Assembly: GCA_020073165.1 (NCBI GenBank) | Contig: JAIQFP010000021.1 | Coordinates: 1-64,000, forward strand | Direction of reading: 5' to 3' | DNA: 64,000 bases | From: Terriglobia bacterium | GTDB taxonomy: Bacteria; Acidobacteriota; Terriglobia; Terriglobales; Acidobacteriaceae | Shown: one piece after another, positions 1-64,000 of the stretch | Position numbering within the stretch: position 1 is the first letter of the stretch | Layout: every line of letters starts with the position of its first letter | Program-made: the position numbers and the translations under genes | Notes under the pieces: generated by a model | The model's database searches: none | Seen by the model: only the letters and a program-made list of their open reading frames with translations | What the model was told of the DNA's origin: nothing

Positions 1-252
1 GAGCTCCGCGGCGCGCCGGACCTGGTGGACGCGCTGATCAAGATGCCCATGCTCGTCACCGAAGGCTTGCGGGTGCTGGAGCGGTCCACCAAGCGTCCCA
101 AGGAGAGCCCGTTCGTCGGGCTCCGGGGCACGCTCATCGCCGGGTTCTGCCTCGTGGCGGGCGCGGTCCTGATCGCCGCGGGCGGGCCGTGGCCCGCGGG
201 GGCGGCACTGTTCACGATCGCCTTCTTCCTCGCGATCAGACGGGGAGCGTGA
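1..252 (+). CDS. C-terminal end of a probable AarF/ABC1/UbiB-type kinase (partial)
   Basis: The reading frame is open from the first base of the window and stops at 250-252, so this is the tail of a gene that begins upstream. What remains is a charged helical stretch followed by two hydrophobic segments (about residues 48-62 and 64-76 of the visible part) and a short basic end. Two closely spaced C-terminal membrane helices after a helical segment are typical of ABC1/UbiB-family proteins, which act in quinone or lipid metabolism. No catalytic motif is visible because the kinase core lies outside the window. A GTG at 25 could act as a start but is unlikely to be the real one. The next gene follows after 4 bases, so the two were probably co-transcribed. 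G+C is higher than in the DNA after about 1,010. Confidence 0.4.
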   Translation, partial: ELRGAPDLVDALIKMPMLVTEGLRVLERSTKRPKESPFVGLRGTLIAGFCLVAGAVLIAAGGPWPAGAALFTIAFFLAIRRGA

Positions 253-256
253 GCCG

Positions 257-1228
257 ATGAGCCCCGTCGCACCGGGCCTCGATCCCACCCTCCGACCGAC
301 GCCCGAGCGGCAGGAAGCGCCGGGGTCGGTGCGCGAGCCCTTCGACCCGGAGTACTGCCGCGAGATGATCGAGCAGGTCCTCGGCCCGATCGCGGATCGG
401 TACTTCCGCGCGACGCTCATCGGCGCCGAGCGGATCCCGCGCACAGGGCCAGTGATTCTGGCCGCCAACCACAGCGGTGATGCGCTGCCGCACGACGCGA
501 TCATGCTGGACTCCACGCTGTGGCGCCACGACGGCATGAATCCCCTGCGCAAGCTGCGGACCGTCTTCGAGCCCGAGCTCGCGTTCGTCTGGTGGATGCG
601 GCCGTTCGGCATCGAGGACTTCTGGCGACGGTGCGGCGGGGTGGACGTGACCTTCGACAACTTCGAGCGCCTGCTCCTCAGGGGCGACCGGGTGCTCTAC
701 TTCCCGGAAGGCGTGCCCGGCATCGGAAAGGGGTTCGATCGCCGCTACCAGCTCCAGCGTTTCCAGACCAGCTTCGTCCTGCTGGCCGCCCGGCACAACG
801 TGCCGGTGTATCCGCTGTACGTCATCAACGCGGAGTGGATCCACCCGTTCGGCTACACCTTCCGCCCGCTCGACTGGGTCATGCAGCGGGTGTTCCACGT
901 GCCGTTCCTCCCGATCCCGATCGGGCTGCTCGCGGTGATCTTCCCGTGGATGTGGTACCTCGCCTTCCCCGCTCGCCTCGTCTTCGTGGTGGGGGAGCCG
1001 CTGGACGTGGCAAAAATTCCCCTCGCTCAATATGCCGATCGTAGCTTCCTTGCCGACCTTCGAGACGACGCTGAGCCTGACTTTGCCTTTTTGGATATAG
1101 AAGACCGCGTCAGCCGCATCCCCTTGGGTGAAGATCCCTTGTTTCTTGGAGACGGTCAGGCTCTTCCTGCCGTCGCCAATGGTCGCAAGGAAGGTGCCGG
1201 GATTGAACTCGCGGTGCTTCTTGGATAG
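257..1228 (+). CDS. PlsC-like lysophospholipid acyltransferase with its 3' end replaced at a junction
   Basis: Acyltransferase of the PlsC/glycerol-phosphate acyltransferase fold, which moves acyl chains onto lysophospholipids at the inner membrane. The block NHSGDALPHD (about residue 72) corresponds to the catalytic His-x4/5-Asp box in the NHSG-type subgroup. YFPEGVPG (about residue 150) is the FPEG substrate motif. A hydrophobic stretch follows near residues 220-245. Up to about base 1,010 (…VVGEPLDVA) the protein reads as normal family sequence. The last ~70 codons are simply the antisense of a Crp/Fnr gene and do not look like acyltransferase. The frame therefore stays open to 1,228 only by chance. 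Start ATG 257 lies 4 bases after the preceding stop. Family identity is secure; the 3' end is not authentic. Confidence 0.8.
   Translation: MSPVAPGLDPTLRPTPERQEAPGSVREPFDPEYCREMIEQVLGPIADRYFRATLIGAERIPRTGPVILAANHSGDALPHDAIMLDSTLWRHDGMNPLRKLRTVFEPELAFVWWMRPFGIEDFWRRCGGVDVTFDNFERLLLRGDRVLYFPEGVPGIGKGFDRRYQLQRFQTSFVLLAARHNVPVYPLYVINAEWIHPFGYTFRPLDWVMQRVFHVPFLPIPIGLLAVIFPWMWYLAFPARLVFVVGEPLDVAKIPLAQYADRSFLADLRDDAEPDFAFLDIEDRVSRIPLGEDPLFLGDGQALPAVANGRKEGAGIELAVLLG
1003..1018. other. Sequence junction between two unrelated genomic segments
   Basis: At about 1,010 the + strand stops reading as acyltransferase, and the - strand stops reading as the N-terminal effector domain of a Crp/Fnr regulator. 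Both genes break within the same few bases (around GTGGCAAAAATTCCCC). The left side has markedly higher G+C and a different codon style. This is either an assembly chimera or a real illegitimate recombination point; the sequence alone cannot decide. Confidence 0.75.
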
Positions 1229-1252
1229 TGCAACAAAAGCCATCGTCTCCAA
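1012..1252 (-). pseudogene. Crp/Fnr-family regulator, N-terminal fragment
   Basis: Read on the minus strand from ATG 1252, the first ~80 residues match the start of a Crp/Fnr regulator of the type common in Acidobacteria and Rhizobiales. There is a short lead ending in FNPGTFLATIGDG, then the first strands of the cyclic-nucleotide-binding β-barrel (FTQGDAADAVFYIQKGKVRL) and GKEATIGIL. Family members normally continue with a Phe-Phe-Gly-Glu segment, the rest of the barrel, a long helix and a C-terminal winged helix. Here the match ends after GNF at about 1,012 and runs into the antisense of the acyltransferase gene. No DNA-binding domain is left. Downstream of its start, 1,253-2,062 is non-coding, so its own promoter may lie there. 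Confidence 0.75.
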
Positions 1253-2062
1253 TTGTAGTCCAAAAGCGCGCTTCTGATGGATTCACAATGCAAACAAAGC
1301 GGTGAGAATCATCACAACGAAACAGCTTTGCGCGCACTGAGGTGGGGTGATTCCGTGTTTGCGGAGAAAGTCACTTGTCCGAAGCCGCCAGGCGCCGATC
1401 TCGATGAGGTTCGGTGCGCGGCAGGCCGGTACTGAGCTCACATTTCTCTCCCCGCCTAGCGCCACAGGTAGGGCACCGCACCGCTAGTACTTGTTTCTCG
1501 GTGACTTTCATAGCTACATAATGCGCGTTTACTCGGCGGCAAGATGGTCAATTTTGACCAGTACATTCGAGCTGTCCCAGTGCGCCGTGAATGCTGTAAG
1601 TGGGCGAGAATTCTCTTCTCACTCGAATCAGAACCACTTGGCCGTGGAGGGCAACTCGTAGATGTGGCACGCCGGATTTCGCTGTTCATCCGTGCACAGC
1701 GGATCCGATGATTCTGGACGAGTGGTCGCTAGCCTTGATCGAAAACGCCTCGGCTCGACACTCCACTCCACCTCAACAGTCTGCCCCGAGGCGTTTCCGA
1801 TCAAGGCTAGCGACAATACGTCCAGAATCGGCGCGCGGATCTCGAGCACCCGAGTTCAAAGTCCCATCTTGGGAACCCAACCACTCTGCTGTTTCGATTT
1901 AGGTATCGTCTTCCTCCCTCGAGCGGGAAAATCAATGTGGTCAACATTTTTGGGCATCTGGGCTGGCCCGGTGGACGTCCCCCAAGTGGCGCCCCAGTGG
2001 AGTTCGGCCCGGGCCCAGAGTGCGAGCCAAACTGGCGCTGCGATTGCTCCTCGAGGAAACCC
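1253..2062. other. Non-coding stretch; no convincing gene
   Basis: No open frame here has a ribosome-binding site plus recognisable protein character. The short frames that exist overlap each other on both strands and mirror the inverted repeat at 1,711-1,828. The stretch separates the broken Crp/Fnr start from the methyltransferase gene at 2,063. Confidence 0.6.
1711..1828. repeat. Large imperfect inverted repeat (arms ~43 bp, loop ~31 bp)
   Basis: The left arm 1,711-1,753 (begins ATTCTGGACG, ends CGCCTCGG) is repeated in reverse complement at 1,786-1,828 with about four mismatches. The two share the core GTCGCTAGCCTTGATCG. Flanking bases add a few more matches (GATCC… on both sides). The transcript or single strand would fold into one long hairpin. 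No T-tract follows the second arm, so it is not a standard terminator. Confidence 0.85.
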
Positions 2063-3523
2063 ATGAGACCAGTCACTAGGCTGCTGCGAGATGAACTGAT
2101 CGATAGAATCATTGCCGAAGCCAGGGAGGTACTGTGCAAGCTGGGTGTTGAGATTCATAACAAGGCCGTGCTCAGCATGCTCGCCGACCATGGCGCCCCG
2201 GTGGACAAGGATACGTGCTACGCCCGCTTCACAGAAAGTATCATCGACAAAGCGCTTGCTGCCGTCCCCCACTCTTTCAAGCTCTTTGATGTTCTTGGGA
2301 ACGAAACCCACGACTTCCAGGGCGACAGCGTCTACTTCACGCCCGGCTCGACGTCACTCAATATTCTGGATAGCCAGAGCGGGAAAATGCGCCGGCCCAC
2401 AACGGCGGACTACATCCGCTACGTCAAATTAACGAGCGGCCTGCAGCACATTGCTTCTCAAAGTACCGCCCTGATCCCCGCCGACGTTCACGAGAAGATT
2501 TCCGACAGTTACCGGCTGTATTTGAGTCTCCTGTACGGTGAGAAGCCGGTCGTCACCGGAGCTTTCACGGTTGAATCGTTTGAGATCATGAAGGACCTGC
2601 AAGTCGCCGTGCGGGGCAGTGAATCGGCGCTTCGGGCCCAGCCGCTGACCATCTTTTCCTGCTGCCCGACGGCGCCGCTCAAGTGGAGCGACGTGACCAG
2701 CCAGAACCTGGTCGATTGTGCCCGCTGGTCGATCCCGGTGGAATTGATCTCCATGCCGCTTTCCGGATTCATGGCGCCTGTCACCCTGGTGGGGAGCCTT
2801 ATCCAGCAGACTGCCGAGAATCTGAGCGGGGTAGTGATCAGCCAACTGGTGAACCCCGGCCATGCAATCCTGTATGGCGGCTCGCCGGCCATCTTCGACG
2901 TCCGTTTCGAGACCACTCCCATGGGCGCGGTGGAAACCATGATGCTCGACTGTGCCAACAGCGAGATAGGGAAGCGGCTGGGCATGCCCACCCAGGGTTA
3001 CATTGCCTTCAGTGACGCCAAGCAATTGGACGCACAGGCCGGCTTGGAGTCAGCCATGGGCGCCACCCTGGCGGCGCTCTCGGGCATAAACAGCATCTCG
3101 GGCCCGGGCATGCTGGATTTCGAAAGCTGCCTGAGCCTGGAGAAACTTGTGGTCGACAACGAGATCTGCGGCATGACCTACCGCCTGCTGCGCGGCATCG
3201 AACCCCGGGAAGATTTCCCCTCGATTCCCCTATTCGAGGAGTTGCGGCAAAAGAAGCAGCTGCTGATCGCGGCTCACACCCGCCGCTATCTGCGCGAGGA
3301 GATTACCTTTCCGGGCGCGGTCATCGATCGCGCCAACCGTGAGCGATGGTTGGAGGACGGCGCTTTGACCCTGAGGGACCGTGCCGCGCGGGAGGTTTCG
3401 CGAATCGTTGCGGCATCCAAACCCTCACGTCTGCCGGAGGAAACCAAGCAGGAACTGACGCGCCTGATGCGGCGCGAAGCCCAGCGCTACGGGATGGAGG
3501 CTCTGCCAGCGGGAGACGAATGA
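2063..3523 (+). CDS. MttB-family (trimethylamine methyltransferase-like) protein, non-pyrrolysine type
   Basis: Member of the MttB superfamily, TIM-barrel enzymes that transfer a methyl group from a quaternary or tertiary amine to a corrinoid protein. The protein is about 486 residues and shows the family pattern: an N-terminal helical part, the PGSTSLNILD region, GAFTVESFEIM, LYGGSPAIFDVR, and a C-terminal SGPGMLDFESC segment followed by a long helical tail. The frame runs full length without an internal amber codon, so it belongs with the Pyl-lacking homologues, of which glycine-betaine methyltransferase MtgB is the characterised example. Start ATG 2063 is chosen because GAGGA lies 6 bases upstream; an earlier in-frame ATG at 1937 encodes a low-complexity lead. 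No corrinoid protein, MtgA-type methyltransferase or reductive activase lies nearby, so the substrate stays open. Confidence 0.85.
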   Translation: MRPVTRLLRDELIDRIIAEAREVLCKLGVEIHNKAVLSMLADHGAPVDKDTCYARFTESIIDKALAAVPHSFKLFDVLGNETHDFQGDSVYFTPGSTSLNILDSQSGKMRRPTTADYIRYVKLTSGLQHIASQSTALIPADVHEKISDSYRLYLSLLYGEKPVVTGAFTVESFEIMKDLQVAVRGSESALRAQPLTIFSCCPTAPLKWSDVTSQNLVDCARWSIPVELISMPLSGFMAPVTLVGSLIQQTAENLSGVVISQLVNPGHAILYGGSPAIFDVRFETTPMGAVETMMLDCANSEIGKRLGMPTQGYIAFSDAKQLDAQAGLESAMGATLAALSGINSISGPGMLDFESCLSLEKLVVDNEICGMTYRLLRGIEPREDFPSIPLFEELRQKKQLLIAAHTRRYLREEITFPGAVIDRANRERWLEDGALTLRDRAAREVSRIVAASKPSRLPEETKQELTRLMRREAQRYGMEALPAGDE

Positions 3524-3684
3524 GCCTGGATGTGGCAGTTCTTTTGCCCCCGCCCGAAGCGCTTTTCAAGATCGGTTACACGCTTTCACGGTCTGACGAC
3601 CGCAGCACATTTGCCCGGCGAATCGTTCCGAAAGCGCTGAATATCCAACCGCGGTCCGCAAGAACCAGGAGTTGGAGGTGATCC

Positions 3685-6600
3685 ATGTCGGCCAAATGCC
3701 CTCGATGTCATTCCGACCTGGCCCCCGGTTCGCAGTTTTGCGATGTGTGCGCCACAAGAACGGAGGCTGACGACCCAGTCTCTGCTTCTCGTACTGTGAG
3801 TATCTCCGAACCCCCGGGAGAATTGCACCTCGGAGCCACGCTTAAGGGCAAGTACCGAATTACCGGAGAAATCGGCCGCGGAGGGATGGGGGTCGTCTAC
3901 AAAGCGGAGGACATTCGACTCAAGAGAACGGTCGCCCTCAAGTTCATCACTTCGCCATCAGCCATGAGTTGGGAGGCTCGTGAACGCTTCCTCCACGAGG
4001 CCCAAGCCGTCTCCGAGCTGGATCATCCCAATATCTGCACTGTCCACGAGTTCGACCAGACCGAAGCCGGGCAAATGTACATTGTCATGGCCTTCTACGG
4101 CGGGCAGTCCCTGAAGAACAAGATCAAGCGAGGCCCTCTCGCAGTCGAAGAGGCGGTCGAAACCACGCTCCAGGTGGCGCGAGGTTTGGAGAAGGCTCAC
4201 CACCGAGGGGTGATTCACCGGGACATCAAACCTGCCAATATCCTTATTACTGAAGACGGCATCGTCAAAATCGTGGACTTCGGACTGGCAAAGCTGGCCG
4301 GGGCGACGCACGTGACCAGAACCGGAAGCACCATGGGAACGGTCGCCTACATGTCTCCGGAGCAGGCCCGGGGGGACAGGGTTGACCATCGCACCGACCT
4401 GTGGTCGCTGGGAGTGGTCTTGTATGAAATGTTGACTGGCAAGTTGCCCTTCAAAGGAGAGCACGACGCCGCGCTGCTCTACTCCGTCATCCATGACCGA
4501 CCACACCGCCTCAAGACTGTGAAACCCGATGTCCCTCCCGAGTTGGAGCGGATCGTCTATCGTGCTTTAGAGAAGAAGCCAGAATCCCGCTACTCCTCCG
4601 CGGAGGAGATGCTGGAAGATCTGAAGAGATATCAAGACAATCTTCGAATCGCTGAAGCCAGGCCGTTCAATCTCGGATTACTTCTGCAACGGGCCCGAGC
4701 CCCCCGGGTTGCGATTCCGGGTTTGATCTTTCTTCTTGCTGTGGGCTTCCTCAGCTACTGGTTCCTGCGCCGCCAGGCCAACCTCCGCTGGGCGAGGGAA
4801 GAAGCGCTACCCGAGATTGCGCGACTTGTGGGGAAAAACGATGTCTGGCGAAACTTGAATGACGCTTACAAGCTTGCAGAAAGAGCGGAAGCATACATTC
4901 CGGGCGACCCCAGGCTGGCCGAACTCTTCGCAAAATGCTCTTTCAACATCAACATCAGGACAGAGCCTCCAGGAGCAAGAATCTATTTCAAGGAGTACAA
5001 GGATCCGGATAGTGAATGGAAATACCTCGGTGTCTCGCCTCTCGAAAACATCCGCGTGCCGATTGGGATCTTCCGGTGGAAGATGGAAAAAGAAGGCTAT
5101 GAGACCGTTCTGGCCGCATCTTCTACGTGGGATGTCGCCGTTTCCGCCAACAATGTGCTCATTCCCTACAGCCTGGGGAGAGTGCTGGACAAGAAAGGTA
5201 GCGTTCCGCCGGACATGGTGCGGGTAGCGGGAGCGAAAACCGACATAGGCGAATTGGGTGATTTTTATATAGACAAATATGAGGTAACGAACAAACAGTA
5301 CAAAGCATTCATAGACAGCGGTGGGTATAGGGACAAGAAATACTGGAAGCATCAATTTCTCGATGACGGCAAGCCCCTGACACGGGAGAAGGCCATGGCC
5401 AGGTTTGTCGATCAAACGGGCAGGCCTGGCCCGGCCACCTGGCAGGCAGGAGATTATCCCGGGGGACAGGGCGATTTCCCGGTATCAGGCGTCAGTTGGT
5501 ACGAAGCAGCGGCGTACGCGGAATTTGTCGGAAAGAGCCTGCCCACAGGACGGCATTGGGGTATGGCAAGGGGTGAATATACGCCGCTGATTCAGGTCCC
5601 GCAGTTGGGAGGGTACGCCGTCTTTGCCCCCTTCAGCAATTTCCGCGGCAAGGGCCCGCTTGCGGTCGGGAGCCTTCCAGGCATCACCTCCTATGGCGCT
5701 TTTGACATGGCCGGGAACGTAAGGGAGTGGAACTGGAATGAAACCCCGAAGGGAAGATTGATCCGGGGTGGCGCCTGGGACGATAACACTTACCTGTTCG
5801 TCAGTTTGAGTCAGGCTCCTCCCATGGACCGTTCTCCGAAGAATGGGTTTCGCTGCGCCCTTTATCCCGATCGGGAGAAGATACTCGAGGCGGCATTCCA
5901 AGAACAGGGCCTTCCCTCTGCCAGCCAAGTTGCAGACCTGTACAAAGAAAAGCCAGTGGCGGATTCGGTCTTCCAGGCTTACCGGGAGCAATTTTCCTAC
6001 GACAAGACGGATCTGAGGGCGCGCGTCGAATCCACGCAAGAAAACTCGGAGGGCTGGATCCAGGAGAAAGTAACCTTTGATGCCGCTTATGGCGGCGAGC
6101 GGGTGATTGCCTACCTGTTTCTTCCCAGGAACACCGCTCCCCCGTACCAAACCGTCATCTATTTTCCCGGCGGTGCATCGGTGTACCAAAGATCGAGCAA
6201 CGATCTTGAAAACTACTATGAATTTCCGATTTTTCTTTCCTATCTCGTCAAGAACGGCCGGGCGGTTCTTTATCCCGTTTATAAGGGGACCTTCGAGCGC
6301 GGGAGCGATCGCTTGGCTGCCCTCCTTGAAGGCACTGGGAATCCTCATCAAGCCGCGGAATTGCTGGTGCAGGAGGTCAAGGATTTCCGCAGGTGCATTG
6401 ACTATCTGGAAACCCGGCAGGACATTGATAGCAAGAGGCTCGCATACTACGGAATGAGCTGGGGCGGGGACTTGGGAGCCATCATTCCCGCTGTGGAGGA
6501 ACGTCTCAAGGCCAGTGTCTTGGTGGGAGGGAGCATCTCAGGTTCCCAACGTCCTGAAGTCAGTGCAATCAACTACGTAACCCGGGTGAAGATACCGACC

Positions 6601-6792
6601 CTGATGCTAAACGGGAAATACGATACGCTGAATCCTCCCGAGACAACCATTCAGCCAATGTATGACCGCCTGGGAACCTCGGTCCCGGACAAACAGCTAA
6701 AGTTCTACGAGACGGACCATATCCCGCCCAGAAACGAATTCATCAAGGAGACTCTAGCCTGGCTCGACCGCTACCTGGGCCCGGTCAAATGA
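3685..6792 (+). CDS. Membrane serine/threonine kinase fused to PEGA, FGE-sulfatase-like and α/β-hydrolase domains
   Basis: A 1,035-residue multidomain protein. Residues 5-22 form a CxxC…CxxC zinc ribbon. A Hanks-type kinase follows: glycine loop GRGGMGVVY (64-72), Lys86 in VALKF, catalytic Asp180 in HRDIKPAN, Asp198 in DFG, and PEQARG. A single transmembrane helix lies at about 343-362. Outside the membrane are a PEGA-like β domain (about 420-490) and a formylglycine-generating-enzyme/SUMF1-like domain (about 510-722, with EVTNKQYKAF, AGNVREW, IRGGAWDD and NGFRCA). Last comes a dienelactone-hydrolase/prolyl-oligopeptidase-type hydrolase with Ser925 in GMSWGG, Asp980 and His1012, a complete triad. 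The start is fixed by GGAGGTGAT just before ATG 3685. It is likely a transmembrane signalling enzyme; the target is unknown. Confidence 0.9.
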   Translation: MSAKCPRCHSDLAPGSQFCDVCATRTEADDPVSASRTVSISEPPGELHLGATLKGKYRITGEIGRGGMGVVYKAEDIRLKRTVALKFITSPSAMSWEARERFLHEAQAVSELDHPNICTVHEFDQTEAGQMYIVMAFYGGQSLKNKIKRGPLAVEEAVETTLQVARGLEKAHHRGVIHRDIKPANILITEDGIVKIVDFGLAKLAGATHVTRTGSTMGTVAYMSPEQARGDRVDHRTDLWSLGVVLYEMLTGKLPFKGEHDAALLYSVIHDRPHRLKTVKPDVPPELERIVYRALEKKPESRYSSAEEMLEDLKRYQDNLRIAEARPFNLGLLLQRARAPRVAIPGLIFLLAVGFLSYWFLRRQANLRWAREEALPEIARLVGKNDVWRNLNDAYKLAERAEAYIPGDPRLAELFAKCSFNINIRTEPPGARIYFKEYKDPDSEWKYLGVSPLENIRVPIGIFRWKMEKEGYETVLAASSTWDVAVSANNVLIPYSLGRVLDKKGSVPPDMVRVAGAKTDIGELGDFYIDKYEVTNKQYKAFIDSGGYRDKKYWKHQFLDDGKPLTREKAMARFVDQTGRPGPATWQAGDYPGGQGDFPVSGVSWYEAAAYAEFVGKSLPTGRHWGMARGEYTPLIQVPQLGGYAVFAPFSNFRGKGPLAVGSLPGITSYGAFDMAGNVREWNWNETPKGRLIRGGAWDDNTYLFVSLSQAPPMDRSPKNGFRCALYPDREKILEAAFQEQGLPSASQVADLYKEKPVADSVFQAYREQFSYDKTDLRARVESTQENSEGWIQEKVTFDAAYGGERVIAYLFLPRNTAPPYQTVIYFPGGASVYQRSSNDLENYYEFPIFLSYLVKNGRAVLYPVYKGTFERGSDRLAALLEGTGNPHQAAELLVQEVKDFRRCIDYLETRQDIDSKRLAYYGMSWGGDLGAIIPAVEERLKASVLVGGSISGSQRPEVSAINYVTRVKIPTLMLNGKYDTLNPPETTIQPMYDRLGTSVPDKQLKFYETDHIPPRNEFIKETLAWLDRYLGPVK

Positions 6793-7194
6793 GCCAAGGT
6801 CCGGCTTTAACAACGGGGTGATCGGGACGCTGGTGAGTTCAACCTGCGCGGCAGCGCAGGCAGCTTGATTCCCAAAACAGGAATCAGCTTTTCGGAGGTG
6901 ATCGGCGCTTCAAGCCGCCGGTCTGGCTCACACCCTGAAAGGCAAGGGACCTTCACGGTGCTGCCTCGACAAGGCGGGGAGTAGTGCTGTGGCCAGAGGC
7001 CACCGGGGAGATCGCCACTATCGCACACGACACCGTGAGGAGTGTCACTGCCTTCCCGGTGCGTTTGTTGTAAACGTGGCTTGCTCGTCTCTCACGAAGA
7101 GCCAGCCTCCTGCCGTTTGGAAGTGCACACCCGCCCGAGGCGAGTCGGGCCCCGCTCTTAGTTCACACAATCGCTCGATATCGGAGGCTTACCC
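6793..7194. other. Intergenic region, no gene seen
   Basis: Apart from the hairpin at 6,862-6,892, no coding or RNA signal is recognised. A CGGAGG ribosome-binding site at its right edge serves ATG 7195. Confidence 0.5.
6862..6892 (+). terminator. Possible intrinsic terminator after the kinase gene
   Basis: AGCTTGATTCC at 6,862-6,872 pairs with GGAATCAGCT at 6,880-6,889 (one bulged T) and is followed by TTTT. It lies 70 bases past the kinase stop. The stem is only moderately strong. Confidence 0.4.
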
Positions 7195-8775
7195 ATGGCC
7201 ACGCAGCAGAGGCGAGGCAGGGTGCTTCGTTCGTTGAGCACGGCCGATTTCAACGGCGACGGTAAGCCCGACTTGGCCGTTGCGAACTCAGCATCGAACA
7301 GGAGGGTCCCAAATGGCAACCACCGCAGTAGAGTCTGCTGTTGCGTACTGTTTTTGATCGTCGCAGCCCTCGCACATGGGCAGATCGCCAGCTTTAAACA
7401 CGTCATTGTGATCTTCCAGGAGAACCGCACGCCCGACAATCTCTTTCAGGGATTGTGCGCGCCGCCGTTCGGCGACAGCAGCTCGTGCAGCACAACGCCC
7501 ACCGGGAAGCAATACAACATTCAGACCAAGGACTGGCGGGACAAGCATTCGCCGACCGGAGTGACTCAACCGGCACCGATCCCGCTGGTGAACCAGTACG
7601 ATTTTCGCCACAACCACTCCGCCTTCGTGCTGCAGTGCGACAAAGACGCAAAGGGAAGGTGCCGGATGGATGGAGCCGGGGATGTCGCCTGCTTCCCTGT
7701 CTCTGCCTGCAATGACACCCCGCATCCGCAGTTCCGATATGTCGACTACCAGGACGGCGCCATGGACCCCTATTTGGAACTGGCCACCCAGTACGGATGG
7801 GCCAATTACATGTTCCAAACTAACCAAGGGGCCAGCTTTCCCGCCCACCAGTTTATTTTCGGGGCCACTTCGGCGCCCAGTCTAGAGGACGATCACGCGG
7901 GCACGTTTGCGGCAGAGAATACGGCTGGAGTCGGCACCGGTGCGGGTTGTATTGCCGACCCGGGCGTAACCGTTCAATTGATCGATGCCTACGGTGTCGA
8001 GGACCCCGGCAACATCATGTACCCCTGTTTCGAGCACAGTGCCCTCACGGACCTGCTCAATCCGCTCGGCATTAGCTGGAGATACTACACACCGGGACCC
8101 AACGGAATCTGGACAGCGCCAAACGCGATCAGCCATATCTGTCAGGCCAGCGGCGGGCAGTGCCTCGGGGCCGACTGGCTGGACAACGTCGATCTCAAGT
8201 CCGCAGACGTGTTGACCGATATCGCCAACTGTCAGCTGCGACAGGTCACCTGGGCGATTCCCATTGGCAATAACTCCGATCATCCCAGAGACAACACAGG
8301 AGGAGGCCCCTCCTGGGTGGCATCGATTGTCAACGCCCTTGGCAATAGCTGGAGCAACAGCAATCACAGGTGCGACTACTGGGGCAACAACTCGAACGAC
8401 TCGACCGCGATCTTCATCACCTGGGACGACTGGGGTGGATGGTACGATCACGTACCGCCTCGCATCCTGGCTTTCCCCGAAGGGGGCTACCAGTATGGTT
8501 TCCGCGTTCCGCTGATTGTGGTCTCCGCCTACACTCCGGTGCAGTTCGTGAGTAACAACCAGTTTGACTTCGGCAGCATAGTCCGGTTCATTGAACACAA
8601 CTTTGGAATCCAGGAGGGTGCGCTTACTTTTGCCGATGCGCGCACTGCCACCGATCTGACCAGCTTCTTCAAGCTCAATCACGTGCCCCGGTCCTTCACG
8701 ACGATCCGTGCTCCGAAAGGAGCCGAGTTCTTCCTACACGACAAAACGCCGGCAACAGACCCGGATGATGACTAG
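7195..8775 (+). CDS. Secreted phosphoesterase (phospholipase C / acid phosphatase family) with a fused FG-GAP scrap
   Basis: PF04185-type phosphoesterase, a family that hydrolyses phospholipids or phosphomonoesters outside the cytoplasm. The core begins KHVIVIFQENRTPDNLFQ (about residue 66), the metal-binding ENRTxDNLF signature. It continues through SAPSLEDDHAGTF, a …PIGNNSDHP… segment and FITWDDWGGWYDHVPP, all typical of the family. A signal peptide-like stretch (VCCCVLFLIVAALAHG) sits just before the core. The first ~30 residues are odd: they read TADFNGDGKPDLAVAN, one FG-GAP/VCBS repeat unit with no neighbours, so the signal peptide lies internally. ATG 7195 has a CGGAGG site 7 bases upstream. 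An ATG at 7,313 preceded by CAGGAGGG is in another frame and stops after 14 codons, so the authentic start may have been lost by a frameshift. Confidence 0.8.
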   Translation: MATQQRRGRVLRSLSTADFNGDGKPDLAVANSASNRRVPNGNHRSRVCCCVLFLIVAALAHGQIASFKHVIVIFQENRTPDNLFQGLCAPPFGDSSSCSTTPTGKQYNIQTKDWRDKHSPTGVTQPAPIPLVNQYDFRHNHSAFVLQCDKDAKGRCRMDGAGDVACFPVSACNDTPHPQFRYVDYQDGAMDPYLELATQYGWANYMFQTNQGASFPAHQFIFGATSAPSLEDDHAGTFAAENTAGVGTGAGCIADPGVTVQLIDAYGVEDPGNIMYPCFEHSALTDLLNPLGISWRYYTPGPNGIWTAPNAISHICQASGGQCLGADWLDNVDLKSADVLTDIANCQLRQVTWAIPIGNNSDHPRDNTGGGPSWVASIVNALGNSWSNSNHRCDYWGNNSNDSTAIFITWDDWGGWYDHVPPRILAFPEGGYQYGFRVPLIVVSAYTPVQFVSNNQFDFGSIVRFIEHNFGIQEGALTFADARTATDLTSFFKLNHVPRSFTTIRAPKGAEFFLHDKTPATDPDDD

Positions 8776-8886
8776 ACCGATAGATTCCAATGCAGGCTCC
8801 CTTCGGATCACTCTGAACTCCCGAAACGTCATGTCATGCGGCATCGCTGCAAAAGTGACCCCTGCATCGCTGCTTGAGGGAGCGAG

Positions 8887-9861
8887 ATGGGTGGACCGAC
8901 GATGTATCCTGTCGGCGTGACCAATTTGAATCAGGTCTTCTCTTCCCTGTCCACCCGCCGCCGCTATGAGGTCTGGTTCTTGCGGCTTGGCTTGGCCGAT
9001 GGCAGCGGCGCGTGGTGGTTTCGTTATCTGCTCATGAACCCCGGCCGCGGCGGATGCGCCCTGCATCCAAGCGGAATGCCGGTTCAGGTTTGGGCCACGT
9101 GGTTTCCGCGGGATGGCAAGCCGCAGAGCTTTATTCAGGGTTTCCCGCTGGCGGATTTCGGCCTCAGTGAGCGGGGCCGGAGCCCGTTCTTCTTCGAGAT
9201 CGGCAACAACGGGATTGACGAAGACTCCTGCCGCGGTCGTCTGCAAGTCGACGATCACGACATCGCCTGGGACTTGCGTTATCGCTCCACATTTGGTACG
9301 ACCCTCAGTTCCATGGGATGGATTGGGTTTTCTCGCACGCCGCACTCGGACGCGGCGTTCTCCGGCAAGATCAGTCTGAACGGAAGAACCTTCGACGGCG
9401 AACCCCTGGGACACGGTCTGCAGGGGCATAACTCCGGGTATCGTCACCGCAACTTATGGACGTGGACTCACGCCTATTTCCCCAACCCCAGCGGCCCGGC
9501 CAGCACTTTCGAAGCGCTGGTCTACGAGATGCCGTTAGGCATGCGCTTTCGCCGGGCCGTGCTCTGGCACGGTAGGAAGCTGTACATCTTTCGGGATTTG
9601 CGAGAGCGTCGTCGCGATTCTGAGCATCTGCAGTGGGAGTTCAAGTGTTCCCGTCGGGGTGGCGAAGATATTGAAGTTGCCATAGGAGGAAGCAGCAAGT
9701 CCATTCATCACCTGCCGTACCTCAAGACCGATTGTTCCGGCAGCTTTGAAGTGACCAATAACAGCCTCGCGTGGGCTCAGCTTGTCTTCAAGCAAAAAGG
9801 CAACCCAACCGAAGAGATGCGTACCGACGCCGGTGCCGTGTTGGAGATGGCTGGTCCATGA
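8887..9861 (+). CDS. AttH/CrtC/tocopherol-cyclase-like β-barrel protein, function unknown
   Basis: A 324-residue protein with no signal peptide. Its opening (RYEVWFLRLGLADGSGAWWFRY) and many Trp/Gly-rich β-strands recall the lipocalin-like double-barrel family. That family includes carotenoid 1,2-hydratase CrtC, AttH and tocopherol cyclase. The middle contains SMGWIGFSRTPHSDAAFSG and GRTFDGEPLGHGLQGHN, the kind of polar loop these proteins carry. No specific reaction can be assigned. Start ATG 8887 has GAGGGAGCGAG just upstream. It converges on the TPR regulator gene with a 31-base gap, and shares no operon with the phosphoesterase, which ends 111 bases before it. The assignment rests on overall pattern and is moderate. 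Confidence 0.5.
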   Translation: MGGPTMYPVGVTNLNQVFSSLSTRRRYEVWFLRLGLADGSGAWWFRYLLMNPGRGGCALHPSGMPVQVWATWFPRDGKPQSFIQGFPLADFGLSERGRSPFFFEIGNNGIDEDSCRGRLQVDDHDIAWDLRYRSTFGTTLSSMGWIGFSRTPHSDAAFSGKISLNGRTFDGEPLGHGLQGHNSGYRHRNLWTWTHAYFPNPSGPASTFEALVYEMPLGMRFRRAVLWHGRKLYIFRDLRERRRDSEHLQWEFKCSRRGGEDIEVAIGGSSKSIHHLPYLKTDCSGSFEVTNNSLAWAQLVFKQKGNPTEEMRTDAGAVLEMAGP

Positions 9862-9892
9862 GGGTGGATTCGGCCGAAATCGGGGCGAGCCG

Positions 9893-12742
9893 CTAGGCAG
9901 TGCGATGAGTGCCGGCGGCCCGCAACCGGGCATGAGCGCTCCGATGCCGAGTCGGGCCAGCCGGCACGCGAACCGAGGCCGCAGCAGCTTTGCTGGCAAC
10001 CAGAGAAAAGCCCCGGCTGGTAGCCTCTCTCTCGAGGGCGGCGAGGTGGCTGCGCCCGCTACCGGTTCTTCCTGACTCGGTTTCGATCTCGCCCAACACC
10101 AGGCGCGATTCAAGTTCCAACGGGACGAAGCCACGTTTTACCGATTCTGCGAAAGCTGCTTGCAGCATCCGTTCGGCGTCCGCGCCATTTCTCAACCCAG
10201 CACTCACGCGAGCGGCGATGATCCTACTCCTAACGCGAATGCCAAAGTCCTGGCTCTTGGCGGCAAGGTCCCTGGCGAGGTCGATTTCCTTCTGGGCATC
10301 CGGCCTTTTCCCCATCGCGAGCAGCGAATGAGCCAGCACGGTATGCGCCAAGATTTCGCTGTCGGCGGCCTTTTCCGCCCGGAACGCTTCAATAGCCTGC
10401 CGGCAGGGCGCTTGTGCGTCGGCCGGGTGACCCTCTTCGATCGCCAAGTCCGCGAGCATCACCTGCGATTGGGCGGTCTCCTGGCTTGCCCCCAGATCTC
10501 TCCTGATGTTGAGCGCTTGCTGATATTTCGCGCGTGCCCCGGCTAAATCTCCGCGGGCGGCGAATACCTTGCCTAGGTTCGACAGCCCGTACGCTTCGCC
10601 CTTCTTATCGCCAGCCTGCCGCAAATCGGACTCCGCCTGTTGCAACACTCCCACCGCGCTGGCAAGGTCTCCCTGGGAGTAGAGCACATCGCCCAGTTCT
10701 GACAAATCAACTCCTTCCTGACCCTTGTCACCAGTCTCGCGGGTAATGGCCAGTGATTCCTCCAGATTGCTGCGGGCCCCGGAAAGATCCCCCAACCGAG
10801 CGAGCATCCTGCCCACATCGGCCTGGGCCGCGCTCCCACCCGCTTTATCGCCAACTTCGCGGAACATGGCCAGTATCTGCTCGAACAAGCGCTTGGCCTC
10901 ATTGACCTCCCCCTGGGCATCCAAAATGTTCGCCAGATTGCCAAGCTCGCTGGCCGTGCCGTCCCGGTCGCCGACCTCGCGCGAGATCGCGAGGGCTTCC
11001 TCTATCTTGCTCCTGGCTGTGACCAGGTCCCCCTGTTCTTCGAAGATCACGCCGATCTGGTTCAGCACGGCGGCTACATAGTCGCGATCGTTTGCCGCGG
11101 CGAAGATTCTTTGCGCCTCCTCACAGGTCGTGATGGCTTCTTTGGGCCTGCCCAGCAGCTTGAGTCCCCAGCAATCGTCGGCCAGCGCCTGGGCAGCCAA
11201 CAGCCTGGCTCCCTGGGCCCGGGCTTTCTCCGCGCCCCGGGCGGAGGCCTCCTGATAGCGCTTGTAGTCGCCCAACGCAAAGCCTGCGTCTGCCTCTCGT
11301 ATGTCGAGTCGGGGATCGTCCCGCGCGGGTGGCGGGAGTTTCCGCAACTGATCGATAGTGGCCATCGCGTCCTGGCCCTTGCCCGCGTGGTACTGGACGT
11401 AGGCTAGGCGCTCGCCGTATTCGAGATTGTCGGGGTAGGTGTCGAAAAGATTCCGGTAGATTTCTACGGCCTTGTCGAGTTCGTCGGTCATCTCCCGGTA
11501 GTGCGCCTCAATCCACAGCCGATCCGCGCTGCGAAGGTTGGCAGAGAGATCAAAGGCCTTCTTGGCCTCTTCGCGTGCCTTGGGGTCATAACCCAGGTTG
11601 GCCCACGTCGCCGCCAGGGCGGCGTGAGCAGGGGCATAACTTGGCTCGATGGCGAGAGCTTTCTCCAGGGCATCACGCGCGCCCAGATTGTCGTACTTAC
11701 GCGTCTTCGCGAGCCCGTCGAAATAGAGCTGCGCCGCCTGTGCATTCGAGGGCAAAGAGGCCTTGACTGCGGCCGCTTGCGCGTCGGAGACGGCCTGCAC
11801 CCCCAGGCGGGCACGAAGCGAAGCTCCGGCGCGACCCACCAGATCATCAATCTCTGCTTCGCTTCCCTTCTCCGACACGGAAGCCAGAGTCTCACCCGCG
11901 GCAGTGTCCTGTAACCGGAGATCCAGCCGTACCTGACCGTCGCCTAACAGAATGTACGAACCCAGCACGACGTCATCGGCATTCAGGTTGTTGTGAATCT
12001 TCGCCAATGTATCCCGGCCATAGCTGTCCGCATCCGGCAAGGCCAGGTTGATCTTCATCTGCGCGACGTTTTCACCCGGAACCGTTCGCAGTTGCTCCCC
12101 CGCAGCCAGTTCCGTCGTGAGCATCTCGGAAAGCGCCGTGGAGAGCCAAGCCTTATCGGGGCGTCCCGAGAGGTTTTCGAAACCCAGCACTGCGACCGAA
12201 CGCCGTGCATGCACGGCGGCCTCCGCCTTGGAACGCCAACGGTAGCCCCCGGCCAGCGCAATCGCACCCAGCACCGCCACCGTAACCAGCGCAATCAGCC
12301 TCAGGCGGCGCGGGTTCGAGGCAGATTTGGGGATTCTCGCGAGTTCTCTCGAAGCACTGTTGGCGAACGCCGCCGCGTACCCACCTTTGGGTATGTCAAT
12401 CCAGACGGGATCCTGTCGGCCGTCGCTGTCGTAGTACTCCCGCAGCTTTGCTCGCAGGCGGCGAGCCGCCATGCGCACCGCCGGGTCCAGGCGCGGGTCG
12501 AAAGAGGCCGGCCGATCCAACACGTCCACACCCAGCCGGTACTCTTTTAGCTGATCCCCTTCTCCCTGGATGGTGTGTTCCACGGCATAGCGCAGAAAGC
12601 GCTTGAGGCTCTCTGACCCGCGAAAGGCGTTGCTGGCCAGGACTTTTTCAAGCTCCGCCCGCACCGCGGCCTGGGACACGGCTGCGGCTCGCGTTTGCGG
12701 GAAAACCGAATCGGACGAATTGGCGGAAGGCGATGAACCCAA
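9893..12742 (-). CDS. Winged-helix / FlgO-like / TPR membrane regulator
   Basis: A 949-residue protein with three parts. Residues about 25-130 form a DNA-binding-like module frequent in Acidobacteria (ELEKVLASNAFRGSESLKRF … DPAVRMAARRLRAKLREYY … IDIPKGGYA). A single transmembrane helix follows at about 146-166. Next is a FlgO/TolB-N-like α/β domain (SVAVLGFENLSGRPDKAWLS … MLTTELAAG). About 600 residues of tetratricopeptide repeats make up the rest, including several near-regular 40-residue units of the Kinesin-light-chain type (…GDLxxARxxxEEALAIxREVGDRxG…). It resembles CadC/ToxR-style one-component sensors, where a cytoplasmic DNA-binding head connects to a periplasmic protein-interaction region. 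Its target is unknown. It diverges from the giant repeat-protein gene, so the 290-base region between them may hold its operator. The C-terminal ~30 residues look degenerate. Confidence 0.8.
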   Translation of the reverse strand: MGSSPSANSSDSVFPQTRAAAVSQAAVRAELEKVLASNAFRGSESLKRFLRYAVEHTIQGEGDQLKEYRLGVDVLDRPASFDPRLDPAVRMAARRLRAKLREYYDSDGRQDPVWIDIPKGGYAAAFANSASRELARIPKSASNPRRLRLIALVTVAVLGAIALAGGYRWRSKAEAAVHARRSVAVLGFENLSGRPDKAWLSTALSEMLTTELAAGEQLRTVPGENVAQMKINLALPDADSYGRDTLAKIHNNLNADDVVLGSYILLGDGQVRLDLRLQDTAAGETLASVSEKGSEAEIDDLVGRAGASLRARLGVQAVSDAQAAAVKASLPSNAQAAQLYFDGLAKTRKYDNLGARDALEKALAIEPSYAPAHAALAATWANLGYDPKAREEAKKAFDLSANLRSADRLWIEAHYREMTDELDKAVEIYRNLFDTYPDNLEYGERLAYVQYHAGKGQDAMATIDQLRKLPPPARDDPRLDIREADAGFALGDYKRYQEASARGAEKARAQGARLLAAQALADDCWGLKLLGRPKEAITTCEEAQRIFAAANDRDYVAAVLNQIGVIFEEQGDLVTARSKIEEALAISREVGDRDGTASELGNLANILDAQGEVNEAKRLFEQILAMFREVGDKAGGSAAQADVGRMLARLGDLSGARSNLEESLAITRETGDKGQEGVDLSELGDVLYSQGDLASAVGVLQQAESDLRQAGDKKGEAYGLSNLGKVFAARGDLAGARAKYQQALNIRRDLGASQETAQSQVMLADLAIEEGHPADAQAPCRQAIEAFRAEKAADSEILAHTVLAHSLLAMGKRPDAQKEIDLARDLAAKSQDFGIRVRSRIIAARVSAGLRNGADAERMLQAAFAESVKRGFVPLELESRLVLGEIETESGRTGSGRSHLAALEREATSRGFSLVASKAAAASVRVPAGPTRHRSAHARLRAAGTHRTA

Positions 12743-13034
12743 TCGCGTGCCTCGCTGAAATATGGCTGGAGCGGGGAGGGGACGTCTGCCAAAAACAGGC
12801 CGTCAGTTTACCGTAACTTTACCCCTAAATGCTTGCCAACTGGGACTGACTCGAACAAAATGCGCACCGGGTCAGGGTCTCCCCGTGATGAGAAACGAAA
12901 AGCAGAATGATTGCCCTTTGTTTTGTTACGCTTCCGAGCACAATCAAACCCATCAAGGCGGCTCGAGACCCAATCAGGCGCCGGTACGGAGCCTCTGCCC
13001 AACCGCCGCTGGCTCCCGACTGAGGAGGTTCGTC

Positions 13035-16000
13035 ATGGAAGGTCAAGGCTCGCTGGCCAAGTTTGCCCTGATTTCACTTCTCCTGCTTTCAATTTGCCTC
13101 ACCGCAGGCGCAACGGCGTTTTCGACCGCCGGAACCTACGGCGTCGGTGTGAAACCTAGATCCATAGCGGTAGGAGACTTCGACGGCGACGGCAAGCTGG
13201 ATGTAGTGGTCGCCGACTTCGGGAGCAACAACGTCAGCGTACTGCTCGGCCATGGGGACGGGACCTTCCGTCCGGCATTGAATTACCGCGTCGGCACGGG
13301 CCCGCAGTCGGTCGCGGTTGGGGATTTCAATGGCGACGGCAAGCTGGACATTGCAGTCGCCAATTCCGGCAGCAACGATTTGAGCATTCTGTTCGGCAAC
13401 GGAGATGGCACCTTCCAGCGGGCGCGGAGCTACCGGGTGGGCACAGCTCCGCGATCCATCGCCGTAGGGGACTTCAACGGTGACGGTAAGCCGGATATAG
13501 CGGTAGCCAACTCGGGCAGCAACGATGTCAGCGTCCTGTTAGGCAACGGGGACGGAGCCTTCCGGCCAGCGCAGAACTATGGCGTCGGGGCGGGCCCGCA
13601 ATCCGTGGCGTTGGGGGACTTCACTGGCGGCGGAGCGCTGGGCTTGGCGGTGGCGAGCTCTGGCAATAGCCGGGTGGACGTGCTGGCGGGAAAAGGTGAC
13701 GGAACTTTTCAGGCGGCAGGCCACTATGGCGTCGGCAAGAATCCCGATTCCCTGGCAGTAGGCGATTTCGACGGCGACAACCACCCCGACCTCGTGGTGA
13801 CGAGTCGTGATAGCAAGAACGTCAGCGTATTGCTGGCCAGAGGCGACGGCACTTTCCACGCGGCGGTGGGATACGTTGGCGGTGCGAAAGCCCAGGGCGT
13901 CGTGGTTGGGGACTTCAATGGCGACAGCAAGCTGGCTGCCGCGGTGGTGAACCCGGACCAGAACAATGTGGCCATGCTGCTAGGACAGGGCGACGGGACG
14001 CTTTTGCCGGGGCTGGGTTTCAGTGCTGGGTCGGGTCCTTCGTCCATCGCCATGGGTGACTTCAACGGCGACGGCGCACCGGACTTGATCGTGGCGAACG
14101 CGGGCGACAACACCGTAAGCGTATTGATTAACTGCCCGCTGGCTCAATTGTCGCCCGGGAGTCTCAAGTTCGGGGTGCGTGGAGTGGGCACGCAGAGTGC
14201 GCCGATGATAGTGACTCTCGCCAACAGGGGCAGCGCTCCCCTGATGGTCACACGCATTGGTCTTAGCGGCAAACAGGCGCGCGACTTTGCCCAAACGAAT
14301 ACTTGTCCTCTGACGCCCTTTGCCCTGGCCGCTCATCAGACATGCACGCTGAATCTGACCTTCACGCCCAGCGCAGTGGGAACCCGGAAAGCGGCGTTGA
14401 CGGTGACCGACAGCGCGGCCGGCAGTCCTCATTCGGTGACTCTAACCGGTGGAGACCCCTCGGCGAGCACTATCTGGAAGGGCGGCGCGGGGAACTGGAG
14501 CGACTCCACCAAGTGGACGAATGGAGTGCCAACCAGCGCGACTGACGCACTCATCGATAACGGCAATGCCACTGCTTCCCCGGTCACCTTGGACGTCGGA
14601 GGTCAGACTAACAACTTGACCATCGACGGTGACGATGGCTTGTCGTTCAATAACGGGACCTCGCTCACCATCAACGGCAGTAGCGTGAGCAATGCGGGCA
14701 CCATGTCGCTGAACTCAGGCGGCAGTCTGACGACGCTGTTCGTGGCGAGTGGTGCAACCCTCACCGGCGTCGGCGCAGTCACCATGTCCAACAATTCTCA
14801 GAACCAGGTTGACGGAAACGGGGGGGCGAGCCTGACCAATCAGAGCACCATCCAGGGGGTCGGTATGATTGGCCCTCATTTCGGTTTCGCCAACCAGGGC
14901 ACGGTCAATGCCAATGTGAGCGGTGGAATCCTAATTTTGGGGCCCGGCTCAGGGGCGACGTATACCAATACCGCTACCATGGAAGCTACTAACGGCGGCA
15001 TTCTGCAGCTTAACCTCGCGGGTGTTACCAATACTGGTGGGACGATCAAAGCGGTCGGCACGAATTCACAGGTACAGTTCGCCGGGGGTGGAGACAACAT
15101 CACCGGCGGGACGTTGAGCACCAGCAGTGGCGGAACCATCGTCCAAGCTGCCGGTTCCTCCACTCTCACCAACGTTACCAACTCCGGCACCTTCCAGGTG
15201 CAGAATGGCGGCTTCGTCAACCTCTCCGGCACGCTCACCAACACCGGCACCATCCAACTAAACTCAGCCGGCAGTCTGACGACGCTGTTCGCGCCTACCA
15301 CTTCCACCCTCACCGGCAGCGGCACGGTGACCATGTCCAACAATTCTGCAAACCAGGTTGACGGAAACGGCGGGGCGACCCTGACCAATCAGAGCACCAT
15401 CCAAGGGGTTGGTATGATTGGCCCTCACTTCACTCTGCTCAACCAGGGCACCGTCAACGCCAATGTCAACGGCGCGATCCTTGCCGTGGGCGAGGGTAAT
15501 GCGCCCTCGTACACCAATTCCGCCACCCTCGAAGCCACCAACGGCGGCATTCTGCAGATCTTTACCGGCGGCCCCGGCAGCCTCAACAATGCGGGCGGGA
15601 CCATCAAGGCTGTCGGCACCAACTCCCAGGTACAGTTCCCTGGCAGCGGCAACAACATCACCGGTGGGACATTGAGTACCAGCAGCGGCGGAACCATCGT
15701 CCAGGCTGGCGGTTCCTCGACTCTAACCAATGTGACCAACTCCGGAACCTTCCAGGTGCAGAATGGCGGCTTCGTCAACCTCTCCGGCACGCTGACCAAC
15801 ACGGGCACCATCCAACTAAACTCAACCGGCAGTCTGACGACGCTGTTCGCGCCCACTAGTGGCACTCTCACCGGCAGCGGCACGGTTACCATGTCCAACA
15901 ATTCTCAGAATCAGGTGGACGGCAACAGTGGAGCCACGCTGACCAACCAGAGCACGATCCAGGGAGTCGGCATGATCGGCCCGCACTTCACGCTGACCAA

Positions 16001-17381
16001 CCAGGGCACCATCAACGCTAATGTGAACGGCGCGGTCCTTGCCTTGGGGGGAGGCAATGCATCCGGGTATACCAATACGGCTACCCTGGAAGCCACCAAT
16101 GGCGGCATTCTGCAGATCAACACCGGCGGTCCTGGGAGCATCAATAATGCGGGCGGGACAATCAAGGCCGTGGGCGCCAATTCTCAGATCCAGTTCCCTG
16201 GAAGTGGGAATAACATCACCGGCGGAACATTGAGCACCAGCGGTGGCGGGACCATCGTTCAGACCGCCGGTTCCTCCACGCTGACCAACGTAACCAATTC
16301 CGGGACCTTTCAAGTCCAGAATGGCGCCTTTGTGAACCTTTCCGGCACCCTGACCAATAACGGTACCTTACAGATCAATTCGGTCGGCTCTCTCACCGGA
16401 CTCGAACTTCCCACCGTTAGCGCTACTCTGGCCGGTAGAGGAACGGTGGTGATGAACAACAATCCAGCCAGCGTTATTGATGGCAACGGTGGCCTCACCT
16501 TCACCAATCAGAGCACCATCCAAGGCGGCGGGACCATCGGTCCGCACGTCACCTTTAATAACAAAGGCACGCTCAACGTGACCGCGGCGAACACTTTGAA
16601 CATTAACGCTCCCTTCGTCAACTTCTCCGGCACCACCCTGAAGAGCGGAAAGTATCTGGTCACCGGCACCCTGCAATTCACCGGCGCCAATATCGTCACC
16701 AATGCCGCCAGCCTTACGTTGACTGGAACTGCCTCCCAGATCATTGACCAAAACGGCGCCAACGGGTTGGCGAACTTTGCCATGAACGGCGCCGCCGGCA
16801 GCTTCACTTTGGCGGGGAACCGCAGCTTCACTACCGCAGGCGCCTTCCGAAATTCGGGTACGGTCGATGTTTCAGCCGGCAGCATCCTGAGCATCGCCCG
16901 CGGCTATACGCAGTTCGCCGGACAAACCATTGTCGATGGCACCCTGAAAGCGCGCGGGCTGATCAATATTCAAGCGGGCAACGTTTTCGGCACCAAGACG
17001 TTGGCGGGCAGCGTCACCTCCAGCGGCACGATTACGCCGGGCGATTCCGCCACCCAAACCGGCCTGCTGGCGATCACCGGTGCCTACACCCAAACCTCAA
17101 CCGGCAGCCTGAACATCTCAGTTGGTGGACTCACCGCAGGAACCCAATTCAGCCAATTGAACGTCGCCCAATCGGCAAGCGTGGACGGAACGCTTAACCT
17201 CAGCTTGATTAACGGCTTTGTCCCTAACATCGGGGACACCTTCAAAATCCTGAATGCCAGCTCGGTGAGCGGTACCTTCGCAACTATAAATAGCCTATGC
17301 ATTAACTCGGATGAGCAGTTCAGTGTGACGTACGAGGCGACCGATGTACTGCTTACCGTGGTGGCCGGCGCTTGTATGTAG
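13035..17381 (+). CDS. Large secreted repeat protein: FG-GAP propeller, Ig-like domain and tandem autotransporter-type repeats
   Basis: A 1,448-residue exported protein. ATG 13035 follows GAGGAGG by 6 bases and starts a signal peptide (hydrophobic core about 13-30); the frame is open further upstream but has no translation signal there. Residues ~35-365 hold seven FG-GAP/VCBS units with Ca-binding DFNGDGKPD-type loops, expected to form a β-propeller. Residues ~370-475 form a HYDIN/ASPM-like Ig domain (FGVRGVGTQSAP … TFTPSAVGTRKAALTV). After a WKGGAGNWSDSTKW linker come three complete repeats of 183-186 residues plus a partial fourth (…TNQSTIQGVGMIGPHF … NNAGGTIKAVGTNSQVQF…), a β-helix type seen in autotransporter passengers. 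No autotransporter barrel or sorting signal is visible at the C-terminus. An adhesive or surface role is likely, by inference. Confidence 0.85.
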   Translation: MEGQGSLAKFALISLLLLSICLTAGATAFSTAGTYGVGVKPRSIAVGDFDGDGKLDVVVADFGSNNVSVLLGHGDGTFRPALNYRVGTGPQSVAVGDFNGDGKLDIAVANSGSNDLSILFGNGDGTFQRARSYRVGTAPRSIAVGDFNGDGKPDIAVANSGSNDVSVLLGNGDGAFRPAQNYGVGAGPQSVALGDFTGGGALGLAVASSGNSRVDVLAGKGDGTFQAAGHYGVGKNPDSLAVGDFDGDNHPDLVVTSRDSKNVSVLLARGDGTFHAAVGYVGGAKAQGVVVGDFNGDSKLAAAVVNPDQNNVAMLLGQGDGTLLPGLGFSAGSGPSSIAMGDFNGDGAPDLIVANAGDNTVSVLINCPLAQLSPGSLKFGVRGVGTQSAPMIVTLANRGSAPLMVTRIGLSGKQARDFAQTNTCPLTPFALAAHQTCTLNLTFTPSAVGTRKAALTVTDSAAGSPHSVTLTGGDPSASTIWKGGAGNWSDSTKWTNGVPTSATDALIDNGNATASPVTLDVGGQTNNLTIDGDDGLSFNNGTSLTINGSSVSNAGTMSLNSGGSLTTLFVASGATLTGVGAVTMSNNSQNQVDGNGGASLTNQSTIQGVGMIGPHFGFANQGTVNANVSGGILILGPGSGATYTNTATMEATNGGILQLNLAGVTNTGGTIKAVGTNSQVQFAGGGDNITGGTLSTSSGGTIVQAAGSSTLTNVTNSGTFQVQNGGFVNLSGTLTNTGTIQLNSAGSLTTLFAPTTSTLTGSGTVTMSNNSANQVDGNGGATLTNQSTIQGVGMIGPHFTLLNQGTVNANVNGAILAVGEGNAPSYTNSATLEATNGGILQIFTGGPGSLNNAGGTIKAVGTNSQVQFPGSGNNITGGTLSTSSGGTIVQAGGSSTLTNVTNSGTFQVQNGGFVNLSGTLTNTGTIQLNSTGSLTTLFAPTSGTLTGSGTVTMSNNSQNQVDGNSGATLTNQSTIQGVGMIGPHFTLTNQGTINANVNGAVLALGGGNASGYTNTATLEATNGGILQINTGGPGSINNAGGTIKAVGANSQIQFPGSGNNITGGTLSTSGGGTIVQTAGSSTLTNVTNSGTFQVQNGAFVNLSGTLTNNGTLQINSVGSLTGLELPTVSATLAGRGTVVMNNNPASVIDGNGGLTFTNQSTIQGGGTIGPHVTFNNKGTLNVTAANTLNINAPFVNFSGTTLKSGKYLVTGTLQFTGANIVTNAASLTLTGTASQIIDQNGANGLANFAMNGAAGSFTLAGNRSFTTAGAFRNSGTVDVSAGSILSIARGYTQFAGQTIVDGTLKARGLINIQAGNVFGTKTLAGSVTSSGTITPGDSATQTGLLAITGAYTQTSTGSLNISVGGLTAGTQFSQLNVAQSASVDGTLNLSLINGFVPNIGDTFKILNASSVSGTFATINSLCINSDEQFSVTYEATDVLLTVVAGACM
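14691..16570 (+). repeat. In-frame tandem DNA repeat of ~555 bp, three full units and one partial
   Basis: Units start at 14,691, 15,240, 15,798 and 16,356, giving lengths of 549, 558 and 558 bases and a partial last copy. Landmarks such as ACCATGTCCAACAATTCT recur at 14,781, 15,330 and 15,888. All length differences are multiples of three. The second and third units are nearly identical at DNA level, which points to recent duplication or gene conversion. Confidence 0.9.
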
Positions 17382-17539
17382 ATATTCTCTGGCCGAAGAG
17401 GCGCGTCAACGCCGGTAGCAGCAGCCGAGAAGGGAGTCGGCAGCCCAGGCGACGGCCGGCCCCGGTCTCGGAACAAACTTTCGTAATTTGCCCCCGAATC
17501 ACAAGCTGGGTAACGTCATGGCACACACGCGAAACGGCC

Positions 17540-17911
17540 ATGCTGACCAGAGACGTCCCAGTACAGCCGCGATACCCTCTTTTCACCACCGTACTGGTGC
17601 GGGAACCGAAGACGGGTGTCGGAACCTTGGCTCGGATCAAGAACATCAGTTTGAGCGGCTGCTACCTGGAAACGCCTCAGCAGATTTCGGAGAATGCCCG
17701 TGTCCGGGTGGTACTTCAGACCACCCTCATTCACGCTGATGTCTGGGGCATCGTACGGCGCCGCGACGCCAATGGCGTAGGAATACAGTTCACCAATGGC
17801 GCCACGGTGGATGACTGGAAGCGCCTCGAGGCTTTTATCCAGCAACTCGAGGCCGGAGGACCGCCTACCTCCGTTCCGCTTGCGACTCGTCGCCACGAAC
17901 CGAAGGCCTGA
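17540..17911 (+). CDS. PilZ-domain protein
   Basis: A protein of about 123 residues that consists essentially of one PilZ domain, the c-di-GMP-binding fold. Visible features are an N-terminal basic segment (VQPRYPLF), the strand KTGVGTLARIKNISLSGCYLE, and WGIVRRRDANGVGIQF. The canonical (D/N)xSxxG box is present as NISLSG. The upstream RxxxR box is reduced to RYPLF, so nucleotide binding may be weak or absent. ATG 17540 is the only standard start codon close before the domain, but it has no clear ribosome-binding site; the frame is open back to 17,372. The C-terminal tail is Pro/Arg-rich. It follows the giant repeat-protein gene in the same direction by about 160 bases. Confidence 0.75.
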   Translation: MLTRDVPVQPRYPLFTTVLVREPKTGVGTLARIKNISLSGCYLETPQQISENARVRVVLQTTLIHADVWGIVRRRDANGVGIQFTNGATVDDWKRLEAFIQQLEAGGPPTSVPLATRRHEPKA

Positions 17912-18016
17912 CCTGGAAACCCTCTTATGAATATTGGGTGATGTCGCAAGCACGGCGGGGCGATTTCGTTGGCATCGCCAGCCGCCGTGGTTGCGCTCGA
18001 CACGACCCGGTGGAAA

Positions 18017-19090
18017 CTATGGCCGAGCCTCGTAGACTATGTTGAAGGGTGTCTCCGTGGCCCGCCGGAAGCGGCTGAATCCGGCCGCAGTCACAACCTC
18101 CCGAATTCGTGCTTCGCCCGCCTGCGCACCCAAACACAGCCCGACTTCCTGCGAACGTGAGCAAGGCGTACACAACAGCGTTGAAAAGGAGTAGTAAACC
18201 CGGCCTACCGGATTCAGATTGTCTTTCAACTGGTCGTTGGCAAAGGGCTCCACGATCATCCACGTGCCGTCCTCGGCCAAAGACTGCCGGACATGCGCAG
18301 CCGCGCCGACCGGGTCGCCCATGTCATGCAAGCAATCGAAGACGGCCACGAAGTCGTAGTCTTTGCCCGGAAATTCTTTTGCCTTGGACACTTCGAAGCT
18401 GACGCGGTCGGCGACTCCGGCCCGTCGGGCGGACTCGCGGGCGTCTTCGATCGACTTGTCATGGTAGTCGAATCCGAAGAAGCGGGAGTTGGGGAATGCC
18501 TTTGCCAGCAGTAAAGTGGAGGCCCCTTTCCCGCAGCCGACATCGGCGACTCGTGCTCCTGCCTCGAGTTTCTGTTTGACGTCGCTCAACGCAGGGATCC
18601 ATGTGCCCACCAGATTGGCGGCATAGCCTGGGCGAAAGAACTTCTCGCACCCATGAAAGACGCCGTCCACATGTTCATGCCAACCCATGCCGGCGCCACT
18701 GCGGAAGGCGTCCGCGATGCGTGGGACCGCGGCGAGCGAGCCCAGAGCTAGTTCAAATGCCCCGGGCAGGTATGCGGGGCTGTCTTCGTTCGCCAGCGCG
18801 AAAGCCTGTTCTTCACTCAGGCTGAACCTGTGTGTCTTGTCATGGTAGGTGATATAACCTCCCGCCGCTTGTGAAGCCAGCCATTCGCGCAGATAGCGCT
18901 CATCGGTCTGGGTCCTCGCAGCAAGTTCTGCGGAACTCATTGGGCCATTGGCCAGGGCTTTGTAAAGCCCCAACTTTTCCCCAATGACGACCATGCCGGT
19001 ATGGACCGCGGCACCGAGATCGGTTACGAATTGTCCGATAAACTCATTCAGTTTGTTCATGTCAAGCGCGGGAGCCTGTGCTGTGCTCAT
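18017..19090 (-). CDS. SAM-dependent methyltransferase with winged-helix N-terminus (Rv2258c-like)
   Basis: A 357-residue class I methyltransferase. The N-terminal ~110 residues form a dimerisation/winged-helix module (GEKLGLYKALANGPMSSAEL, then TDERYLREWL) as in O-methyltransferase-type enzymes. Next come the SAM-binding motif VADVGCGKGAS (about residue 185), the acidic end of β2 (FFGFDYHDKSI), and DFVAVFDCLHDMGDP, followed by EDGTWMIVEPF. This order matches bacterial homologues of Rv2258c, whose natural substrates are not established. Start ATG 19090 has AAGGAGA 8 bases upstream; the frame extends another 350 bases upstream without protein character. It lies alone, divergent from the Arg-Asp repeat protein across a 530-base region. 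Confidence 0.85.
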   Translation of the reverse strand: MSTAQAPALDMNKLNEFIGQFVTDLGAAVHTGMVVIGEKLGLYKALANGPMSSAELAARTQTDERYLREWLASQAAGGYITYHDKTHRFSLSEEQAFALANEDSPAYLPGAFELALGSLAAVPRIADAFRSGAGMGWHEHVDGVFHGCEKFFRPGYAANLVGTWIPALSDVKQKLEAGARVADVGCGKGASTLLLAKAFPNSRFFGFDYHDKSIEDARESARRAGVADRVSFEVSKAKEFPGKDYDFVAVFDCLHDMGDPVGAAAHVRQSLAEDGTWMIVEPFANDQLKDNLNPVGRVYYSFSTLLCTPCSRSQEVGLCLGAQAGEARIREVVTAAGFSRFRRATETPFNIVYEARP

Positions 19091-19622
19091 TGGACCTGTC
19101 TCCTTCTTGATGATTCCCGAGAGTAGCCGGGCAGGCGGGCTTCGCACAAGGTGGCAGATATGACATTGTACATAGGTAAGTACGCCATCAGCTTTAGCGG
19201 AGGATGGATTCGAGGTCTCGCCGTGCCGGCACGCTGGGGGAATGTCCTCGCGGGAGAACGGCCAGGTTCGCTTTCGAGTGACCACCGCATTGGCGGATGG
19301 ACGCACGGTCTGCGGCGGCGGACCGATCCATATCCGGCCCGATGCAGCGCTCACAGCCGCCATTTCACCAACAAGCCGGTTGCGACTGGAGCCGCCGGTT
19401 TGCGTCAGCTGACGCTTGCAGAAAAAAGCTTCGCGCTGCATTGCGCTTAAGGTTCGCTTAAGGTTCAGAACAATTCTTTACACTTGCTGCATACAGTAAA
19501 TCGCCAACCGCCGTGCATCCTAACATTACAGATACCGAGAGTGTGTAGCGGCAAGGGTGGGCTGCAGCGAGGGTGCCCACCTCGGGTCGCAAGGCCTCGG
19601 AAGGTCGGGTGGGAGGAATCTC
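19091..19622. other. Divergent intergenic region
   Basis: No gene is recognised in these ~530 bases between two divergent genes. Promoters for both should lie here. The only distinct element noticed is the palindrome-like sequence at 19,168-19,183. Confidence 0.5.
19168..19183. promoter_or_regulatory. Candidate operator (GTAC-N8-GTAC)
   Basis: GTACATAGGTAAGTAC has GTAC at both ends, and the flanks partly continue the symmetry. It lies 78 bases upstream of the methyltransferase ATG. Its shape resembles TetR-type operators, but no regulator gene is adjacent. Confidence 0.25.
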
Positions 19623-20243
19623 ATGTATCGAAGAATACGAACAGCGGCATTCGCGGTTGCGATTACGGTGCTGCTCAGCGGATTGGCGCTGGCGCAGCCT
19701 CGCGATGATAAGGACGACTACAACCATCATAAAGACCGTCAGCATGAGTCCAAGCGGGATCGGGACCGAGACCGGGATCGGGACAGAGATAGAGACAGGG
19801 ACAGGGACCGGGACGATCACCGCTGGCGCGATCGTGACGACCGGGATGGCAAATGGAGAAGCCAGGGTGCCTATAGCAACCGGGGCTGGCGCCGCGGCGA
19901 TGGCGACGCCGATGATCAAGGTCGCTATCGAGGCAATCAGGGCTCTTACGGCAACTACCCCTATGGCAACAACTATCCCTACGGCCGTGGGAGCTGGGGC
20001 GGCTACGGCAACAACAATGCCGGCTACAACCAGGGTTACCAGGATGGATCGCGGGTGGGGCAATCCGACATGGCGCAGGGCAAGCCGTTTGATCCGTATC
20101 CGCGGGGGGCGTACCGCACTTCCGACCACGGTTACCACAGCGGCTACGGCAACAAGGGTGCCTACCAGCAGTCGTACCTGAGCGGCTATGAAGCAGGTTA
20201 CCGTGCCAGCAACCGTGGAGGCTACCGGCGCTACGGACGCTAA
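19623..20243 (+). CDS. Secreted Arg-Asp-repeat and Gly/Tyr-rich protein
   Basis: A 206-residue protein starting at ATG 19623, with GGGAGGAATC just upstream. Residues 1-25 form a signal peptide ending ALAQ. The mature protein begins with a highly charged tract of alternating Arg and Asp (about residues 46-62), then HRWRDRDDRDGKW. The rest is Gly/Tyr/Asn/Arg-rich with YGNYPYG-type elements and several GYxxGYxxG units (NQGYQDGSRVGQSD, YLSGYEAGYRAS). No catalytic domain is visible. The alternating Arg-Asp tract is coded by near-repetitive GGGAC/CGGGAT codons, so its length may vary by slippage. Similar GYxxG-rich secreted proteins of unknown function are common in Acidobacteria. A strong terminator follows at 20,317. 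Confidence 0.75.
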   Translation: MYRRIRTAAFAVAITVLLSGLALAQPRDDKDDYNHHKDRQHESKRDRDRDRDRDRDRDRDRDRDDHRWRDRDDRDGKWRSQGAYSNRGWRRGDGDADDQGRYRGNQGSYGNYPYGNNYPYGRGSWGGYGNNNAGYNQGYQDGSRVGQSDMAQGKPFDPYPRGAYRTSDHGYHSGYGNKGAYQQSYLSGYEAGYRASNRGGYRRYGR

Positions 20244-20316
20244 CTAGGTTCAACTGGGCCGTGGCACAAAGGGCCGTCGGTGTCAGCGGCTCTTTTTCCT
20301 GGCACTTCGACACAAA

Positions 20317-20344
20317 CCCGCGGGCATTAACCCGCGGGCTTTTC
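20317..20344 (+). terminator. Intrinsic terminator
   Basis: CCCGCGGG at 20,317-20,324 and again at 20,331-20,338 pair with each other across CATTAA, followed by CTTTTCCC. It lies 74 bases after the stop of the Arg-Asp repeat protein gene. Confidence 0.7.
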
Positions 20345-20370
20345 CCAATCGGCACTGAACTCGGATACTT

Positions 20371-20416
20371 GTTATGACATCGCGATTTCCAACAACCCGG
20401 TTGCGAGTGTAAGCGC
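20371..20416 (+). repeat. Dispersed intergenic repeat, copy 1 (degenerate)
   Basis: Shares the TGACATCGC-ATT … ACCCGGTTGCGAG pattern with copy 2 at 20,859. This is the most diverged of the four copies in the window. Confidence 0.45.
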
Positions 20417-20590
20417 CCGTTTACAACGGTGGACCACCTTGACCTGGCTCCGGCACTTGCCCCTGTGCGCTGCGTCACTGACAAAGATCCCCGGCGCACT
20501 CAATGATTGAACCGGGCAAGTTTACCCGCAGTCAAACCGTCTTGCTCATGAAGGCTTGTCCCACCCACTTCAACAGGAGGTTCCTCTCCC

Positions 20591-20857
20591 ATGACTCCTG
20601 AAGCTCACACCTCAACCACAGATCACTCCGCTGATGTCGCACTACACGACGAAATCAAGCATCGCGCCTACGAACTCTACCAACAGCGCGGCCCAGCCAA
20701 CGGACACCGCCTAGGAGACGGGCTGCAAGCCGAATTGCCTCGCGCCCTGTATGCGGCAGCCGAGCTTGAGAAGTACGCCAATGGTGAGGTAGGGGACATC
20801 AAGAGCGTGAGGGCGGCTCAGGTTTACCTGCGCGCGCTGAGCGCCTGCATCCGGTGA
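20591..20857 (+). CDS. DUF2934-like small protein
   Basis: An 88-residue cytoplasmic protein. The segment IKHRAYELYQQRGPANGHRLGDGLQAE (two parts: HRAYELYQQRG and NGHRLGD) is the hallmark of DUF2934, a short helical domain found in many small soil-bacterial proteins whose function is unknown. A second helical part follows (ALYAAAELEKYANGE … AAQVYLRALSACI). The start is well fixed by ACAGGAGG ahead of ATG 20591. It stands alone between two copies of a dispersed intergenic repeat (20,371 and 20,859), with the terminator of the upstream gene to its left. Confidence 0.75.
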   Translation: MTPEAHTSTTDHSADVALHDEIKHRAYELYQQRGPANGHRLGDGLQAELPRALYAAAELEKYANGEVGDIKSVRAAQVYLRALSACIR

Positions 20858-20858
20858 G

Positions 20859-20910
20859 CCGATTGCTGTTGTAACATCGCCATTACACTCATTGACCCGG
20901 TCGTGAGCCC
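20859..20910 (+). repeat. Dispersed intergenic repeat, copy 2
   Basis: Runs CCGATTGCTGTTGTAACATC then GCCATTACACTCATTGACC and GGTCGTGAG. About 27 of 31 bases match copy 4 at 26,565. It begins directly after the stop codon of the DUF2934-like gene. Confidence 0.65.
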
Positions 20911-20992
20911 CTTGGCACTTGAGCCATCCCATCAGCCGTCCTCTGTGGTCGGCAAAATTTCTGTAGGTCCCCCAAGCCTTTTACCGTCCCGC

Positions 20993-21097
20993 TGGAAGTG
21001 CGTGGACGGCTGCCGCGTCCTATTACCCACCTCCAAGAATGACGAACCCAGGGAAGTGCATCTCAATGCCTTTGCACAGCAAGTGCTAGGGGCGGAG
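20993..21097 (+). pseudogene. Tyrosine recombinase (phage integrase) fragment
   Basis: About 35 codons read WKCVDGCRVLLP, TSKNDEPREVHLN and AFAQQVLG. This matches the β-strand region of the catalytic domain of tyrosine recombinases, where a basic Lys-Asn-x-x-x-Arg-x-Val-x-Leu-Asn element precedes the main active site. Nothing of the Arg-I box, the HxxR box or the catalytic Tyr remains on either side. The fragment has no start codon of its own. It ends where the opposite-strand TIM-barrel gene begins to overlap. It is best read as the scar of a lost integrative element. Confidence 0.6.
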
Positions 21098-22655
21098 GTT
21101 GGCTCGCAGCGTGAGCGAGCCATCGTCGTTCAGCTTCTGGTGACAAGCCCACCGCACCGGATAGCGCATTCCCTTTACCTCAATCTCAGCTTTAAGTTTC
21201 AATCCTTTCCAATCTGTAACGTGCGGCAGCACAAACTGTGCCTGCCGAATCTTGCCCGGCAACGGGTAGCCGGCGTCCAAACAACCACTCTTGAGCGCTT
21301 TTCCGTCCTGGCTTTTCACGGTCACCCTCAATACGCCCGGCACACCTGCGATGCCATCATTTGCGAAGCCGACGATGAGCCCCAGGTAACCGCCACCTGT
21401 ATAGCTCCAGATGAAGGATGGTCTCACCCGATAGCCAATTCGGCGATTGATCCGGTCGAACGATGCCGGATAAGCCTGGTAGTAGCTCATCAGGTTCTTT
21501 GCGCTGATCTGGTGAAAGTTCCAAAGTGACCAGTAATTCGCTCCGACATCGGTCACATGAGCGATGATGTTCTCTGCCGGGGATACCTCTTCATACGCAG
21601 CGCCGGGATCGGGAGGTTTACCGGGGAGCCCCTGCTCGAGCAATGCGGCGATCCAAGGCGGGCGATTGCTTAGCGCTTCAATCTGCTCGTTCTCGATAAA
21701 GATGGTGTCACTCCGAATCCAATTGTTGCTGCGGACCGTGCGGTCTACCAGCTCTGAATTGCCAACCCGGCTGTAGTCTGGTTGAGTATTGGTCAGCAGA
21801 GGGGTCTTCGAAAAGTGCTCGAGCTGGGCTTCGAGCATATTGGTCCAGGTGCGTTCTGCCGTCTGGTAATCAGGGAAAGGATTGTTGCCGAATGGCCAAG
21901 TATGCCCTTCACCCCAAAAACCGTACATGAAGGTATCGATAAACTCGATGAGCGGGCTGCCATCGAATTCCGCCGCCAGGAGGCCAACCAGTTCTTTGAA
22001 TGCCTGCTGAAAAAACGGATGGTCAAACCGGGGCTGATAACGCGAATGCGGGTTCTGCAAGTATTTGCGCTGAAGCGCTGCTTTCCTGATCGCTAAGCAC
22101 CAGATCAACTTTCGGTACTTTGTCGAGGACAAAATCCGGGAGGGCCGCTTCGTGCGTATAGTCTGGCGCACACATCTGAACTCGCAATCCGACCCGCTTA
22201 TTGTTCTTCTTCGCCAATTCAAAAACGAGCTTCAGATAATCGGGCATCTCCAGGCGTCCAGGTCGCGGCTGAACTTCCCTCCACGTCGGGCGAATGTAGA
22301 GCTGCTGGCCCAAGGGAAATCGAGCCAGATCCTCAATCGCCTGGGGAATATTGTCTGACTTGATTTCCTCCGTGCCCATGTCTGCTGTGATGTAGGTCAC
22401 CAGTCCCTTGCCATAGTTCGGCACCACTTCTTCCGAAGGGGTTGTGGTCATCACCACTTCGTCTGTAGGAATAACGGCATCGGGTGGGTATTGAGGGAAC
22501 GGCCCCTGATTGAGGCGATCGTTTACCGTGGGACCGGAGCCGAAATCGTAGTTTCCCCAGTTGTGGGCGGGAACCTTCCCCTGCGCGTTGCTGATTCCAA
22601 GTTCGGCCGCTAGGGCAACGGCGACACTACTCTTTAGAAAATCTCTACGCTGCAT
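21086..22655 (-). pseudogene. Tat-exported TIM-barrel glycosidase-like protein, split by one frameshift
   Basis: Two overlapping minus-strand frames make up one protein of about 520 residues. The first (from ATG 22655) begins MQRRDFLKSSVAVALAAEL, a twin-arginine signal, and runs through QLYIRPTWREVQPRPG and NKRVGLRVQM to KVDLVLSDQE. The second takes over at RKYLQNPHSRYQPRFDHP and continues to 21,086 with FIDTFMYGFWGEGHTWP, ANYWSLWNFHQ and a C-terminal β-domain. The text joins smoothly if one base is gained or lost at about 22,065-22,095. The fold and the GFWGEG-type segment resemble GH42/DUF4832-like glycoside hydrolases. Either the gene is freshly inactivated or there is a base-calling error. 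It lies directly next to a transposon and a recombinase scar. Confidence 0.7.
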
Positions 22656-22867
22656 CGGAGTTATGTCCTCCTTTAATTATTCGATTTAGATTACGGCCAA
22701 GTTGGCTAGAGATCCAACTTAGCAGGGCCGTTTCGTTCTGTGACGTTCGGTGACGAGCGGCTTCATTCCGTTGGGAACAAATTGGGCACAGCGGTTGGGA
22801 CCTCCTTTTGGCCGAACAAGCCGAGGGCACCAGGGCCCCTAGGGTAACCACCATCACGGGCAGTGTC

Positions 22868-22902
22868 CTGGCCGCCAATTCTCAATGAGTGTAATCGCCT
22901 GA
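22868..22902 (-). repeat. Dispersed intergenic repeat, copy 3 (interrupted by the transposon)
   Basis: On the minus strand GCGATTACACTCATTGAG matches copy 2 (ATTACACTCATTGA identical). The rest of the copy continues on the other side of the transposon at 24,882-24,905, so the insertion lies inside the repeat. Confidence 0.55.
22895..22902. repeat. Left 8-bp target site duplication
   Basis: TCGCCTGA, identical to 24,874-24,881, directly abuts the left terminal inverted repeat. Confidence 0.9.
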
Positions 22903-22926
22903 CATGATTATTCACTTGACAAAAGT
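22903..22926 (+). repeat. Left terminal inverted repeat (IRL)
   Basis: Begins CATGATTATTCACTT and ends ACAAAAGT. It matches the reverse complement of 24,850-24,873 at 22 of 24 positions. Confidence 0.92.
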
Positions 22927-23103
22927 AACCCCATGATTCATAATCCTACCCATGAAGTTAAGTCTCACTTCTTCTTGGGTTTGGCGGCAGAAGCAGACGC
23001 CCGCAACTGTCTCCGCAAGTCCCTTTTTATGGACGCCAACAATCTCCTCGTTGGCACCCGTTGAAGCGTCTCTTTCTTCTCTCTCTCAGATGGAGTACGC
23101 ACC

Positions 23104-24009
23104 ATGACTCTCCCTGATGTAGTTGAACTGTTCGGTACTGATGATAAATGCCGTGAACTGCTTGAACGTCTCCGGTGGCCCGAAGGCCCCGAGTGCCCAC
23201 GTTGCAAGACCCGCGAAGTTGTCCGCCTGTCCACAAACGTAAAACTGCTGTGGTGCGCGGAGTGCGATTACCAGTTCTCTGTTACCGCCGGAACAATCTT
23301 CAACGACTCGCACCTGCCTTTGTCCATGTGGTTCATGGCAACGTTGCTGCTCGTTGAAGCACGCAAGGGCATGAGCGCGAATCAGCTTAGGCGCACGCTT
23401 TGGGGACAGCACAAAGGCTCCTACAAAACGGCCTGGTATCTCTGCCATCGTATTCGTGCTGCCATGAAAGAAGTAGATCGGCCCATGATGGACGGTACTG
23501 TCGAAGTGGACGAAACCTATGTCGGCGGCAGGCCCCCTCGTGGAAGCAAGCCGGGACGTGGCACGCCGAAGGAAGTTGTTATCGGCATCCGACAGCGTGG
23601 CGGGGATCTGCGTTTCTTCCGTGCTTCCGATGCTAGGTCTGGCACCTTGGCGAAGTACATCAGCGAGAACGTCAGTCAAGACGTTGAAGTCGTGGTCACC
23701 GATGAATTCACTTCCTATCCGGGCGCGATGAAGAAAACGGGATTGACCGCAAAGCACAAAACGATCAAACACAAGTCGGGCATCTACGCCGTCGGAGACA
23801 TCCACACGAACACAGTGGAATCCGCGTTCTCTCTGCTCAAGCGGGGCATCGTGGGCACATGGCACAAGATCAGTGCAAAGCATCTCCCGGCCTATTTGGA
23901 CGAGATGACCTTCCGTTTCAACCGTCGGAAGTCTCCCGCCTTGTTCTTGGACACCCTGCGTCATATGATTACTTCTTCCGTTTTGACCTTCGAGAAACTC
24001 ACGGCTTAG
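23104..24009 (+). CDS. IS1595-family (ISXO2-like) transposase
   Basis: A 301-residue DDE transposase. The N-terminal zinc ribbon reads CPRCKT … CAECDYQF (about residues 35-58) and is followed by the helical MWFMATLLLVEARKGMSANQ region. The catalytic core has Asp136 in VEVDETYVGG, Asp200 in VVTDEFTSY and Glu239 in HTNTVESAFSLLKRG, the last being family-typical. It closes with HLPAYLDEMTFRFNRR. All three acidic residues and all four cysteines are present, and the frame is unbroken, so the enzyme should be active. Start ATG 23104 follows a weak ribosome-binding site. The 3' end overlaps the convergent passenger gene by 11 bases. Confidence 0.95.
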   Translation: MTLPDVVELFGTDDKCRELLERLRWPEGPECPRCKTREVVRLSTNVKLLWCAECDYQFSVTAGTIFNDSHLPLSMWFMATLLLVEARKGMSANQLRRTLWGQHKGSYKTAWYLCHRIRAAMKEVDRPMMDGTVEVDETYVGGRPPRGSKPGRGTPKEVVIGIRQRGGDLRFFRASDARSGTLAKYISENVSQDVEVVVTDEFTSYPGAMKKTGLTAKHKTIKHKSGIYAVGDIHTNTVESAFSLLKRGIVGTWHKISAKHLPAYLDEMTFRFNRRKSPALFLDTLRHMITSSVLTFEKLTA

Positions 24010-24736
24010 GAGCCCTCTTGAGCCAGAAATATTTAATAATGTCTTGAAGTTGTGGCTGTCGCGCTTCCCATCCAGCGCCAAAAGAGCTTTCGGTAGACGA
24101 CGGATTGGGGCTTGTAATTACTGCTATTGTTTCGGTGTTTCCTCCAACATTTCCGACTGATTCTTTCGCTTCCTTCATTACAAATTCGAGCAGGGCTTGC
24201 GCTTCAAGTACCTCTGGCACCGTCCCACTGAACTGGGGGCCGCGAGCATCTCTGAAAAGACGGTCAAGGAAGTAGTAGGCGATCTCCTGCCCTACGCCAG
24301 CACACGCAAACATTCCAGCAACCGGATAAACAATTTCTTCATAGGTTTGATACAGGCGACAATCTGTCGTTTGGTAGTCTACGACGCCAATGACGAGTGA
24401 TATTTGCCTATCGAGCCGCTTCCAGTCTGGGAGCGAATCAGGAATGTACTTATCGTAAATTCTAACCATCTCGTCACCGATTATCGTTTCGTGCTTAGCG
24501 AGAAACTCGTTCTTATTAAGCCTTGCTGCATCGGATATTCGCCTCATCGCTAGTTCGCACAATGGTCCAAATCCGGCAGTGCCGAACACCAAATGCCACT
24601 GAGGAAAAGCAGACACGTGAATTAGTTTCTGTACGGTTCTCTTCCCGCCCATTACGGTCCCCTCTTCCGTGTCTGAACAGAAGAAAAGACCGTTTGTGCA
24701 TATCGTGCCAACGACCAACGTCATACGCTTGCTCAT
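23999..24736 (-). CDS. Proteasome-β/HslV-like Ntn-hydrolase carried by the transposon
   Basis: About 245 residues. The segment TLVVGTICTNGLFFCSD aligns with the N-terminus of proteasome β-subunits and HslV: Thr as residue 1, Gly5, and Asp at position 17 counted from that Thr. A Lys follows at position 32 (QKLIHV) near the position of catalytic Lys33, then HLVFGTAGFGPLCELAM, matching the Gly47 region and helix 1. Two in-frame ATGs exist: 24,736 (a site GGAAGCCGAAG upstream) and 24,724, directly before the Thr. Use of the second, with Met removal, would expose Thr1 as in HslV. No partner ATPase or α-subunit is nearby. Protease activity is inferred from motifs only; substrate unknown. Its place inside an intact transposon is unusual. 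Confidence 0.7.
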   Translation of the reverse strand: MSKRMTLVVGTICTNGLFFCSDTEEGTVMGGKRTVQKLIHVSAFPQWHLVFGTAGFGPLCELAMRRISDAARLNKNEFLAKHETIIGDEMVRIYDKYIPDSLPDWKRLDRQISLVIGVVDYQTTDCRLYQTYEEIVYPVAGMFACAGVGQEIAYYFLDRLFRDARGPQFSGTVPEVLEAQALLEFVMKEAKESVGNVGGNTETIAVITSPNPSSTESSFGAGWEARQPQLQDIIKYFWLKRAPKP

Positions 24737-24849
24737 CTTCGGCTTCCGCTTGGATGTGAGCGGGTCCGGTTTTCTGGGTTCCGGCACCCAATCAACTCTC
24801 AATCGGCACCGCCTTTCGGGTGCCTAGGCCCACCCTGCGCCAAAATGGG

Positions 24850-24873
24850 ACTTTTGTAAAGTGAATAATCCTG
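24850..24873 (-). repeat. Right terminal inverted repeat (IRR)
   Basis: Its reverse complement begins CAGGATTATTCACTT and ends ACAAAAGT, pairing with IRL at 22,903-22,926. Confidence 0.92.
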
Positions 24874-24881
24874 TCGCCTGA
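24874..24881. repeat. Right 8-bp target site duplication
   Basis: TCGCCTGA, identical to 22,895-22,902, directly after IRR. Confidence 0.9.
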
Positions 24882-25051
24882 TTACGTCAACAATCAACAA
24901 AGACCTCAGTTTTCCTGAAGAAAGATCTGAATCCGGATTTCGCCCTCCCTTCACATCGAACCGTGATGCAGGTCATTGTAGGGCACAGCCAAACCAAGGT
25001 AGTTTCAGCGCGAGGGTTCGAGTCAGCCACGCAAGCCTGGCGGGAGGAACG

Positions 25052-26245
25052 ATGAGAAACGCAAAGCTCGCGCCGTTCAATCGATGGAACCGCCGTCATA
25101 TGGCTGCGCTGTTTATTGTGTTCGTACTCACACTGGGGATGGCGGCGCAGGCGCAAACCTACACAGTACTCCACTCCTTTGCGGGTCCACCTGACGGCAT
25201 AGCTCCATTTGCAGGTGTCACCCGAGACGCAGCCGGCAATCTTTACGGAAACACCGCCGACGGCGGAATGACCGGCAAAAATTGCCAGGGCTACGGGTGC
25301 GGAATGATCTTCAAGCTAGACCAGGCAGGGACAGAAACAGTACTGTACACGTTCACCGGTGGTGCCGACGGCGGGGCACCCTTCGGAAGTTTGATTCGGG
25401 ACGCGGCAGGCAACCTCTACGGCACCACGTCCCTCTCCAGCAGCTTTGGTGCAGTCTTCAAGCTGGATTCGGCGAGCACGTATACGGTGCTATACAGCTT
25501 TACCGGCGGCGCGGATGGCGCAGAACCCGACGAGGGATTAATTCGGGATGCCGCGGGCAACCTCTACGGAGTGACCTTCGGCGGGGGAGATCTGATCTGT
25601 AGCTGCGGTGTAGTCTTCAAGCTGGATTCGGCGGGCACGGAGACGGTGCTGCACAGCTTCACCGGTGGTTCGGATGGCGAAGGTCCTCTTGGACGCCTGC
25701 TCCGGGACGGTTCGGGCAACCTGTACGGGACCACCGGATTTGGCGGGACATATTCTGGCGGGACGATTTTCAAGCTGGATCCAACCGGCACGGAGACGGT
25801 ACTACACAGCTTCAATCCCGCAACGGAGGGCCACGAACCGGCTGGAACGTTGGTCCGGGACGCTGCCGGCAACCTCTACGGCGTAACCCTAACCGGCCCC
25901 GTTCACATATACGGCATGGTGTACAAGCTGGATACGGCCGGCACGTTGACGATCCTGCACAGCTTCTCGGGCAAGAGGGACGGTGAAACTCCCGAGGGAG
26001 GCTTGCTCCGAAGTGCGTCGGGCACCTTATATGGCACTACCGTAAGTGGAGGCAGTCATATGATGGGGACAATTTTCAAGCTGACGCCAGCCGGCAAGTT
26101 CACTTTGCTCTACACTTTCACTGGCGGGTCGGACGGCGGACATCCTGCCGCAGCTTTGATCCCGGACGCCGCGGGAAACCTCTACAGTACGGCAGTGTAC
26201 GGCGGTTACGGCTTTGGAGTGGTGTTCAAGATCGCTTCCCACTGA
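25052..26245 (+). CDS. Secreted HAF-type (Gloeo_Verruco) repeat protein
   Basis: A 397-residue exported protein. Start ATG 25052 has GGGAGGAACG immediately upstream. The signal peptide is long, with a basic lead and a hydrophobic core at about 20-34 ending AQAQ. The mature part is seven copies of a ~52-residue unit: VLYSFTGGADG…, then LIRDAAGNLYGTT, a glycine-rich turn, and a VFKLDSAGTET-type strand. This is the extracellular HAF-family repeat, predicted to form a β-propeller. The function is unknown; such proteins are abundant in Acidobacteria and Verrucomicrobia. It is a single gene, 170 bases past the transposon end. Confidence 0.88.
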   Translation: MRNAKLAPFNRWNRRHMAALFIVFVLTLGMAAQAQTYTVLHSFAGPPDGIAPFAGVTRDAAGNLYGNTADGGMTGKNCQGYGCGMIFKLDQAGTETVLYTFTGGADGGAPFGSLIRDAAGNLYGTTSLSSSFGAVFKLDSASTYTVLYSFTGGADGAEPDEGLIRDAAGNLYGVTFGGGDLICSCGVVFKLDSAGTETVLHSFTGGSDGEGPLGRLLRDGSGNLYGTTGFGGTYSGGTIFKLDPTGTETVLHSFNPATEGHEPAGTLVRDAAGNLYGVTLTGPVHIYGMVYKLDTAGTLTILHSFSGKRDGETPEGGLLRSASGTLYGTTVSGGSHMMGTIFKLTPAGKFTLLYTFTGGSDGGHPAAALIPDAAGNLYSTAVYGGYGFGVVFKIASH

Positions 26246-26319
26246 AGACGGATCGTACTTCGTATCGGCATCCATCAGACAACAATCCAGCCCGATCAAC
26301 TCAGGAATTCTAATCTCTT

Positions 26320-26550
26320 ATGACGACGCAACAGGTCACACTCCGCGAGTCACTCAAACGTCTAGGGTACGCTCAAAATAACCAAGTGAGGCTCTACGGC
26401 GAGGTATTTGACTTGGTGTCCGACCCGGTCAGCGTCGGCGAGAATTTCGTGTTTGTGGATGCACTGGAACGAAAATTAGGTCACGTCAGGCGCGTCAGCA
26501 TTCCACTGACCATCGTGCAGATGGCAAAGAAAGATCGCCGCGCAGCGTAA
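26320..26550 (+). CDS. Small conserved-looking hypothetical protein
   Basis: A 76-residue soluble protein without signal peptide or Cys pairs. The composition and layout look real: a helical start (LRESLKRLGYA), a β-rich centre (QVRLYGEVFDLVSDPVSVGENFVFVDALE) and a C-terminal strand (RRVSIPLTIVQMAKKDR). The frame begins at ATG 26320, although the ribosome-binding site is weak (ATTCTAATCTCTT). No family was recognised. It is followed within 20 bases by a copy of the dispersed intergenic repeat, the same arrangement as the small DUF2934-like gene at 20,591. Confidence 0.55.
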   Translation: MTTQQVTLRESLKRLGYAQNNQVRLYGEVFDLVSDPVSVGENFVFVDALERKLGHVRRVSIPLTIVQMAKKDRRAA

Positions 26551-26564
26551 GCGAACAACCCAAC

Positions 26565-26612
26565 CCGATTACTGCTGCAAAATCGCCATTACACCAGTAA
26601 CGCGCCCGTGGC
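26565..26612 (+). repeat. Dispersed intergenic repeat, copy 4
   Basis: Runs CCGATTACTGCTGCAAAATC then GCCATTACACCAGTAACGCG and CCCGTGG, closest to copy 2 at 20,859. Confidence 0.65.
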
Positions 26613-26714
26613 TTGTTTGTGAGAGAGTTCCACCCATTGGAGCCCACCGGCGAGCCTCAGTGCCCCCTGCTCACCATCTGCAGCCCCGATGCCGCGCACA
26701 ATTTGCCACCAGTC

Positions 26715-27956
26715 TCATTCGTAGCGCAGAGCTTCAATCGGGTCGAGCCGGGAGGCGCGCACCGCGGGGATCATGCCGCTGATCAGTCCGACCATGGTGA
26801 GGATCAGCGTGGCTACGATGAGCGTGCCGACGTGGATGGCCAGGCGGATGTCGCCGGCTTCGGCATTCTTGGCCATGGCGCTGTAGAGAGTGAGCCGTCC
26901 GACGGAGAGCGCAACCGCGTAGGCCAGCATCACTCCCAGCACCCCTCCCATGAAAGTAATAGTCAGCGCTTCTGCCAGGAATTGGATCAGGATGTGCCGC
27001 CGGCGGGCACCCAGGGCTTTTTCCACTCCGATTTCCCGAGTGCGCTGGGTCACCGAGACCAGCATGATGTTCATCAATCCAACCCCGCCGATGCCCAGGG
27101 TAAGCGTGCCGATGAAACCGAGCAGGATCTTCAGACCGAGGGTGATGACTTCGAACTGGTGGACCTGCTCCATCAGGTTAAACACCAGCAGGGCGCGGCG
27201 GTCGGTCTGGTTGAACTTGTGCTGGATGGCCATCACGGCGCGCACCGACTGCTCCAGCCTCGTATACTCCGTGGTCTCGTAGTTGAACCAGATGGAGTTG
27301 AGATAATGAGTGTCCTTCAGGTCGCGCACGGTGCTGAAAGGGACGAAGGCCACACGGTTAATGTCGCTGTCGCCCTCCTGCATTTTTGGCGCCAGGACAC
27401 CGATCACTTCGAAGCTGATACCGTCAATGCGAATGCGTTCGCCCAGCGCGTTGCGCCCGGAAAAGAGCTTCTCCTTGGCCTCGGAGGCCAGAACGGTGAC
27501 ACGGGCGCGCTCCGTCTCGTCCTCCTGGTTGTAGAAGCGGCCCTGCGCCAGCCTGAGCGCTCGGATGGAGTACACGTTGGGATAGTTGCCGGTTACCTGG
27601 AAGTTGAAGCTGCGGGTGTCGTACTGCATGCTGGCTTCTTTGCCCACTTCCGGCGTGATGTGCGTGATTTGCGGAATACTGGTGGTGAGGATGTCCACAT
27701 CCTCCATAGTCAGGCGAACGGGAATTCCCGCCTTCTGGCCGCCGGCCTGCATTGAGGTTTTGCCGGGCACGACGATCATCAACTTCGTGCCAAATTGGGC
27801 GAAGATGTTGGTGCAAGCCTGGCCAAAACCATCGCCGTAGGCCAGCAGCATGACCACCGTGGCGATGCCCCAGGCCATGCCCAGCATGGTCAGCGTGGTG
27901 CGGCGGCGGTTGTGCCGCATGGCGCTGTAGGCTTCGCGGAGTACGTCCTTAAGCAT
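26715..27956 (-). CDS. MacB-type ABC transporter permease (second of a pair)
   Basis: A 413-residue permease of the MacB/FtsX superfamily. It has an N-terminal membrane helix after a basic segment (HNRRRTTLTMLGMAWGIATVVMLLAYGDGF). A ~200-residue periplasmic MacB_PCD domain follows, then three C-terminal helices of the FtsX domain with GVGLMNIMLVSVTQRTREIG and EKALGARRR, and the usual end RASRLDPIEALRYE. MacB-type permeases couple cytoplasmic ATP hydrolysis to periplasmic movements that drive export or lipoprotein handling. Here no ATPase domain is fused or adjacent. It starts 4 bases after the upstream permease gene's stop, so the two are co-translated and probably form a heterodimer. It is the last gene of the receptor-GH2-permease series. 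Confidence 0.88.
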   Translation of the reverse strand: MLKDVLREAYSAMRHNRRRTTLTMLGMAWGIATVVMLLAYGDGFGQACTNIFAQFGTKLMIVVPGKTSMQAGGQKAGIPVRLTMEDVDILTTSIPQITHITPEVGKEASMQYDTRSFNFQVTGNYPNVYSIRALRLAQGRFYNQEDETERARVTVLASEAKEKLFSGRNALGERIRIDGISFEVIGVLAPKMQEGDSDINRVAFVPFSTVRDLKDTHYLNSIWFNYETTEYTRLEQSVRAVMAIQHKFNQTDRRALLVFNLMEQVHQFEVITLGLKILLGFIGTLTLGIGGVGLMNIMLVSVTQRTREIGVEKALGARRRHILIQFLAEALTITFMGGVLGVMLAYAVALSVGRLTLYSAMAKNAEAGDIRLAIHVGTLIVATLILTMVGLISGMIPAVRASRLDPIEALRYE

Positions 27957-27960
27957 GACC

Positions 27961-29208
27961 TTACTCCTGCCGCAGCGCTTCCACCGGCTGCAGCATAGCG
28001 GCTTTGCGTGCGGGGTAGAGTCCTGCAGCCACCCCCGCCAGGGTCAGGCTGCCGATGGCCACGATCGCCGACATGGGCACGATTCTGGGCGGATCAAAGC
28101 CACCCGGGCCGTGCTGCGTGTCCATGATCGCCATTAATCCGGCGGCAAAGCCCATTCCGATAAGACCGCTGAATAGCGTAAGCAGCGTTCCTTCCAGAAA
28201 AAACTGCAGCAGAATACTGCGGTTCGTGGCGCCCAAGGCCTTCCGCAGGCCGATCTCGTGGGTGCGCTCGGTGACCGCCACCAGCATGATGTTGATCACC
28301 CCGATCGCGCCCAGCGCCAGCGTTACCAGCCCCACGCTGCCCAGAAACACATTCATGGCGTCGAAGATCGAGCCGACCAGCTTGGACTGCTGAATGGTAT
28401 CCCAACCCTCGAAGGCGTTGTCATCGCGGTAATCGAAGCGGTGGTTGCGGGCGATGATCTTGCGGGCGTCTTCCTGGGCGAGCAGGTGCTCGTCGGTCAC
28501 GCGGGGCTGGTAGTTGATGAAGGAGATGGCATTCTCCCGCCCCTCCCCCTTGAGCGGGAAGTAGGTGGACATCACCTGAAAAGGGATATAACCGCGCATG
28601 TTGGTGGAGTTGTCATCCCCGCGGCCGACGCGCTGCAAGCTGCCCACTACTTCGAAACTGAGTCCATTGAGCAGAACGGTCGCGCCCACGGCAGGGCGCC
28701 CGGGAAACAAATTCCGAGTTAATTCATCGCCCAGCACGACGACGTTGCGCTTTTGGGTTTCGTCCAGACCATTGAGCCAGCGTCCCTGCTTGAGCGGAAG
28801 GTAGCGGATGTCGCCGTACTGGGGTTCCACGCCGATGATCTCGCCGTTGGCCGTGGCGAACTCGCTGACCGTGTGCAGGTCGGTGCGCGCCAGTACCGGC
28901 GTAGCATTGCGAACATGAAAGGCTTCTTTGCGGATATCCGCATAGTCCTGGTAGGTAAGCAGATAGGTTCGCGCCGAGCTCATGTTGCCCTGCACCACCG
29001 GAGCCCGTCCGGGGAAGATAAACATGATGTCTTTGCCGTACTGTTCCATCTCGCGCCTGTTGCCCGAGCGAAAACCCTCCCCCAGACCAACCAGCAACAG
29101 CAATGACCCCACACCCCAGGCGATGCCGAACATAGTCAGAAAGGAGCGCAGCTTGTGCGCCCACAAAGTGCGGAAGATTTGCACGAAAATGTCCAGGAAC
29201 ATCTGCAT
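27961..29208 (-). CDS. MacB-type ABC transporter permease (first of a pair)
   Basis: A 415-residue permease with the same plan as its downstream neighbour. The N-terminal helix reads KLRSFLTMFGIAWGVGSLLL, followed by a periplasmic MacB_PCD domain (about 50-260). The FtsX segment has GAIGVINIMLVAVTERTHEIG and RKALGATNRSI, and the protein ends PARKAAMLQPVEALRQE. Overall likeness between the two suggests an old duplication; loops differ strongly. The ATPase and membrane-fusion partners of a normal MacAB-TolC set are absent from the window. It lies 160 bases downstream of the GH2 gene on the same strand, so read-through is possible. By context it may export or signal a product of glycan breakdown; that is inference. 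Confidence 0.88.
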   Translation of the reverse strand: MQMFLDIFVQIFRTLWAHKLRSFLTMFGIAWGVGSLLLLVGLGEGFRSGNRREMEQYGKDIMFIFPGRAPVVQGNMSSARTYLLTYQDYADIRKEAFHVRNATPVLARTDLHTVSEFATANGEIIGVEPQYGDIRYLPLKQGRWLNGLDETQKRNVVVLGDELTRNLFPGRPAVGATVLLNGLSFEVVGSLQRVGRGDDNSTNMRGYIPFQVMSTYFPLKGEGRENAISFINYQPRVTDEHLLAQEDARKIIARNHRFDYRDDNAFEGWDTIQQSKLVGSIFDAMNVFLGSVGLVTLALGAIGVINIMLVAVTERTHEIGLRKALGATNRSILLQFFLEGTLLTLFSGLIGMGFAAGLMAIMDTQHGPGGFDPPRIVPMSAIVAIGSLTLAGVAAGLYPARKAAMLQPVEALRQE

Positions 29209-29370
29209 GAGTTGCCCGCAGAAACCGAGGATCGACCCTTATCTAAGCGAAACTAGGCGCGCGGCGTCACTCCAGATCCTAGCATTTCGCTTGCTTCAGG
29301 TCGGTGATTTCTGGACAGCTGGCCGCGATCGCCACGGTGCGAGGTGAGCTTTAGGTGGGGCCTCTCCCCG

Positions 29371-32118
29371 TCACTTGGTGGATTCCGCGGTGCGCAACTC
29401 CCTGAGGGGTAGTACCTTCTTGCCCACGTTGTAACCTTCAAGCCGGATGGCAGGCGACCAGCCTACCCGCGCGGGGATGCTGACTTTAGCGACGATTGTC
29501 CGCATCTCGTGAGGAAAGACGGTGACGTAGTTGTCGTCGTAGGTAATCGGCAGAATTTCCTCACCATCCACGCCATTCGTGACTTCCGCGCGCAGGAAAA
29601 AGGCCACGCGACTTGAATCGTTGGTCAGTGCGATGGTTGCGGTCCCCTCACCATTGGCCCGGGAGAAGACGCCGGAGATTTTCAGCTCGGCCGGGGGCAT
29701 GGTGTTCAAGGCAGACAGGTCAGCCCACTTCACCAGATTCGCCTTGAACTGCTCGTCATTTTTCGGTTCGCCCAGATCGTCATTGGTGGTGGATTCCCAG
29801 TACACGTTGTCCGCCAGGAGCTTATTGTTTGTGTCTCGCAGTTCACAGCGCACCAGATAGACCGGACTCACATCCGCGACTCGGCCGACCGTCATCGCCT
29901 CAGCCGAAGTGCTCGGTCCAATGCTGAAATCCTTCACTTCGTTGAAATACTTCCGGCTTCCGTCGAGGCTGTAAAACGCCACCGACAGTCTCAGGTGGTT
30001 GAGGGACTCGAAGGTCTGGTTGGTGACATAGACCTTGGCCGCGCTCCGGTCGCCGGTGGCGTGGTAGTCCCACACCACGCCAAGCGGACGTAGAGCTTTT
30101 TTTGCGCCGAAGTATCCTCCACCCTGCTTGAAGTAGTAGTCGAAGAGATGTCCGAAGAGCGACGGCCACGGATTGTTCATCATCCAGTGCACCGTCATTT
30201 TGCGATTGTTCCAGTGGGTCGCATAAGTCTCGTACTGGGCGCGGACGTCCTCGTAGTGGGCGAGTTGCGCCTTTCTGGAGAATTCCTCTGCGCTGCTGGA
30301 CGGCCCGTAGCGCTTGTCCAACACCCTCTGGATGTTTTCCAGCGTGCTGTTCCCCTCGTTGGCGCCCGCGTGAAAATACCAGGATTCGTTGATGGGCCAT
30401 AGCTTGTCTGGCGGGATGAATTTCTTCAGGCTTTCGAGCGGTGGAATGGTCTCGTTGTCGCCTTCCTCGGCGGACGAGCCTCGCGCCGGGCCGTATTTGT
30501 CACTGAACCAGTAGTACGGCGGCCGCCAGACGTATGGTCCCACCATGTGAATGCCGCTCCAGGAGCGGTTGTAGTTGGAGACGGTATCCACGGCAGCGTT
30601 CTGCCAGTGCAGTTCCTGGAGAATCTGGTGGTAGTCGTAAAGCACAGGATCGGGCGGAAGTCCGTCGCTGCCATTGGCCCAGATCACGACCGAGGGATGG
30701 GAGCGAAGCTCGCGAATGCGGGCACGCAAGCTGGCGCGGGCGACCCATTGATCCTCGGCGCTCCAAAGCTCCCAATGCTCCCATTGCGCGCAACACATCC
30801 AACCCAGCATCACGGGTACGCCTTCGCGGTCGGCGCGCTCGATCATGCTATCGTCGGCGATCTTTAGTTCCCAGCGGATCAGATTCAGACCGAGGTCCTT
30901 GACGTAGCGCATCGTCGCCGCGTCACGTTCCGGATCGTTCTTGAACAGCAGATCCGGACTGTACACGCCGCCGCGGATCAGATAGTCCCTTCCGTTGATC
31001 TGCAAGTAGAAGTTTCCGCCTCCGCCGATGTCAGGAAAGCTGCTGTCGGAATCGCGGCGCTGCGTGATTTGGCGGATACCGAAATCAATGGCCTGGAAGT
31101 CGGACAGCTTGTCGTTCGATTCGAAGCGCAGTTCGAGGTGATACAAATTTGGCTCGCCCCAGCGATAGGGCCACCACAGGTCAGGATTCGTGACGGAGAG
31201 CTGAGGATAATCCGCAGGCGTGAAGGTGACCTCCTGAGTCTGGTTGCGGACCAGGGACACACTCCGTTCGAACTTGACGCTCGGCTTGCCGGCCCGGGAA
31301 ATTTCACCGTACAGCATCCCCGAGACCGGCGTCGATGTGCTGTTGCTCAGGTCGCAATACACCGTGAGAAATGCCGGGGTGGTCGCGGGCAGCGGAAGCG
31401 CGGTCGCAACGTAAGCATTCCGAATCGTAACCGCCCCAGTGCTGCTCAGGTACACCCGTTTCCAGATTCCCGCATTACGGTCGGGCACGAACGGAATATC
31501 CAGATGCTTTTCTGCATCGTGGTATCCGATGTATTTCCAATTGATCCAGTCGAGCCAGCTATCGCCCAGTTCGATGCCTTCCGTCAAACCCTGCTCGGGG
31601 GTGACTCTCACCGCCAGCACATTGGAGCCTCCGGCAACCACAAACGCGGTGACGTCGAGCTCGAACTCGTTGTACATACCGACGGCTTGCCAGCGGCTGG
31701 CCACTCTGTGCCCGTTGAGCCAAATGTCGGCCCGGTAGTTGATCCCCTTGAAGATAAGCGAATACACCTCTCGTCCGGCGGGAGCAGCAAACGTGGTGCG
31801 ATACCACCAGTCCTGCTTCCAGAGTTCTCCCGGAGTGACGAGGTTCATGCCGTAATAAAGGTCCTTGTAAACGCCGTTGTCTTCCAGGATCTGTAGCACG
31901 GTGGCCGGCATGTGCTGGACGGGGTACCATCCCGACGCGTCGTAGCCCGCCTGGGAAACCAGGGCATCATCGCCCTGAACATTCCTTACCGAAGTCATCC
32001 GCCATCCGGATTGCAGTTCGGTGAGGTTGGGAGATTCTGGAGAGGCGAAGCCTTGCGACAGCAGAGCCCCTAGAAGGAGAAACACCACGGCACATCCGAA
32101 AGCCAGGTTCCGCTTCAT
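29371..32118 (-). CDS. Secreted glycoside hydrolase family 2-like enzyme (exo-β-glucosaminidase/β-mannosidase branch)
   Basis: A 915-residue exported protein (signal peptide 1-25). The sugar-binding domain with WYRTTFAAPAGREVYSLIFKG and ADIWLNGHRV (about 90-135) is the GH2 jelly-roll. An Ig-like domain, then the TIM-barrel follows, with DYLIRGGVYSPDLLFKND, LNLIRWELKIADDSMIERAD and HPSVVIWANGSD (about 490). Two more β-domains end the protein. In most GH2 enzymes the acid/base is the Glu of an Asn-Glu pair at the end of the …VxxWxxGNE segment; here that place reads ANGSDGLPPD, as in the chitosanase-type/exo-glucosaminidase branch, where the motif differs. INESWYFHAG (about 590) may carry the nucleophile. 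It starts 31 bases after the TonB receptor stop and is likely co-transcribed with it. Exact substrate uncertain. Confidence 0.8.
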   Translation of the reverse strand: MKRNLAFGCAVVFLLLGALLSQGFASPESPNLTELQSGWRMTSVRNVQGDDALVSQAGYDASGWYPVQHMPATVLQILEDNGVYKDLYYGMNLVTPGELWKQDWWYRTTFAAPAGREVYSLIFKGINYRADIWLNGHRVASRWQAVGMYNEFELDVTAFVVAGGSNVLAVRVTPEQGLTEGIELGDSWLDWINWKYIGYHDAEKHLDIPFVPDRNAGIWKRVYLSSTGAVTIRNAYVATALPLPATTPAFLTVYCDLSNSTSTPVSGMLYGEISRAGKPSVKFERSVSLVRNQTQEVTFTPADYPQLSVTNPDLWWPYRWGEPNLYHLELRFESNDKLSDFQAIDFGIRQITQRRDSDSSFPDIGGGGNFYLQINGRDYLIRGGVYSPDLLFKNDPERDAATMRYVKDLGLNLIRWELKIADDSMIERADREGVPVMLGWMCCAQWEHWELWSAEDQWVARASLRARIRELRSHPSVVIWANGSDGLPPDPVLYDYHQILQELHWQNAAVDTVSNYNRSWSGIHMVGPYVWRPPYYWFSDKYGPARGSSAEEGDNETIPPLESLKKFIPPDKLWPINESWYFHAGANEGNSTLENIQRVLDKRYGPSSSAEEFSRKAQLAHYEDVRAQYETYATHWNNRKMTVHWMMNNPWPSLFGHLFDYYFKQGGGYFGAKKALRPLGVVWDYHATGDRSAAKVYVTNQTFESLNHLRLSVAFYSLDGSRKYFNEVKDFSIGPSTSAEAMTVGRVADVSPVYLVRCELRDTNNKLLADNVYWESTTNDDLGEPKNDEQFKANLVKWADLSALNTMPPAELKISGVFSRANGEGTATIALTNDSSRVAFFLRAEVTNGVDGEEILPITYDDNYVTVFPHEMRTIVAKVSIPARVGWSPAIRLEGYNVGKKVLPLRELRTAESTK

Positions 32119-32149
32119 GGTCGCAGACCGCCGTCCTTTGTCTCTGTCT

Positions 32150-35100
32150 CTAGAACGAAAGCTTCAACGCGAACTGGATCTGGCGCGGGTCGCGGGCCGC
32201 AGTCAGGAACCCGAATTCCGGAGTATTGAACGTGGTGGTGTTGATCGAGTTCTGAGGCCCCGACTTGGCAAACTGCAGGTTGGGGTGATTCCACACATTG
32301 AAGAACTCTGCCCGGAACTCGAGCTTGGTGCGCTCGGTGATGCTGAAGTTCTTGAACAGCGACATATCCCAAATCTGGTACCCGGGACCCGGAACCGTGT
32401 TACGGCCGACGTTGCCGAACGAGCCGAAACCCGGATCGGTGAAGGCGCAGGGGTTGACCCATGACGTGATGGTGTGAGTGCGATCCGCCGCCAGCCCGCC
32501 CTGAGAGATTGTCAACTGGCAGTTGGGGTCGGGATTTGCAGCAATCGGGCCAGCCTTGAAAGGATCGGCAACCAGGTCTGGACGTGACTGGCCGTCGGAG
32601 TTCGAGAAGCTGTTGTCATCGAGAATCGTGAACCAGTTTCCGGTGGAGAAGCTGGTAATACCGCCAACTTGCCAGCCACCGATGATCTGGTTGAGCGCCC
32701 CGCTGGCGTTCCGGGCAAACGCCTTGCCTCGTCCAATCGGCAGCTCATACAAGTAGCTCAGCACCAGCCGATGCCGGATATCGAAATCGGCGTTGCCGTA
32801 CTCCCGGTTCGGTGTCTGATAAAAGCGGAAGTCGCCACCGTTCTGGGCGCCGAGGTCGGCATTGGACGCGATATCGAGGGCGTGGGCCCAGGTGTACGCC
32901 ACCAGAAAAGAAAGCCCATGGGAGAAGCGTTTCTCGGCTCGCAGTTGCAGGGAGTTGTAGTTGGACTGGCCGGCTGATCGGAACCAGCCAATGAAGCCGT
33001 CAATCGGGGGGAAGGGCCGCCGGGTGTCCTCTGGGGGAGGGTTGGGACTGGGATCGGGCAGGGCCTGGTTGCCGTTGAGATAGATGTACTGCTTGAGGCC
33101 TCGCGAGCCGGCATAGGTGGCCTCGAAAACAGTGTTGCCCGGCAATTCGTATTGCGTCGAGAGGTGCCACTGCTGCGTATAGGGCGTGACCAGGTGCGGA
33201 TCAATCGAGAACAGCAGCGGAGTATTTGGATCCACCAAGGCATTCGCCGGAAAACCAGACGCGAGCGTGGGGATGCCGGCGCTGGCCAGGCTGCAATCCT
33301 GAACCGCGCTCGCCGCAGACTGTCCGCAAGGATTGTTGAAATTCTGGATGGCGAAGAACGGCGGGTTAAACCCCATGCTAGGATTGGAATAGGGGCCAGC
33401 CTCGCTGCCTCCGTAGAAGATGCCATAACCGGCGCGGACCACCAGCTTATTGGTGGCCTGGTACGCCAGTCCGATGCGGGGCGCAAAATTGTTCCGGTCG
33501 GGCGAGATCAGGCCCCGGCTGCCAATGGCCTGCAGCGGGATGATGTCGGCCAGGGCCGGATTCAAGGTCACATTCAACCCTTTGGGAACAATCAAACTGT
33601 CGGTCGCCAGATCGAAGGTCCCCTGCTGATTGTTCTTCTCCTTCACTGTAGTGAACAGTTCGTACCGCAAGCCAAGATTCAGTGTGAGCTTGGGAGTGAT
33701 CCTCCAGTCATCTTGCGCATAGAACGCATACACCGGCCGGCGGTAATCAATATTGTGATAGTTATTGATGCTCCCGCCGTCGCTGAGTCCGATCAGAAAA
33801 GACGCCAAGCCTGAGCCGCCGGTGCCTGGATTACCTGGATTGTCGGTAAATTGCGGTCCGAAATCCAAAGTGCCGCGTGAAGCGGCTGGCTGGAAGATGG
33901 TGAATTGCTCGAAGCGCACCTCGGTACCGAACTTCAACGAGTGATTGCCGCGCACCCAGGTCAGGTTGTCGAGGAAGCTGTAAGTGTTCTGAATTTCGAG
34001 GGACGGAAGGAAGGTTGGACTGCCAATTTGTGAGACATCGCTAAACGTGAGCTGGGGCAAGCCGCCGTTGTCGGGCAGGTTGGGAATGCCGGGAAATCCG
34101 CCGGTAAAATTCAGCAGTTGCTCGCTGCTCTTGTCGAAGTTGATCTGCTGCCGTTGCGAGTGGATGCGGTTGTATCCCACGCGGAATTCGTTGATCAGTT
34201 GCGGCCGGAATAAGTGCGTCCAGCTGGTGGCAAAGCTCCGATAGGCATTGTCTTCAACGCCACCGAAAAATCCGCCACCATCGCCTCCGGTGGTGTCGAA
34301 TGGACCGGGAATCACGCTGGGCTGGTTCTCGAAACTAAAACGAAAGAAGGCAAAGTCTTTCTCGGTGAACTTCTGGTCTACGCGGACGTCGAAGTTGTTG
34401 CGGTTCTCGGTCCGCACCGGGTTGGACAGATAGTTGAAACCGTTGCCGTTGACGTTGGCCCGCGGGTAGAGCTTCAGGATGGCCGCCGCCAGCGGATCGA
34501 ACTCCCCAATCTGGTTCTCCGCGAACGGCACCCCGCACAAGCCGGTCGGATTTCCTCTCTGCTCAAATGCACCGTTCAGGTTGGCAGTTTGCCGGGTATC
34601 GAAGATTTCACCCGCGAAGGTCGGATTTCCACCGCAGTCCAGGGTTGGAAAGGTGACGTCCGGCTGGTTGGGGTCAGGCGCAAAGGTGACCGGCGAGGTT
34701 GTGTCCAGCTGGGCCAGGAAGCTCCCGTTTATCTGGTCATCAGTGGGGACGGTTGACGCCAGCGTCTGCGCTTGCCGGATGCGCAGCCCCTCGTAATCCA
34801 CGAAGAAGAACATCTTGTTCTTCACCAGCGGCCCCCCAAAGGTGGCGCCAAACTGGTTCTGCTTGTAAGGAGCGATGGGACGGTCGGCAAGGTCGAAGAA
34901 ATTCTTGCCGTCGAGCTTTTCGTTGCGCAGGAACTCGTACACGCTGCCGTGCCACTGGTTGGTACCGGACTTGATGGTGGCGTTAATGATCGCCCCATTG
35001 CCACGCCCGAACTCGGCGCTATAGGCGTTGGTCTGGACCTTGAATTCCTCCAGCGCCTCCACCGAAGGCTGGATCACGTAGTTGGTTTCATTCAACAGAT

Positions 35101-35719
35101 CGGGGAGATTGGAGTTATTGTCCACGCCATCGAGCAGGAAGTTGTTCTGCAGGGAGCGCGCTCCGCTGGCGGAAAACCCAAAGCCTCCTTCATCGCGTGC
35201 GCCCGGTTCACTCGGAGCGGTGCCGGCGGTCAGCAGCGCCAATTGGGCGAAGTTGCGTCCGTTCAGCGGCAGGTTGGCCACCCGCTTGCTATCCACCACC
35301 TGGCCTAGTTCGGAGGTCTCCGTCTCCAGTAACGGAGTGGCCCCCGTCACTTCGACGGCCTCTGTGATCGCCCCCACTTCCAAAGTGACATTCACGGGGA
35401 TGCGCTGTTGCACGTCGAGGCTCACCGGAACGGACACGGCTTTCTTGAAACCCGGATGCTCTACGGTAACGGTGTAACGCCCCACACGCAGATTACTGGC
35501 GACGTAGTCGCCGGACTGGTTGGTCGTGGTGTCGAAGGTGATGCCCCGTTCGACATCTGTGACCGTGACCTTGGCGCCTGCCACCACCGCGCCAGTCTGA
35601 TCTTTTACCGTACCCACAATGCTGCCGGTGTCTTTTTGCGCCCAGGCGGGGGCGGCAAACACGATGCAAACAACGACAAGGATGAAAGCAGACAGGCGGG
35701 AACTGGCCAAGCTCGGCAT
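32150..35719 (-). CDS. Oar-like TonB-dependent receptor with carboxypeptidase-regulatory N-terminal domain
   Basis: A 1,189-residue outer-membrane protein. Signal peptide 1-27 is followed by a CarboxypepD_reg β-sandwich (about 31-115: GSIVGTVKDQTGAVVAGAKVTVTD … SGDYVASNLRVGRYTVTV). Next comes a plug domain with LPLNGRNFAQLALLTAGT and SARSLQNNFLLDGVDNN, and a long series of amphipathic strands. It ends in FALKLSF, the terminal aromatic residue expected for barrel insertion. Acidobacterial genomes contain many such Oar-type receptors, generally tied to uptake of large nutrients such as oligosaccharides. The GH2 enzyme encoded 31 bases downstream supports a glycan ligand. A promoter with a clear TTGACA lies 150 bases upstream (35,845-35,874). 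Confidence 0.9.
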   Translation of the reverse strand: MPSLASSRLSAFILVVVCIVFAAPAWAQKDTGSIVGTVKDQTGAVVAGAKVTVTDVERGITFDTTTNQSGDYVASNLRVGRYTVTVEHPGFKKAVSVPVSLDVQQRIPVNVTLEVGAITEAVEVTGATPLLETETSELGQVVDSKRVANLPLNGRNFAQLALLTAGTAPSEPGARDEGGFGFSASGARSLQNNFLLDGVDNNSNLPDLLNETNYVIQPSVEALEEFKVQTNAYSAEFGRGNGAIINATIKSGTNQWHGSVYEFLRNEKLDGKNFFDLADRPIAPYKQNQFGATFGGPLVKNKMFFFVDYEGLRIRQAQTLASTVPTDDQINGSFLAQLDTTSPVTFAPDPNQPDVTFPTLDCGGNPTFAGEIFDTRQTANLNGAFEQRGNPTGLCGVPFAENQIGEFDPLAAAILKLYPRANVNGNGFNYLSNPVRTENRNNFDVRVDQKFTEKDFAFFRFSFENQPSVIPGPFDTTGGDGGGFFGGVEDNAYRSFATSWTHLFRPQLINEFRVGYNRIHSQRQQINFDKSSEQLLNFTGGFPGIPNLPDNGGLPQLTFSDVSQIGSPTFLPSLEIQNTYSFLDNLTWVRGNHSLKFGTEVRFEQFTIFQPAASRGTLDFGPQFTDNPGNPGTGGSGLASFLIGLSDGGSINNYHNIDYRRPVYAFYAQDDWRITPKLTLNLGLRYELFTTVKEKNNQQGTFDLATDSLIVPKGLNVTLNPALADIIPLQAIGSRGLISPDRNNFAPRIGLAYQATNKLVVRAGYGIFYGGSEAGPYSNPSMGFNPPFFAIQNFNNPCGQSAASAVQDCSLASAGIPTLASGFPANALVDPNTPLLFSIDPHLVTPYTQQWHLSTQYELPGNTVFEATYAGSRGLKQYIYLNGNQALPDPSPNPPPEDTRRPFPPIDGFIGWFRSAGQSNYNSLQLRAEKRFSHGLSFLVAYTWAHALDIASNADLGAQNGGDFRFYQTPNREYGNADFDIRHRLVLSYLYELPIGRGKAFARNASGALNQIIGGWQVGGITSFSTGNWFTILDDNSFSNSDGQSRPDLVADPFKAGPIAANPDPNCQLTISQGGLAADRTHTITSWVNPCAFTDPGFGSFGNVGRNTVPGPGYQIWDMSLFKNFSITERTKLEFRAEFFNVWNHPNLQFAKSGPQNSINTTTFNTPEFGFLTAARDPRQIQFALKLSF

Positions 35720-36113
35720 GGCGGCCTCCTCGGACTAAGCTCCCACCGGGCCCAGGGGGCGGACGTCACTGCCGGCCGGAGCCGCACGCGACTATGCTTT
35801 CTGCGTGCGCATACGTGGTTTTGTTGTATAGTTACGAACACTTACTTTTACTTTCGTTCTGCGGGCCTTGTCAAGACAAAAGTGGCCCCGGTTCTGAGTG
35901 CGAGGCAGGCGGGAAGAGCGGGAGTAATTTGCCCGGGGCGACGGAATGGGTCAGATGTGCATGTCAGGTTGAGTGATCGCTGGCCGCTACCGAGCGGTCA
36001 ATCCACTGGAACCGAATGAGGCGAAGCAGATTCCCTTGCGGCAAGCCGTAATGAATAGAAACAATTCGAAACTATTCACTGCGCCCCTCCTAACCGAGGT
36101 ACCGAGGTCTGTC
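35720..36113. other. Divergent control region between the receptor gene and the amidohydrolase gene
   Basis: No gene is seen. It contains the predicted receptor promoter at 35,845-35,874; the in-frame extension 35,973-36,113 of the amidohydrolase lacks a translation signal. Confidence 0.5.
35845..35874 (-). promoter_or_regulatory. Predicted promoter with DeoR-type operator motif, TonB receptor gene
   Basis: On the minus strand TTGACA (35,869-35,874) is followed after 18 bases by TAAAAG (35,845-35,850). Between them sits AACGAAAG, which continues as TAAAAGTAAG. The same AACGAAAG-plus-A-run element occurs at the promoter of the DeoR-family gene (43,782-43,808). Its place between -35 and -10 would suit a repressor site. 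Confidence 0.5.
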
Positions 36114-37298
36114 ATGTCCAGATACGCACTGACTTTCGCCCTCCTGGTCACGGCCATGATGGCAGCGGGTCAGAACAACGGTTCGACTCCCGCTACACCC
36201 CCAGGCCAGATCGGCTACAAGCCGGCCCCGGACGCCGATCAGAAAAAGACGCTCCTGCTGAAGGACTTTCATCCCACCTCCATGCTGCACGTGCCCGCGC
36301 ACACCGTCGACCGGGCCAGGTTCTACGTGATCGATGTGCACAACCACGTCAACGACGCCCAAGGCATCGATGAGCCCATTCCGCCCCAGCGCGTCCTTGA
36401 GATCATGGACAAGACCAACGTCAAGACCGTGGTGATCCTCACCAGCATGTGGGGAGAGAAACTGCAGAAGGTGATCGACACCATGGTCAAGCCGTATCCG
36501 GGGCGCTTCATGGTGTTCGCCCAGCTTGATTTTTCCAAGATCGATGATCCAAACTTCGGCCAGGAAATGGTCGCCCAGCTTGATGATGCCGTGGCGCGCG
36601 GCGCCCGCGGCCTGAAACAATTGAAAGACCTTGGCCTAGGCGTGCGGGACAAAACTGGCAAGCTGATCGCCGTGGACGATCCGCGGCTCGATCCGATCTG
36701 GCAGGAATGCGGCCGCTTGGGCATCCCGGTTTCCATTCATACCGGCGATCCCGAAGCCTTCTTTCATCCCACCGATGCTGCCAACGAGCGCTACGAGGAG
36801 TTGATGGAGAATCCCAGTTGGAGCTTCTACGGGCCGCAGTTCCCCTCCCTGGAACAACTGCTGGAGGCACGGAACCGGGTCTTTGCCCGGCATCCCAACA
36901 CCACTTTCATCTCTCTGCACATGGGTTGGCCGGAAAAGCTGGACTGGGTGGCGCAGATGCTCGACCAGTATCCCAACGTGATGGTGGAGTTCGGGGCCCG
37001 GGAGGCCGAGTTGGGGCGGCAACCGCGGCAGACGCGGGAATTTTTCCTGAAGCACCAGGACCGAATCATGTTCGGTACCGATAACGGAATGGATGAGGAG
37101 ATGTATCGCAATCTTTTTCGTTGGCTGGAGACCGCGGACGAGTATTTTGATTACTGGGGCTATCCTGCCCAGGGGCGTTGGGAGATTTACGGGCTCGATT
37201 TGCCCGACCCGGTGCTGGAAAAGATCTATCACCTGAACGCCGAGCGCGTGTTCCGCCAGTTTAAGGGCGCGACGCGAGCGGAAAAGGGGGCACAATGA
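36114..37298 (+). CDS. Exported amidohydrolase-2-family (TIM-barrel) protein
   Basis: A 394-residue metal-dependent hydrolase-fold protein. The signal peptide (1-20, ends AAGQ) makes it periplasmic, which is unusual for this superfamily. The metal-site motif is altered from HxH to DVHNHVN (about residue 77). Later come VSIHTGDPEAFFHP (about 208, His ligand), LHMGWPEKL (about 270) and FGTDNGMDEEM (about 322, the Asp after strand β8). This set matches PF04909 amidohydrolase/decarboxylase proteins. The start ATG 36114 has GAGGT 6 bases upstream; the frame is open further left without a signal. Its last four bases (ATGA) contain the start of the GH36-like gene, so the two are translationally coupled. 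Substrate unknown; context suggests a sugar-derived acid or lactone. Confidence 0.82.
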   Translation: MSRYALTFALLVTAMMAAGQNNGSTPATPPGQIGYKPAPDADQKKTLLLKDFHPTSMLHVPAHTVDRARFYVIDVHNHVNDAQGIDEPIPPQRVLEIMDKTNVKTVVILTSMWGEKLQKVIDTMVKPYPGRFMVFAQLDFSKIDDPNFGQEMVAQLDDAVARGARGLKQLKDLGLGVRDKTGKLIAVDDPRLDPIWQECGRLGIPVSIHTGDPEAFFHPTDAANERYEELMENPSWSFYGPQFPSLEQLLEARNRVFARHPNTTFISLHMGWPEKLDWVAQMLDQYPNVMVEFGAREAELGRQPRQTREFFLKHQDRIMFGTDNGMDEEMYRNLFRWLETADEYFDYWGYPAQGRWEIYGLDLPDPVLEKIYHLNAERVFRQFKGATRAEKGAQ

Positions 37299-39529
37299 AA
37301 ACACGTTCTCTTCCTTATTTCCTGATCGGCTCTGCTCTTCTGCTGGTAAGCGGGATCCTGCTGTTGAACACGGGTTGTACCAAGACCGCAACGAAGGAAG
37401 CAGAGCCGCCAACCAAGCCTTCGGTCACCAAGGCGGTGGTGAATGATGGTGGGCCCTTGGTGCTCACTACCAGCACCGCGGAATTCCAGGTTCTGCCCTC
37501 CGGATACGTGCAGGGCTTTCTGCTGAAGGATGGCAAGAAGCTCACGCTCGATGAGACGCTCACGGGCCAGCCGGGTGGCAGCGATTACGTGATCGCGAAC
37601 GGCAAGGAAGTTCAGTTCGTCCTCGACTTCGGGCAGGCCCAGGTTTTGGAGGCCGTCGGCAAGATGGGCGCGGGCAAGCGGGTCGAAATTCCCGCGCGTC
37701 CCCTGGGACCTTCCGGAACCACGCTCCAGCGAACGCTCACCGTCGAAGCTTACGACGACTTCCCCAACCTTCTTCTGACTTCTCTCGAGTACAAGAATGA
37801 CGGCCCCGCCGAGGTCACGCTCGATCAGGCCGTGACCCAACGCCATCGCTTCGATGCCGCCCTGGCTCAGCCCAAAGTCGCGCCCTACGACATGTGGTCG
37901 TTTCACGGCTCCAGCTATGATTGGGGCAAGGATGACGTCGAGAAGTTGACGCGAAACTTCTCCCAGCCGAACGCGATGGGAGAGATGGTGAAAGGCGGCT
38001 ACGGCGGCGGAATTCCCGTCGTGGCTTTCTGGAACGCCTCGGTGGGCGAGGCCATTGGCCACGTTGAGACCCTGCCCTTAACCCTCTCGCTTCCGGTGAA
38101 CGTCGACAAGGACGCAAGGGTCAATACCTCGATTGCGATTCCGGCCAACGCTACGCTGAAAGCGGGTGAGACCTACTCCACTCCGCGGAGCTTCCTGGCC
38201 GTGTATGCGGGCGATTTCTACGAACCCCTGCGCCTGTGGTCGAGCGTCCTGGCGAGGGAAGGATGGGATCTTCCCAAGCCCTCCAGCGAGGCCTACAACG
38301 TGAGCTGGTGCGGCTGGGGCTACGAATTCAATGTCACGCCGGCGCAGATGCTGGGCACCATCCCCAAGCTGAAGGAGTTCGGCATCAAATGGGCCACCTT
38401 GGACGACCGCTGGTTCGACACCTACGGGGACTGGAAGCCTCGTGCTGACACGTTCCCGGGCGACTCTATAAAGAAGATGGTGGACGACTTTCACAAGCAA
38501 GGTGAGCTGGTGCAATTGTGGTGGCTTCCCATCGGCGTAGAGGACGGCCAAGGCCGATGGGAGTCGCACAAATACATCGTCTCCAAGGTCGCACAGGAAC
38601 ATCCCGAATGGCTGATCCTCGATAAGAACGGCAAGCATGCTCGCATGACGCGCGACCTTGCCGCGCTGTGCCCTGCCGTTCCTGAGGTGCAGGCCTACTA
38701 CAAGCAGTTGACGGAGAAGTTTATCCGCGACTGGGGTTTTGACGGCTCCAAGCTCGACAATATCTACTCCGTGCCCATGTGCTACAACCCGGCACACCAT
38801 CACAAGTCGCCGCAGGATTCGGTCAACGCCATGGCCGACGTGTACAAGACCATTTTTCAGACTACGCGCGCCATCAAGCCGGAGAGCGTTACCCAGGCCT
38901 GCCCGTGTGGAACGCCCCCGTCGCTCGCCTGGCTCCCTTACATCGACCAGGCCGTGACCGCCGATCCGGTGGGCGCAGTGCAGGTGCGGCGCCGCATCAA
39001 GATGTACAAGGCGTTGTTGGGGCCGGAAGCCGCGGTGTACGGCGACCACGTGGAACTGTCCGCCATGAGCCGCGTGGGTAAGGAGTGGACGGAACACGGC
39101 TCGGACTTCGCCTCGACCATCGGCACGGGAGGGGTGGTCGGAACCAAGTTCGTCTGGCCTGATCCCGGGGCGAAGTACAAGCCCGTGCTGCTCACCCAAT
39201 CCAAGGAGGAGCACTGGAAGAAGTGGATCGGGATATACAACCAGAAGATGCTTTCCAAGGGGACGTTCCGCGACCTGTATGTGACCGGTTACGACGTTCC
39301 TGAGGGCTACGCCATCGAGAAGGATGGGAAGATGTATTACGCCTTTTTCGCGCCGACCGCAGCTGCGTGGAAGGGTGAAGTGGAATTGCGCGGGCTGCAG
39401 CCGGGGACGTATCACGTCATGGACTACGCCTATGGGCAGGACTTGGGCACGGTGGAAGCCACTGCCGACAAGGCCCCCAGGTTAGCGACTCAGTTCAAGG
39501 AGCACTTGTTGCTGGAGGTTTCGAAATAG
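37295..39529 (+). CDS. GH36-like α-galactosidase lipoprotein
   Basis: A 744-residue protein with a lipoprotein signal: hydrophobic stretch 8-24, then LLNTGC with Cys28 as the lipidation site. An N-terminal β-supersandwich (about 45-330) leads to a TIM barrel that begins VSWCGWGYEFNVTPAQM. Residues IKWATLDDRWFDTYGDW, LVQLWWLPIG, GFDGSKLDN (Asp488, expected nucleophile in the Lys-x-Asp motif) and YGDHVELS (Asp584, candidate acid/base) follow GH36/melibiase practice. A short C-terminal β domain ends the protein. It should cleave terminal α-galactosides or α-N-acetylgalactosaminides at the cell surface or in the periplasm; which sugar cannot be told. The start overlaps the upstream amidohydrolase stop by ATGA. 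Confidence 0.82.
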   Translation: MKTRSLPYFLIGSALLLVSGILLLNTGCTKTATKEAEPPTKPSVTKAVVNDGGPLVLTTSTAEFQVLPSGYVQGFLLKDGKKLTLDETLTGQPGGSDYVIANGKEVQFVLDFGQAQVLEAVGKMGAGKRVEIPARPLGPSGTTLQRTLTVEAYDDFPNLLLTSLEYKNDGPAEVTLDQAVTQRHRFDAALAQPKVAPYDMWSFHGSSYDWGKDDVEKLTRNFSQPNAMGEMVKGGYGGGIPVVAFWNASVGEAIGHVETLPLTLSLPVNVDKDARVNTSIAIPANATLKAGETYSTPRSFLAVYAGDFYEPLRLWSSVLAREGWDLPKPSSEAYNVSWCGWGYEFNVTPAQMLGTIPKLKEFGIKWATLDDRWFDTYGDWKPRADTFPGDSIKKMVDDFHKQGELVQLWWLPIGVEDGQGRWESHKYIVSKVAQEHPEWLILDKNGKHARMTRDLAALCPAVPEVQAYYKQLTEKFIRDWGFDGSKLDNIYSVPMCYNPAHHHKSPQDSVNAMADVYKTIFQTTRAIKPESVTQACPCGTPPSLAWLPYIDQAVTADPVGAVQVRRRIKMYKALLGPEAAVYGDHVELSAMSRVGKEWTEHGSDFASTIGTGGVVGTKFVWPDPGAKYKPVLLTQSKEEHWKKWIGIYNQKMLSKGTFRDLYVTGYDVPEGYAIEKDGKMYYAFFAPTAAAWKGEVELRGLQPGTYHVMDYAYGQDLGTVEATADKAPRLATQFKEHLLLEVSK

Positions 39530-39581
39530 AGCAACTCGTCTCAAGAATCGCCGGATTTTCACTCCGGGGGGAGCGAGGAAT

Positions 39582-40013
39582 CTACGCGCCCAGCACCTGC
39601 ACCACGTACGTCCGCTCTAGCGGGCCATCGTATTCCATGAAGTAGATGGTCTGGCGCGAGCCCCGAACCACTTTCCCGTCTTCAATTGGAAAGCAGCAAC
39701 TGATTCCCCCCAACACGCTCTTCAAGTGAGCATCAGCGTTGAAACCCAGCCGGCCGTCATAATCGAGATACCGGCGGTGGTGATAGTCTTCGTCCTCCGG
39801 CACCAACCGCGCGAAGTGAGTAAGGATGTCCTCTTCCAGGCAAGGAATGCCTTCGGTGACCAACAGTCCGGCGGAAGTGTGCATGTTCATCACGTTGACC
39901 AGACCATTGCGCACGCCTGACTTGCGAACCACTTCATCCACTACGGAGGTGATGTTGATGGCCTCCTCGGACTTGCGGGTCTGGATCTTGATGCGCTCGA
40001 GCTTGATGATCAT
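39582..40013 (-). CDS. yjbQ: YjbQ/UPF0047 family protein (secondary thiamine-phosphate synthase type)
   Basis: A 143-residue protein of the YjbQ family. Characteristic parts are the strand IKIQTRKSEEAINIT, the segment SGVRNGLVNVMNMHTSAGLLVTEG with the conserved His-Thr-Ser, EDEDYHHRRYLDYDGRLGFNADAHLKS with its His cluster, and GSRQTIYFMEYDGP. Members of this family show weak thiamine-phosphate synthase activity, but the true role is unsettled. Start ATG 40013 has GGAGGAAGTGAG directly upstream and lies 1 base after the preceding gene's stop. It is the last gene of the operon that begins with the DeoR-family regulator. Several YjbQ genes lie in sugar-catabolic operons, which agrees with the context. 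Confidence 0.88.
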   Translation of the reverse strand: MIIKLERIKIQTRKSEEAINITSVVDEVVRKSGVRNGLVNVMNMHTSAGLLVTEGIPCLEEDILTHFARLVPEDEDYHHRRYLDYDGRLGFNADAHLKSVLGGISCCFPIEDGKVVRGSRQTIYFMEYDGPLERTYVVQVLGA

Positions 40014-40014
40014 C

Positions 40015-40881
40015 TCACTTCCTCCGCGTCCTCTCTGGTTCTGGTCTGGCCAGCAGCCGCTCGGCATTTTCCACGAAGATCTTGCGCAGGCAGCCTTCAG
40101 TCAGGGCGAGGCCCTTGAGCGCATGCACCATGTTCTTGATCTCCACCCGCGGGTAGTTTGAGCCAAACACAACCTTGTTGCGCAAGCTGCGTTCGATCAA
40201 GGTCGTCGGTACCTGCTTGCTGAAGACAAACTGGAAAAACTCTTTCGGACTGTCGTAATACAAGCACGAAGTATCCAGATACACATTGGGATATTTCAGC
40301 GCCATGGCAATGGCGTCCCACACCCACGGCCAGCCGAAATGCGCCAGCACGAAATTAAGTTTGGGGAAGCGCCGAACCGGCGGTTCGAACAGCAGCGGAT
40401 GGCAGCGCTCCAGCGGCGTCTCCGGCGCCCAACTCATGCCTGTGTGCACCAGTGCGGGAATGCCTAGCGATTCCGCCGCTTCGTACACCGCAAACGCCTT
40501 GGGATCGCCGGGAGCGAAATCCTGCAACGCGGGATCGAGCTTGAGTCCGCGCAGCCCAAGCTTCTCGACCGCATCCTGCAGTTCTTTCGCCGCGCCTTTC
40601 CGCAATGGATCTACGCTGGCGAATCCGATGAACCGCGAACTGCTCCGGCAGAGTTCCGCCACCTGTTCGTTCGAGGACACTGCCAACTTCCGCGAACGGC
40701 GGCAATCAATGGGCAAGAGCACAGCTCGCTCGATTCCCGCTACGTCCATTTGTAAGAAGAAGGTTGCCAGCGGCTGAAAGTTGTTGCCGATGTGAAACAC
40801 CTCGCGCGAGGCGCGCTCGTAGTCGGGAAACTTCTTCGCCAATTCCTGGATGAGAACGGGGTGCGTGTGAAAGTCGATCAT
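40015..40881 (-). CDS. Cytoplasmic TIM-barrel amidohydrolase-2-family protein
   Basis: A 288-residue protein without signal peptide. It opens MIDFHTHPVL, the HxH metal motif of the amidohydrolase superfamily. Further parts are GLRGLKLDPALQDFAPGD, ALVHTGMSWAPE (His after β5), FVLAHFGWPWVWDAI (His after β6) and VVFGSNYPRVEI, where the last Asp ligand is replaced by Asn. This assigns it to PF04909; possible reactions include lactone hydrolysis or decarboxylation. The Asn for Asp exchange might change metal use. Start ATG 40881, 30 bases after the PfkB gene's stop. It precedes yjbQ by 1 base. It probably handles an intermediate of the sugar pathway encoded by the operon. Confidence 0.82.
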   Translation of the reverse strand: MIDFHTHPVLIQELAKKFPDYERASREVFHIGNNFQPLATFFLQMDVAGIERAVLLPIDCRRSRKLAVSSNEQVAELCRSSSRFIGFASVDPLRKGAAKELQDAVEKLGLRGLKLDPALQDFAPGDPKAFAVYEAAESLGIPALVHTGMSWAPETPLERCHPLLFEPPVRRFPKLNFVLAHFGWPWVWDAIAMALKYPNVYLDTSCLYYDSPKEFFQFVFSKQVPTTLIERSLRNKVVFGSNYPRVEIKNMVHALKGLALTEGCLRKIFVENAERLLARPEPERTRRK

Positions 40882-40911
40882 GTTGTTTGTTCCCCCGAAA
40901 GGGTCAGAGCC

Positions 40912-41859
40912 CTACTTGCCTCGCCTCGCCAAGTTCTCCCTGAAGAATTGTTCGCGATACTGGTGATCGCGGAATGCCTCGGTGCCTCCCGACCGCGTAG
41001 TGGAGAGCGCGCCGGCCAGGTTGCCCATCGTTAGGCAAGCGGGCAGGTCAGCGCCACACACGTACTGGGAGAGGAATCCGGCGTCGAAGCTGTCGCCCGC
41101 GCCTACCGCGTCCACCGCGTTGACCTTCACGGCCGGGCTAGTGAATCGCTCACTCCCCCGCTGCGCCATGGCCCCCTCCGCCCCGAGCTTGACCACAACG
41201 ACAGGCACCAGTTTCGCCAACCGCGCGAGTGCCGTCTGCAAATCTTCCGTGCCGGCAATCTTGCGCGCTTCCCTCTCATTGGGCAAAAACACGTCCACAT
41301 GCCGGAGTACATCCGTCAATCCGCCTTGCCAACGATCGTCGGGATCGTCATTGGTGTCCAGCGAAATGCTCAGTCCTGCGGCCTTGAGCTTCTGAAACAG
41401 TTCCGCTACCCGGTTCTGCAACCCACGCTGCAGATAAAACGATGAAAGATGGAAATGGCGCGAGTCTGCCAGATATCCGAGGTCCAGATCTTCAAAGTTC
41501 AGCTCGAAAATCGTCCCCGCATAGGTGACCATGTTGCGCCAGCGCTCCCGCTGAAGAATGACCGTCAGCCCCGTCTTGGGAACACCTGTGGTTCGGCGCA
41601 CCTTGGAGACATCCACCCCGCCCGCCCCCAGGCGATCCAGAGCAATTTGTCCCAGATGGTCATCGCCAATGCGCGAAATGAAACCCACGCGCCTCCCCAG
41701 GGCCGCGAGATTATGAGCCAGGATGGCCGAGGAACTGCCCAGGGTGAGCATCATGCGCTCAGCGATCAGCTCCCGCTCCGGAGGAAGCTCGTCCGGCAAA
41801 CCGTAGAGAATCAGGTCCAGGTTCAACTCACCGGCAACAGTTACGTCAAAGCGTGGCAT
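40912..41859 (-). CDS. PfkB-family sugar kinase
   Basis: A 315-residue ribokinase-fold kinase that phosphorylates a sugar or sugar derivative with ATP in the cytoplasm. Signature 1 reads LGSSSAILAHNLAALGRRVGFI (given in two parts: GSSSAILAHNLA and LGRRVGFISRIGDD). Signature 2 is DAVGAGDSFDAGFL near residue 250, carrying the anion-hole glycines and the catalytic Asp. VFLPNEREARKIAG and VVVKLGAEGAM are the usual linking strands. Both signatures are intact. The start ATG 41859 lacks a strong ribosome-binding site and follows the SIS gene by 19 bases. Together with the SIS-domain protein it suggests a tagatose-, fructose- or amino-sugar-like pathway; specificity is not visible from sequence. Confidence 0.88.
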   Translation of the reverse strand: MPRFDVTVAGELNLDLILYGLPDELPPERELIAERMMLTLGSSSAILAHNLAALGRRVGFISRIGDDHLGQIALDRLGAGGVDVSKVRRTTGVPKTGLTVILQRERWRNMVTYAGTIFELNFEDLDLGYLADSRHFHLSSFYLQRGLQNRVAELFQKLKAAGLSISLDTNDDPDDRWQGGLTDVLRHVDVFLPNEREARKIAGTEDLQTALARLAKLVPVVVVKLGAEGAMAQRGSERFTSPAVKVNAVDAVGAGDSFDAGFLSQYVCGADLPACLTMGNLAGALSTTRSGGTEAFRDHQYREQFFRENLARRGK

Positions 41860-41878
41860 GCACGATTTCTCGGGAAAA

Positions 41879-42976
41879 CTAGTCTTCGTCCAAGATGACT
41901 ACCCGGCTCAGATTGCGCGGGTGATCCGGATCCAGGCCCCTCTTCAGCCCCGTATAGAGCCCAACGAACTGGCCGCCAAAAACGTAAGCCGCCAGTCGCG
42001 CCAGTTCTGGCAGCTCAAGGCCTAGCTCGATCAGCAAGTCCGAATGTGCCCGCACTCGCTCGTCCGCCCTGTTGGCAATTACCAGAGTCGTTCCACCCAA
42101 ACTCTTGATCTCCTGCAAGACCTCGCATTCGGCCTCGTACCCGCTCTCCGACAATAAGAACAGGATCAGAGTTTCCGGAGTGACAATGGATTTGGGACCG
42201 TGACGAAACTCCAGCGTGTGGAAGCTTTGTGCGTAGGAGACAGACATCTCCGTCACCTTGAGCGCGGCTTCGCAGGCCAGTCCATAAAACGGTCCCTGTC
42301 CCAGGCACACATAGTCCACGAAATGGCGCGCCGTCACAAATTCGCGGATGTCCGTTTGCAAGTCGTGGAGAGTTCCTTGCGCCATCATTGGCAGTCTGCG
42401 CAGGTTCTTAGCAAGAGCGTGATCGCCGGCCACACACGCTGCCAGGTACTGCAGTCCCAGCAGCATAGAGGTGAATGACCGCGTCATGACTGTGCTCTCT
42501 TCATCTGCGGGCAGCAGCGCGAGCGTGCTGGTTGAGATATGCTCGAGTGGCTGATCCCCGGTGCACGTCACGGCGAGCGTGCGAATGTCTCTCTCACCTT
42601 CTAACATTTCCGCCGCTCGCAGGGCCTCTGAGGTACGCCCGGAGCGCGAAATCACCACGGCCACCGGCACGCTTGTCTCGGTCACCACCGAGTTCGGGAA
42701 AAGCAACAACTCGGAAGCCGGAACCGCCCGCGCGCGCTGGCCCGTGATCATGCTCCAGGATGCCGCCGCCGCCAGCGCGATGTAATAGCTGGAGCCGCAG
42801 CCGACGAACAGCCACTCCGTGGCCGCGCTAAAGGGTTCGATTATTTTCTCCAGGAATCCTTTTTTTTCGAGCTCTTTCAGACAATTGCCCCAGCAGTGCG
42901 GCTGAGACAGGATCTCGGCCAACGAGTGAACTCCGGGCCCCGATTTTGCGCCGCGAGGGCCGTCCTGGTCAGACAA
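41879..42976 (-). CDS. SIS-domain protein, AgaS/GlmS-C-like sugar isomerase or deaminase
   Basis: A 365-residue protein with two SIS domains. The first (about 55-190) has LFVGCGSSYYIALAAAASW, then AVVISRSGRTSEALRAAE and EESTVMTRSFTSMLL. The second (about 220-350) has LGQGPFYGLACEAALKVTEMS and HTLEFRHGPKSIVTPE, and ends LDPDHPRNLSRVV. These are the isomerase-domain motifs of GlmS and of AgaS, the galactosamine-6-phosphate deaminase/isomerase. No glutaminase domain is present, which favours a catabolic role. The start is TTG 42976, supported by GAGGTGA 5 bases upstream, and overlaps the end of the DeoR-family gene by 8 bases. This points to amino-sugar use, an inference from family membership. 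Confidence 0.85.
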   Translation of the reverse strand: MSDQDGPRGAKSGPGVHSLAEILSQPHCWGNCLKELEKKGFLEKIIEPFSAATEWLFVGCGSSYYIALAAAASWSMITGQRARAVPASELLLFPNSVVTETSVPVAVVISRSGRTSEALRAAEMLEGERDIRTLAVTCTGDQPLEHISTSTLALLPADEESTVMTRSFTSMLLGLQYLAACVAGDHALAKNLRRLPMMAQGTLHDLQTDIREFVTARHFVDYVCLGQGPFYGLACEAALKVTEMSVSYAQSFHTLEFRHGPKSIVTPETLILFLLSESGYEAECEVLQEIKSLGGTTLVIANRADERVRAHSDLLIELGLELPELARLAAYVFGGQFVGLYTGLKRGLDPDHPRNLSRVVILDED

Positions 42977-43730
42977 GAGTCACCTCGATCCCGGTTTTGT
43001 TGAGGGCGCGTAAATCAGACTTGGGGATGCCTCGATCGGTAATCACTTCCTGCAAGGCAGTGGGAGGAATAATCAGCGACAGGCTTCTGCGCCCGAACTT
43101 GCTGGAATCGCAGACGGCTACGGTTCGCTTCGCAACTTCTGCCATCACCCGATTCACCTTGGCTTCCAGGAGATTCGGCGTGCTCAGGCCATAGTGCACG
43201 TCAAAACCGTCCACCCCCAGGAAAAGAATGTCGGCATTCAGACGACGTAGGGTCTCTTCTGCAATCGGCCCCACCAGGGAAAATGAATTCTTGCGCAGCG
43301 TGCCGCCGGTGAGGATCACCTCCACTCTCGCCCCGGCCAGTTCCGCCGCGATATTCACTGCGTTGGTGACAATCGTAAGATTCTGAAAGTTCCGCAAAGC
43401 CCGCGCGATCGCGGTGGTGGTCGTCCCGGAATCCAGGATCACGACCTGGCCTTCCTTCACCAACCGCGCCGCGGCAGTTGCAATGCGAAGTTTTTCCTTG
43501 CGGTGAAGCTTCTCTTTTTCCCGCAGCGTGGGGTCTTCGAGCGCGCCTTCCCGTGCCGGCAGCGCACCCCCGTGGGTACGATGCACCAGTCCGTGCGCAT
43601 GCAGGACTTCCAGATCCTTTCGGATGGTCACCTGGGAGGTATGGAACTGTTCCGCCATCTCCGTGACCAGCACTCGCCCGTCGCGGTTGAGAATGTCGAG
43701 AATGGCACGCCGGCGTTCTTCGTTCAGCAC
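42969..43730 (-). CDS. DeoR-family transcriptional regulator (AgaR/GlpR type)
   Basis: A 253-residue repressor-type protein. An N-terminal helix-turn-helix (ERRRAILDILNRDGRVLVTE … TSQVTIRKDLEVL … GLVHRTHGGA) is followed by the DeoR sensor domain (VILDSGTTTTAIARAL, LTIVTNAVNIAAEL, VILTGGTLRKNSFSLVGP, ADILFLGVDGFD, VCDSSKFGRRSL). The sensor is a ribose-isomerase-like fold that binds a phosphorylated sugar. Start is GTG 43730; no other start is better. It is the first gene of an operon with SIS, PfkB, hydrolase and yjbQ genes. The putative operator lies 45-78 bases upstream (43,775-43,808), so autoregulation is likely; a similar element precedes the TonB receptor gene. Confidence 0.9.
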   Translation of the reverse strand: MLNEERRRAILDILNRDGRVLVTEMAEQFHTSQVTIRKDLEVLHAHGLVHRTHGGALPAREGALEDPTLREKEKLHRKEKLRIATAAARLVKEGQVVILDSGTTTTAIARALRNFQNLTIVTNAVNIAAELAGARVEVILTGGTLRKNSFSLVGPIAEETLRRLNADILFLGVDGFDVHYGLSTPNLLEAKVNRVMAEVAKRTVAVCDSSKFGRRSLSLIIPPTALQEVITDRGIPKSDLRALNKTGIEVTLV

Positions 43731-43774
43731 GGGATGGCTCGGAACACGCGCACTGCGCCCTGCTTTTGATTCAG

Positions 43775-43808
43775 CTTTCTTTTTATATCGTTTTCTTTCG
43801 TTTGTCTA
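43775..43808 (-). promoter_or_regulatory. Predicted promoter and DeoR-type operator of the sugar operon
   Basis: On the minus strand TAGACA (43,803-43,808) and TATAAA (43,782-43,787) are 15 bases apart. The spacer carries AACGAAAGAAAACGA, and AAAGAAAG follows. On the other strand this is a series of TTTC/CGTTT units, as described for AgaR-type operators. Shares AACGAAAG with the receptor promoter at 35,845-35,874. Confidence 0.55.
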
Positions 43809-43936
43809 GGGTGGAGTTGAGCCGGACCGGCGGAACCGCCCCGGAGCACTTCACAGCCCTCAGTGACCCGGCTCGCAGACCGCGATTCGTTTTCGCACTA
43901 GAATTGTTAATGAATTCTTCCGCCGGAGGACCTGCC

Positions 43937-44404
43937 ATGAGAGCCACCGCCATGAAGCGTGTCAGACGCGCCCGTCCCAAACCGGTTCGCGCCGCGCGCA
44001 AGCCGCCTGCCCCCAACACCGCCAAGATGATCCGGCAAATCGGTAGCGAGTGGGCCCAGCGCTGGAACGCTGGAGACCTGGACGGAGTCGTTGCCGCTTA
44101 CGCTACGGATGCCGTTTACCTGCCGCCGCATCACGAAGCCGTCCACGGGCGCCCCGACATCCACGAGTATTTGCGGGGACCGCTCAGCCACGGCGTGAGC
44201 GACTTGGCGTTTGACGTCACTTACATTAAACAAGCCGGCAACGTTGCCTGGGATGTGGGTACCTATCGCATGAACGTGCCCCAGAGTGACGGCACCAAGA
44301 AGGAGGATCACGGCAAGTATTTAACTGTCTGGAAGCGCGTGGGCGGAAAATGGCTCATCACCGCCGACGCCTGGTCCAGCGACTTGCCGCCATCCCACGG
44401 ATAA
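43937..44404 (+). CDS. NTF2-like (DUF4440/SgcJ-type) protein
   Basis: A 155-residue protein. After a basic, Arg/Lys/Pro-rich lead of ~35 residues comes an NTF2-like cone fold: IRQIGSEWAQRWNAGDLDGVVAAYATDAVYLPP, HGRPDIHEYL, then β-strands GNVAWDVGTYRMNV, DHGKYLTVWKRVGGKWLITADAWSSD. Such proteins range from ketosteroid isomerases to non-enzymatic ligand binders; nothing here selects one. ATG 43937 is chosen because CGGAGGA lies 6 bases upstream; an upstream ATG at 43,910 lacks one. The basic lead is not a signal peptide. It is divergent from the DeoR operon and followed by a clear terminator at 44,449. Confidence 0.75.
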   Translation: MRATAMKRVRRARPKPVRAARKPPAPNTAKMIRQIGSEWAQRWNAGDLDGVVAAYATDAVYLPPHHEAVHGRPDIHEYLRGPLSHGVSDLAFDVTYIKQAGNVAWDVGTYRMNVPQSDGTKKEDHGKYLTVWKRVGGKWLITADAWSSDLPPSHG

Positions 44405-44448
44405 TTTCGGACGCACTCGCCCGATGCGGTAGTCGTGCACAAGCGAAA

Positions 44449-44477
44449 GCCGGTCAGATTTCTTCTGACCGGCGTTT
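44449..44477 (+). terminator. Intrinsic terminator
   Basis: GCCGGTCAGA (44,449-44,458) pairs perfectly with TCTGACCGGC (44,464-44,473) across a 5-base loop, followed by GTTTT. It lies between convergent genes; the reverse strand has AAAAC before the stem and a weak T-run, so it mainly serves the + strand. Confidence 0.8.
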
Positions 44478-44499
44478 TCCTGCGAAAACATCGCTTCCC

Positions 44500-44865
44500 C
44501 TATTTCCCTACCTTCTCCGCTTCGGCCTCCGCTAGACAGGACCGGATCTTCTCCAGCAGGTTCGGGAACAGGTACTCCTTGGGCAGCCACAGCTTGACGT
44601 GTTCGCACTCGACGGGCTGGTAGGCGGTGATCACGATGACCGGAAACCCAGGCTGCTTCTGCTGGACTGCCCGGGCCAACTCCACGCCGCTCATGCCCGG
44701 CATGCCAACATCGGTCACCACAAGGTCGAATTCTTCTCTTTCGAAGGCCTCCAGCGCTTCCTGGACATTGGTTGCAGGCACCGCCCGGTAGCCCTCGGTG
44801 TGCAGGATGTCGCAGGCCAGCCGGCACAGCATCTGGTCGTCGTCCACCACCAATATTTTTTTCAT
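44500..44865 (-). CDS. Stand-alone response-regulator receiver domain
   Basis: A 121-residue CheY-like protein. The acidic pocket is Asp8-Asp9-Asp10 (LVVDDDQM). The phosphorylation site is Asp52 in LVVTDVGMPGMSG. The conserved Thr is in VIVITAY and the Lys in LPKEYLFPNLLEKI. All key residues are present, so it should be phosphorylatable. No output domain and no histidine kinase are nearby. It begins 9 bases after the stop of the AAA+ ATPase gene and is the last of a three-gene operon with an RsbRD-N-like protein. It could act as a phospho-dependent partner of these two; that is inferred from gene order. Confidence 0.9.
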   Translation of the reverse strand: MKKILVVDDDQMLCRLACDILHTEGYRAVPATNVQEALEAFEREEFDLVVTDVGMPGMSGVELARAVQQKQPGFPVIVITAYQPVECEHVKLWLPKEYLFPNLLEKIRSCLAEAEAEKVGK

Positions 44866-44874
44866 GGCCCGCTC

Positions 44875-45975
44875 CTACTCCGCGGCCGACTGTTTGCTTG
44901 CAACCACCGCGGCCTTGGTGAATGCCAAGCCGCCGGTGGGTTTCAGGCCGATCTCGATGCAGTCGCCGCTGGTCACCTGCTTGGTCGCCACCAGGTTGGC
45001 CAGCGCATACACGATGTTCCGCTCGATGACGCGTTTCAGGTGCCGCGCCCCGTACTTGGGATCAGTTCCCTCTTGCAGCAGCCACTGCTTGACTTCGGGA
45101 GTGCAGCGGAAGGTGAAGTGACTCTGCCCCACCGCCCGCGTGATGCGCCCCTGCACCTTGGCCAGCTCCAGTTCCAGCACTTGCGCCAGCTGCTCCGGCC
45201 GCAGCGTCTTGAACACCACGACCTTGTCCAGGCGGTTCATGAACTCCGGAGAGAACTTGCGGCGCGCCGCTTCTGTGGCCGTGCGGCTGATCTTATCGTC
45301 CAGACTGTTGTCCACCGCCGGCGCCTGGGCCGCGAATCCAAGGCCGCCTTCGGCCAGGTTGCTCATCTCCGTGGCCCCGAGATTGGAGGTCATGAAGATC
45401 ACGCACTGGGAAAGGTCCACATGACTGTTGTCGCCCAGGGTGAGACTGGCTTTATCGAGGATGCCCAGCAGAAGCTGCCACAGCGCCTCCGAGGCCTTCT
45501 CGATCTCGTCGAACAGCACCAGGGAGAGCTTGAGTTTCTCGGTGTGGTACTTGGCCAGCGATTCCTGGGTCAGCAGCGGCGGAGTGTGCAGGTGCCCGAT
45601 GTATCCCGGCGGCGAACCGATCAGCTTGGAGATTTCATGGTGTTCCTGGAACTCGGCGCAATCGACTTTGATAAAGGCATGGGTATTGCCGAACAGCGCT
45701 TCCGCCACCACTTCCACCACATAGGTCTTTCCCGAGCCGGTAGGCCCGAGAAATAAGAGATTTCCCACCGGACGGTCGGGCGCCGCCATGCCCACCAGAA
45801 ACATCTGGTACAGCTCGGTGACGGCTTCAATGGCGGCGTCCTGGCCTACGATCCTGCTGCGCAGGAACCCCTCGAATTCACGCGTATCCTCGCCCCGGCG
45901 GGTGGCGTCGAGCGCCGCCGCGTCTACCAGTTCCTGGACCGCGCTGCCAGCACGCGATGTGGATTCGTCGGTCAT
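44875..45975 (-). CDS. Clp-type AAA+ ATPase with one ATPase module
   Basis: A 366-residue AAA+ protein resembling the second ATPase domain of ClpA/ClpB or a ClpX-like unfoldase, but with no N-terminal substrate domain or zinc finger. After ~40 residues comes IVGQDAAIEAV, then Walker A GPTGSGKT (about 77-84), a pore-loop-like GSPPGYIGH, Walker B LVLFDEIEKA, sensor-1 IFMTSNLGA, an arginine finger in FMNRLD, and sensor-2 KYGARHLKR followed by a ClpB D2-small-like C-terminal domain. No ClpP-binding IGF-like loop is recognised. It starts at ATG 45975, 27 bases after the RsbRD-N-like gene, and precedes the receiver gene. A remodelling role in stress signalling is plausible but not shown. Confidence 0.85.
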   Translation of the reverse strand: MTDESTSRAGSAVQELVDAAALDATRRGEDTREFEGFLRSRIVGQDAAIEAVTELYQMFLVGMAAPDRPVGNLLFLGPTGSGKTYVVEVVAEALFGNTHAFIKVDCAEFQEHHEISKLIGSPPGYIGHLHTPPLLTQESLAKYHTEKLKLSLVLFDEIEKASEALWQLLLGILDKASLTLGDNSHVDLSQCVIFMTSNLGATEMSNLAEGGLGFAAQAPAVDNSLDDKISRTATEAARRKFSPEFMNRLDKVVVFKTLRPEQLAQVLELELAKVQGRITRAVGQSHFTFRCTPEVKQWLLQEGTDPKYGARHLKRVIERNIVYALANLVATKQVTSGDCIEIGLKPTGGLAFTKAAVVASKQSAAE

Positions 45976-46002
45976 GTCACCATCTCTTGAGTCTGTCCCT
46001 TC

Positions 46003-46479
46003 TTACCGCCCCACCGCATGAATCTCGGCCGCGTGTCCGACTTCGACTTGGCGCGCGTTTTCGTAGCCCACCGCGGCGAAGTAAAGCACGCGGTCAAAGA
46101 AGCGCTCCAGCGAGTGCAGCAGCTCGATCTCGCCGAAGAGCTCAACCGGCTCCTCCAGCAGACCTTCCCGCTGCATGAACTCCCAGAGATATTCCTTGGT
46201 GGTGGTGATGGCCCACAGGAAGGCGCTGAAGGGGACGCCTTGGCGGGCGCGCCGCATGCCCACCCCGACGTAGCGCTCCTCGATCTCGGACTCGGTCTTG
46301 GTGAGCAGCCAATCGCTGAGATTGAAATAGATCTCGTGGGTGCGCCGCTGCAACTCATCGGGAGGCACTCGGTGCACCAGGTCGCGGTATTGTTCCGAGC
46401 TCTTGAGCTTGTGCAGCAAGCCCTCGGATAGTCTGTCAGCGTGGGTTTCGATGAGATTGACCAGCCTGACGGCGAACAT
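46003..46479 (-). CDS. RsbRD-N-like (stressosome sensor) helical protein
   Basis: A 158-residue all-helical protein. The pattern LVNLIETHADRLSEGLLHKL, then HRVPPDELQRRTHEIYFNL, ERYVGVGMRRARQGVPFSA and LWAITTTKEYLWEFMQREG matches the RsbRD N-terminal globin-like domain used as sensor input in stressosome proteins. The STAS domain that normally follows is absent. ATG 46479 has AGGAGGAATCT directly upstream, whereas the frame continues upstream without a start signal. It heads a three-gene operon with a Clp-type AAA+ ATPase and a receiver. A separate STAS-domain gene lies 4.8 kb away at 51,317; whether the two cooperate is unknown. Confidence 0.65.
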   Translation of the reverse strand: MFAVRLVNLIETHADRLSEGLLHKLKSSEQYRDLVHRVPPDELQRRTHEIYFNLSDWLLTKTESEIEERYVGVGMRRARQGVPFSAFLWAITTTKEYLWEFMQREGLLEEPVELFGEIELLHSLERFFDRVLYFAAVGYENARQVEVGHAAEIHAVGR

Positions 46480-46768
46480 AGATTCCTCCTGGCTGCCTGG
46501 GTGCAGCCGCTCGTCTGCGGTACGTCTATTTGCCCTCTCTTTCCATTGTGCGGTGTCCCCATACCCCGGAACAGTGACGCACCGCACAGGCAGGCGTGAC
46601 TCGGGACCACAAAGAAGGGGAGGGGCCCCGGGGGATGTGGGGGCGGGACGCACCCACGACAGCCCGCGGGACGCCGCGTTACGGCATCTTGCCGCGCAAA
46701 TTCAATTGACAGCCTGCCGGGATGGTGGTCAGATGGCGTGCCAAAATCGCCGCCTGGGGAGGCCCTCT
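46480..46768. other. Divergent intergenic region
   Basis: No gene is recognised. It should contain the promoters for the RsbRD-N-like operon and the FG-GAP gene, but no clear -35/-10 pair stands out. Confidence 0.4.
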
Positions 46769-48034
46769 ATGCCGAAGCTGCGACTCCTGCTGCTTGCCCT
46801 GCTCTCCGCCGGGTTCTCCGCGCTGGCGCTGCATGCTGCGCCACCAGCAGGCCTGGTGCAGCTGGCTGAACTCACTCCCTCGCAGCGGGCGGCGCAGGAC
46901 TGGTTTGGATTCTCGATCGCGGTCAGCGGCAATACCGTGGTAGTGGGGGCATTCGATGCCAACATTGAGGCATTTGGCACGGTGTACGTGTATGTAAAAC
47001 CCCCCAATGGATGGGCCGACATGACTCAGGTGGCCAAGCTCACCTCGTCGGACAACGGTCAGGGGTTCGGCACCTCGGTGGCCATCAGCGGCAACACCAT
47101 TGTGGTTGGGGCGGCTAACACCTCGAACTTCCACGCTCCGGCAAGCACGCCTGGGGCGGTGTATGTGTTCGTCAGGCCCAGCGGCGGCTGGATCGACATG
47201 ACAGAAACAGCTAAGCTTACGGCCTCCGACGGCCAGCCGGGGGATGCGCTCGGGGTCAGCGTGAGCATCAGCGGAAGCACCGTCGCGGCAGGAGCGTTCT
47301 TTGCCCAGGACACCTCCGGCAACGACTTTGCCGGCAAGGCGTACGTGTTTGTCCGCCCCGGCACTGGTTGGGCTGGGAACCTGCATGAGACGGCCGAACT
47401 CACCGCGTCCGACAGCCAACTGTTGAATTACATGGGAGCGTCGATCGCGACCGACGGCACGACCGTGGTGGCGGGCTCATACGGCCACAATAATTTTCAG
47501 GGAGTCGGCTATGTGTTCGTCAAGCCGGGGAGCGGCTGGGCGAGCATGACGCAGACAGCCGAGCTGACGGCGTCGAATGGCAAAGCCAGCAGTGACCTCG
47601 GGTTCGCAGCGGCCATCAGCGGCGATACGATTGTGCTCGGAGCTCCAGGCGCGGGCAACTTCAAGGGCGCGGGCTATGTGTTCGTCAAGCCCGTCAGCGG
47701 CTGGACCGGCATGACGGAGACGGCGCAACTGCGCGCCTCGAATGCGACCATGGATGACAGTTTTGGCCAGTCGGCCGCCATCAGCGGCAACGTAGTAGTG
47801 CTCGGCGCGCCCGGCGCCGTGGTGGGCACGAACCAGGGCCAGGGGGCGGCCTATGTTTTTCTCAAGCCCCAAACTGGCTGGAAGACAACTTCGCGGTTTA
47901 ATGCCGAACTGACCGCTTCCGATGGCACGGCGAATGACGGCTTCGGGCTGTCGGCGGGCGTCAGCGGCCGCACCATCGTGACGGGAGCGGTTGGCAACAA
48001 CCACCCCGGCGCTGCATACGTGTTCGGGCCCTGA
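46769..48034 (+). CDS. Secreted FG-GAP repeat protein
   Basis: A 421-residue exported protein. ATG 46769 has GGGGAGG 7 bases upstream and begins a classic signal peptide (1-24, ends LHAA). The mature part is seven similar units of ~55-60 residues: …KLTASDGQPGDALGVSVSISGSTVAAGA…, YVFVRPGTGW, with the conserved (S/F)G-x-S-(V/I)-A-(I/V)-SG-(N/D)-T-(I/V)-VVGA strand. This is the FG-GAP/integrin-α propeller type that often binds Ca2+ at its loops. The role is unknown; an adhesive or structural surface function is usual for the class. It is a single gene, divergent from the RsbRD-N-like operon. Confidence 0.85.
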   Translation: MPKLRLLLLALLSAGFSALALHAAPPAGLVQLAELTPSQRAAQDWFGFSIAVSGNTVVVGAFDANIEAFGTVYVYVKPPNGWADMTQVAKLTSSDNGQGFGTSVAISGNTIVVGAANTSNFHAPASTPGAVYVFVRPSGGWIDMTETAKLTASDGQPGDALGVSVSISGSTVAAGAFFAQDTSGNDFAGKAYVFVRPGTGWAGNLHETAELTASDSQLLNYMGASIATDGTTVVAGSYGHNNFQGVGYVFVKPGSGWASMTQTAELTASNGKASSDLGFAAAISGDTIVLGAPGAGNFKGAGYVFVKPVSGWTGMTETAQLRASNATMDDSFGQSAAISGNVVVLGAPGAVVGTNQGQGAAYVFLKPQTGWKTTSRFNAELTASDGTANDGFGLSAGVSGRTIVTGAVGNNHPGAAYVFGP

Positions 48035-48224
48035 CCCACCAATTCGGCAATCCTGCCCTCGTGCTGCTTGTATCACCGGGAGGGGTGCGCCCGGTCACCG
48101 CAAACCGGTTTGCGTTGCCATAAAAAGGAAATAGGCCGGGAGTCGTCCGATTGACAACACTCTACCCCTGCTTATCCAAGCGGGCATGAGCCCGGCGACG
48201 CCCGGCACGTGACGGAGGTGGCTT

Positions 48225-48476
48225 ATGGCCACTTTTGCGATCCATCCTCCCGTCGAAGAGGCGTTGGTTCACGTCTTCTATGCGCAATGTCCCAGGTGCG
48301 AGTTTTGGGAGTTATGGGACGCCGACGATCCCATGGTGGCGGACGGCCTGCGCGTGCCGTTTCAGTCCTGCTGCGTGGTATGCGGCAAACCGTACACGGT
48401 AGAGACGCGGGAGATCGGCTTGGTATCTCCGCAGCAGCGCGAGAAGGGATACTCGCCGGTTCGTCCGCACAACTAG
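48225..48476 (+). CDS. Small CxxC/CxxC zinc-type protein
   Basis: An 83-residue protein. Two Cys pairs, CPRC (about residues 22-25) and CCVVCGK (about 49-55), are spaced like a zinc ribbon, with aromatic FWELWDAD between them. The C-terminus (REIGLVSPQQREKGYSPVRPHN) is polar. The start is clear: GGAGGTGGCTT precedes ATG 48225. Upstream a TTGACA (48,151-48,156) with a TTATCC-like -10 may be its promoter. The protein is not a recognised enzyme; the CPRC ribbon hints at a regulatory or adapter role. Confidence 0.65.
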   Translation: MATFAIHPPVEEALVHVFYAQCPRCEFWELWDADDPMVADGLRVPFQSCCVVCGKPYTVETREIGLVSPQQREKGYSPVRPHN

Positions 48477-48664
48477 GACCACGATAGGCCCGCAAACAGC
48501 CGCTTTCGGCCGTCGACTCGCCGGTCCAGATTGCGCCTGGACGCGCCTCAGATCACCCTTGCCGGTGTTCCCGGTCACAGCGTTTCCGGCAAGCCGGGCT
48601 GGATACTGTTTTCACCTTTCGAGCCAAGTCTTCGCTCGCAACCGTGAGTGCCGGAGGCATGGAT

Positions 48665-51313
48665 ATGATCGCAGCCGAGTTGGAGTCGCCCAGCGTTTCA
48701 GGTCTTAGTGAAGAACGGATTGCTTACCTGGAAGGGCTGGTCCGTCAAGCCCGGACCGCCGCCGCCGTCTTCACACAAAGCACGCAAGAGGACGTCGATC
48801 GCATTGTCAAACTCATGGTCCTGGCTGGCCTGGAGCAGGCGCAATACTTGGCCCGCCTGGCGCTTGAAGAAACTCGGCTCGGGGTGCTGGAAGACAAAGC
48901 CATCAAGAACATGGTGGCCACGGAGTTTGTCTACAACTATGTCAAGGACAAACGCACGGTGGGCACCATTCGCGAGTATCCGGAACGCAATCTGGTAGAG
49001 GTGGCAGAGCCGATCGGCGTCATCTTCTCGATGTTACCGATCACCAACCCCACGTCCACGGTTCTCTTCAAGTGCATCATGGCCATCAAGACGCGCAACG
49101 CGGTCATTTTCAGTCCGCACCCGAACGCGTGGCGTTGCTGCGCTGAGGCCGTACGGATCATGTATGAGACTGCGGTGAAACATGGCGCGCCGGAAGGGGT
49201 TTTCACCTGCCTGGAATCGCACACTCTGGAAGACAATGCCTACCTGATGCATCACAAAGACGTCGGCCTGATTGATGCCACCGGCGGGCCGGGCGCGGTC
49301 AAAGCTGCCTATAGCTCCGGGAAGCCGGCGCTGGGTGTAGGGCCGGGCAATACGCCCGTGTATCTGGAAAAAACCGCGGACCTGAATATGGCCGTGGTGG
49401 ACATCATCATCTCCAAGACGTTCGACAACGGAACCATTTGCGCCTCCGAACAGACGGTGGTGATTGATGATGAGATCTATGACGCCACGCTGAAGAAATT
49501 TGCGGAGCTGGGCGCGCACATCTGCAATGAGAAAGAGACAGAGCTGCTGAGCCGCACGGTGATCGATCCCAAGACCGGATTCATGCAGCCTATGGCAGTC
49601 GGCCAGACAGCCGCCAACATCGCTCGCTTTGTCGGGCTCTCGGTCAAACCGAACACCAAGCTGCTGATTGCGCCGATTCAAGGTGTAGGCCGCGAATACC
49701 CCCTGTCGGTGGAGAAACTTTTCCCAGTGCTCGCGGTCTATCGGGCGAAGTCCGTCGATGAGGCGCTGAAGGTGTGTGTGGACGTGAACCATTCCGGTGG
49801 GCTGGGGCACACGGCAGTCATTTTCTCGCACAACGATGAGGCCATCCAGAAGTTCGGCGAGGTGATCAACGCGGGGCGGATCATTGTGAATGCGCCGGGA
49901 TCCATCGGAGCGCTGGGTGGGGTTTACAACGACCTGGTGCCCACCTTCTCCTTCGGATGTGGCACCGGTGGCGGCAACAGCACCACCGATAACGTAAACG
50001 TGTATCACTACCTGAATATCAAGCGCGTGGCTCGGAGGACACCAGCTCATATGTGGTTCCGAGTTCCCAATCAAATTTACTTCAATATGAATGCGGTGGA
50101 GAATGTGGCCCAGTTCCCATCGCGCTGCACGATTATCCTTACCAACCCACCCCTGGAGCAGATCGGCCATGTGGATGTGGTCCGGCGCTACATTCCGCCG
50201 CAAACGCACGTCCATGTCTTGGTGATTCCGGATGCGGAGCCCGAGGTCAAGGTCGTCATGCAGGGAGTGGAGACGCTCAATTTCTACAAAGCCGACCAGA
50301 TTATCGCGCTGGGCGGCGGGTCGGTGATCGACGCGGCGAAGATCATGAAGCTTAAGTACGAGTCGCCGGACGCGGACCTGGAGGAACTGGCGGCGCCGTT
50401 CCTGGACCTGCGCAAGCGCGTGATTCAGTACCCGACCGAAAAAGTCAACCGGGCCCGGTTGATTGCCATCTCCACCACCAGCGGAACGGGGAGCGAAATC
50501 ACTCCCTTTGCCGTTATGTTCGACAGAGAACACGGGCGCAAGGTGACGCTGGCCGACTATTCGCTGAGTCCGGATGTAGCCATCGTCGACCCGCAGTTTG
50601 TGATGTCCATGCCCAAGGGCCTTACTGCCGATACCGGTGTTGACTGTTTGACCCACGCACTGGAAGCTGGAGTCTCGATTTTCGCTTCACCTTACACCGA
50701 CTGCAATGCCATGCAGGCAATTCGGCTGGCGTTCAAGTACCTGCCCATCGCGTATGAGAATCCCCGCGATGAAGAGGCGCGTACCATGATGCACAACGCC
50801 GCCTGCATTGCGGCGATGGCGTTTTCCAACGCGTCGGTGGGGGTGAATCACGCGCTGGCGCATGCCTTCGGCGCGCGCTTCGGCGTCCCGCACGGGCGGG
50901 CCAACGCGCTCATGTTGCCGCATGTCATTGCCTTCAATGCGGCGGTGCCCACCAAGTTCATGCCGTCGCCGAACCAGGGCGGCTACATCGCCCACAAGAA
51001 ATACGCCATGATGGCGGACTTGCTCGGTTTGGGCGGTCATACGATTGAAGAGAAGGTGCAGAACCTGGTAGAGGCGGTAGAAAAGTTGCTCGACCAGTTG
51101 GCGATGCCGCGTTCCATTGCCGCGCTGGGCATCTCCAAGGAAGAATTCGAGAGGGCGATCCCCGACCTGGCCAAGATTGCTTTTGACGATCCTTCCTGGC
51201 GGTCGAACCCCCGCCTGCCCCTGGTAAACGAGTTGGTCGGTCTGTTCTGGAGCGCTTATCAAGGGCGAGGCCAGGCTAAGGTAGCCAGTGCCACGAAACA
51301 GCAAACCGCGTGA
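48665..51313 (+). CDS. adhE: Bifunctional aldehyde/alcohol dehydrogenase AdhE
   Basis: An 882-residue fusion that reduces acetyl-CoA to acetaldehyde and then to ethanol with NADH. The N-terminal half is a CoA-acylating aldehyde dehydrogenase: VAEPIGVIFSMLPITNPTST, KPALGVGPGNTPVYLE and catalytic Cys259 in NGTICASEQ. The C-terminal half is an iron-dependent alcohol dehydrogenase: IALGGGSVIDAAKIM, STTSGTGSEITPFAV, DCLTHALEAG and the metal-binding HAFGARFGVPHGRANA. Both halves are complete, and length is as usual for AdhE (about 870-890). ATG 48665 is preferred because GGAGG lies 7 bases upstream; GTG 48644 is an in-frame alternative. AdhE forms long filaments (spirosomes) in known species. It indicates fermentative capacity and is followed after 3 bases by a STAS-domain gene. 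Confidence 0.95.
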   Translation: MIAAELESPSVSGLSEERIAYLEGLVRQARTAAAVFTQSTQEDVDRIVKLMVLAGLEQAQYLARLALEETRLGVLEDKAIKNMVATEFVYNYVKDKRTVGTIREYPERNLVEVAEPIGVIFSMLPITNPTSTVLFKCIMAIKTRNAVIFSPHPNAWRCCAEAVRIMYETAVKHGAPEGVFTCLESHTLEDNAYLMHHKDVGLIDATGGPGAVKAAYSSGKPALGVGPGNTPVYLEKTADLNMAVVDIIISKTFDNGTICASEQTVVIDDEIYDATLKKFAELGAHICNEKETELLSRTVIDPKTGFMQPMAVGQTAANIARFVGLSVKPNTKLLIAPIQGVGREYPLSVEKLFPVLAVYRAKSVDEALKVCVDVNHSGGLGHTAVIFSHNDEAIQKFGEVINAGRIIVNAPGSIGALGGVYNDLVPTFSFGCGTGGGNSTTDNVNVYHYLNIKRVARRTPAHMWFRVPNQIYFNMNAVENVAQFPSRCTIILTNPPLEQIGHVDVVRRYIPPQTHVHVLVIPDAEPEVKVVMQGVETLNFYKADQIIALGGGSVIDAAKIMKLKYESPDADLEELAAPFLDLRKRVIQYPTEKVNRARLIAISTTSGTGSEITPFAVMFDREHGRKVTLADYSLSPDVAIVDPQFVMSMPKGLTADTGVDCLTHALEAGVSIFASPYTDCNAMQAIRLAFKYLPIAYENPRDEEARTMMHNAACIAAMAFSNASVGVNHALAHAFGARFGVPHGRANALMLPHVIAFNAAVPTKFMPSPNQGGYIAHKKYAMMADLLGLGGHTIEEKVQNLVEAVEKLLDQLAMPRSIAALGISKEEFERAIPDLAKIAFDDPSWRSNPRLPLVNELVGLFWSAYQGRGQAKVASATKQQTA

Positions 51314-51316
51314 GGG

Positions 51317-51604
51317 ATGGTTGCGCCTATGGAAATGATTGCCGTGTGGCTCAAAATTGATGGAGAGCACGTCGCCGAAACTCTGCAAGAAGCCTGTGAG
51401 AAGCTGGACAGCGCCGATGGTGAAGTAGTGCTGGATTTTTCTTCCGTGCGCCGAATTGACCCGGGCGCGCTCACCGCAATGGAAAAGTTGGCTACTGCGG
51501 CTGCCGACAAGGACGTCAAGGTCGTGTTGCGCGGGGTCAACGTCGAGGTCTACAAAGTGCTCAAGCTGGTGAAGGTGGCCTCGCGATTCGGCTTCTTGAA
51601 CTGA
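51317..51604 (+). CDS. STAS-domain protein (anti-sigma-factor antagonist-like)
   Basis: A 95-residue single STAS domain: strand MIAVWLKIDGEHVAE, helix TLQEACEKLDSADGEVVLDFSSVRRIDPGALTAMEKLA, then DVKVVLRGVNVEVYKVLKLVKVASRFGFLN. In anti-sigma antagonists the Ser of the Asp-(F)-S-x-x-x-x-I-D-S loop is phosphorylated. Here that loop reads RRIDPGALT: the usual Ser is Pro, so phospho-control of the classic type appears lost. It starts 3 bases after adhE (ATG 51317, or ATG 51329 as alternative), so it is co-translated with it. Coupling a STAS gene to adhE is unusual; its job is unknown. It could belong to a stressosome with the RsbRD-N-like protein (46,003), which is inference. Confidence 0.75.
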   Translation: MVAPMEMIAVWLKIDGEHVAETLQEACEKLDSADGEVVLDFSSVRRIDPGALTAMEKLATAAADKDVKVVLRGVNVEVYKVLKLVKVASRFGFLN

Positions 51605-51647
51605 GACGCGGGCCGTGTGAGTCTGGCCTGAAACGTGCGCGCCGGGC

Positions 51648-53342
51648 TTACGCCAGCTCCAAGTCAATCTTCTTCATCGCCGGATCCAGCTTCGCAACCC
51701 GAAAACTGCGGATCTGTCCTGGGCGGACACCCTCGGGCGTGGACGGACCTCCAGCAGCACCGCCCTTCCAGCGCGCTTGCAGCATGGAACTCAGTGATGA
51801 CAAATCGGGCTTCGATCCGGCCTGCCTCTCTTCTTCTGACTTTTTCTCCGCCGCCTCTGCCGGGACTCGGCACATGCCCTGGATGCCTTCGCCCAGTTCC
51901 ACGCGCGCCTGTCCACCCGCAATCTCCATCACGCGGCCCGAGACGACGTCGCCTTCCCGGCGTTCGGCGATGTATTCCTCGATGCTGGTCGGAACCAGCT
52001 GCTTCATCCCCAGCTTCAAGCGCCGCCTCTCCGTATCGACTTCGAGCACTTGCGCCTTCACCAGTTGCCCAACCTTCAGCATGTCCTGAGGGTGATTGAT
52101 GCGCTTCTCGGCGCTCATGTCACTGATGTGAATCATGCCTTCGACGCCTTCCGAGAGCTGCACGAAGGCTCCAAACTTGGTGAGGCTGGTGACCGGACCT
52201 TCGATCACCGAGCCCACCGCAAACTTCTGGGCCACGTCGGCCCACGGGTCGCCCAGCGCCTGCTTCAGGCCCAAAGAGATGCGGCGCTCGCCCGGGTTGA
52301 CGCCCAGAATCACCGCTTCTACGTTCTCGCCCGGCTTAACCACGTCGGTGGGTGTCCTCACCTTCTTTCCCCACGACATCTCCGAGATATGGATAAGCCC
52401 CTCAAGCCCGGGCTCGAGTTCCACAAACGCGCCGAAACCGAGAACGCGCGTGACCGTGCCGCGCGCACGCTCGCCGGGCTTGTATTTCGCTGTCACCGAA
52501 TCCCATGGATCCGGCCCCAGCTGCTTCAGGCCGACAGAAATGCGGCGCTTCTCAGGATCAATCTTGAGAACCTTGACTTCGACCTCGTCGCCCACCGAGA
52601 GTACGTCCACCGGCTTGCTGACGCGGCTTCTGGAAATGTCGCTGACGTGCAGCAGCGCGTCCACCCCGCCAATATCGATGAAAGCGCCGTAATCGGTCAG
52701 GCTGCGAACCGTGCCGTGCACCGTCGCGCCTTCCTTGACTTCCGAATAGCGGCGGTCTTTCCCCGCGCGCTCTTCCTCTTCGGCCACGATGCGGCGGTCC
52801 ACGACCACATCTTCCTCTGCCGCATCGAGCTTGGTAATCCGGCAGCGGATCTCCTGTTCTACCAACTTCTCCATCTCAGCTGCGTCACGGCATCCGCTGC
52901 GCGAAGCCGGCATAAACGCCCGCACACCCACATCCACGCTCAGGCCACCCTTGACCACGGCTGTCACCGTGCCCACGATGGTCGTCTTCTCGGCAAACGC
53001 CTTCTCCAGTGACGCCCAATCCTTCGGCCGTTCGATTCTGCCGCGGGTGAGCTCGTAATAGCCCTCGGGATCGCGACCTTTGATCGAGACCACCAGCTTG
53101 TCGCCGGGCTTCACGGTTTCGCCAGCACCTTGGAAGGCTGCCAGCGGCAGGATCCCTTCAGTCTTGAAACCGATGTCGACGAGAACCGAATCGACGGTGA
53201 CGGCAATCACCGTGCCTTCGCGACCTTTTCCCGCTTCCGCGGGCTTGCGGGTCTTGCTCTCCTCGAACTGGGAAAGAATGTCTTTGAATGACCGGTCCGG
53301 TTCGTTGACAGGTTGGGATTCTGGACTGCCTGGATTGGACAT
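51648..53342 (-). CDS. rpsA: Ribosomal protein S1 (S1-domain RNA-binding protein, six domains)
   Basis: A 564-residue protein. Six S1/OB-type domains follow a short acidic lead: about residues 41-105 (GREGTVIAVTVDSVLVDIG), 120-185 (IVGTVTAVVKGGLSVDVG), 205-275 (HGTVRSLTDYGAFIDIGG), 290-360 (RGTVTRVLGFGAFVELEPG), 375-445 (EGPVTSLTKFGAFVQLSEG) and a diverged last one (SGRVMEIAGGQARVELGEG). Domains 3-5 carry the strong GAF(I/V)-x-(I/L) core and HISDMS-type turn. The layout is that of bacterial S1, which binds mRNA at the 30S platform. Start ATG 53342 lacks a good Shine-Dalgarno, as known for some rpsA genes, where translation is autoregulated. It converges on the STAS gene with a 43-base gap. 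Confidence 0.85.
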   Translation of the reverse strand: MSNPGSPESQPVNEPDRSFKDILSQFEESKTRKPAEAGKGREGTVIAVTVDSVLVDIGFKTEGILPLAAFQGAGETVKPGDKLVVSIKGRDPEGYYELTRGRIERPKDWASLEKAFAEKTTIVGTVTAVVKGGLSVDVGVRAFMPASRSGCRDAAEMEKLVEQEIRCRITKLDAAEEDVVVDRRIVAEEEERAGKDRRYSEVKEGATVHGTVRSLTDYGAFIDIGGVDALLHVSDISRSRVSKPVDVLSVGDEVEVKVLKIDPEKRRISVGLKQLGPDPWDSVTAKYKPGERARGTVTRVLGFGAFVELEPGLEGLIHISEMSWGKKVRTPTDVVKPGENVEAVILGVNPGERRISLGLKQALGDPWADVAQKFAVGSVIEGPVTSLTKFGAFVQLSEGVEGMIHISDMSAEKRINHPQDMLKVGQLVKAQVLEVDTERRRLKLGMKQLVPTSIEEYIAERREGDVVSGRVMEIAGGQARVELGEGIQGMCRVPAEAAEKKSEEERQAGSKPDLSSLSSMLQARWKGGAAGGPSTPEGVRPGQIRSFRVAKLDPAMKKIDLELA

Positions 53343-53696
53343 GGAAGGTTGCAGCCTCACTGTGGCGCGGTCCCGAGTAGCATAACATTGTGCGATTCGT
53401 CGCTGCGGAGGTCGATAAAGGGTGGCAAGCAGTCCAGAAAGGAGTTCCTTCACCACTCCGGCAGACCGGGGGCGCGCGAGGAGCCGTGCTTCTAGCTAGG
53501 TCAAAGAAATGGCTCCTCAGGTAGGACTCGAACCTGCCTGAAAACGTCAAACGAAGGACTTAACCGAGCACGGTCAGCAATGTTAGTCCTCGTAAGTACG
53601 TGAGAGAACAAGAAGTGATTTTAGGTGATTTGCGCGATCGAGGAAGCGCATCTGTCTGGGGTCTTTGCGACGACAACAGAATTTGCAATACCGTGT
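53343..53696. other. Intergenic region with a tRNA scar
   Basis: Except for the tRNA remnant at 53,510-53,541 nothing is recognised. It should hold the rpsA leader and promoter on its left side. Confidence 0.5.
53510..53541 (-). other. tRNA-Asn 3'-end remnant (candidate attachment site)
   Basis: On the minus strand the sequence ends GGTTCGAGTCCTACCTGAGG then AGCCA: a T-loop (TTCGAGT), a T-stem, seven acceptor bases TGAGGAG and CCA, as in the 3' end of bacterial tRNA-Asn. The matching 5' half, D-arm and anticodon are missing within 90 bases. One T-stem pair is mismatched. Fragments of a tRNA 3' end are typical attachment-site scars left by integrative elements. Confidence 0.6.
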
Positions 53697-54206
53697 ATGA
53701 CAAGCACAGGTCGAACTCGCCCAGCAAAGTCTCGCGAAAGCGACGGCAAGCCCGTGAGTCAGGGCCGCCACGAATATCGCTGTTCCATCTGTGCCCACCC
53801 TCAACGGGCAGCGATTGACGAGTCATTCGTAGGGTGGGTAAGCACCACGACTATTGCCAAGGACTATTCCGTCACGCGTGACGCCATTTATCGCCATGCA
53901 CACGCGCTGGGACTGTTGGAGAGGCGCCGGCGCAACCTCCGCGCCGCACTCGAGCGCATCATCGAGAAAGCGGGCGAGGTGGAAGTCAACGCGGCTGCGG
54001 TTGTGAGCGCGGTCAGCGCATACGCCCGTATCAACGGCCGCGGTGAATGGGTTGAGCGTATGGAGACCGTGAATCTTAACGCTCTGTTCGAGCGCATGAG
54101 TGCTGCCGAACTGGAAACCTATGCCAGGGACGGGAGATTGCCGGACTGGTTTGAGGCAGCCGTAACCGCAAGGGGTCTCGACAGTCAGGGAGGCTCTGGA
54201 GGCTAG
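53697..54206 (+). CDS. Unknown protein with a CxxC…HPQR / helix-turn-helix-like part
   Basis: About 170 residues from ATG 53697; an upstream in-frame ATG at 53,625 is possible and neither has a good ribosome-binding site. It contains EYRCSICAHPQRAAIDESFV, then STTTIAKDYSVTRDAIYRHAHALG, which reads like a zinc knuckle followed by a helix-turn-helix. A long helix (RRRNLRAALERIIEKAGE) and a helical C-terminus follow. Small DNA-binding proteins of this form lie in phage-like or integrated elements, next to terminase-like genes. No known family was recognised with confidence. It is the first of three same-strand genes just past a tRNA remnant, so it likely belongs to mobile DNA. Confidence 0.5.
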   Translation: MTSTGRTRPAKSRESDGKPVSQGRHEYRCSICAHPQRAAIDESFVGWVSTTTIAKDYSVTRDAIYRHAHALGLLERRRRNLRAALERIIEKAGEVEVNAAAVVSAVSAYARINGRGEWVERMETVNLNALFERMSAAELETYARDGRLPDWFEAAVTARGLDSQGGSGG

Positions 54207-54213
54207 TAAGCCA

Positions 54214-54993
54214 TTGAACGGAAACGGAATTGGCCGAAGGCTGACCGCAACAAGCATCAGCCCCGCGGATTTCCCCCTGGGTTCTCCGCAGTCCAGAGCT
54301 GCGGCCCGCGCGCTGCTTTCACGCAAGAATGCCCTCTCGCAGTACGACGCGGATGCGCTGACCCTTTACGGAGGGGAAGTCTATCTAAATGCCTGCATGA
54401 GTCCCGACTACCAGCATCTGGCGGCCACGGCCGCTTACAGCCGCGGCAAGGAGCTGTACGAACAGCGACATGGACCTTCAGTGCCCGCCCATCTCGACCT
54501 GCATCAGCAGCGGTTCAGTCATGCGTCAGGACAGTTCGAACTGGCATTCGGTCGCGAGCCTCAAGCAGGCGATATTTTGCTGTTCGAGGACGTACAGATA
54601 ACTCACAGCCCCGCCGTGAACGGATTCCGCTTTGGACGGTTTATCGAAGCCTGGCAGCGCCGCGTTCCGGAGCTGCCCTGCCCGCTGAAGTTTGAGGATG
54701 GGAGAGTTTTCGAGCGACGTGAGCCCAGATTCAACAACGGCCAGGAGTGGGAGGAGGTGCTTGACTACCGCCCGGAATGGAATTGGCGCTGGGTAGAAGA
54801 AGAAGCCAAAGGTATGAAAGGCGAACTTTCTGAACTCGACAGCATACCCACGATCGCTGGTGTCGTCTTCTTGGGGCTTATCGACGGTAAACACAAGTGC
54901 AGGCCGGCAACGGAGGACGAACTCCGGCAGGCACGGCCTGAGCCCTCGGGGGGCATTCTCGGGCTGCTGGCGAAGGCGGCCCGTAGAGGTTAG
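54214..54993 (+). CDS. Unknown protein, 259 residues
   Basis: Not recognised. A soluble protein without signal peptide or membrane segment. The N-terminal third is helical (SPQSRAAARALLSRKNALSQ … YSRGKELYEQRHG); the middle has FELAFGREPQAGDILLFEDV and a Trp/Glu-rich WNWRWVEEEAKG; the C-terminus reads VVFLGLIDGKHKCRPATEDELR. Cys are few. It begins with a TTG at 54,214, 7 bases after the previous stop, with GGAGG further upstream; another start cannot be excluded. Same strand and tight spacing with both neighbours point to one transcription unit. The gene set resembles cargo of an integrated element. Confidence 0.5.
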   Translation: MNGNGIGRRLTATSISPADFPLGSPQSRAAARALLSRKNALSQYDADALTLYGGEVYLNACMSPDYQHLAATAAYSRGKELYEQRHGPSVPAHLDLHQQRFSHASGQFELAFGREPQAGDILLFEDVQITHSPAVNGFRFGRFIEAWQRRVPELPCPLKFEDGRVFERREPRFNNGQEWEEVLDYRPEWNWRWVEEEAKGMKGELSELDSIPTIAGVVFLGLIDGKHKCRPATEDELRQARPEPSGGILGLLAKAARRG

Positions 54994-54996
54994 AAC

Positions 54997-55389
54997 TTGA
55001 AAACAGACTTTGCTGACCTGAGCAGGAGCATAGAAGCCGTCGCTGACCCAAGGGATCACCAGATCAGCAGAGCCATGGCAGTGCTGATCAGCGCGCTTGA
55101 AGTCGGACCGAATGAGGACTCCTTAGTCAGGGAAACTGGATACCCACTGAACTTCGTCGCGTCCATCGTGAATCGGATGTGGCAAGCCGGCCTGTGGAAC
55201 ACAGAACTGATCGATGATCGGGAGTTGTGGAAATCTGACGGCAGCTTGGACGGTGCGAGCCTGTTCTTGCACGCTCTGGTTGCGCTGGGAGAGATCACGA
55301 GGGAACCCATACCAAGCGGTGCGAAGTATTTCTACGCCGCGACTGGGCAACTAGCCCACGAATGGACTTCTCCGGATCCGCTTCAGTGA
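54997..55389 (+). CDS. Unknown small protein, possible winged helix
   Basis: A 130-residue protein starting with TTG at 54,997, 3 bases after the preceding stop. The centre has ISRAMAVLISALEVGPNEDS, LVRETGYPLNFVASIVNRMW and QAGLWNTELIDD, the spacing of a winged-helix domain (helix, turn, recognition helix, wing). Near the end it has SLFLHALVALGEITREP. No family was recognised. Its place as the last gene of a three-gene set behind a tRNA remnant suggests mobile-element origin. It might regulate the set, but that is only inferred from the fold guess. Confidence 0.45.
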   Translation: MKTDFADLSRSIEAVADPRDHQISRAMAVLISALEVGPNEDSLVRETGYPLNFVASIVNRMWQAGLWNTELIDDRELWKSDGSLDGASLFLHALVALGEITREPIPSGAKYFYAATGQLAHEWTSPDPLQ

Positions 55390-55586
55390 TTTCGTTCCTA
55401 CCCATGATTTTGAGAACACGTGCCAGCGCACCGAGTGCTGCGGTGGCCCAAAAAGGGGGGGCGATGAGCAAGCCTTTGAAAAGTTGCAGATTTGCGATTG
55501 ATTCTCGACGCCATGTACCCGGACGCCGAGGACAACCCCTGATTAGTATGAACACCCAATGACTTCGGAACTGCTCAACGTTCGCG
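55390..55586. other. Intergenic region
   Basis: No gene is seen. Contains a run of seven G (about 55,455) and no recognisable site. Confidence 0.4.
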
Positions 55587-58165
55587 TCAGCGCTTCTTGG
55601 CCTCTTCGCTGCAGCAACACCGTTTGACCGTGTGCACTTCTCCCGGGCTCGTACTGAGCAGAAAGACACTGTTCTCGCTCGGAAGGTAGCTGGCCGACAC
55701 CGTGTGTTTCCCCGCTTTCAGGGTCGCCGTCTCCAATGTTGCCCGTCCGCCGGCATCGAGCCTGACCGGTCCTCCAGTCTTGGAGCCGTCTACACACTGA
55801 ACTGCACGCTTCCGATCGGAACACCCTTCCCGCTGAAGGGTCCCCGCGTCACGATCGCCGTGAACGCCGCCGTTTCTCCAACCTGGGTTGGATCTTCGTC
55901 GTCCGCCACGGTCGTGGTGGTCGCACCCAGCTTGATGCGCTGGCTCTGCAGGTAGGTTTCGGCAAAGCGCGTGTTTCCCGTGACCCTGACATCGAACACG
56001 CAATCGGCGTGCATGTTCTTGTCGGTCACTCCCAGGCATGCTTGTTCGGCGACTTGCAGAGTGGTGGGCTCGACCGGCTTTGTTTCCGGAATCACGCACG
56101 GCGGAGTTTCCATTGGCCAGCTCTTGAGGGTGAAGGTGGCGGTCGAAGTGCCCGGCGCATAGTCGAAGAGGCTTGTCTTGTCCGAGACACGCCACGCCTC
56201 TCCGAACTTCTGATACAGATCGACATAGCGTTGGTGCAACGAGGCCGGCTTCGGCCCCATCGATGTCCCGTCCGGAAGCGCGGGTAGCCAACTCCCGCGC
56301 ATGGTAGCTCCCATCAGCCCTTCCAGCGATGGCGTGCGCAGAACGTCCACGTTGAGATACCACTTACTCTCCGAGGGCCACCAACCCGGAACCACCGACA
56401 GCACAGTTTCGTTCGGGAATTCGATCTGGATGCCGCCCGCCGCCGTTGTTCTGGTGATGCGCCCGCCCGAGCCCAGATCAATTCCACTCGCTCCCAAGGT
56501 AGTTAGGCTGCCGTCAATCCGGAGTTGCAGACCGCTCGGATCCGGAACACCGCTGAGATTCGGCTGGTAGGTCACCCGGTGTGTCCCGACTTGCGCGGCT
56601 ACTGCGGTGTTGAGGCTGACGCAGGTTGCCAGTCCGGTGTAGGGGTTCGCCCCAGGGTTGAAAGAGGTCGCAACGGGCGTTTGTCGAGTTTGAACCTCCG
56701 TGCCGTCGGCGTCTCGTAGAGAAACGTACTCGCCTCCGCCCTGGAAGTCATAGTGCACCCCGCTCACCGTGGTGATGTGTGGGTCGCCTTCCATCGCGGC
56801 GGGGCCGCCCCAAACTCGGTCTGTGTAGGCATCGTAGCGGGTGGTGCCATCAGGGTTGTCCGCCGTACTGTTGGAGGTATCGGCCCAGGCCGGATGCACC
56901 AACCCCTGAAAATATGCCATGCCCGAGTAGTCCCCGAACTGGATGTCAAACTGTCCGGCAACCGGGGGATTCGAACCTGTTCCCGCTGAAAGTGCATCGC
57001 CAATCTGGGCGTTGGCCATGAAGGCTGGACTGGCCCCGGACGGTGTCGCGATGGTACAGAATTCCTCCATGGTATTGTTGCCTGGCGAATTTCGCGCATC
57101 GTGCCAGCAGACACCAATGTTGCCCGAGAGAAGATTGGTTGCAATTCTGGGCAGAAACTGGCTTCGATTCGTCATGTCATCATCGACACGGATCGGCGCG
57201 CTCCAGTTTCCCCCGTTGTTGTCGGAGAAGCGCACCATGATATTCGTGTCGTTGTTCTCATCGGTTGGCTCTTCCGTGTAGACAAGATACAGACGCGCAA
57301 AGTGCCCGCTCATCGGATTGTTGTCAAATGCGAGGCCCGGCTCCGCATCCACGGTGCGGCTGCTCTGCGCGGGAATGGAGTCAAACCCCCCCACATTCGT
57401 CGTGGTCGCCGCGATTGCGGCGCCGAAGTTGTTGGGACCTAACCCATCCGCGTCGATATTCACCATGATTGTTTCCTGTGTCTCACCGGTAGCACTGAGG
57501 AGAGTTTCACAGGCTTGCACGACGGCGCCGCCGGGAGCGACGACGACATCCCCGAAGCTGCAATTTGCGGTCCCGGGAATCACCTGCGGTGCATTGAACG
57601 CGCCCACGGTGCCCAAGCCGGTCACGGCCGCTCCGCTGGCCCGCATCTGCCCGGCCTGGTTCCATACGATCCACACCGACCCGGCGCCCACCGCCACCGA
57701 GGGTTGGTCCACGCTGGCCGGGCCGAAGGTGACTAGATTGGTGAAGGTAGCTCCTCCGTCCTGACTCAGAATGGTTTCGACCGTGTTGGCATTACCCAGA
57801 TAAGTGATAAACAGGTTGCCGAACGTGTCCCACGCCAACGCCGGATCGCAGCACGCCAGTGGACCTTGGTTGGCGTCGCCGTCGGCAATCGTCTTATCGG
57901 CTGCGTCCGGGTAAGTCCAGCTCAGACCGCCGTCCGTGCTGCGTGCGGCAAACAGGCCCCCAGTCGCGTTGTTGCAACTGGCAAAGAGTTGAAGTTTATT
58001 GGTCGGGTTCTTGGCCACGGCGCACTCATTTTGATAGTTCGCCATCTTCGACATATTCACGTCAGCAAATCCCTGCACTTGGCCGTGCGCGCTCGACATC
58101 AAGGTCAACAGCGCCACGAAAGCAGCGGCACACAGGAAGCCAGAAAAACGATTTTCTCTGCGCAT
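55587..58165 (-). pseudogene. Secreted sialidase-like/VWD-domain/Ig-like protein, split by a frameshift near its 3' end
   Basis: From ATG 58165 (GAGAGGAGATC upstream) a signal peptide (1-29, ends AHGQ) is followed by a BNR/sialidase-type propeller (about 30-400, with ARSTDGGLSWTYP, LSQDGGATFTNL and RFSDNNGGNWSAP, Asp-box-like). Next is a von Willebrand factor D-like segment (about 440-600: EGDPHITTVSGVHYDFQGGG) and a Cys-containing C-terminal region. At about 55,790 (…GVPIGSVQFSV) the frame stops, and the Ig-like domain continues in another frame (GGPVRLDAGGRATLETATL, KAGKHTVSASY) to 55,587, about 70 residues more. One indel restores it. It is either a sequencing slip or a recent loss of the last domain. 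Confidence 0.75.
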
Positions 58166-58179
58166 GTTGATCTCCTCTC

Positions 58180-58650
58180 TCACTTTTGCTGCTCAGTGGA
58201 CCAAAGTCCGCGGCGCGCCCTCCGGGCCTCTTCCTGCGCTTTGGACAACTCGCCATACTTGTAGTCGTAGTCCCGCTGCCGTTGCGCCAGCCCCGACCGC
58301 ACCAATTCCAGCCCCACATCCTTAATCCCCTTCTCCGGATCGTCCGTCAGGAGTCGCGCTATCATTTCCCCCTTGGGAGTCCGCGCCTCCAGGCGCATCC
58401 GGGCGTTCTTTCCCAGCACCAACTTCGACACGAATTCCTTCGCTTGCGCGGCCAGCGGGCCCTCTTTGGGTGTCTCGATTCCCACGATCCGAACAATGAA
58501 GCGGGCGCCTCCGTTCTCGAGCAGCACCACGTCCGCGCTCCTCACCTCCGTCACCTTTCCGTAAAGCGAGTCCCCCGCGAAGGCAGGAACCATGCCAACG
58601 CCGAGCAACAGGAAGGAGAGAAAACCTAGAATCAACCTTCTCCCTTTCAT
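58180..58650 (-). CDS. Exported SNase (thermonuclease)-like domain protein
   Basis: A 156-residue protein. ATG 58650 has CAGGAGGCTGCG upstream; the signal peptide is 1-25 (ends AFAG). The mature part has the SNase-like β-barrel: LYGKVTEVRSADVVLLENGG, FIVRIVGIETPKEGPLAAQAKEFV, NARMRLEARTPKGEMIARLLTDD, and GLELVRSGLAQRQRDYDY, ending ARRARRGLW. Family hallmarks (RxxGIDxP, the ExA stretch, GR-like strand) are present in outline. However the nuclease's key Asp is Glu here (GIETP), and the catalytic Glu and Arg are hard to place, so enzyme activity is doubtful. It precedes the sialidase-like gene by 14 bases on the same strand. Confidence 0.7.
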   Translation of the reverse strand: MKGRRLILGFLSFLLLGVGMVPAFAGDSLYGKVTEVRSADVVLLENGGARFIVRIVGIETPKEGPLAAQAKEFVSKLVLGKNARMRLEARTPKGEMIARLLTDDPEKGIKDVGLELVRSGLAQRQRDYDYKYGELSKAQEEARRARRGLWSTEQQK

Positions 58651-59545
58651 CGCAGCCTCCTGATCCAGGTTGTTGTGTCGCATATCATGAAGCAGGACAC
58701 ATCCGCTTTCGTGGCAAATTCACCCGAGCGCTCATGTACATGGATGACTGGAAAAGAGTCAACAAGCCCAGCCAACACGTTTCCGTGACCTCTGGCACCG
58801 TCGCGATGAGACGCCCAACCGAAAGGGGGCCAGACATCAATGAATGCCACGTTCGCGAATAAATGGGAGTTGAATTCTCTTGTTACCCACTATGTCGGTT
58901 CAGTGCCGGAGTACGTACCTGGCCGAAGGCCTCAATACCGGAGCGCGAACGATACGTTAAGAAAATCCGGATTAAGACACACGCTCTACGGAACTAGGGC
59001 GGATTATCTCTCGAAAAGGGCAAAGGTCAACAACAAAGTGAAATTTGTTCTGAAAATGGAACAAGGGAAAAGCGCGGGCCTAGCGGCCTGCTGAGGAGGA
59101 GACGCTGCTGCTCTAGGAGCGCGGGACAGGGGTAAGCACGACCAGGGCGAGACGTTCTGATCTTAGGTGTGTTACGGGGCACTCCGTTTCATTATGCCTG
59201 CTGCCTTCTCTCTGCCGCTTCTCATGAAGGATCCCCGGAGTCGATTCGGGAGGGTCCCTCAGCTGAACAATAACAGCGTCACAACGCGGTTCTTCGGCCT
59301 CACAAAAGACGGTGACCGGTATCACTGATTTGTAAGATGTCTTCAAATACCGTTGCGTGTGTCGCCTCTCCGAAGAGCAGTTCCCACCGAGGGGGAGGAA
59401 GTGCACACCCCTGAGGCGTCAATATTGTCGGCCCCGCAGTTTCTCATGTACGCGCACGTCGCTCGCTAACTTACCCAATTTCGAATGTTACTTTCTTGCG
59501 TCGAGGTCCATATGCTGTGAAGGTCCTCGAGGAAGGAGAACGCAG
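58651..59545. other. Long region without a convincing gene
   Basis: Two weak open frames exist: 58,840-59,094 (+, 84 codons, basic, no known motif, no clear ribosome-binding site) and 59,113-59,406 (-, 97 codons). Neither shows enough protein character to call. G+C is lower near 58,850-59,060. AAGGAGAACGCAG at the right edge serves ATG 59546. Confidence 0.45.
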
Positions 59546-59911
59546 ATGAGCACAATGGGTACTGTTCTATTCAAAGAAGGGAACTTCTTCGTGGATGTGG
59601 AAGGCAAGCATGAATTGATTCCAGTAGGCCATGAGGATGCTCCGCACCTGAAACAACTCGTGGGCAAGAAGGTGGAGGTCGTGTTCTCAGAGCCAACGAG
59701 GTTTATCGCGGGACTGATTCCTACCGAGGAAACTTTGGTCAAGATAGTGAAGGTCCTGTGCTACATTCCTGCTCCTGATTTCCGGACGGCAGTAGTTGTT
59801 GGGGAACACGCCCGCATCGAAATTGCTAAGCGAATGCTTGATGCCGGACAACTGAGCAAAGAGAACTTTGCGAAGATCACTGCTCCTCAAGAGATGAAAA
59901 GGACAGCCTAA
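59546..59911 (+). CDS. Unknown 121-residue protein coupled to a radical SAM enzyme
   Basis: Not recognised. ATG 59546 has AAGGAG 7 bases upstream. The N-terminal half is β-rich (GTVLFKEGNFFVDVEGKHEL … LVGKKVEVVFSEPTRFIAGL), which suggests a small barrel or sandwich. The second half has VKVLCYIPAPDFRTAVVVGEH, with the only Cys, then a helix ARIEIAKRMLDAGQLSKENF and a short tail. There is no signal peptide. It lies 6 bases upstream of the radical SAM/SPASM gene, in the same orientation. By position it may be the substrate or leader-binding partner of that enzyme, as in peptide-maturation loci; the protein is longer than most precursors, so a binding partner is equally possible. Confidence 0.55.
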   Translation: MSTMGTVLFKEGNFFVDVEGKHELIPVGHEDAPHLKQLVGKKVEVVFSEPTRFIAGLIPTEETLVKIVKVLCYIPAPDFRTAVVVGEHARIEIAKRMLDAGQLSKENFAKITAPQEMKRTA

Positions 59912-59917
59912 CACCCC

Positions 59918-60973
59918 ATGCCACTTGAAAGTGATTTCGAATCGAGAGCCCTTCCCAACACATTTGTGCTGGAGCTGACAAGGCGCTGCAATAACTTCTG
60001 CCTGTACTGTTATGCGGCTGAGGGACCGCTCGATCGCAACAAGGAACCCTGCGGGAGCGGCGAAATGGACACAGAGGAGATTTGTGGGCTCATAGCCCGC
60101 CTTTGCGATCAACTGCCGGTAGAGAATATTGCTCTGTCCGGGGGTGAGCCGCTCCTGCGAGGCGATCTGCCTCAAATCCTTGCGTTCTTGCGAAGCAGGC
60201 GCATCAATCCCGTGATCATCAGCAATGGCACCCTGCTGACCAAGGAAAATGTTGCTGCAACTGTCGCGGATGTTACGTATGAGGTAACGCTGCTCAGCCA
60301 TCGAGCGGGAATACACGACCATCTGGCAGGCCGGCGAGGGGCATGGCAGGCAGTGTTTGACGGAATGTGTAACGTCCGCCAGGCGGGTGGCGCCATGGTG
60401 GCCGTGTTCGTCGCCACGAAGCTCAACTACGTCGACCTGCGCCAAACCGTGGAACTCGCCATCGCTTTGGGGGCCAAAGGCCTCATGTACAACCGCATGA
60501 ACCTGGGAAGCCACAACATGCGATGGGCGGAAAAGCTGCTGCCGGCACCAAATATGCTCCAGGAAAACCTAGACGTGTTGGAGGAAGCTGGCGAACAATA
60601 TGGGTTGCCAATTGCCGTTTCCGTGCCGATCGAGCCATGCGTGGTGGACGTGCGAAAATATGAGCACATCCAGTTCGGCTGGTGCCCCCTCGCGGGCGAA
60701 GACTCCTATTTCACAATTGACCCTTCGGGAAATGTCCGTATCTGCAATCATTCCCCCGTTGTGCTGGGGAACATTCGGCAACAGTCTTTTCGGGACATCT
60801 ATTACAAGCACTCGTATGTCAAGCGGTTCCGCCAGACCTTTCCGGCGGAATGCCAGGGCTGCCCACCTGATTTGAAGCAGCTTTGTTGCGGCGGCTGCAA
60901 GGCAGCGGCCGAACAGTGCTACGGCACGCCGGAGCGGGCCGATCCTTTCGTGATTCTGAATCGTATCCACTAA
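59918..60973 (+). CDS. Radical SAM / SPASM-domain enzyme
   Basis: A 351-residue radical SAM protein. The [4Fe-4S] cluster motif is RRCNNFCLYCY (Cys24, Cys28, Cys31; C-x3-C-x2-C). The GGE SAM-binding motif is SGGEPLLRGDL (about residue 75). A C-terminal SPASM region supplies further Cys: GNVRICNHSPV, then AECQGCPPDLKQLCCGGCKAAAEQC, enough for auxiliary clusters. This layout is that of PqqE, MftC, and sactipeptide or ranthipeptide maturases, which modify peptides. No transporter, protease or other modification gene is adjacent. It starts at ATG 59918, 6 bases after a 121-residue protein gene, probably by translational coupling. It converges on a gene ending 3 bases past its stop. Confidence 0.85.
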   Translation: MPLESDFESRALPNTFVLELTRRCNNFCLYCYAAEGPLDRNKEPCGSGEMDTEEICGLIARLCDQLPVENIALSGGEPLLRGDLPQILAFLRSRRINPVIISNGTLLTKENVAATVADVTYEVTLLSHRAGIHDHLAGRRGAWQAVFDGMCNVRQAGGAMVAVFVATKLNYVDLRQTVELAIALGAKGLMYNRMNLGSHNMRWAEKLLPAPNMLQENLDVLEEAGEQYGLPIAVSVPIEPCVVDVRKYEHIQFGWCPLAGEDSYFTIDPSGNVRICNHSPVVLGNIRQQSFRDIYYKHSYVKRFRQTFPAECQGCPPDLKQLCCGGCKAAAEQCYGTPERADPFVILNRIH

Positions 60974-60976
60974 GCG

Positions 60977-61582
60977 TCACCTGGGGCAGTGCGAATCTCG
61001 CGTTAGGGGTCTCTCTTTTAAAGCAGACGAAGGAGTTTCGCCGGGCAATGGGAGTGAGATCGCGGACAGGTCTCTCCCCGAACCCTCCAGACGATTCTCG
61101 AAGTGTGCCAGGAAGCTCCGGTGATAGCGCGCTTCGGACAACAGCCACCTGAGTTTTGCGATGAGTTCTTGATTGGACCATATCCGATCCGTCCACTTCC
61201 GTCGCGCAACCTGAGCTCTGTCAAATGTGGATTGATCAACAATTGGGGTAAAAGCGCCAGGCTTCTGTATCCACCGTTGAGGGGCGAGCACAAGTGCACG
61301 GGTATGAAGCTTCCTAGTCGTTCGATTCCAGCGTTCAGGCGAGGAGGTGGTTTGTGTGGTCGACTGGATCGGTGAAATTACGGGTGAGATGTTCGGGGAA
61401 ACGTTGATGTTAAATTGAGGGTTACTGCCAGATGTGGGATTGTTCTTGTTTCTACCGAACAACTTCTTTATCACCCACCACAGAGCGAGAAGCGCCGTTC
61501 CGCCGATGCCAGAGAAAACCCATTGCTTGTTCTGTACGATCCAATCCCACGCTGCGCTAACATGGCCCCCCAACCATGACAT
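60977..61582 (-). pseudogene. Small membrane protein fused to a serine-recombinase C-terminal fragment
   Basis: From ATG 61582 (AGGAG 9 bases upstream) the first 80 residues look like a small membrane protein: MSWLGGHVSAAWDW, a membrane helix WVFSGIGGTALLALWWVI, then KKLFGRNKNN and FNINVSPNISPVISP. After SSP the protein changes to RWNRTTRKLHTRALVLAP, QRWIQKPGAFTPIVDQSTFD and SNQELIAKLRWLLSEARY. This is the part of large serine recombinases just after the recombinase domain (…NRTT…, W(I/V)…F.PIVD…F.RAQ, …ELL..LR.LL). The catalytic domain and the zinc ribbon are missing. It is probably an accidental fusion left by deletion in mobile DNA; translation would still give 201 residues. Confidence 0.65.
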
Positions 61583-61853
61583 CTCGGTGGCTCCTATTCC
61601 GGTCGAGGCTAATTGTAAAGGGGTGCGACCCGGTGATGCTACAATCCCTCGGAACTCGTTGGTGTCTCGGCGTGATGGTTGAAGTCCACGTCGTAAGCAC
61701 ACAGGTCAATCTTGTCGCAAACGATGGGCCAGAATGCTCAGCCCCGGTTGATCTACCAGGGACAACAGCGTCTCTCTTCGGCTGACGGGCTTGAGGCGTT
61801 CGTGAGGGTCTTATCCATTGGGCCCTATGGTAGGATTTCGTGGGGAAAAACTT

Positions 61854-62048
61854 ATGAAACGACAGAAGGATGTAACCTTGAAAGATGAGCGAAGTGTAGT
61901 GATTGATGCGAGACTTGCGTCGATTCGGAGAGAGCGTGACGCACTTGTTGAGACTTATGGGGATGGGCTACTCGGGAACAAAAAAAAGTCGAATTCGATC
62001 CCGGCAATTTCCGGCGGTCGCCCTGAATCAAACCGCCGCAAGTTCTAA
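61854..62048 (+). CDS. Small unknown basic protein
   Basis: A 64-residue protein, Lys/Arg-rich, with no Cys and no membrane segment. It reads MKRQKDVTLKDERSVVIDARL, a helix ASIRRERDALVETYGDGLLG, then KKKSNSIPAISG and a basic end. GTGGGGAAAAACTT precedes ATG 61854, a reasonable ribosome-binding site. The next gene begins 8 bases after its stop on the same strand. No family was recognised. Being next to recombinase remnants it is likely part of a mobile gene set. Confidence 0.45.
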   Translation: MKRQKDVTLKDERSVVIDARLASIRRERDALVETYGDGLLGNKKKSNSIPAISGGRPESNRRKF

Positions 62049-62056
62049 GTGACAGA

Positions 62057-62641
62057 ATGACAAGCGGACGGGAGCGGCCAAAGGCGGGCGACAGCGCGAA
62101 GACGTGTTCAATGCCCACGACAATGACGCAGACTGATGCAGTCACCACTGAGGCTGTTGCCAGTGCTCAGTCTTCCCGTCTGCTCAGAGCGGGACCACCC
62201 AAGCTTGTCCAGAAGGGGACAAAACTCGATTTCGAGGGTAACATCTCAACCCTGTTGTCGGGGCTGTCTGAAACCTTTGGAACATCTGATGAAGACTTAA
62301 TCTGTACTCTCCTCGGCCAGGTTATCGACGCCGTCCCGAACAGGAAAACCGGGAGTAGGGAGGATTGGAATCCCGTCGTTGCTGCCCTTCATGGTATTCA
62401 CCCACAGGATGCGCTCGAAGGCTTGCTCGCGGTGCAGATGATTGCGGGGCACAACTTGGCAATGGAGTTTCTCAGGCGAGCGGCGCTAAAGGAACAGCCC
62501 ACCCCAGGTGTGGATCTCAACTTGAACCGGGCCACCAAATTATTGAGAACCTTCACTGCGCAAATCCTGACCTCGATGTCGCGCGACCGGTTCCGGGCCT
62601 CCGTTCCCGCTACCTCTTGGGTTGAGGCGGGTAGTTCTTGA
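62057..62641 (+). CDS. Mobile-type conserved unknown protein; 3' end altered
   Basis: A 194-residue protein. After a ~40-residue Ser/Thr-rich lead comes NISTLLSGLSETFGTSDEDL, then NPVVAALHGIHPQDALEGLL, AVQMIAGHNLAMEFLRRAAL and NRATKLLRTFTAQI. This set (two helical parts, a His-Asn-Leu-x-Met segment, and LxxTFxxQ near the end) is known to the annotator only as a conserved unknown found beside phage and recombinase genes. The last ~26 residues (LTSMSRDRFRASVPATSWV) are the antisense of the DUF4136 gene's 3' end, so the natural C-terminus seems lost where two segments joined near 62,600. The start ATG 62057 could also be 62,111. No function is known. Confidence 0.5.
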   Translation: MTSGRERPKAGDSAKTCSMPTTMTQTDAVTTEAVASAQSSRLLRAGPPKLVQKGTKLDFEGNISTLLSGLSETFGTSDEDLICTLLGQVIDAVPNRKTGSREDWNPVVAALHGIHPQDALEGLLAVQMIAGHNLAMEFLRRAALKEQPTPGVDLNLNRATKLLRTFTAQILTSMSRDRFRASVPATSWVEAGSS

Positions 62642-63134
62642 ACAATTTGGCCATTGCCTTTTGCAGATTCTTGTAGCTCTTGTCCGGATCCCTCTTCGGA
62701 TCGAGGGTCTTGGTGGCATCGCCGCGCCATACCAGTTGCTTTCGGGCAGGATCGTACATGTCGATCACCAGCTTCCCGACCGCAATCGTGCTGGTTTCGG
62801 CTTGCGCCATGCCGCCCATCCAGCGTGGACCCGTGCCCCACACATTCACAGTTTTCTCCTCGCTTACGGCCGCTTGGTACCCGACGTAAAGGTCGGCGCC
62901 CTTCTCGACTCTGGTGAGGCCCTTGTGTGCGAGTTGTTCATCGACGGTCCGCTTAATGTTTTGATCCATCAGTTGGTCCGTCACTGCACCGCCTTGGATG
63001 TCCACCCATTGATACGTCTTGTAGGCGGCAAAGTTCGCAACACGGTCGTAGTTGTAGTGAATGTCCTGGGCATAAGCGCCTGTGACTAGGCATAACAGAC
63101 CAAGGACTGCTGTTGTTCTCCACGCGAGCTTCAT
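62610..63134 (-). CDS. DUF4136-domain exported protein
   Basis: A 174-residue protein. ATG 63134 follows AAGGAGT by about 10 bases; the signal peptide is 1-22 (ends AYAQ), without lipobox Cys. DUF4136 features are VDNYDRVANFAAYKTYQWVD-like text (here HYNYDRVANFAAYKTYQW), NIKRTVDEQLAHKGLTRV, ADLYVGYQAAVSEEK and VGKLVIDMYDPARKQLVWRGDA. The family is common in the periplasm or outer membrane of Gram-negative bacteria; the function is unknown. The C-terminus LFKNYPPQPKR is slightly long. It follows the glycine-zipper protein gene by about 130 bases on the same strand, so the two may be expressed together. Confidence 0.85.
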   Translation of the reverse strand: MKLAWRTTAVLGLLCLVTGAYAQDIHYNYDRVANFAAYKTYQWVDIQGGAVTDQLMDQNIKRTVDEQLAHKGLTRVEKGADLYVGYQAAVSEEKTVNVWGTGPRWMGGMAQAETSTIAVGKLVIDMYDPARKQLVWRGDATKTLDPKRDPDKSYKNLQKAMAKLFKNYPPQPKR

Positions 63135-63262
63135 AGAAAAAGACTCCTTTCGTTCCGCCGCAATCCGATAGGGTAAGACGGAGGTTGTAGTCCTCACTCC
63201 GTTGCCAACACGGAGCAAGCCAAGACCCTGTATGAACAAGCCGAAGGCGTAAGGTACGTCAA

Positions 63263-63841
63263 TCACTTCACCACGTAACCCTTGGCCTCCATGCAGGCAC
63301 CAAACCCTTTCTTGAAGCCGTCGAGCTTCTGCTGGGTATCGGCCTTTGCTTGAGCCTGTTTCTGAGCTTGTTGCTGTTGCTGTTGCTGGGCCTGCATCTG
63401 GGCCTGCCTCTCCGCTCGTCGGGCCCTTGCACGACCTGTCATTGCCCCAGCGGCGGCGCCAGCTGCAGCCCCTTTACCAGCATCTCCGGCAATGGCTCCG
63501 ACGACCGCACCGGTGGCGGCTCCCCCTGCGGCTCCTTTCACACCTGCGCCGCGTGTGTCGGGCATGTTCGCCTGCGCCGGTGCCGGGGAGGCAGCCTGTT
63601 GCTGCGCCGTGAGAGCGGCTAACGGATCGAAGCCCGAATCCTGCTTCGCCCAGTCGTAGCAGGCCATTTCGTCCTGCTGCTGTTGTTCCTTGGCCTGATT
63701 CTTTGCCGGGAAGGTGTGCAGCCCGAGGTAGCTCGATATCGTTTTTTGTGGAGCAGCCTGAGGGGCCGACGCCGCGGGCTGTTGCGCTCCCGCTACCGTT
63801 ATAAGCACCAGAATAATCATGCCGATAAGTGTCGTTTTCAT
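63263..63841 (-). CDS. Exported glycine-zipper, Gln/Ala-rich protein
   Basis: A 192-residue protein. ATG 63841 begins a signal peptide (1-19, ends VAGAQ). The mature protein has an N-terminal helical segment with one Cys (KEQQQQDEMACYDWAKQ), a linker, then a glycine zipper: GAGVKGAAGGAATGAV, VGAIAGDAGKGAAAGAA, AGAMTGRARARR. A poly-Gln/Ala helix (QMQAQQQQQQQAQ) and GFKKGFGACMEAKGYVVK with the second Cys close it. Glycine zippers insert into or pack on membranes, and such proteins often join the outer membrane or cell envelope. Two Cys might form a disulfide. The start is preceded by AAGGGA. The same strand as the DUF4136 gene; common function unknown. Confidence 0.75.
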   Translation of the reverse strand: MKTTLIGMIILVLITVAGAQQPAASAPQAAPQKTISSYLGLHTFPAKNQAKEQQQQDEMACYDWAKQDSGFDPLAALTAQQQAASPAPAQANMPDTRGAGVKGAAGGAATGAVVGAIAGDAGKGAAAGAAAGAMTGRARARRAERQAQMQAQQQQQQQAQKQAQAKADTQQKLDGFKKGFGACMEAKGYVVK

Positions 63842-64000
63842 AGTTCTTGTTCCCTTCTGCTCAGCCAATTCGTCATTCAACCTTTTAGTCATTCGACCCT
63901 TACCTCCTTGGGCATCGCATAGCTCCCGTCAATCAATCTCTCGCTTTCACTCCGCCCTGCTTACCTTCTCGAAGTCCGGCAACAGCCAGCTCTTATCGAA
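63842..64000. other. Intergenic region at the window end
   Basis: Upstream region of the glycine-zipper gene; no gene or clear site is seen. Confidence 0.4.

Follow-up and report, generated by a model that had tools for sequence, protein, structure and literature searches.

A predicted proteasome-like Ntn hydrolase as cargo of IS1595 and IS1 insertion sequences in Acidobacteriota

The window analysed here is a 64,000-nucleotide stretch of DNA from a Terriglobia bacterium (GCA_020073165.1 JAIQFP010000021.1:1-64000). It holds an IS1595 element of 1,971 bp at 22903-24873 with a single, convergent cargo gene, and its features are as follows.

22895-22902, no strand: left target-site duplication TCGCCTGA, 8/8 identical to 24874-24881
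22903-22926, plus strand: left terminal inverted repeat CATGATTATTCACTTGACAAAAGT, 22/24 against the right repeat; family consensus in 17 other delimited IS1595 elements
23104-24009, plus strand: IS1595-family DDE transposase, 301 aa, Zn ribbon and DDE domains (PF12762, PF12760, NF033547)
23999-24009, no strand: tail-to-tail overlap of the transposase and cargo 3' ends, 11 bp shared
23999-24724, minus strand: cargo gene, predicted proteasome-like Ntn threonine hydrolase, Met plus 240 aa from the ATG before Thr1 (fold, profile, T1/D17/K32)
24725-24802, minus strand: in-frame Lys/Arg/Pro-rich leader LRVDWVPEPRKPDPLTSKRKPKMSKR with a possible TTG start (open frame; coding signal in relatives)
24850-24873, minus strand: right terminal inverted repeat CAGGATTATTCACTTTACAAAAGT (read on the minus strand), 22/24 against the left repeat
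24874-24881, no strand: right target-site duplication TCGCCTGA, 8/8 identical to 22895-22902

An earlier note on this DNA had described a 1,971-bp element with 24-bp inverted repeats agreeing at 22 of 24 positions, a perfect 8-bp duplication and an unbroken DDE transposase, and all of this was borne out at every coordinate; counting along the intact reading frame confirmed Asp136, Asp200 and Glu239 as the DDE triad. The transposase matches DDE_Tnp_IS1595 (PF12762) with E=2e-31, PF12760 with E=2e-13 and NF033547 with 174.7 bits, where the cut-off is 75. Searched with up to three mismatches, the 22-nt end motif occurs at exactly two sites in the window and at none in 100 dinucleotide shuffles, and shuffling the flanks of the locus left no pair of inverted repeats with a target duplication. 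The element thereby has what defines the IS1595 family, namely a transposase of the type with an N-terminal Zn ribbon, inverted repeats and an 8-bp duplication, and also what defines a transporter IS, in that the hydrolase gene lies between the repeats of an otherwise complete IS. The name transporter IS is in use for insertion sequences that harbour passenger genes (PMC3129680). We consider it very likely that the window element is an intact member of this class within the IS1595 family, with one gene that has no apparent part in transposition placed between the transposase 3' end and the far repeat. The target duplication should be read as a sign of past movement only.

The insertion site itself, obtained by joining 22889-22902 to 24882-24887, is palindromic (GTAATC-GCCT-GATTAC), and over the window and 17 other elements the palindromicity of IS1595 insertion sites averages 0.37 against a background of 0.26 (sd 0.10). 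The elements at L040, L121 and L085 are flanked by short stretches that resemble one another and probably belong to a dispersed repeat. Adjoining the window element, an ORF at 25052-26245 consists of repeated units of the form GNLYGTT..GG..GVVFKLD..GTETVLHSFTGG.DG.

The convergent gene inside the element had been credited with proteasome-β motifs (Thr1, Gly5, Asp17), and we find these in the proteasome-beta register of the reading frame at 23999-24724 on the minus strand, which starts with ATG-Thr and also carries Gly11 and Lys32. Taken alone, the window protein reaches E=0.005 and 16.9 bits against the Pfam Proteasome model PF00227, below the gathering cut-off of 22.4. One relative (L002) clears that cut-off with 26.2 bits, 10 of 13 relatives match the model at E up to 0.1, and a profile built from the 13-member family has as its best match in the PDB the proteasome β subunit of M. 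jannaschii (Methanocaldococcus), with E=6.3e-12. Thr1, Asp17 and Lys32 (equivalent to proteasome Lys33) are identical in 64 of 64 aligned relatives whose overall identity is otherwise about 20%, a set that leaves out L079, in which Ser stands in place of Thr1. It is because these relatives can be added to the evidence of the single protein that we regard its proteasome-like identity as firm. The serine variant is an IS-borne relative at L079:2884-3885 (VSIVAGF).

An AlphaFold2 model made from the window protein and four relatives (pLDDT 72.9, pTM 0.76) has the strand-helix order of a proteasome β subunit; it rests on five sequences, and its poor stretches are residues 21-30, 161-167 and the C-terminus. 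Foldseek places Anbu first for this model (E=1.3e-10, TM 0.68) and 20S subunits next, and VIA-align gives Z 19.8 against the Mtb 20S proteasome (202 residues, 3.5 Å) and 19.6 against Anbu (220 residues, 3.9 Å), scores that amount to a tie. A separate model of the relative L041 gives Z 23.2 against Anbu (217 residues, 3.1 Å). From these models the cargo is predicted to have the proteasome-type αββα Ntn fold, so that the structure prediction proposed in the earlier note returned the expected fold, together with a Thr1 and catalytic Lys that are invariant in 64 relatives. The note's wording, "proteasome/HslV-like", holds in its first half, on fold, profile and catalytic residues, and needs correcting in its second, the protein being nearer to Anbu and 20S subunits: none of the NCBIfam HslV models matches it even with E up to 10 allowed, and no HslU gene was seen adjoining the cargo gene. 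A weak match to an HslV family in PHROGs was obtained with one relative only. Distinct from the cargo gene, a PF00227 gene is present in this genome on contig C7.

Whether the ATG directly before the threonine is where translation begins bears on how the catalytic residue would be exposed. This ATG is present in the window, as had been pointed out, and wherever Thr1 could be assigned in non-Anbu relatives (65 cases), the codon before it is ATG in 44, GTG in 19 and TTG in 2; no other valine codon occurs there, a pattern suggestive of selection to keep a start codon at this position. The cargo frame nevertheless stays open upstream of the ATG as far as a TTG at 24802. Over the 66 nt before Thr1 in 41 IS-borne copies, frame 0 encodes 49% Lys, Arg and Pro and has 4 stops, whereas for the remaining two frames the values are 24% and 17% of these residues, with 34 and 39 stops, and the leader follows a pattern of about M-I-KP-PKP-RLPERK-(M/V)-T. 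Given this coding signal in relatives, the protein is probably produced with the basic, Pro-rich leader attached, perhaps alongside a short version that begins Met-Thr. The ATG ahead of Thr is accordingly one possible start and uncertain as the sole one, since the conserved upstream leader appears to be translated in relatives. Propeptides have been reported only in proteasome β and HslV subunits (Fuchs and colleagues, PMC8665760), so the leader would be a distinguishing feature. By eye, a possible hairpin lies over the ribosome-binding site upstream of Thr1.

Relatives of the cargo are scattered. A search with the window protein through 396 genomes of the phylum found relatives in five further genomes, and profile searches, which covered Acidobacteriota, matched 67 among 398 genomes from the host family (49 of the 256 of high quality). 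A pattern scan of 84,980 genomes returned nothing with the window protein and four acidobacterial loci with a four-member alignment, and no relative was found in collections of plasmids, phages and viral contigs, where the one match, to a phage coat protein at E=0.9, is attributable to chance. For about 70 non-Anbu loci the neighbouring DNA was scanned with transposase profiles. In 46 of 70 the hydrolase gene has an IS1595 or IS1 transposase as its neighbour (L079, L124, L125 and L127 are included in this count), a fraction that is not an unbiased estimate because some IS-borne members went into building the profile; the arrangement is tail-to-tail in 37, usually with no more than 30 bp between the genes. 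As a sample of 12 genomes has 0 to 11 IS1595 transposases per genome, this adjacency cannot be due to chance. None of the 11 Anbu-type loci adjoins an IS1595 or IS1 transposase, although the flanks available there were shorter than for the other loci. For about one third of the family's loci no IS could be recognised alongside, some of these lying at contig ends or having single IS ends. In the window's own genome the cargo gene is single copy.

Both ends and a perfect 8-bp duplication enclosing the two genes could be delimited for 27 elements, of which 18 belong to IS1595 (the window, L040, L044, L045, L079, L085, L088, L089, L095, L098, L099, L104, L110, L112, L121, L124, L127 and L129) and nine to IS1 (L014, L084, L086, L100, L105, L111, L113, L116 and L120). 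The IS1595 ends follow the consensus CAnGATTATTyACTTGACAA, scoring 16-20 of 20 compared with at most 14 in shuffled flanks, and the IS1 ends follow GGTA[GC]TGG(G/C)TCAGTTT, which in L120 reads GGTAGTGTCCTAATTTCG. The L040 element can be inspected in the public record JASIAO010000281.1. Two further loci have lost the transposase and kept the hydrolase: L123, with 18/18 matching repeat positions and a perfect duplication, and L041, with IS1 ends and a duplication of 7/8. The pairing of transposase and hydrolase that the earlier note suggested seeking in other genomes is thus found in most of the loci examined, with 26 complete elements besides that of the window. Its concern that homologues might always lie outside the element is contradicted, as the majority are housed in, or adjacent to, an IS1595 or IS1 element. 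Nor is the window a lone case, the cargo recurring in both families and being exchanged between elements.

IS630 was considered as a third carrier, on account of two loci (L005 and L015) where it stands tail-to-tail with the hydrolase, and was rejected: it is a later insertion into the hydrolase 3' end of a broken IS1595 element. The nested copy occupies L015:about 5680-6790.

The cargo and its vehicle prove to be separable. The window element and L088 have transposases that are 87% identical and hydrolases that are 19% identical, and their similarity at the DNA level extends over 22902-23996 and 24798-24874, leaving the hydrolase gene in between uncovered. Across 17 IS1595 elements median identity is 0.64 for transposases and 0.19 for hydrolases, with no correlation between the two (Mantel r=-0.13, p=0.84), and for the elements overall the median hydrolase identity is 19-22% where the transposases are 64-74% identical. 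Among IS1 elements the two genes do co-diverge to some degree (r=0.46, p=0.002). One pair of these elements has dS of 1.64 for the hydrolases and 0.31 for the transposases, which suggests exchange. In the hydrolase tree, which has no confident root and many long branches, the IS1595 label changes at least 10 times and the IS1 label at least 5 times over well-supported branches, and the hydrolases of L016 (on IS1) and L040 (on IS1595) are sisters with support of 100/97. We conclude from these comparisons that cargo and vehicle evolve separately and that hydrolases have been swapped between elements and between the two IS families. The hydrolase itself is under purifying selection, with dN/dS of 0.09 and 0.15 in the two unsaturated pairs. 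A 2009 paper by Siguier, Gagnevin and Chandler, cited in PMC3129680, reportedly treated IS1595 and its relation to IS1.

The window element shares with other transporter ISs the full set of IS parts (transposase, inverted repeats, 8-bp duplication) and the presence of an additional gene unrelated to transposition; it differs from them in that the cargo is a proteasome-like hydrolase, found as the same family and in the same layout in both IS1595 and IS1. The literature searched contained no paper joining transporter ISs with a cargo of this kind, in keeping with the earlier note's claim that a stand-alone Ntn hydrolase is an undescribed class of IS1595 cargo. To our knowledge, an IS-borne proteasome-like enzyme that is swapped between elements has not been described.

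Among known members of the fold, Anbu (5nyw, 5nyg, 5nyj) resembles the cargo as the best or near-best structural match, with Thr1 directly after the start codon and a helical C-terminus. It differs in sequence (about 15% identity) and in setting, since the cargo is IS-borne and has a basic leader. The Anbu-type loci L034 and L035 have alpha-E-like neighbours (named by eye), whereas the window cargo lies inside an IS and lacks the Anbu-type neighbourhood of alpha-E and transglutaminase-like genes. The tree puts the window protein outside the Anbu-type rows, on the far side of a branch with support of 89/91 that is not starred and that lies among long branches without a confident root. HslV shares the proteasome-beta fold and the Met-Thr start, and is set apart by the want of an HslV model match and of a neighbouring HslU gene noted above.

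The function of prokaryotic proteasome relatives is mostly unknown, and the survey by Fuchs, Alva and Lupas in 2021 added 22 homolog clusters (WPH, PMI-1 to -6, PPH, AAH and others), of which PPH and AAH are phage-associated; it found no genomic context that hints at function, and neither transposons nor acidobacteria are named in its text (PMC8665760). These clusters, like the cargo, are distant proteasome-like proteins with Thr1, Asp17 and Lys33. We regard the elements described here as a new cargo class of transporter IS and as a mobile, hitherto undescribed branch of proteasome-like proteins, having compared them with the 22 clusters (PMI-4, WPH etc.) by published description only, so that overlap is possible. 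For one branch of proteasome-like proteins the context is very strong: insertion sequences carry it, always in the same slot, and different elements hand it on to one another. This context also makes function testable, since moving, deleting or mutating the cargo need not touch the transposase.

As to how the system might work, the transposase would bind both repeats and move the whole unit including the cargo, and the hydrolase would be made as a soluble protein in which Thr1 becomes the free N-terminus. Two routes could expose Thr1, namely initiation at the ATG or GTG before it with subsequent removal of Met by methionine aminopeptidase, or autocatalytic removal of the basic, Pro-rich leader; with Lys and Asp, Thr1 would then cleave amide bonds of a protein substrate, presumably without a dedicated unfoldase. 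The element would keep the gene most likely through a benefit to the cell or to the element, in conflicts or in protein quality control, rather than through an action on its own transposase. The roles put forward in the earlier note (self-defence, toxin-like proteolysis, host benefit) are likewise hypothetical. A bolder reading, less likely than not, is that this is a fast-diversifying, mainly transposon-borne branch of proteasome-like proteins, exchanged between IS1595 and IS1 as a conflict or defence module, in which a Thr1 released from the leader acts on variable foreign protein targets. If this is true, no branch of the proteasome family carried by transposons would have been described before it, and its function would lie outside bulk protein degradation.

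The corresponding proposal for the cargo itself, that it serves defence or counter-competition against proteins of phages, plasmids or rival elements, has a real though less than even chance in our estimation. It is consistent with the fast divergence of the hydrolases relative to the transposases while the catalytic residues stay invariant, with the repeated exchange between elements, with a HicA-type toxin gene beside the hydrolase in one IS1 element, and with a Schlafen/AlbA_2 protein and a PIN plus DUF433 pair in the same kind of element. On the other side, PADLOC assigned none of the five hydrolases scanned, which leaves this role without direct support, no relatives were found in the phage, plasmid and viral collections searched, and fast divergence may have other causes.

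The hydrolase could instead be a housekeeping type of cargo, a stand-alone proteolytic enzyme like Anbu/BPH that clears stress-damaged proteins and spreads by helping its host. The fold and catalytic residues, with Anbu and 20S subunits as the nearest solved structures, would suit such a role, as would the purifying selection, but the sporadic presence (49 of 256 high-quality genomes), a divergence that is unusually extreme for an enzyme of this kind and the lack of any co-occurring unfoldase in what we saw make it rather unlikely.

An enzyme that controls transposition, by degrading or processing its own transposase or a host factor so as to limit copy number, would account for the constant tail-to-tail place beside the transposase in 37 loci and for a low copy number such as the single cargo gene in the window's genome, and the co-divergence within IS1 agrees with it to some extent. 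We nonetheless think it improbable: the absence of co-divergence in IS1595 and the change of IS family within one hydrolase clade (L016 and L040) make the element's own transposase an unlikely substrate, and most of the IS1595 elements delimited in the sampled genomes of the family hold other genes in the cargo slot. That the hydrolase is an accidental hitch-hiker, captured by chance and now decaying, is highly improbable despite some copies that are broken or have nested insertions (L087, L125, L127 and L015), given an active site invariant in 64 of 64 relatives, dN/dS of 0.09-0.15 and 27 complete elements in two IS families.

More broadly, these elements show that a small insertion sequence can serve as the vehicle of a single enzyme, and that acidobacterial IS1595 elements have a slot for cargo in general, in which further undescribed genes may be present.

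Various other genes occupy the cargo region in IS1595 elements of the genomes G257, G571 and G265 (L147-L166); the Schlafen/AlbA_2 protein is the cargo of L154, and by eye HNH-like cargo is present in L153 and L165 and DUF3800-like cargo in L155 and L163. The window's own genome has two more IS1595 elements with a perfect 8-bp duplication, one with a 267-aa orphan protein (L139:1857-4369, on G000 C4) and one with the PIN-like and DUF433 pair (L140:322-3012, on G000 C31). The HicA toxin gene (PF07927, E=1e-7) lies in the hydrolase's IS1 element at L113:5045-5821 and is preceded, by eye, by a HicB-like ORF. Near the transposase-side end inside IS1 elements there is a conserved basic, KGG-rich ORF of about 90-100 aa (MTIGKGKRPRDPNQLAKWIV...RKGGQIGGKRRLKTMT...AAKAARARWKK), which occurs in L014, L084, L100, L105, L111, L113 and L116 and has no Pfam match in its L084 copy. 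Finally, distant Met-Thr proteasome-like genes at L027:988-2235 and L028:932-2274 each directly follow a similar small-protein gene, with which they may form a two-gene unit.

Follow-up and report, generated by a model that had tools for sequence, protein, structure and literature searches.

Two adjacent genes in the window (the whole stretch of 64,000 nucleotides from a Terriglobia bacterium that was analysed) encode a radical SAM/SPASM enzyme and a 121-residue protein, and we consider, with moderate confidence, that they form an enzyme-substrate unit in which the enzyme modifies its partner at Cys72-Tyr73, with a product that probably remains a modified protein and is not turned into a secreted peptide. 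The gene pair is conserved, its small proteins share a Cys-Tyr core and the enzyme belongs to the radical SAM superfamily; the substrate role of the small protein, the modification site, the docking of the two proteins and the fate of the product are what we infer beyond these observations. No description of the gene pair was found in the openly available literature searched.

The gene pair and its setting

An earlier note on this DNA had described a two-gene unit of a radical SAM/SPASM enzyme and a small protein separated by 6 bp, and both reading frames bear this out, with 6 nt between the stop codon of the partner gene and the ATG of the radical SAM gene. The sequence AGGAAGGAG stands immediately 5' of the ATG of the partner gene. 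Features of the pair are as follows:

59534..59542 (approximate ends), + strand: Shine-Dalgarno-like stretch, read from the sequence, with a presumed function
59546..59911, + strand: partner gene (ATG 59546, stop 59911), 121 aa (P0002), proposed substrate, with a syntenic homologue upstream of each of 3 archaeal enzyme homologues
59549..59749, + strand: N-terminal domain of the partner (residues 2-68, approximately), probably beta-rich and common to the Methanothrix partner alone (shuffle test against the Methanothrix partner; strands in a low-confidence model)
59759..59764, + strand: Cys72-Tyr73 codons, proposed modification site, invariant in 4/4 partners, with Pro at 75 and 77
59804..59881, + strand: helical hairpin at the C-terminus (residues 87-112, approximately) with a weak likeness to SHOCT, candidate docking element (low-confidence model, SHOCT_2 score, shuffle test against L021)
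59918..60973, + strand: radical SAM/SPASM enzyme (ATG 59918, stop 60973), 351 aa (P0001), proposed maturase (Pfam domains, alignment, profile match to a solved relative)

Scans around the pair revealed no promoter, and terminators there were not above chance level; no RNA family was matched at the pair, nor any tRNA. The surroundings of the pair have a slightly lower GC content (0.52-0.58) than the stretch 50000-58500 (0.57-0.62). The 12 neighbouring reading frames scanned gave matches to SNase, DUF4136 and glycine-zipper families and weak BNR/VWD matches, and 0/12 matched a recombinase family, which does not agree with the recombinase remnants previously reported around the pair. On the minus strand of the window, 55790-58183 encodes a protein of 797 aa whose matches to BNR repeats and VWD are weak and do not reach the cut-off. 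Beyond the window, at about 65.4-69.5 kb of contig C18 (L044 7411-11516), a second SPASM enzyme is encoded beside another gene on the minus strand; it presumably resembles an anaerobic sulfatase maturase with a sulfatase-like neighbour. A link between this gene and the pair was rejected because it lies about 4.4 kb further on, on the other strand and with its own sulfatase-like neighbour.

The pair is more than a chance arrangement, because homologues of both of its proteins lie in synteny in archaea. Each of the four close members of the family (the window pair, L013, L020 and L021) has a small gene immediately upstream of the enzyme gene, the gap being 6 nt in the window and 9 nt in L020, while the genes of L013 and L021 overlap or nearly so, depending on the start codon. 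The suggestion that the small protein always accompanies the enzyme thus held in 4/4 close homologues, and enzymes lacking the small gene, which would speak against it, were absent among the close homologues found; strict pairing of a small gene with a maturase (4/4) is also one criterion for RiPP systems. A profile built from the four partners, whose self-matches prove nothing, gave one clear match in each of the 4 enzyme-bearing genomes among 7 genomes searched, no match in G465, G485 and G102, and one further match at chance level in G475 (E 0.55); it also matched 1 of 61 relatives and 3 of 379 genomes of the archaeal phylum, all of them enzyme-bearing. The informative point is that no orphan partner was detected in the 7 genomes, the 61 relatives or the 379 archaeal-phylum genomes. 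A hidden separate precursor was rejected, since no separate conserved small open reading frame was found near the pairs (best score 38 in 2901 comparisons; shuffles reach 48). No protease or exporter gene was conserved beside the pairs, in keeping with the earlier remark that the locus has no transporter. The 4/4 pairing, the absence of orphan partners and the absence of a conserved separate small frame support the enzyme-substrate reading; that only four pairs are known here counts against it.

The enzyme, its nearest families and its distribution

The enzyme passed the Pfam cut-offs for Radical_SAM (60.2 bits vs 29.5, with the match beginning at residue 19) and SPASM (38.2 bits vs 21.5). In the alignment, the SAM-cluster motif CxxxCxxC (C24/C28/C31) and the C-terminal cysteines C241, C256, C276, C312, C315, C323 and C327 are invariant in 4/4 enzymes. 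The seven-cysteine SPASM motif is CX9-15GX4CXnCX2CX5CX3CXnC according to PMC5715301, and when compared with that motif, 6/7 positions are kept in 4/4 enzymes (C256, C276, C312, C315, C323 and C327), the spacing in the window enzyme is X7 where the motif has X5, and the family keeps no equivalent of the last motif Cys, C334 being present in the window and Methanothrix proteins and absent from those of L020 and L021. The cluster motifs, described as complete in the earlier note, are therefore complete for CxxxCxxC and for six of the seven SPASM cysteines of that motif, the seventh not being conserved. This suggests that the second auxiliary cluster may have an open or a non-Cys ligand.

Among the 25 of 72 matched NCBIfam models listed for the enzyme, none reached its cut-off, the best being NirJ2 (TIGR04055; 104.4 bits vs 500), with AhbD (TIGR04545; 86.1 bits vs 500) in the top four; the scores for PqqE (TIGR02109; 96.3 bits vs 381.35) and viperin (pVip, NF038283; 45.4 bits vs 180) also stayed below theirs. 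A defence role was rejected because the PADLOC match is limited to the shared radical SAM core. Strong similarity to a known non-peptide family, which would argue against peptide maturation, was not seen above cut-off among the NCBIfam matches listed (NirJ2 104 vs 500). It is very improbable that the enzyme acts on a small molecule in the manner of the heme enzymes NirJ and AhbD, the small protein being a scaffold or an unrelated neighbour. NirJ2 and AhbD share the superfamily and the SPASM/twitch layout with the enzyme, and the position of a heme-pathway model as the best sub-threshold match among those listed weighs against the enzyme-substrate reading; however, both scores are far under the cut-off, no heme genes were found beside the window pair or the other pairs by family match or by eye, and a pairing kept from a bacterium to archaea would not be expected of an unrelated neighbour.

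Among solved relatives, PqqE (PDB 6c8v) is the only one whose alignment spans almost all of the enzyme, and it is the best full-length one (profile E 6.6e-17), with the same radical SAM and SPASM layout. According to PMC5715301, PqqE modifies a Glu-Tyr pair in a peptide, and this likeness, action on a Tyr-containing peptide by the best full-length solved relative, supports the enzyme-substrate reading. However, the candidate substrate in the window is a 121-aa protein with an internal Cys-Tyr, no pqq genes lie beside the window pair, and the pattern of Cys ligands differs in that the last SPASM Cys is not conserved in the window family, although PqqE itself also departs from the seven-Cys motif (Asp319). 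The second-best solved match is SkfB, which, like the other sactipeptide/ranthipeptide maturases (PapB, StsB and AlbA), is a SPASM enzyme acting on Cys of a ribosomal precursor; unlike in those systems, the core of the window partner does not lie at the C-terminus of a short peptide and there is no linked exporter, and the SkfB, PapB, StsB and AlbA models are all sub-threshold for the window enzyme. The gene pairing fits none of the curated families checked.

Close relatives of the window enzyme, 41-59% identical to it, are present in three archaeal genomes (59, 41 and 44%). A contig scan with the single protein, which finds close relatives only, returned as sole relative the enzyme of the Methanothrix MAG contig L013 (59-60% identical), a contig whose archaeal nature shows in its genes for Hef nuclease, ribosomal protein L18e and an archaeal-type L13. 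When a profile of the window and L013 enzymes was used to search further genomes, matches were obtained in the same archaeal phylum in G475 (E 4e-93), G455 (E 3e-91) and, weakly, G573. The enzyme was detected in at least 4/392 genomes of the archaeal phylum (E<=1e-35), at least 2/396 of the window's phylum (E<=1e-40; its own genome and G102), at least 1/399 of the window's class (E<=1e-60; its own genome) and at least 1/237 in the class of G446 (E<=1e-60), absences in these phylum and class counts not being strict since scoring was confined in most genomes to 5 or 8 candidates each. At E<=1e-30 it was found in 2/4 genomes in the order of G455 and 11/50 in the family of G446, where only G446 is close (E 3e-181) and the others are at 1e-36 or weaker. 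Within the limits of these searches, the enzyme family appears rare and patchy, and this rarity together with the jump between bacterium and archaeon suggests that horizontal transfer is likely. A viral origin was rejected, with no relative found in viral contigs, as was a plasmid or phage origin, the window enzyme giving only 26-28% matches among plasmids and phages, one of which (the best annotated region) is a PqqE-like gene within a pqqBCD cluster; the L021 enzyme gave no match among plasmids. Two repeat-rich regions were also observed: frames rich in repeated peptides of the HPHACGD / PPRLWGL type at about 16510-19966 of L045, which we take to be typical of a translated CRISPR array, and short tandem-repeat DNA directly 3' of the enzyme gene at about 10422-10928 of L046, with a repeated peptide in all frames.

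In a tree of 26 proteins in which long branches, L014's among them, were flagged, the four enzymes group together with L014 of G102 (100/99) and by themselves (94/95), L014 being the nearest relative outside the four. At L014 527-2448, the likely ATG of the radical SAM gene (about 1489) overlaps the stop codon of a gene for a 321-aa protein that has what looks like a membrane helix at its N-terminus. This protein was rejected as a fifth partner, having no detectable similarity to the four. That L014 groups with the four enzymes, yet has an upstream neighbour unlike the partners, counts against the enzyme-substrate reading; the difference suggests that the wider clade with L014 may serve other substrates, and L014 and its neighbour may form an enzyme-substrate pair of their own in which the site is another one.

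Mosaic architecture of the partners

The window partner contains one Cys (C72, the single cysteine already reported) and one Tyr (Y73), which are adjacent, and Cys-Tyr with a nearby Pro is common to 4/4 partners. Nothing above threshold was matched for the partner in Pfam, NCBIfam, PADLOC or PHROGs. In shuffle tests, the window N-terminal domain matched that of the Methanothrix partner (score 60, 0/2000 shuffles) and not that of L021 (691/2000), whereas the window tail matched the tails of L021 (score 51, 0/2000) and L020 (score 34, 13/2000). With the Cys-Tyr core removed, the window-L021 tail match persisted (0/2000) and the window-L020 one was at 177/2000; the hairpins of the window and L021 also matched (0/2000). 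The resemblance of the Methanothrix tail to that of the window partner is confined to the VLCY core (96/2000), and there was none to the tails of L020 and L021 (1686/2000 and 1171/2000). The L020 and L021 partners are 47% identical to each other and begin with two hydrophobic stretches that, judged by eye, look like membrane helices. The partners thus form a mosaic in which the N-terminal domain varies and the Cys-Tyr core is retained. It had been proposed to check whether the end of the small protein is variable; the variable part is instead the N-terminal domain, and the Cys-Tyr tail is common to the window partner and the membrane-type archaeal partners. As window and Methanothrix sequences are 28% identical for the partner and 59% for the enzyme, the partner evolves much faster. 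The adjacency of the sole Cys and sole Tyr and the window-L021 and window-L020 tail homology support the enzyme-substrate reading, against which stands the Methanothrix tail, not detectably similar beyond its VLCY core.

The AlphaFold model of the window partner (mean pLDDT 49) contains strands in residues 2-46, has low confidence over 46-89 around Cys72-Tyr73 and places helices, also at low confidence, at 87-99 and 105-112, so that the helical end noted previously is predicted as a C-terminal hairpin at this low confidence. A second AlphaFold model likewise had a mean pLDDT of only 48. The tail alone scored 15.7 bits for SHOCT_2 (cut-off 24) and 12.6 for SHOCT (cut-off 27), a weak profile similarity to SHOCT (PF09851, PF20612) in the C-terminal helices that is under the gathering score. 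According to PMC3581485, SHOCT is a short stretch of helix at the C-terminus of proteins that are otherwise unrelated. No paper naming both the SHOCT domain and radical SAM was found in the openly available literature searched.

This architecture bears on two further explanations. PqqE-type enzymes use a separate PqqD, and the small protein could likewise be an accessory or recognition subunit whose enzyme has its real substrate, a peptide or protein, encoded elsewhere, which we consider unlikely. Such a role would suit an enzyme without an N-terminal RRE (its radical SAM match starting near the N-terminus, as above), the pqqD gene adjoining the PqqE-like plasmid/phage match, and the stable-looking N-terminal domain common to the Methanothrix partner, but Pfam gave no RRE/PqqD match in the partner any more than in the enzyme, no other conserved small frame lies beside the pairs, and exchange of the N-terminal domain for membrane helices with Cys-Tyr kept would be unexpected of a binding subunit. 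It is also doubtful, though less so, that the system is a classical RiPP whose modified core is excised from the partner and set free as a small peptide through the action of proteases and exporters encoded elsewhere. In favour of this possibility are the small size and rapid evolution of the partner and the existence of RiPP systems, such as SCIFF, whose two-gene SPASM loci have no linked exporter; however, the conserved core is internal rather than C-terminal, neither a protease nor a transporter gene is conserved adjoining the pairs, and the partners bear a sizeable N-terminal domain or apparent membrane helices. The original proposal of an enzyme and precursor for peptide maturation thus gains from the 4/4 pairing and the lack of a non-peptide family above cut-off, but that the system is a RiPP in the strict sense is less certain, as no linked protease or exporter was found, although unlinked genes may serve these steps.

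Proposed reaction and its meaning

In the enzyme-substrate reading, the radical SAM/SPASM enzyme would act on its 121-residue partner at Cys72-Tyr73, a site suggested by a partner that changes fast but retains its Cys-Tyr core, by the strict pairing and by the PqqE-like enzyme. The reaction may form a bond involving the Cys sulphur or may be Tyr-directed as in PqqE, the nearest characterised relative. The site would be situated in a probably flexible linker between the exchangeable N-terminal domain and the C-terminal helical hairpin, and the partner's own domains probably dock on the enzyme, as no RRE was found in or adjoining it. Because the site is internal and no protease or exporter is conserved, the product is probably kept as a modified protein with a function inside the cell, or at the membrane in the case of the archaeal membrane-type partners. 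More tentatively, the enzyme could make a protein-bound cofactor or cross-link from the adjacent Cys and Tyr inside an intact carrier protein whose N-terminal domain is swapped, between a soluble beta-rich and a membrane-anchored form, and whose site is kept, an idea we hold no more firmly than the classical RiPP. Our confidences in the several readings do not sum to one, because the classical RiPP partly overlaps the preferred one.

The pair is a good candidate for bench work on the proposed Cys-Tyr chemistry, and its minimal two-gene set makes it directly testable with two proteins and one candidate site. If the more tentative idea of a modified carrier protein is true, the pair would represent a class of radical SAM protein maturation that occurs in bacteria as well as methanogens and is separate from RiPPs that are secreted. 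A radical SAM substrate in which an adjacent Cys and Tyr are all that is invariant would present an unusual target, and the domain swap would mean that selection keeps the site and not the carrier. If the product stays in place, the pair would add a route to a protein-derived group in bacteria and archaea.
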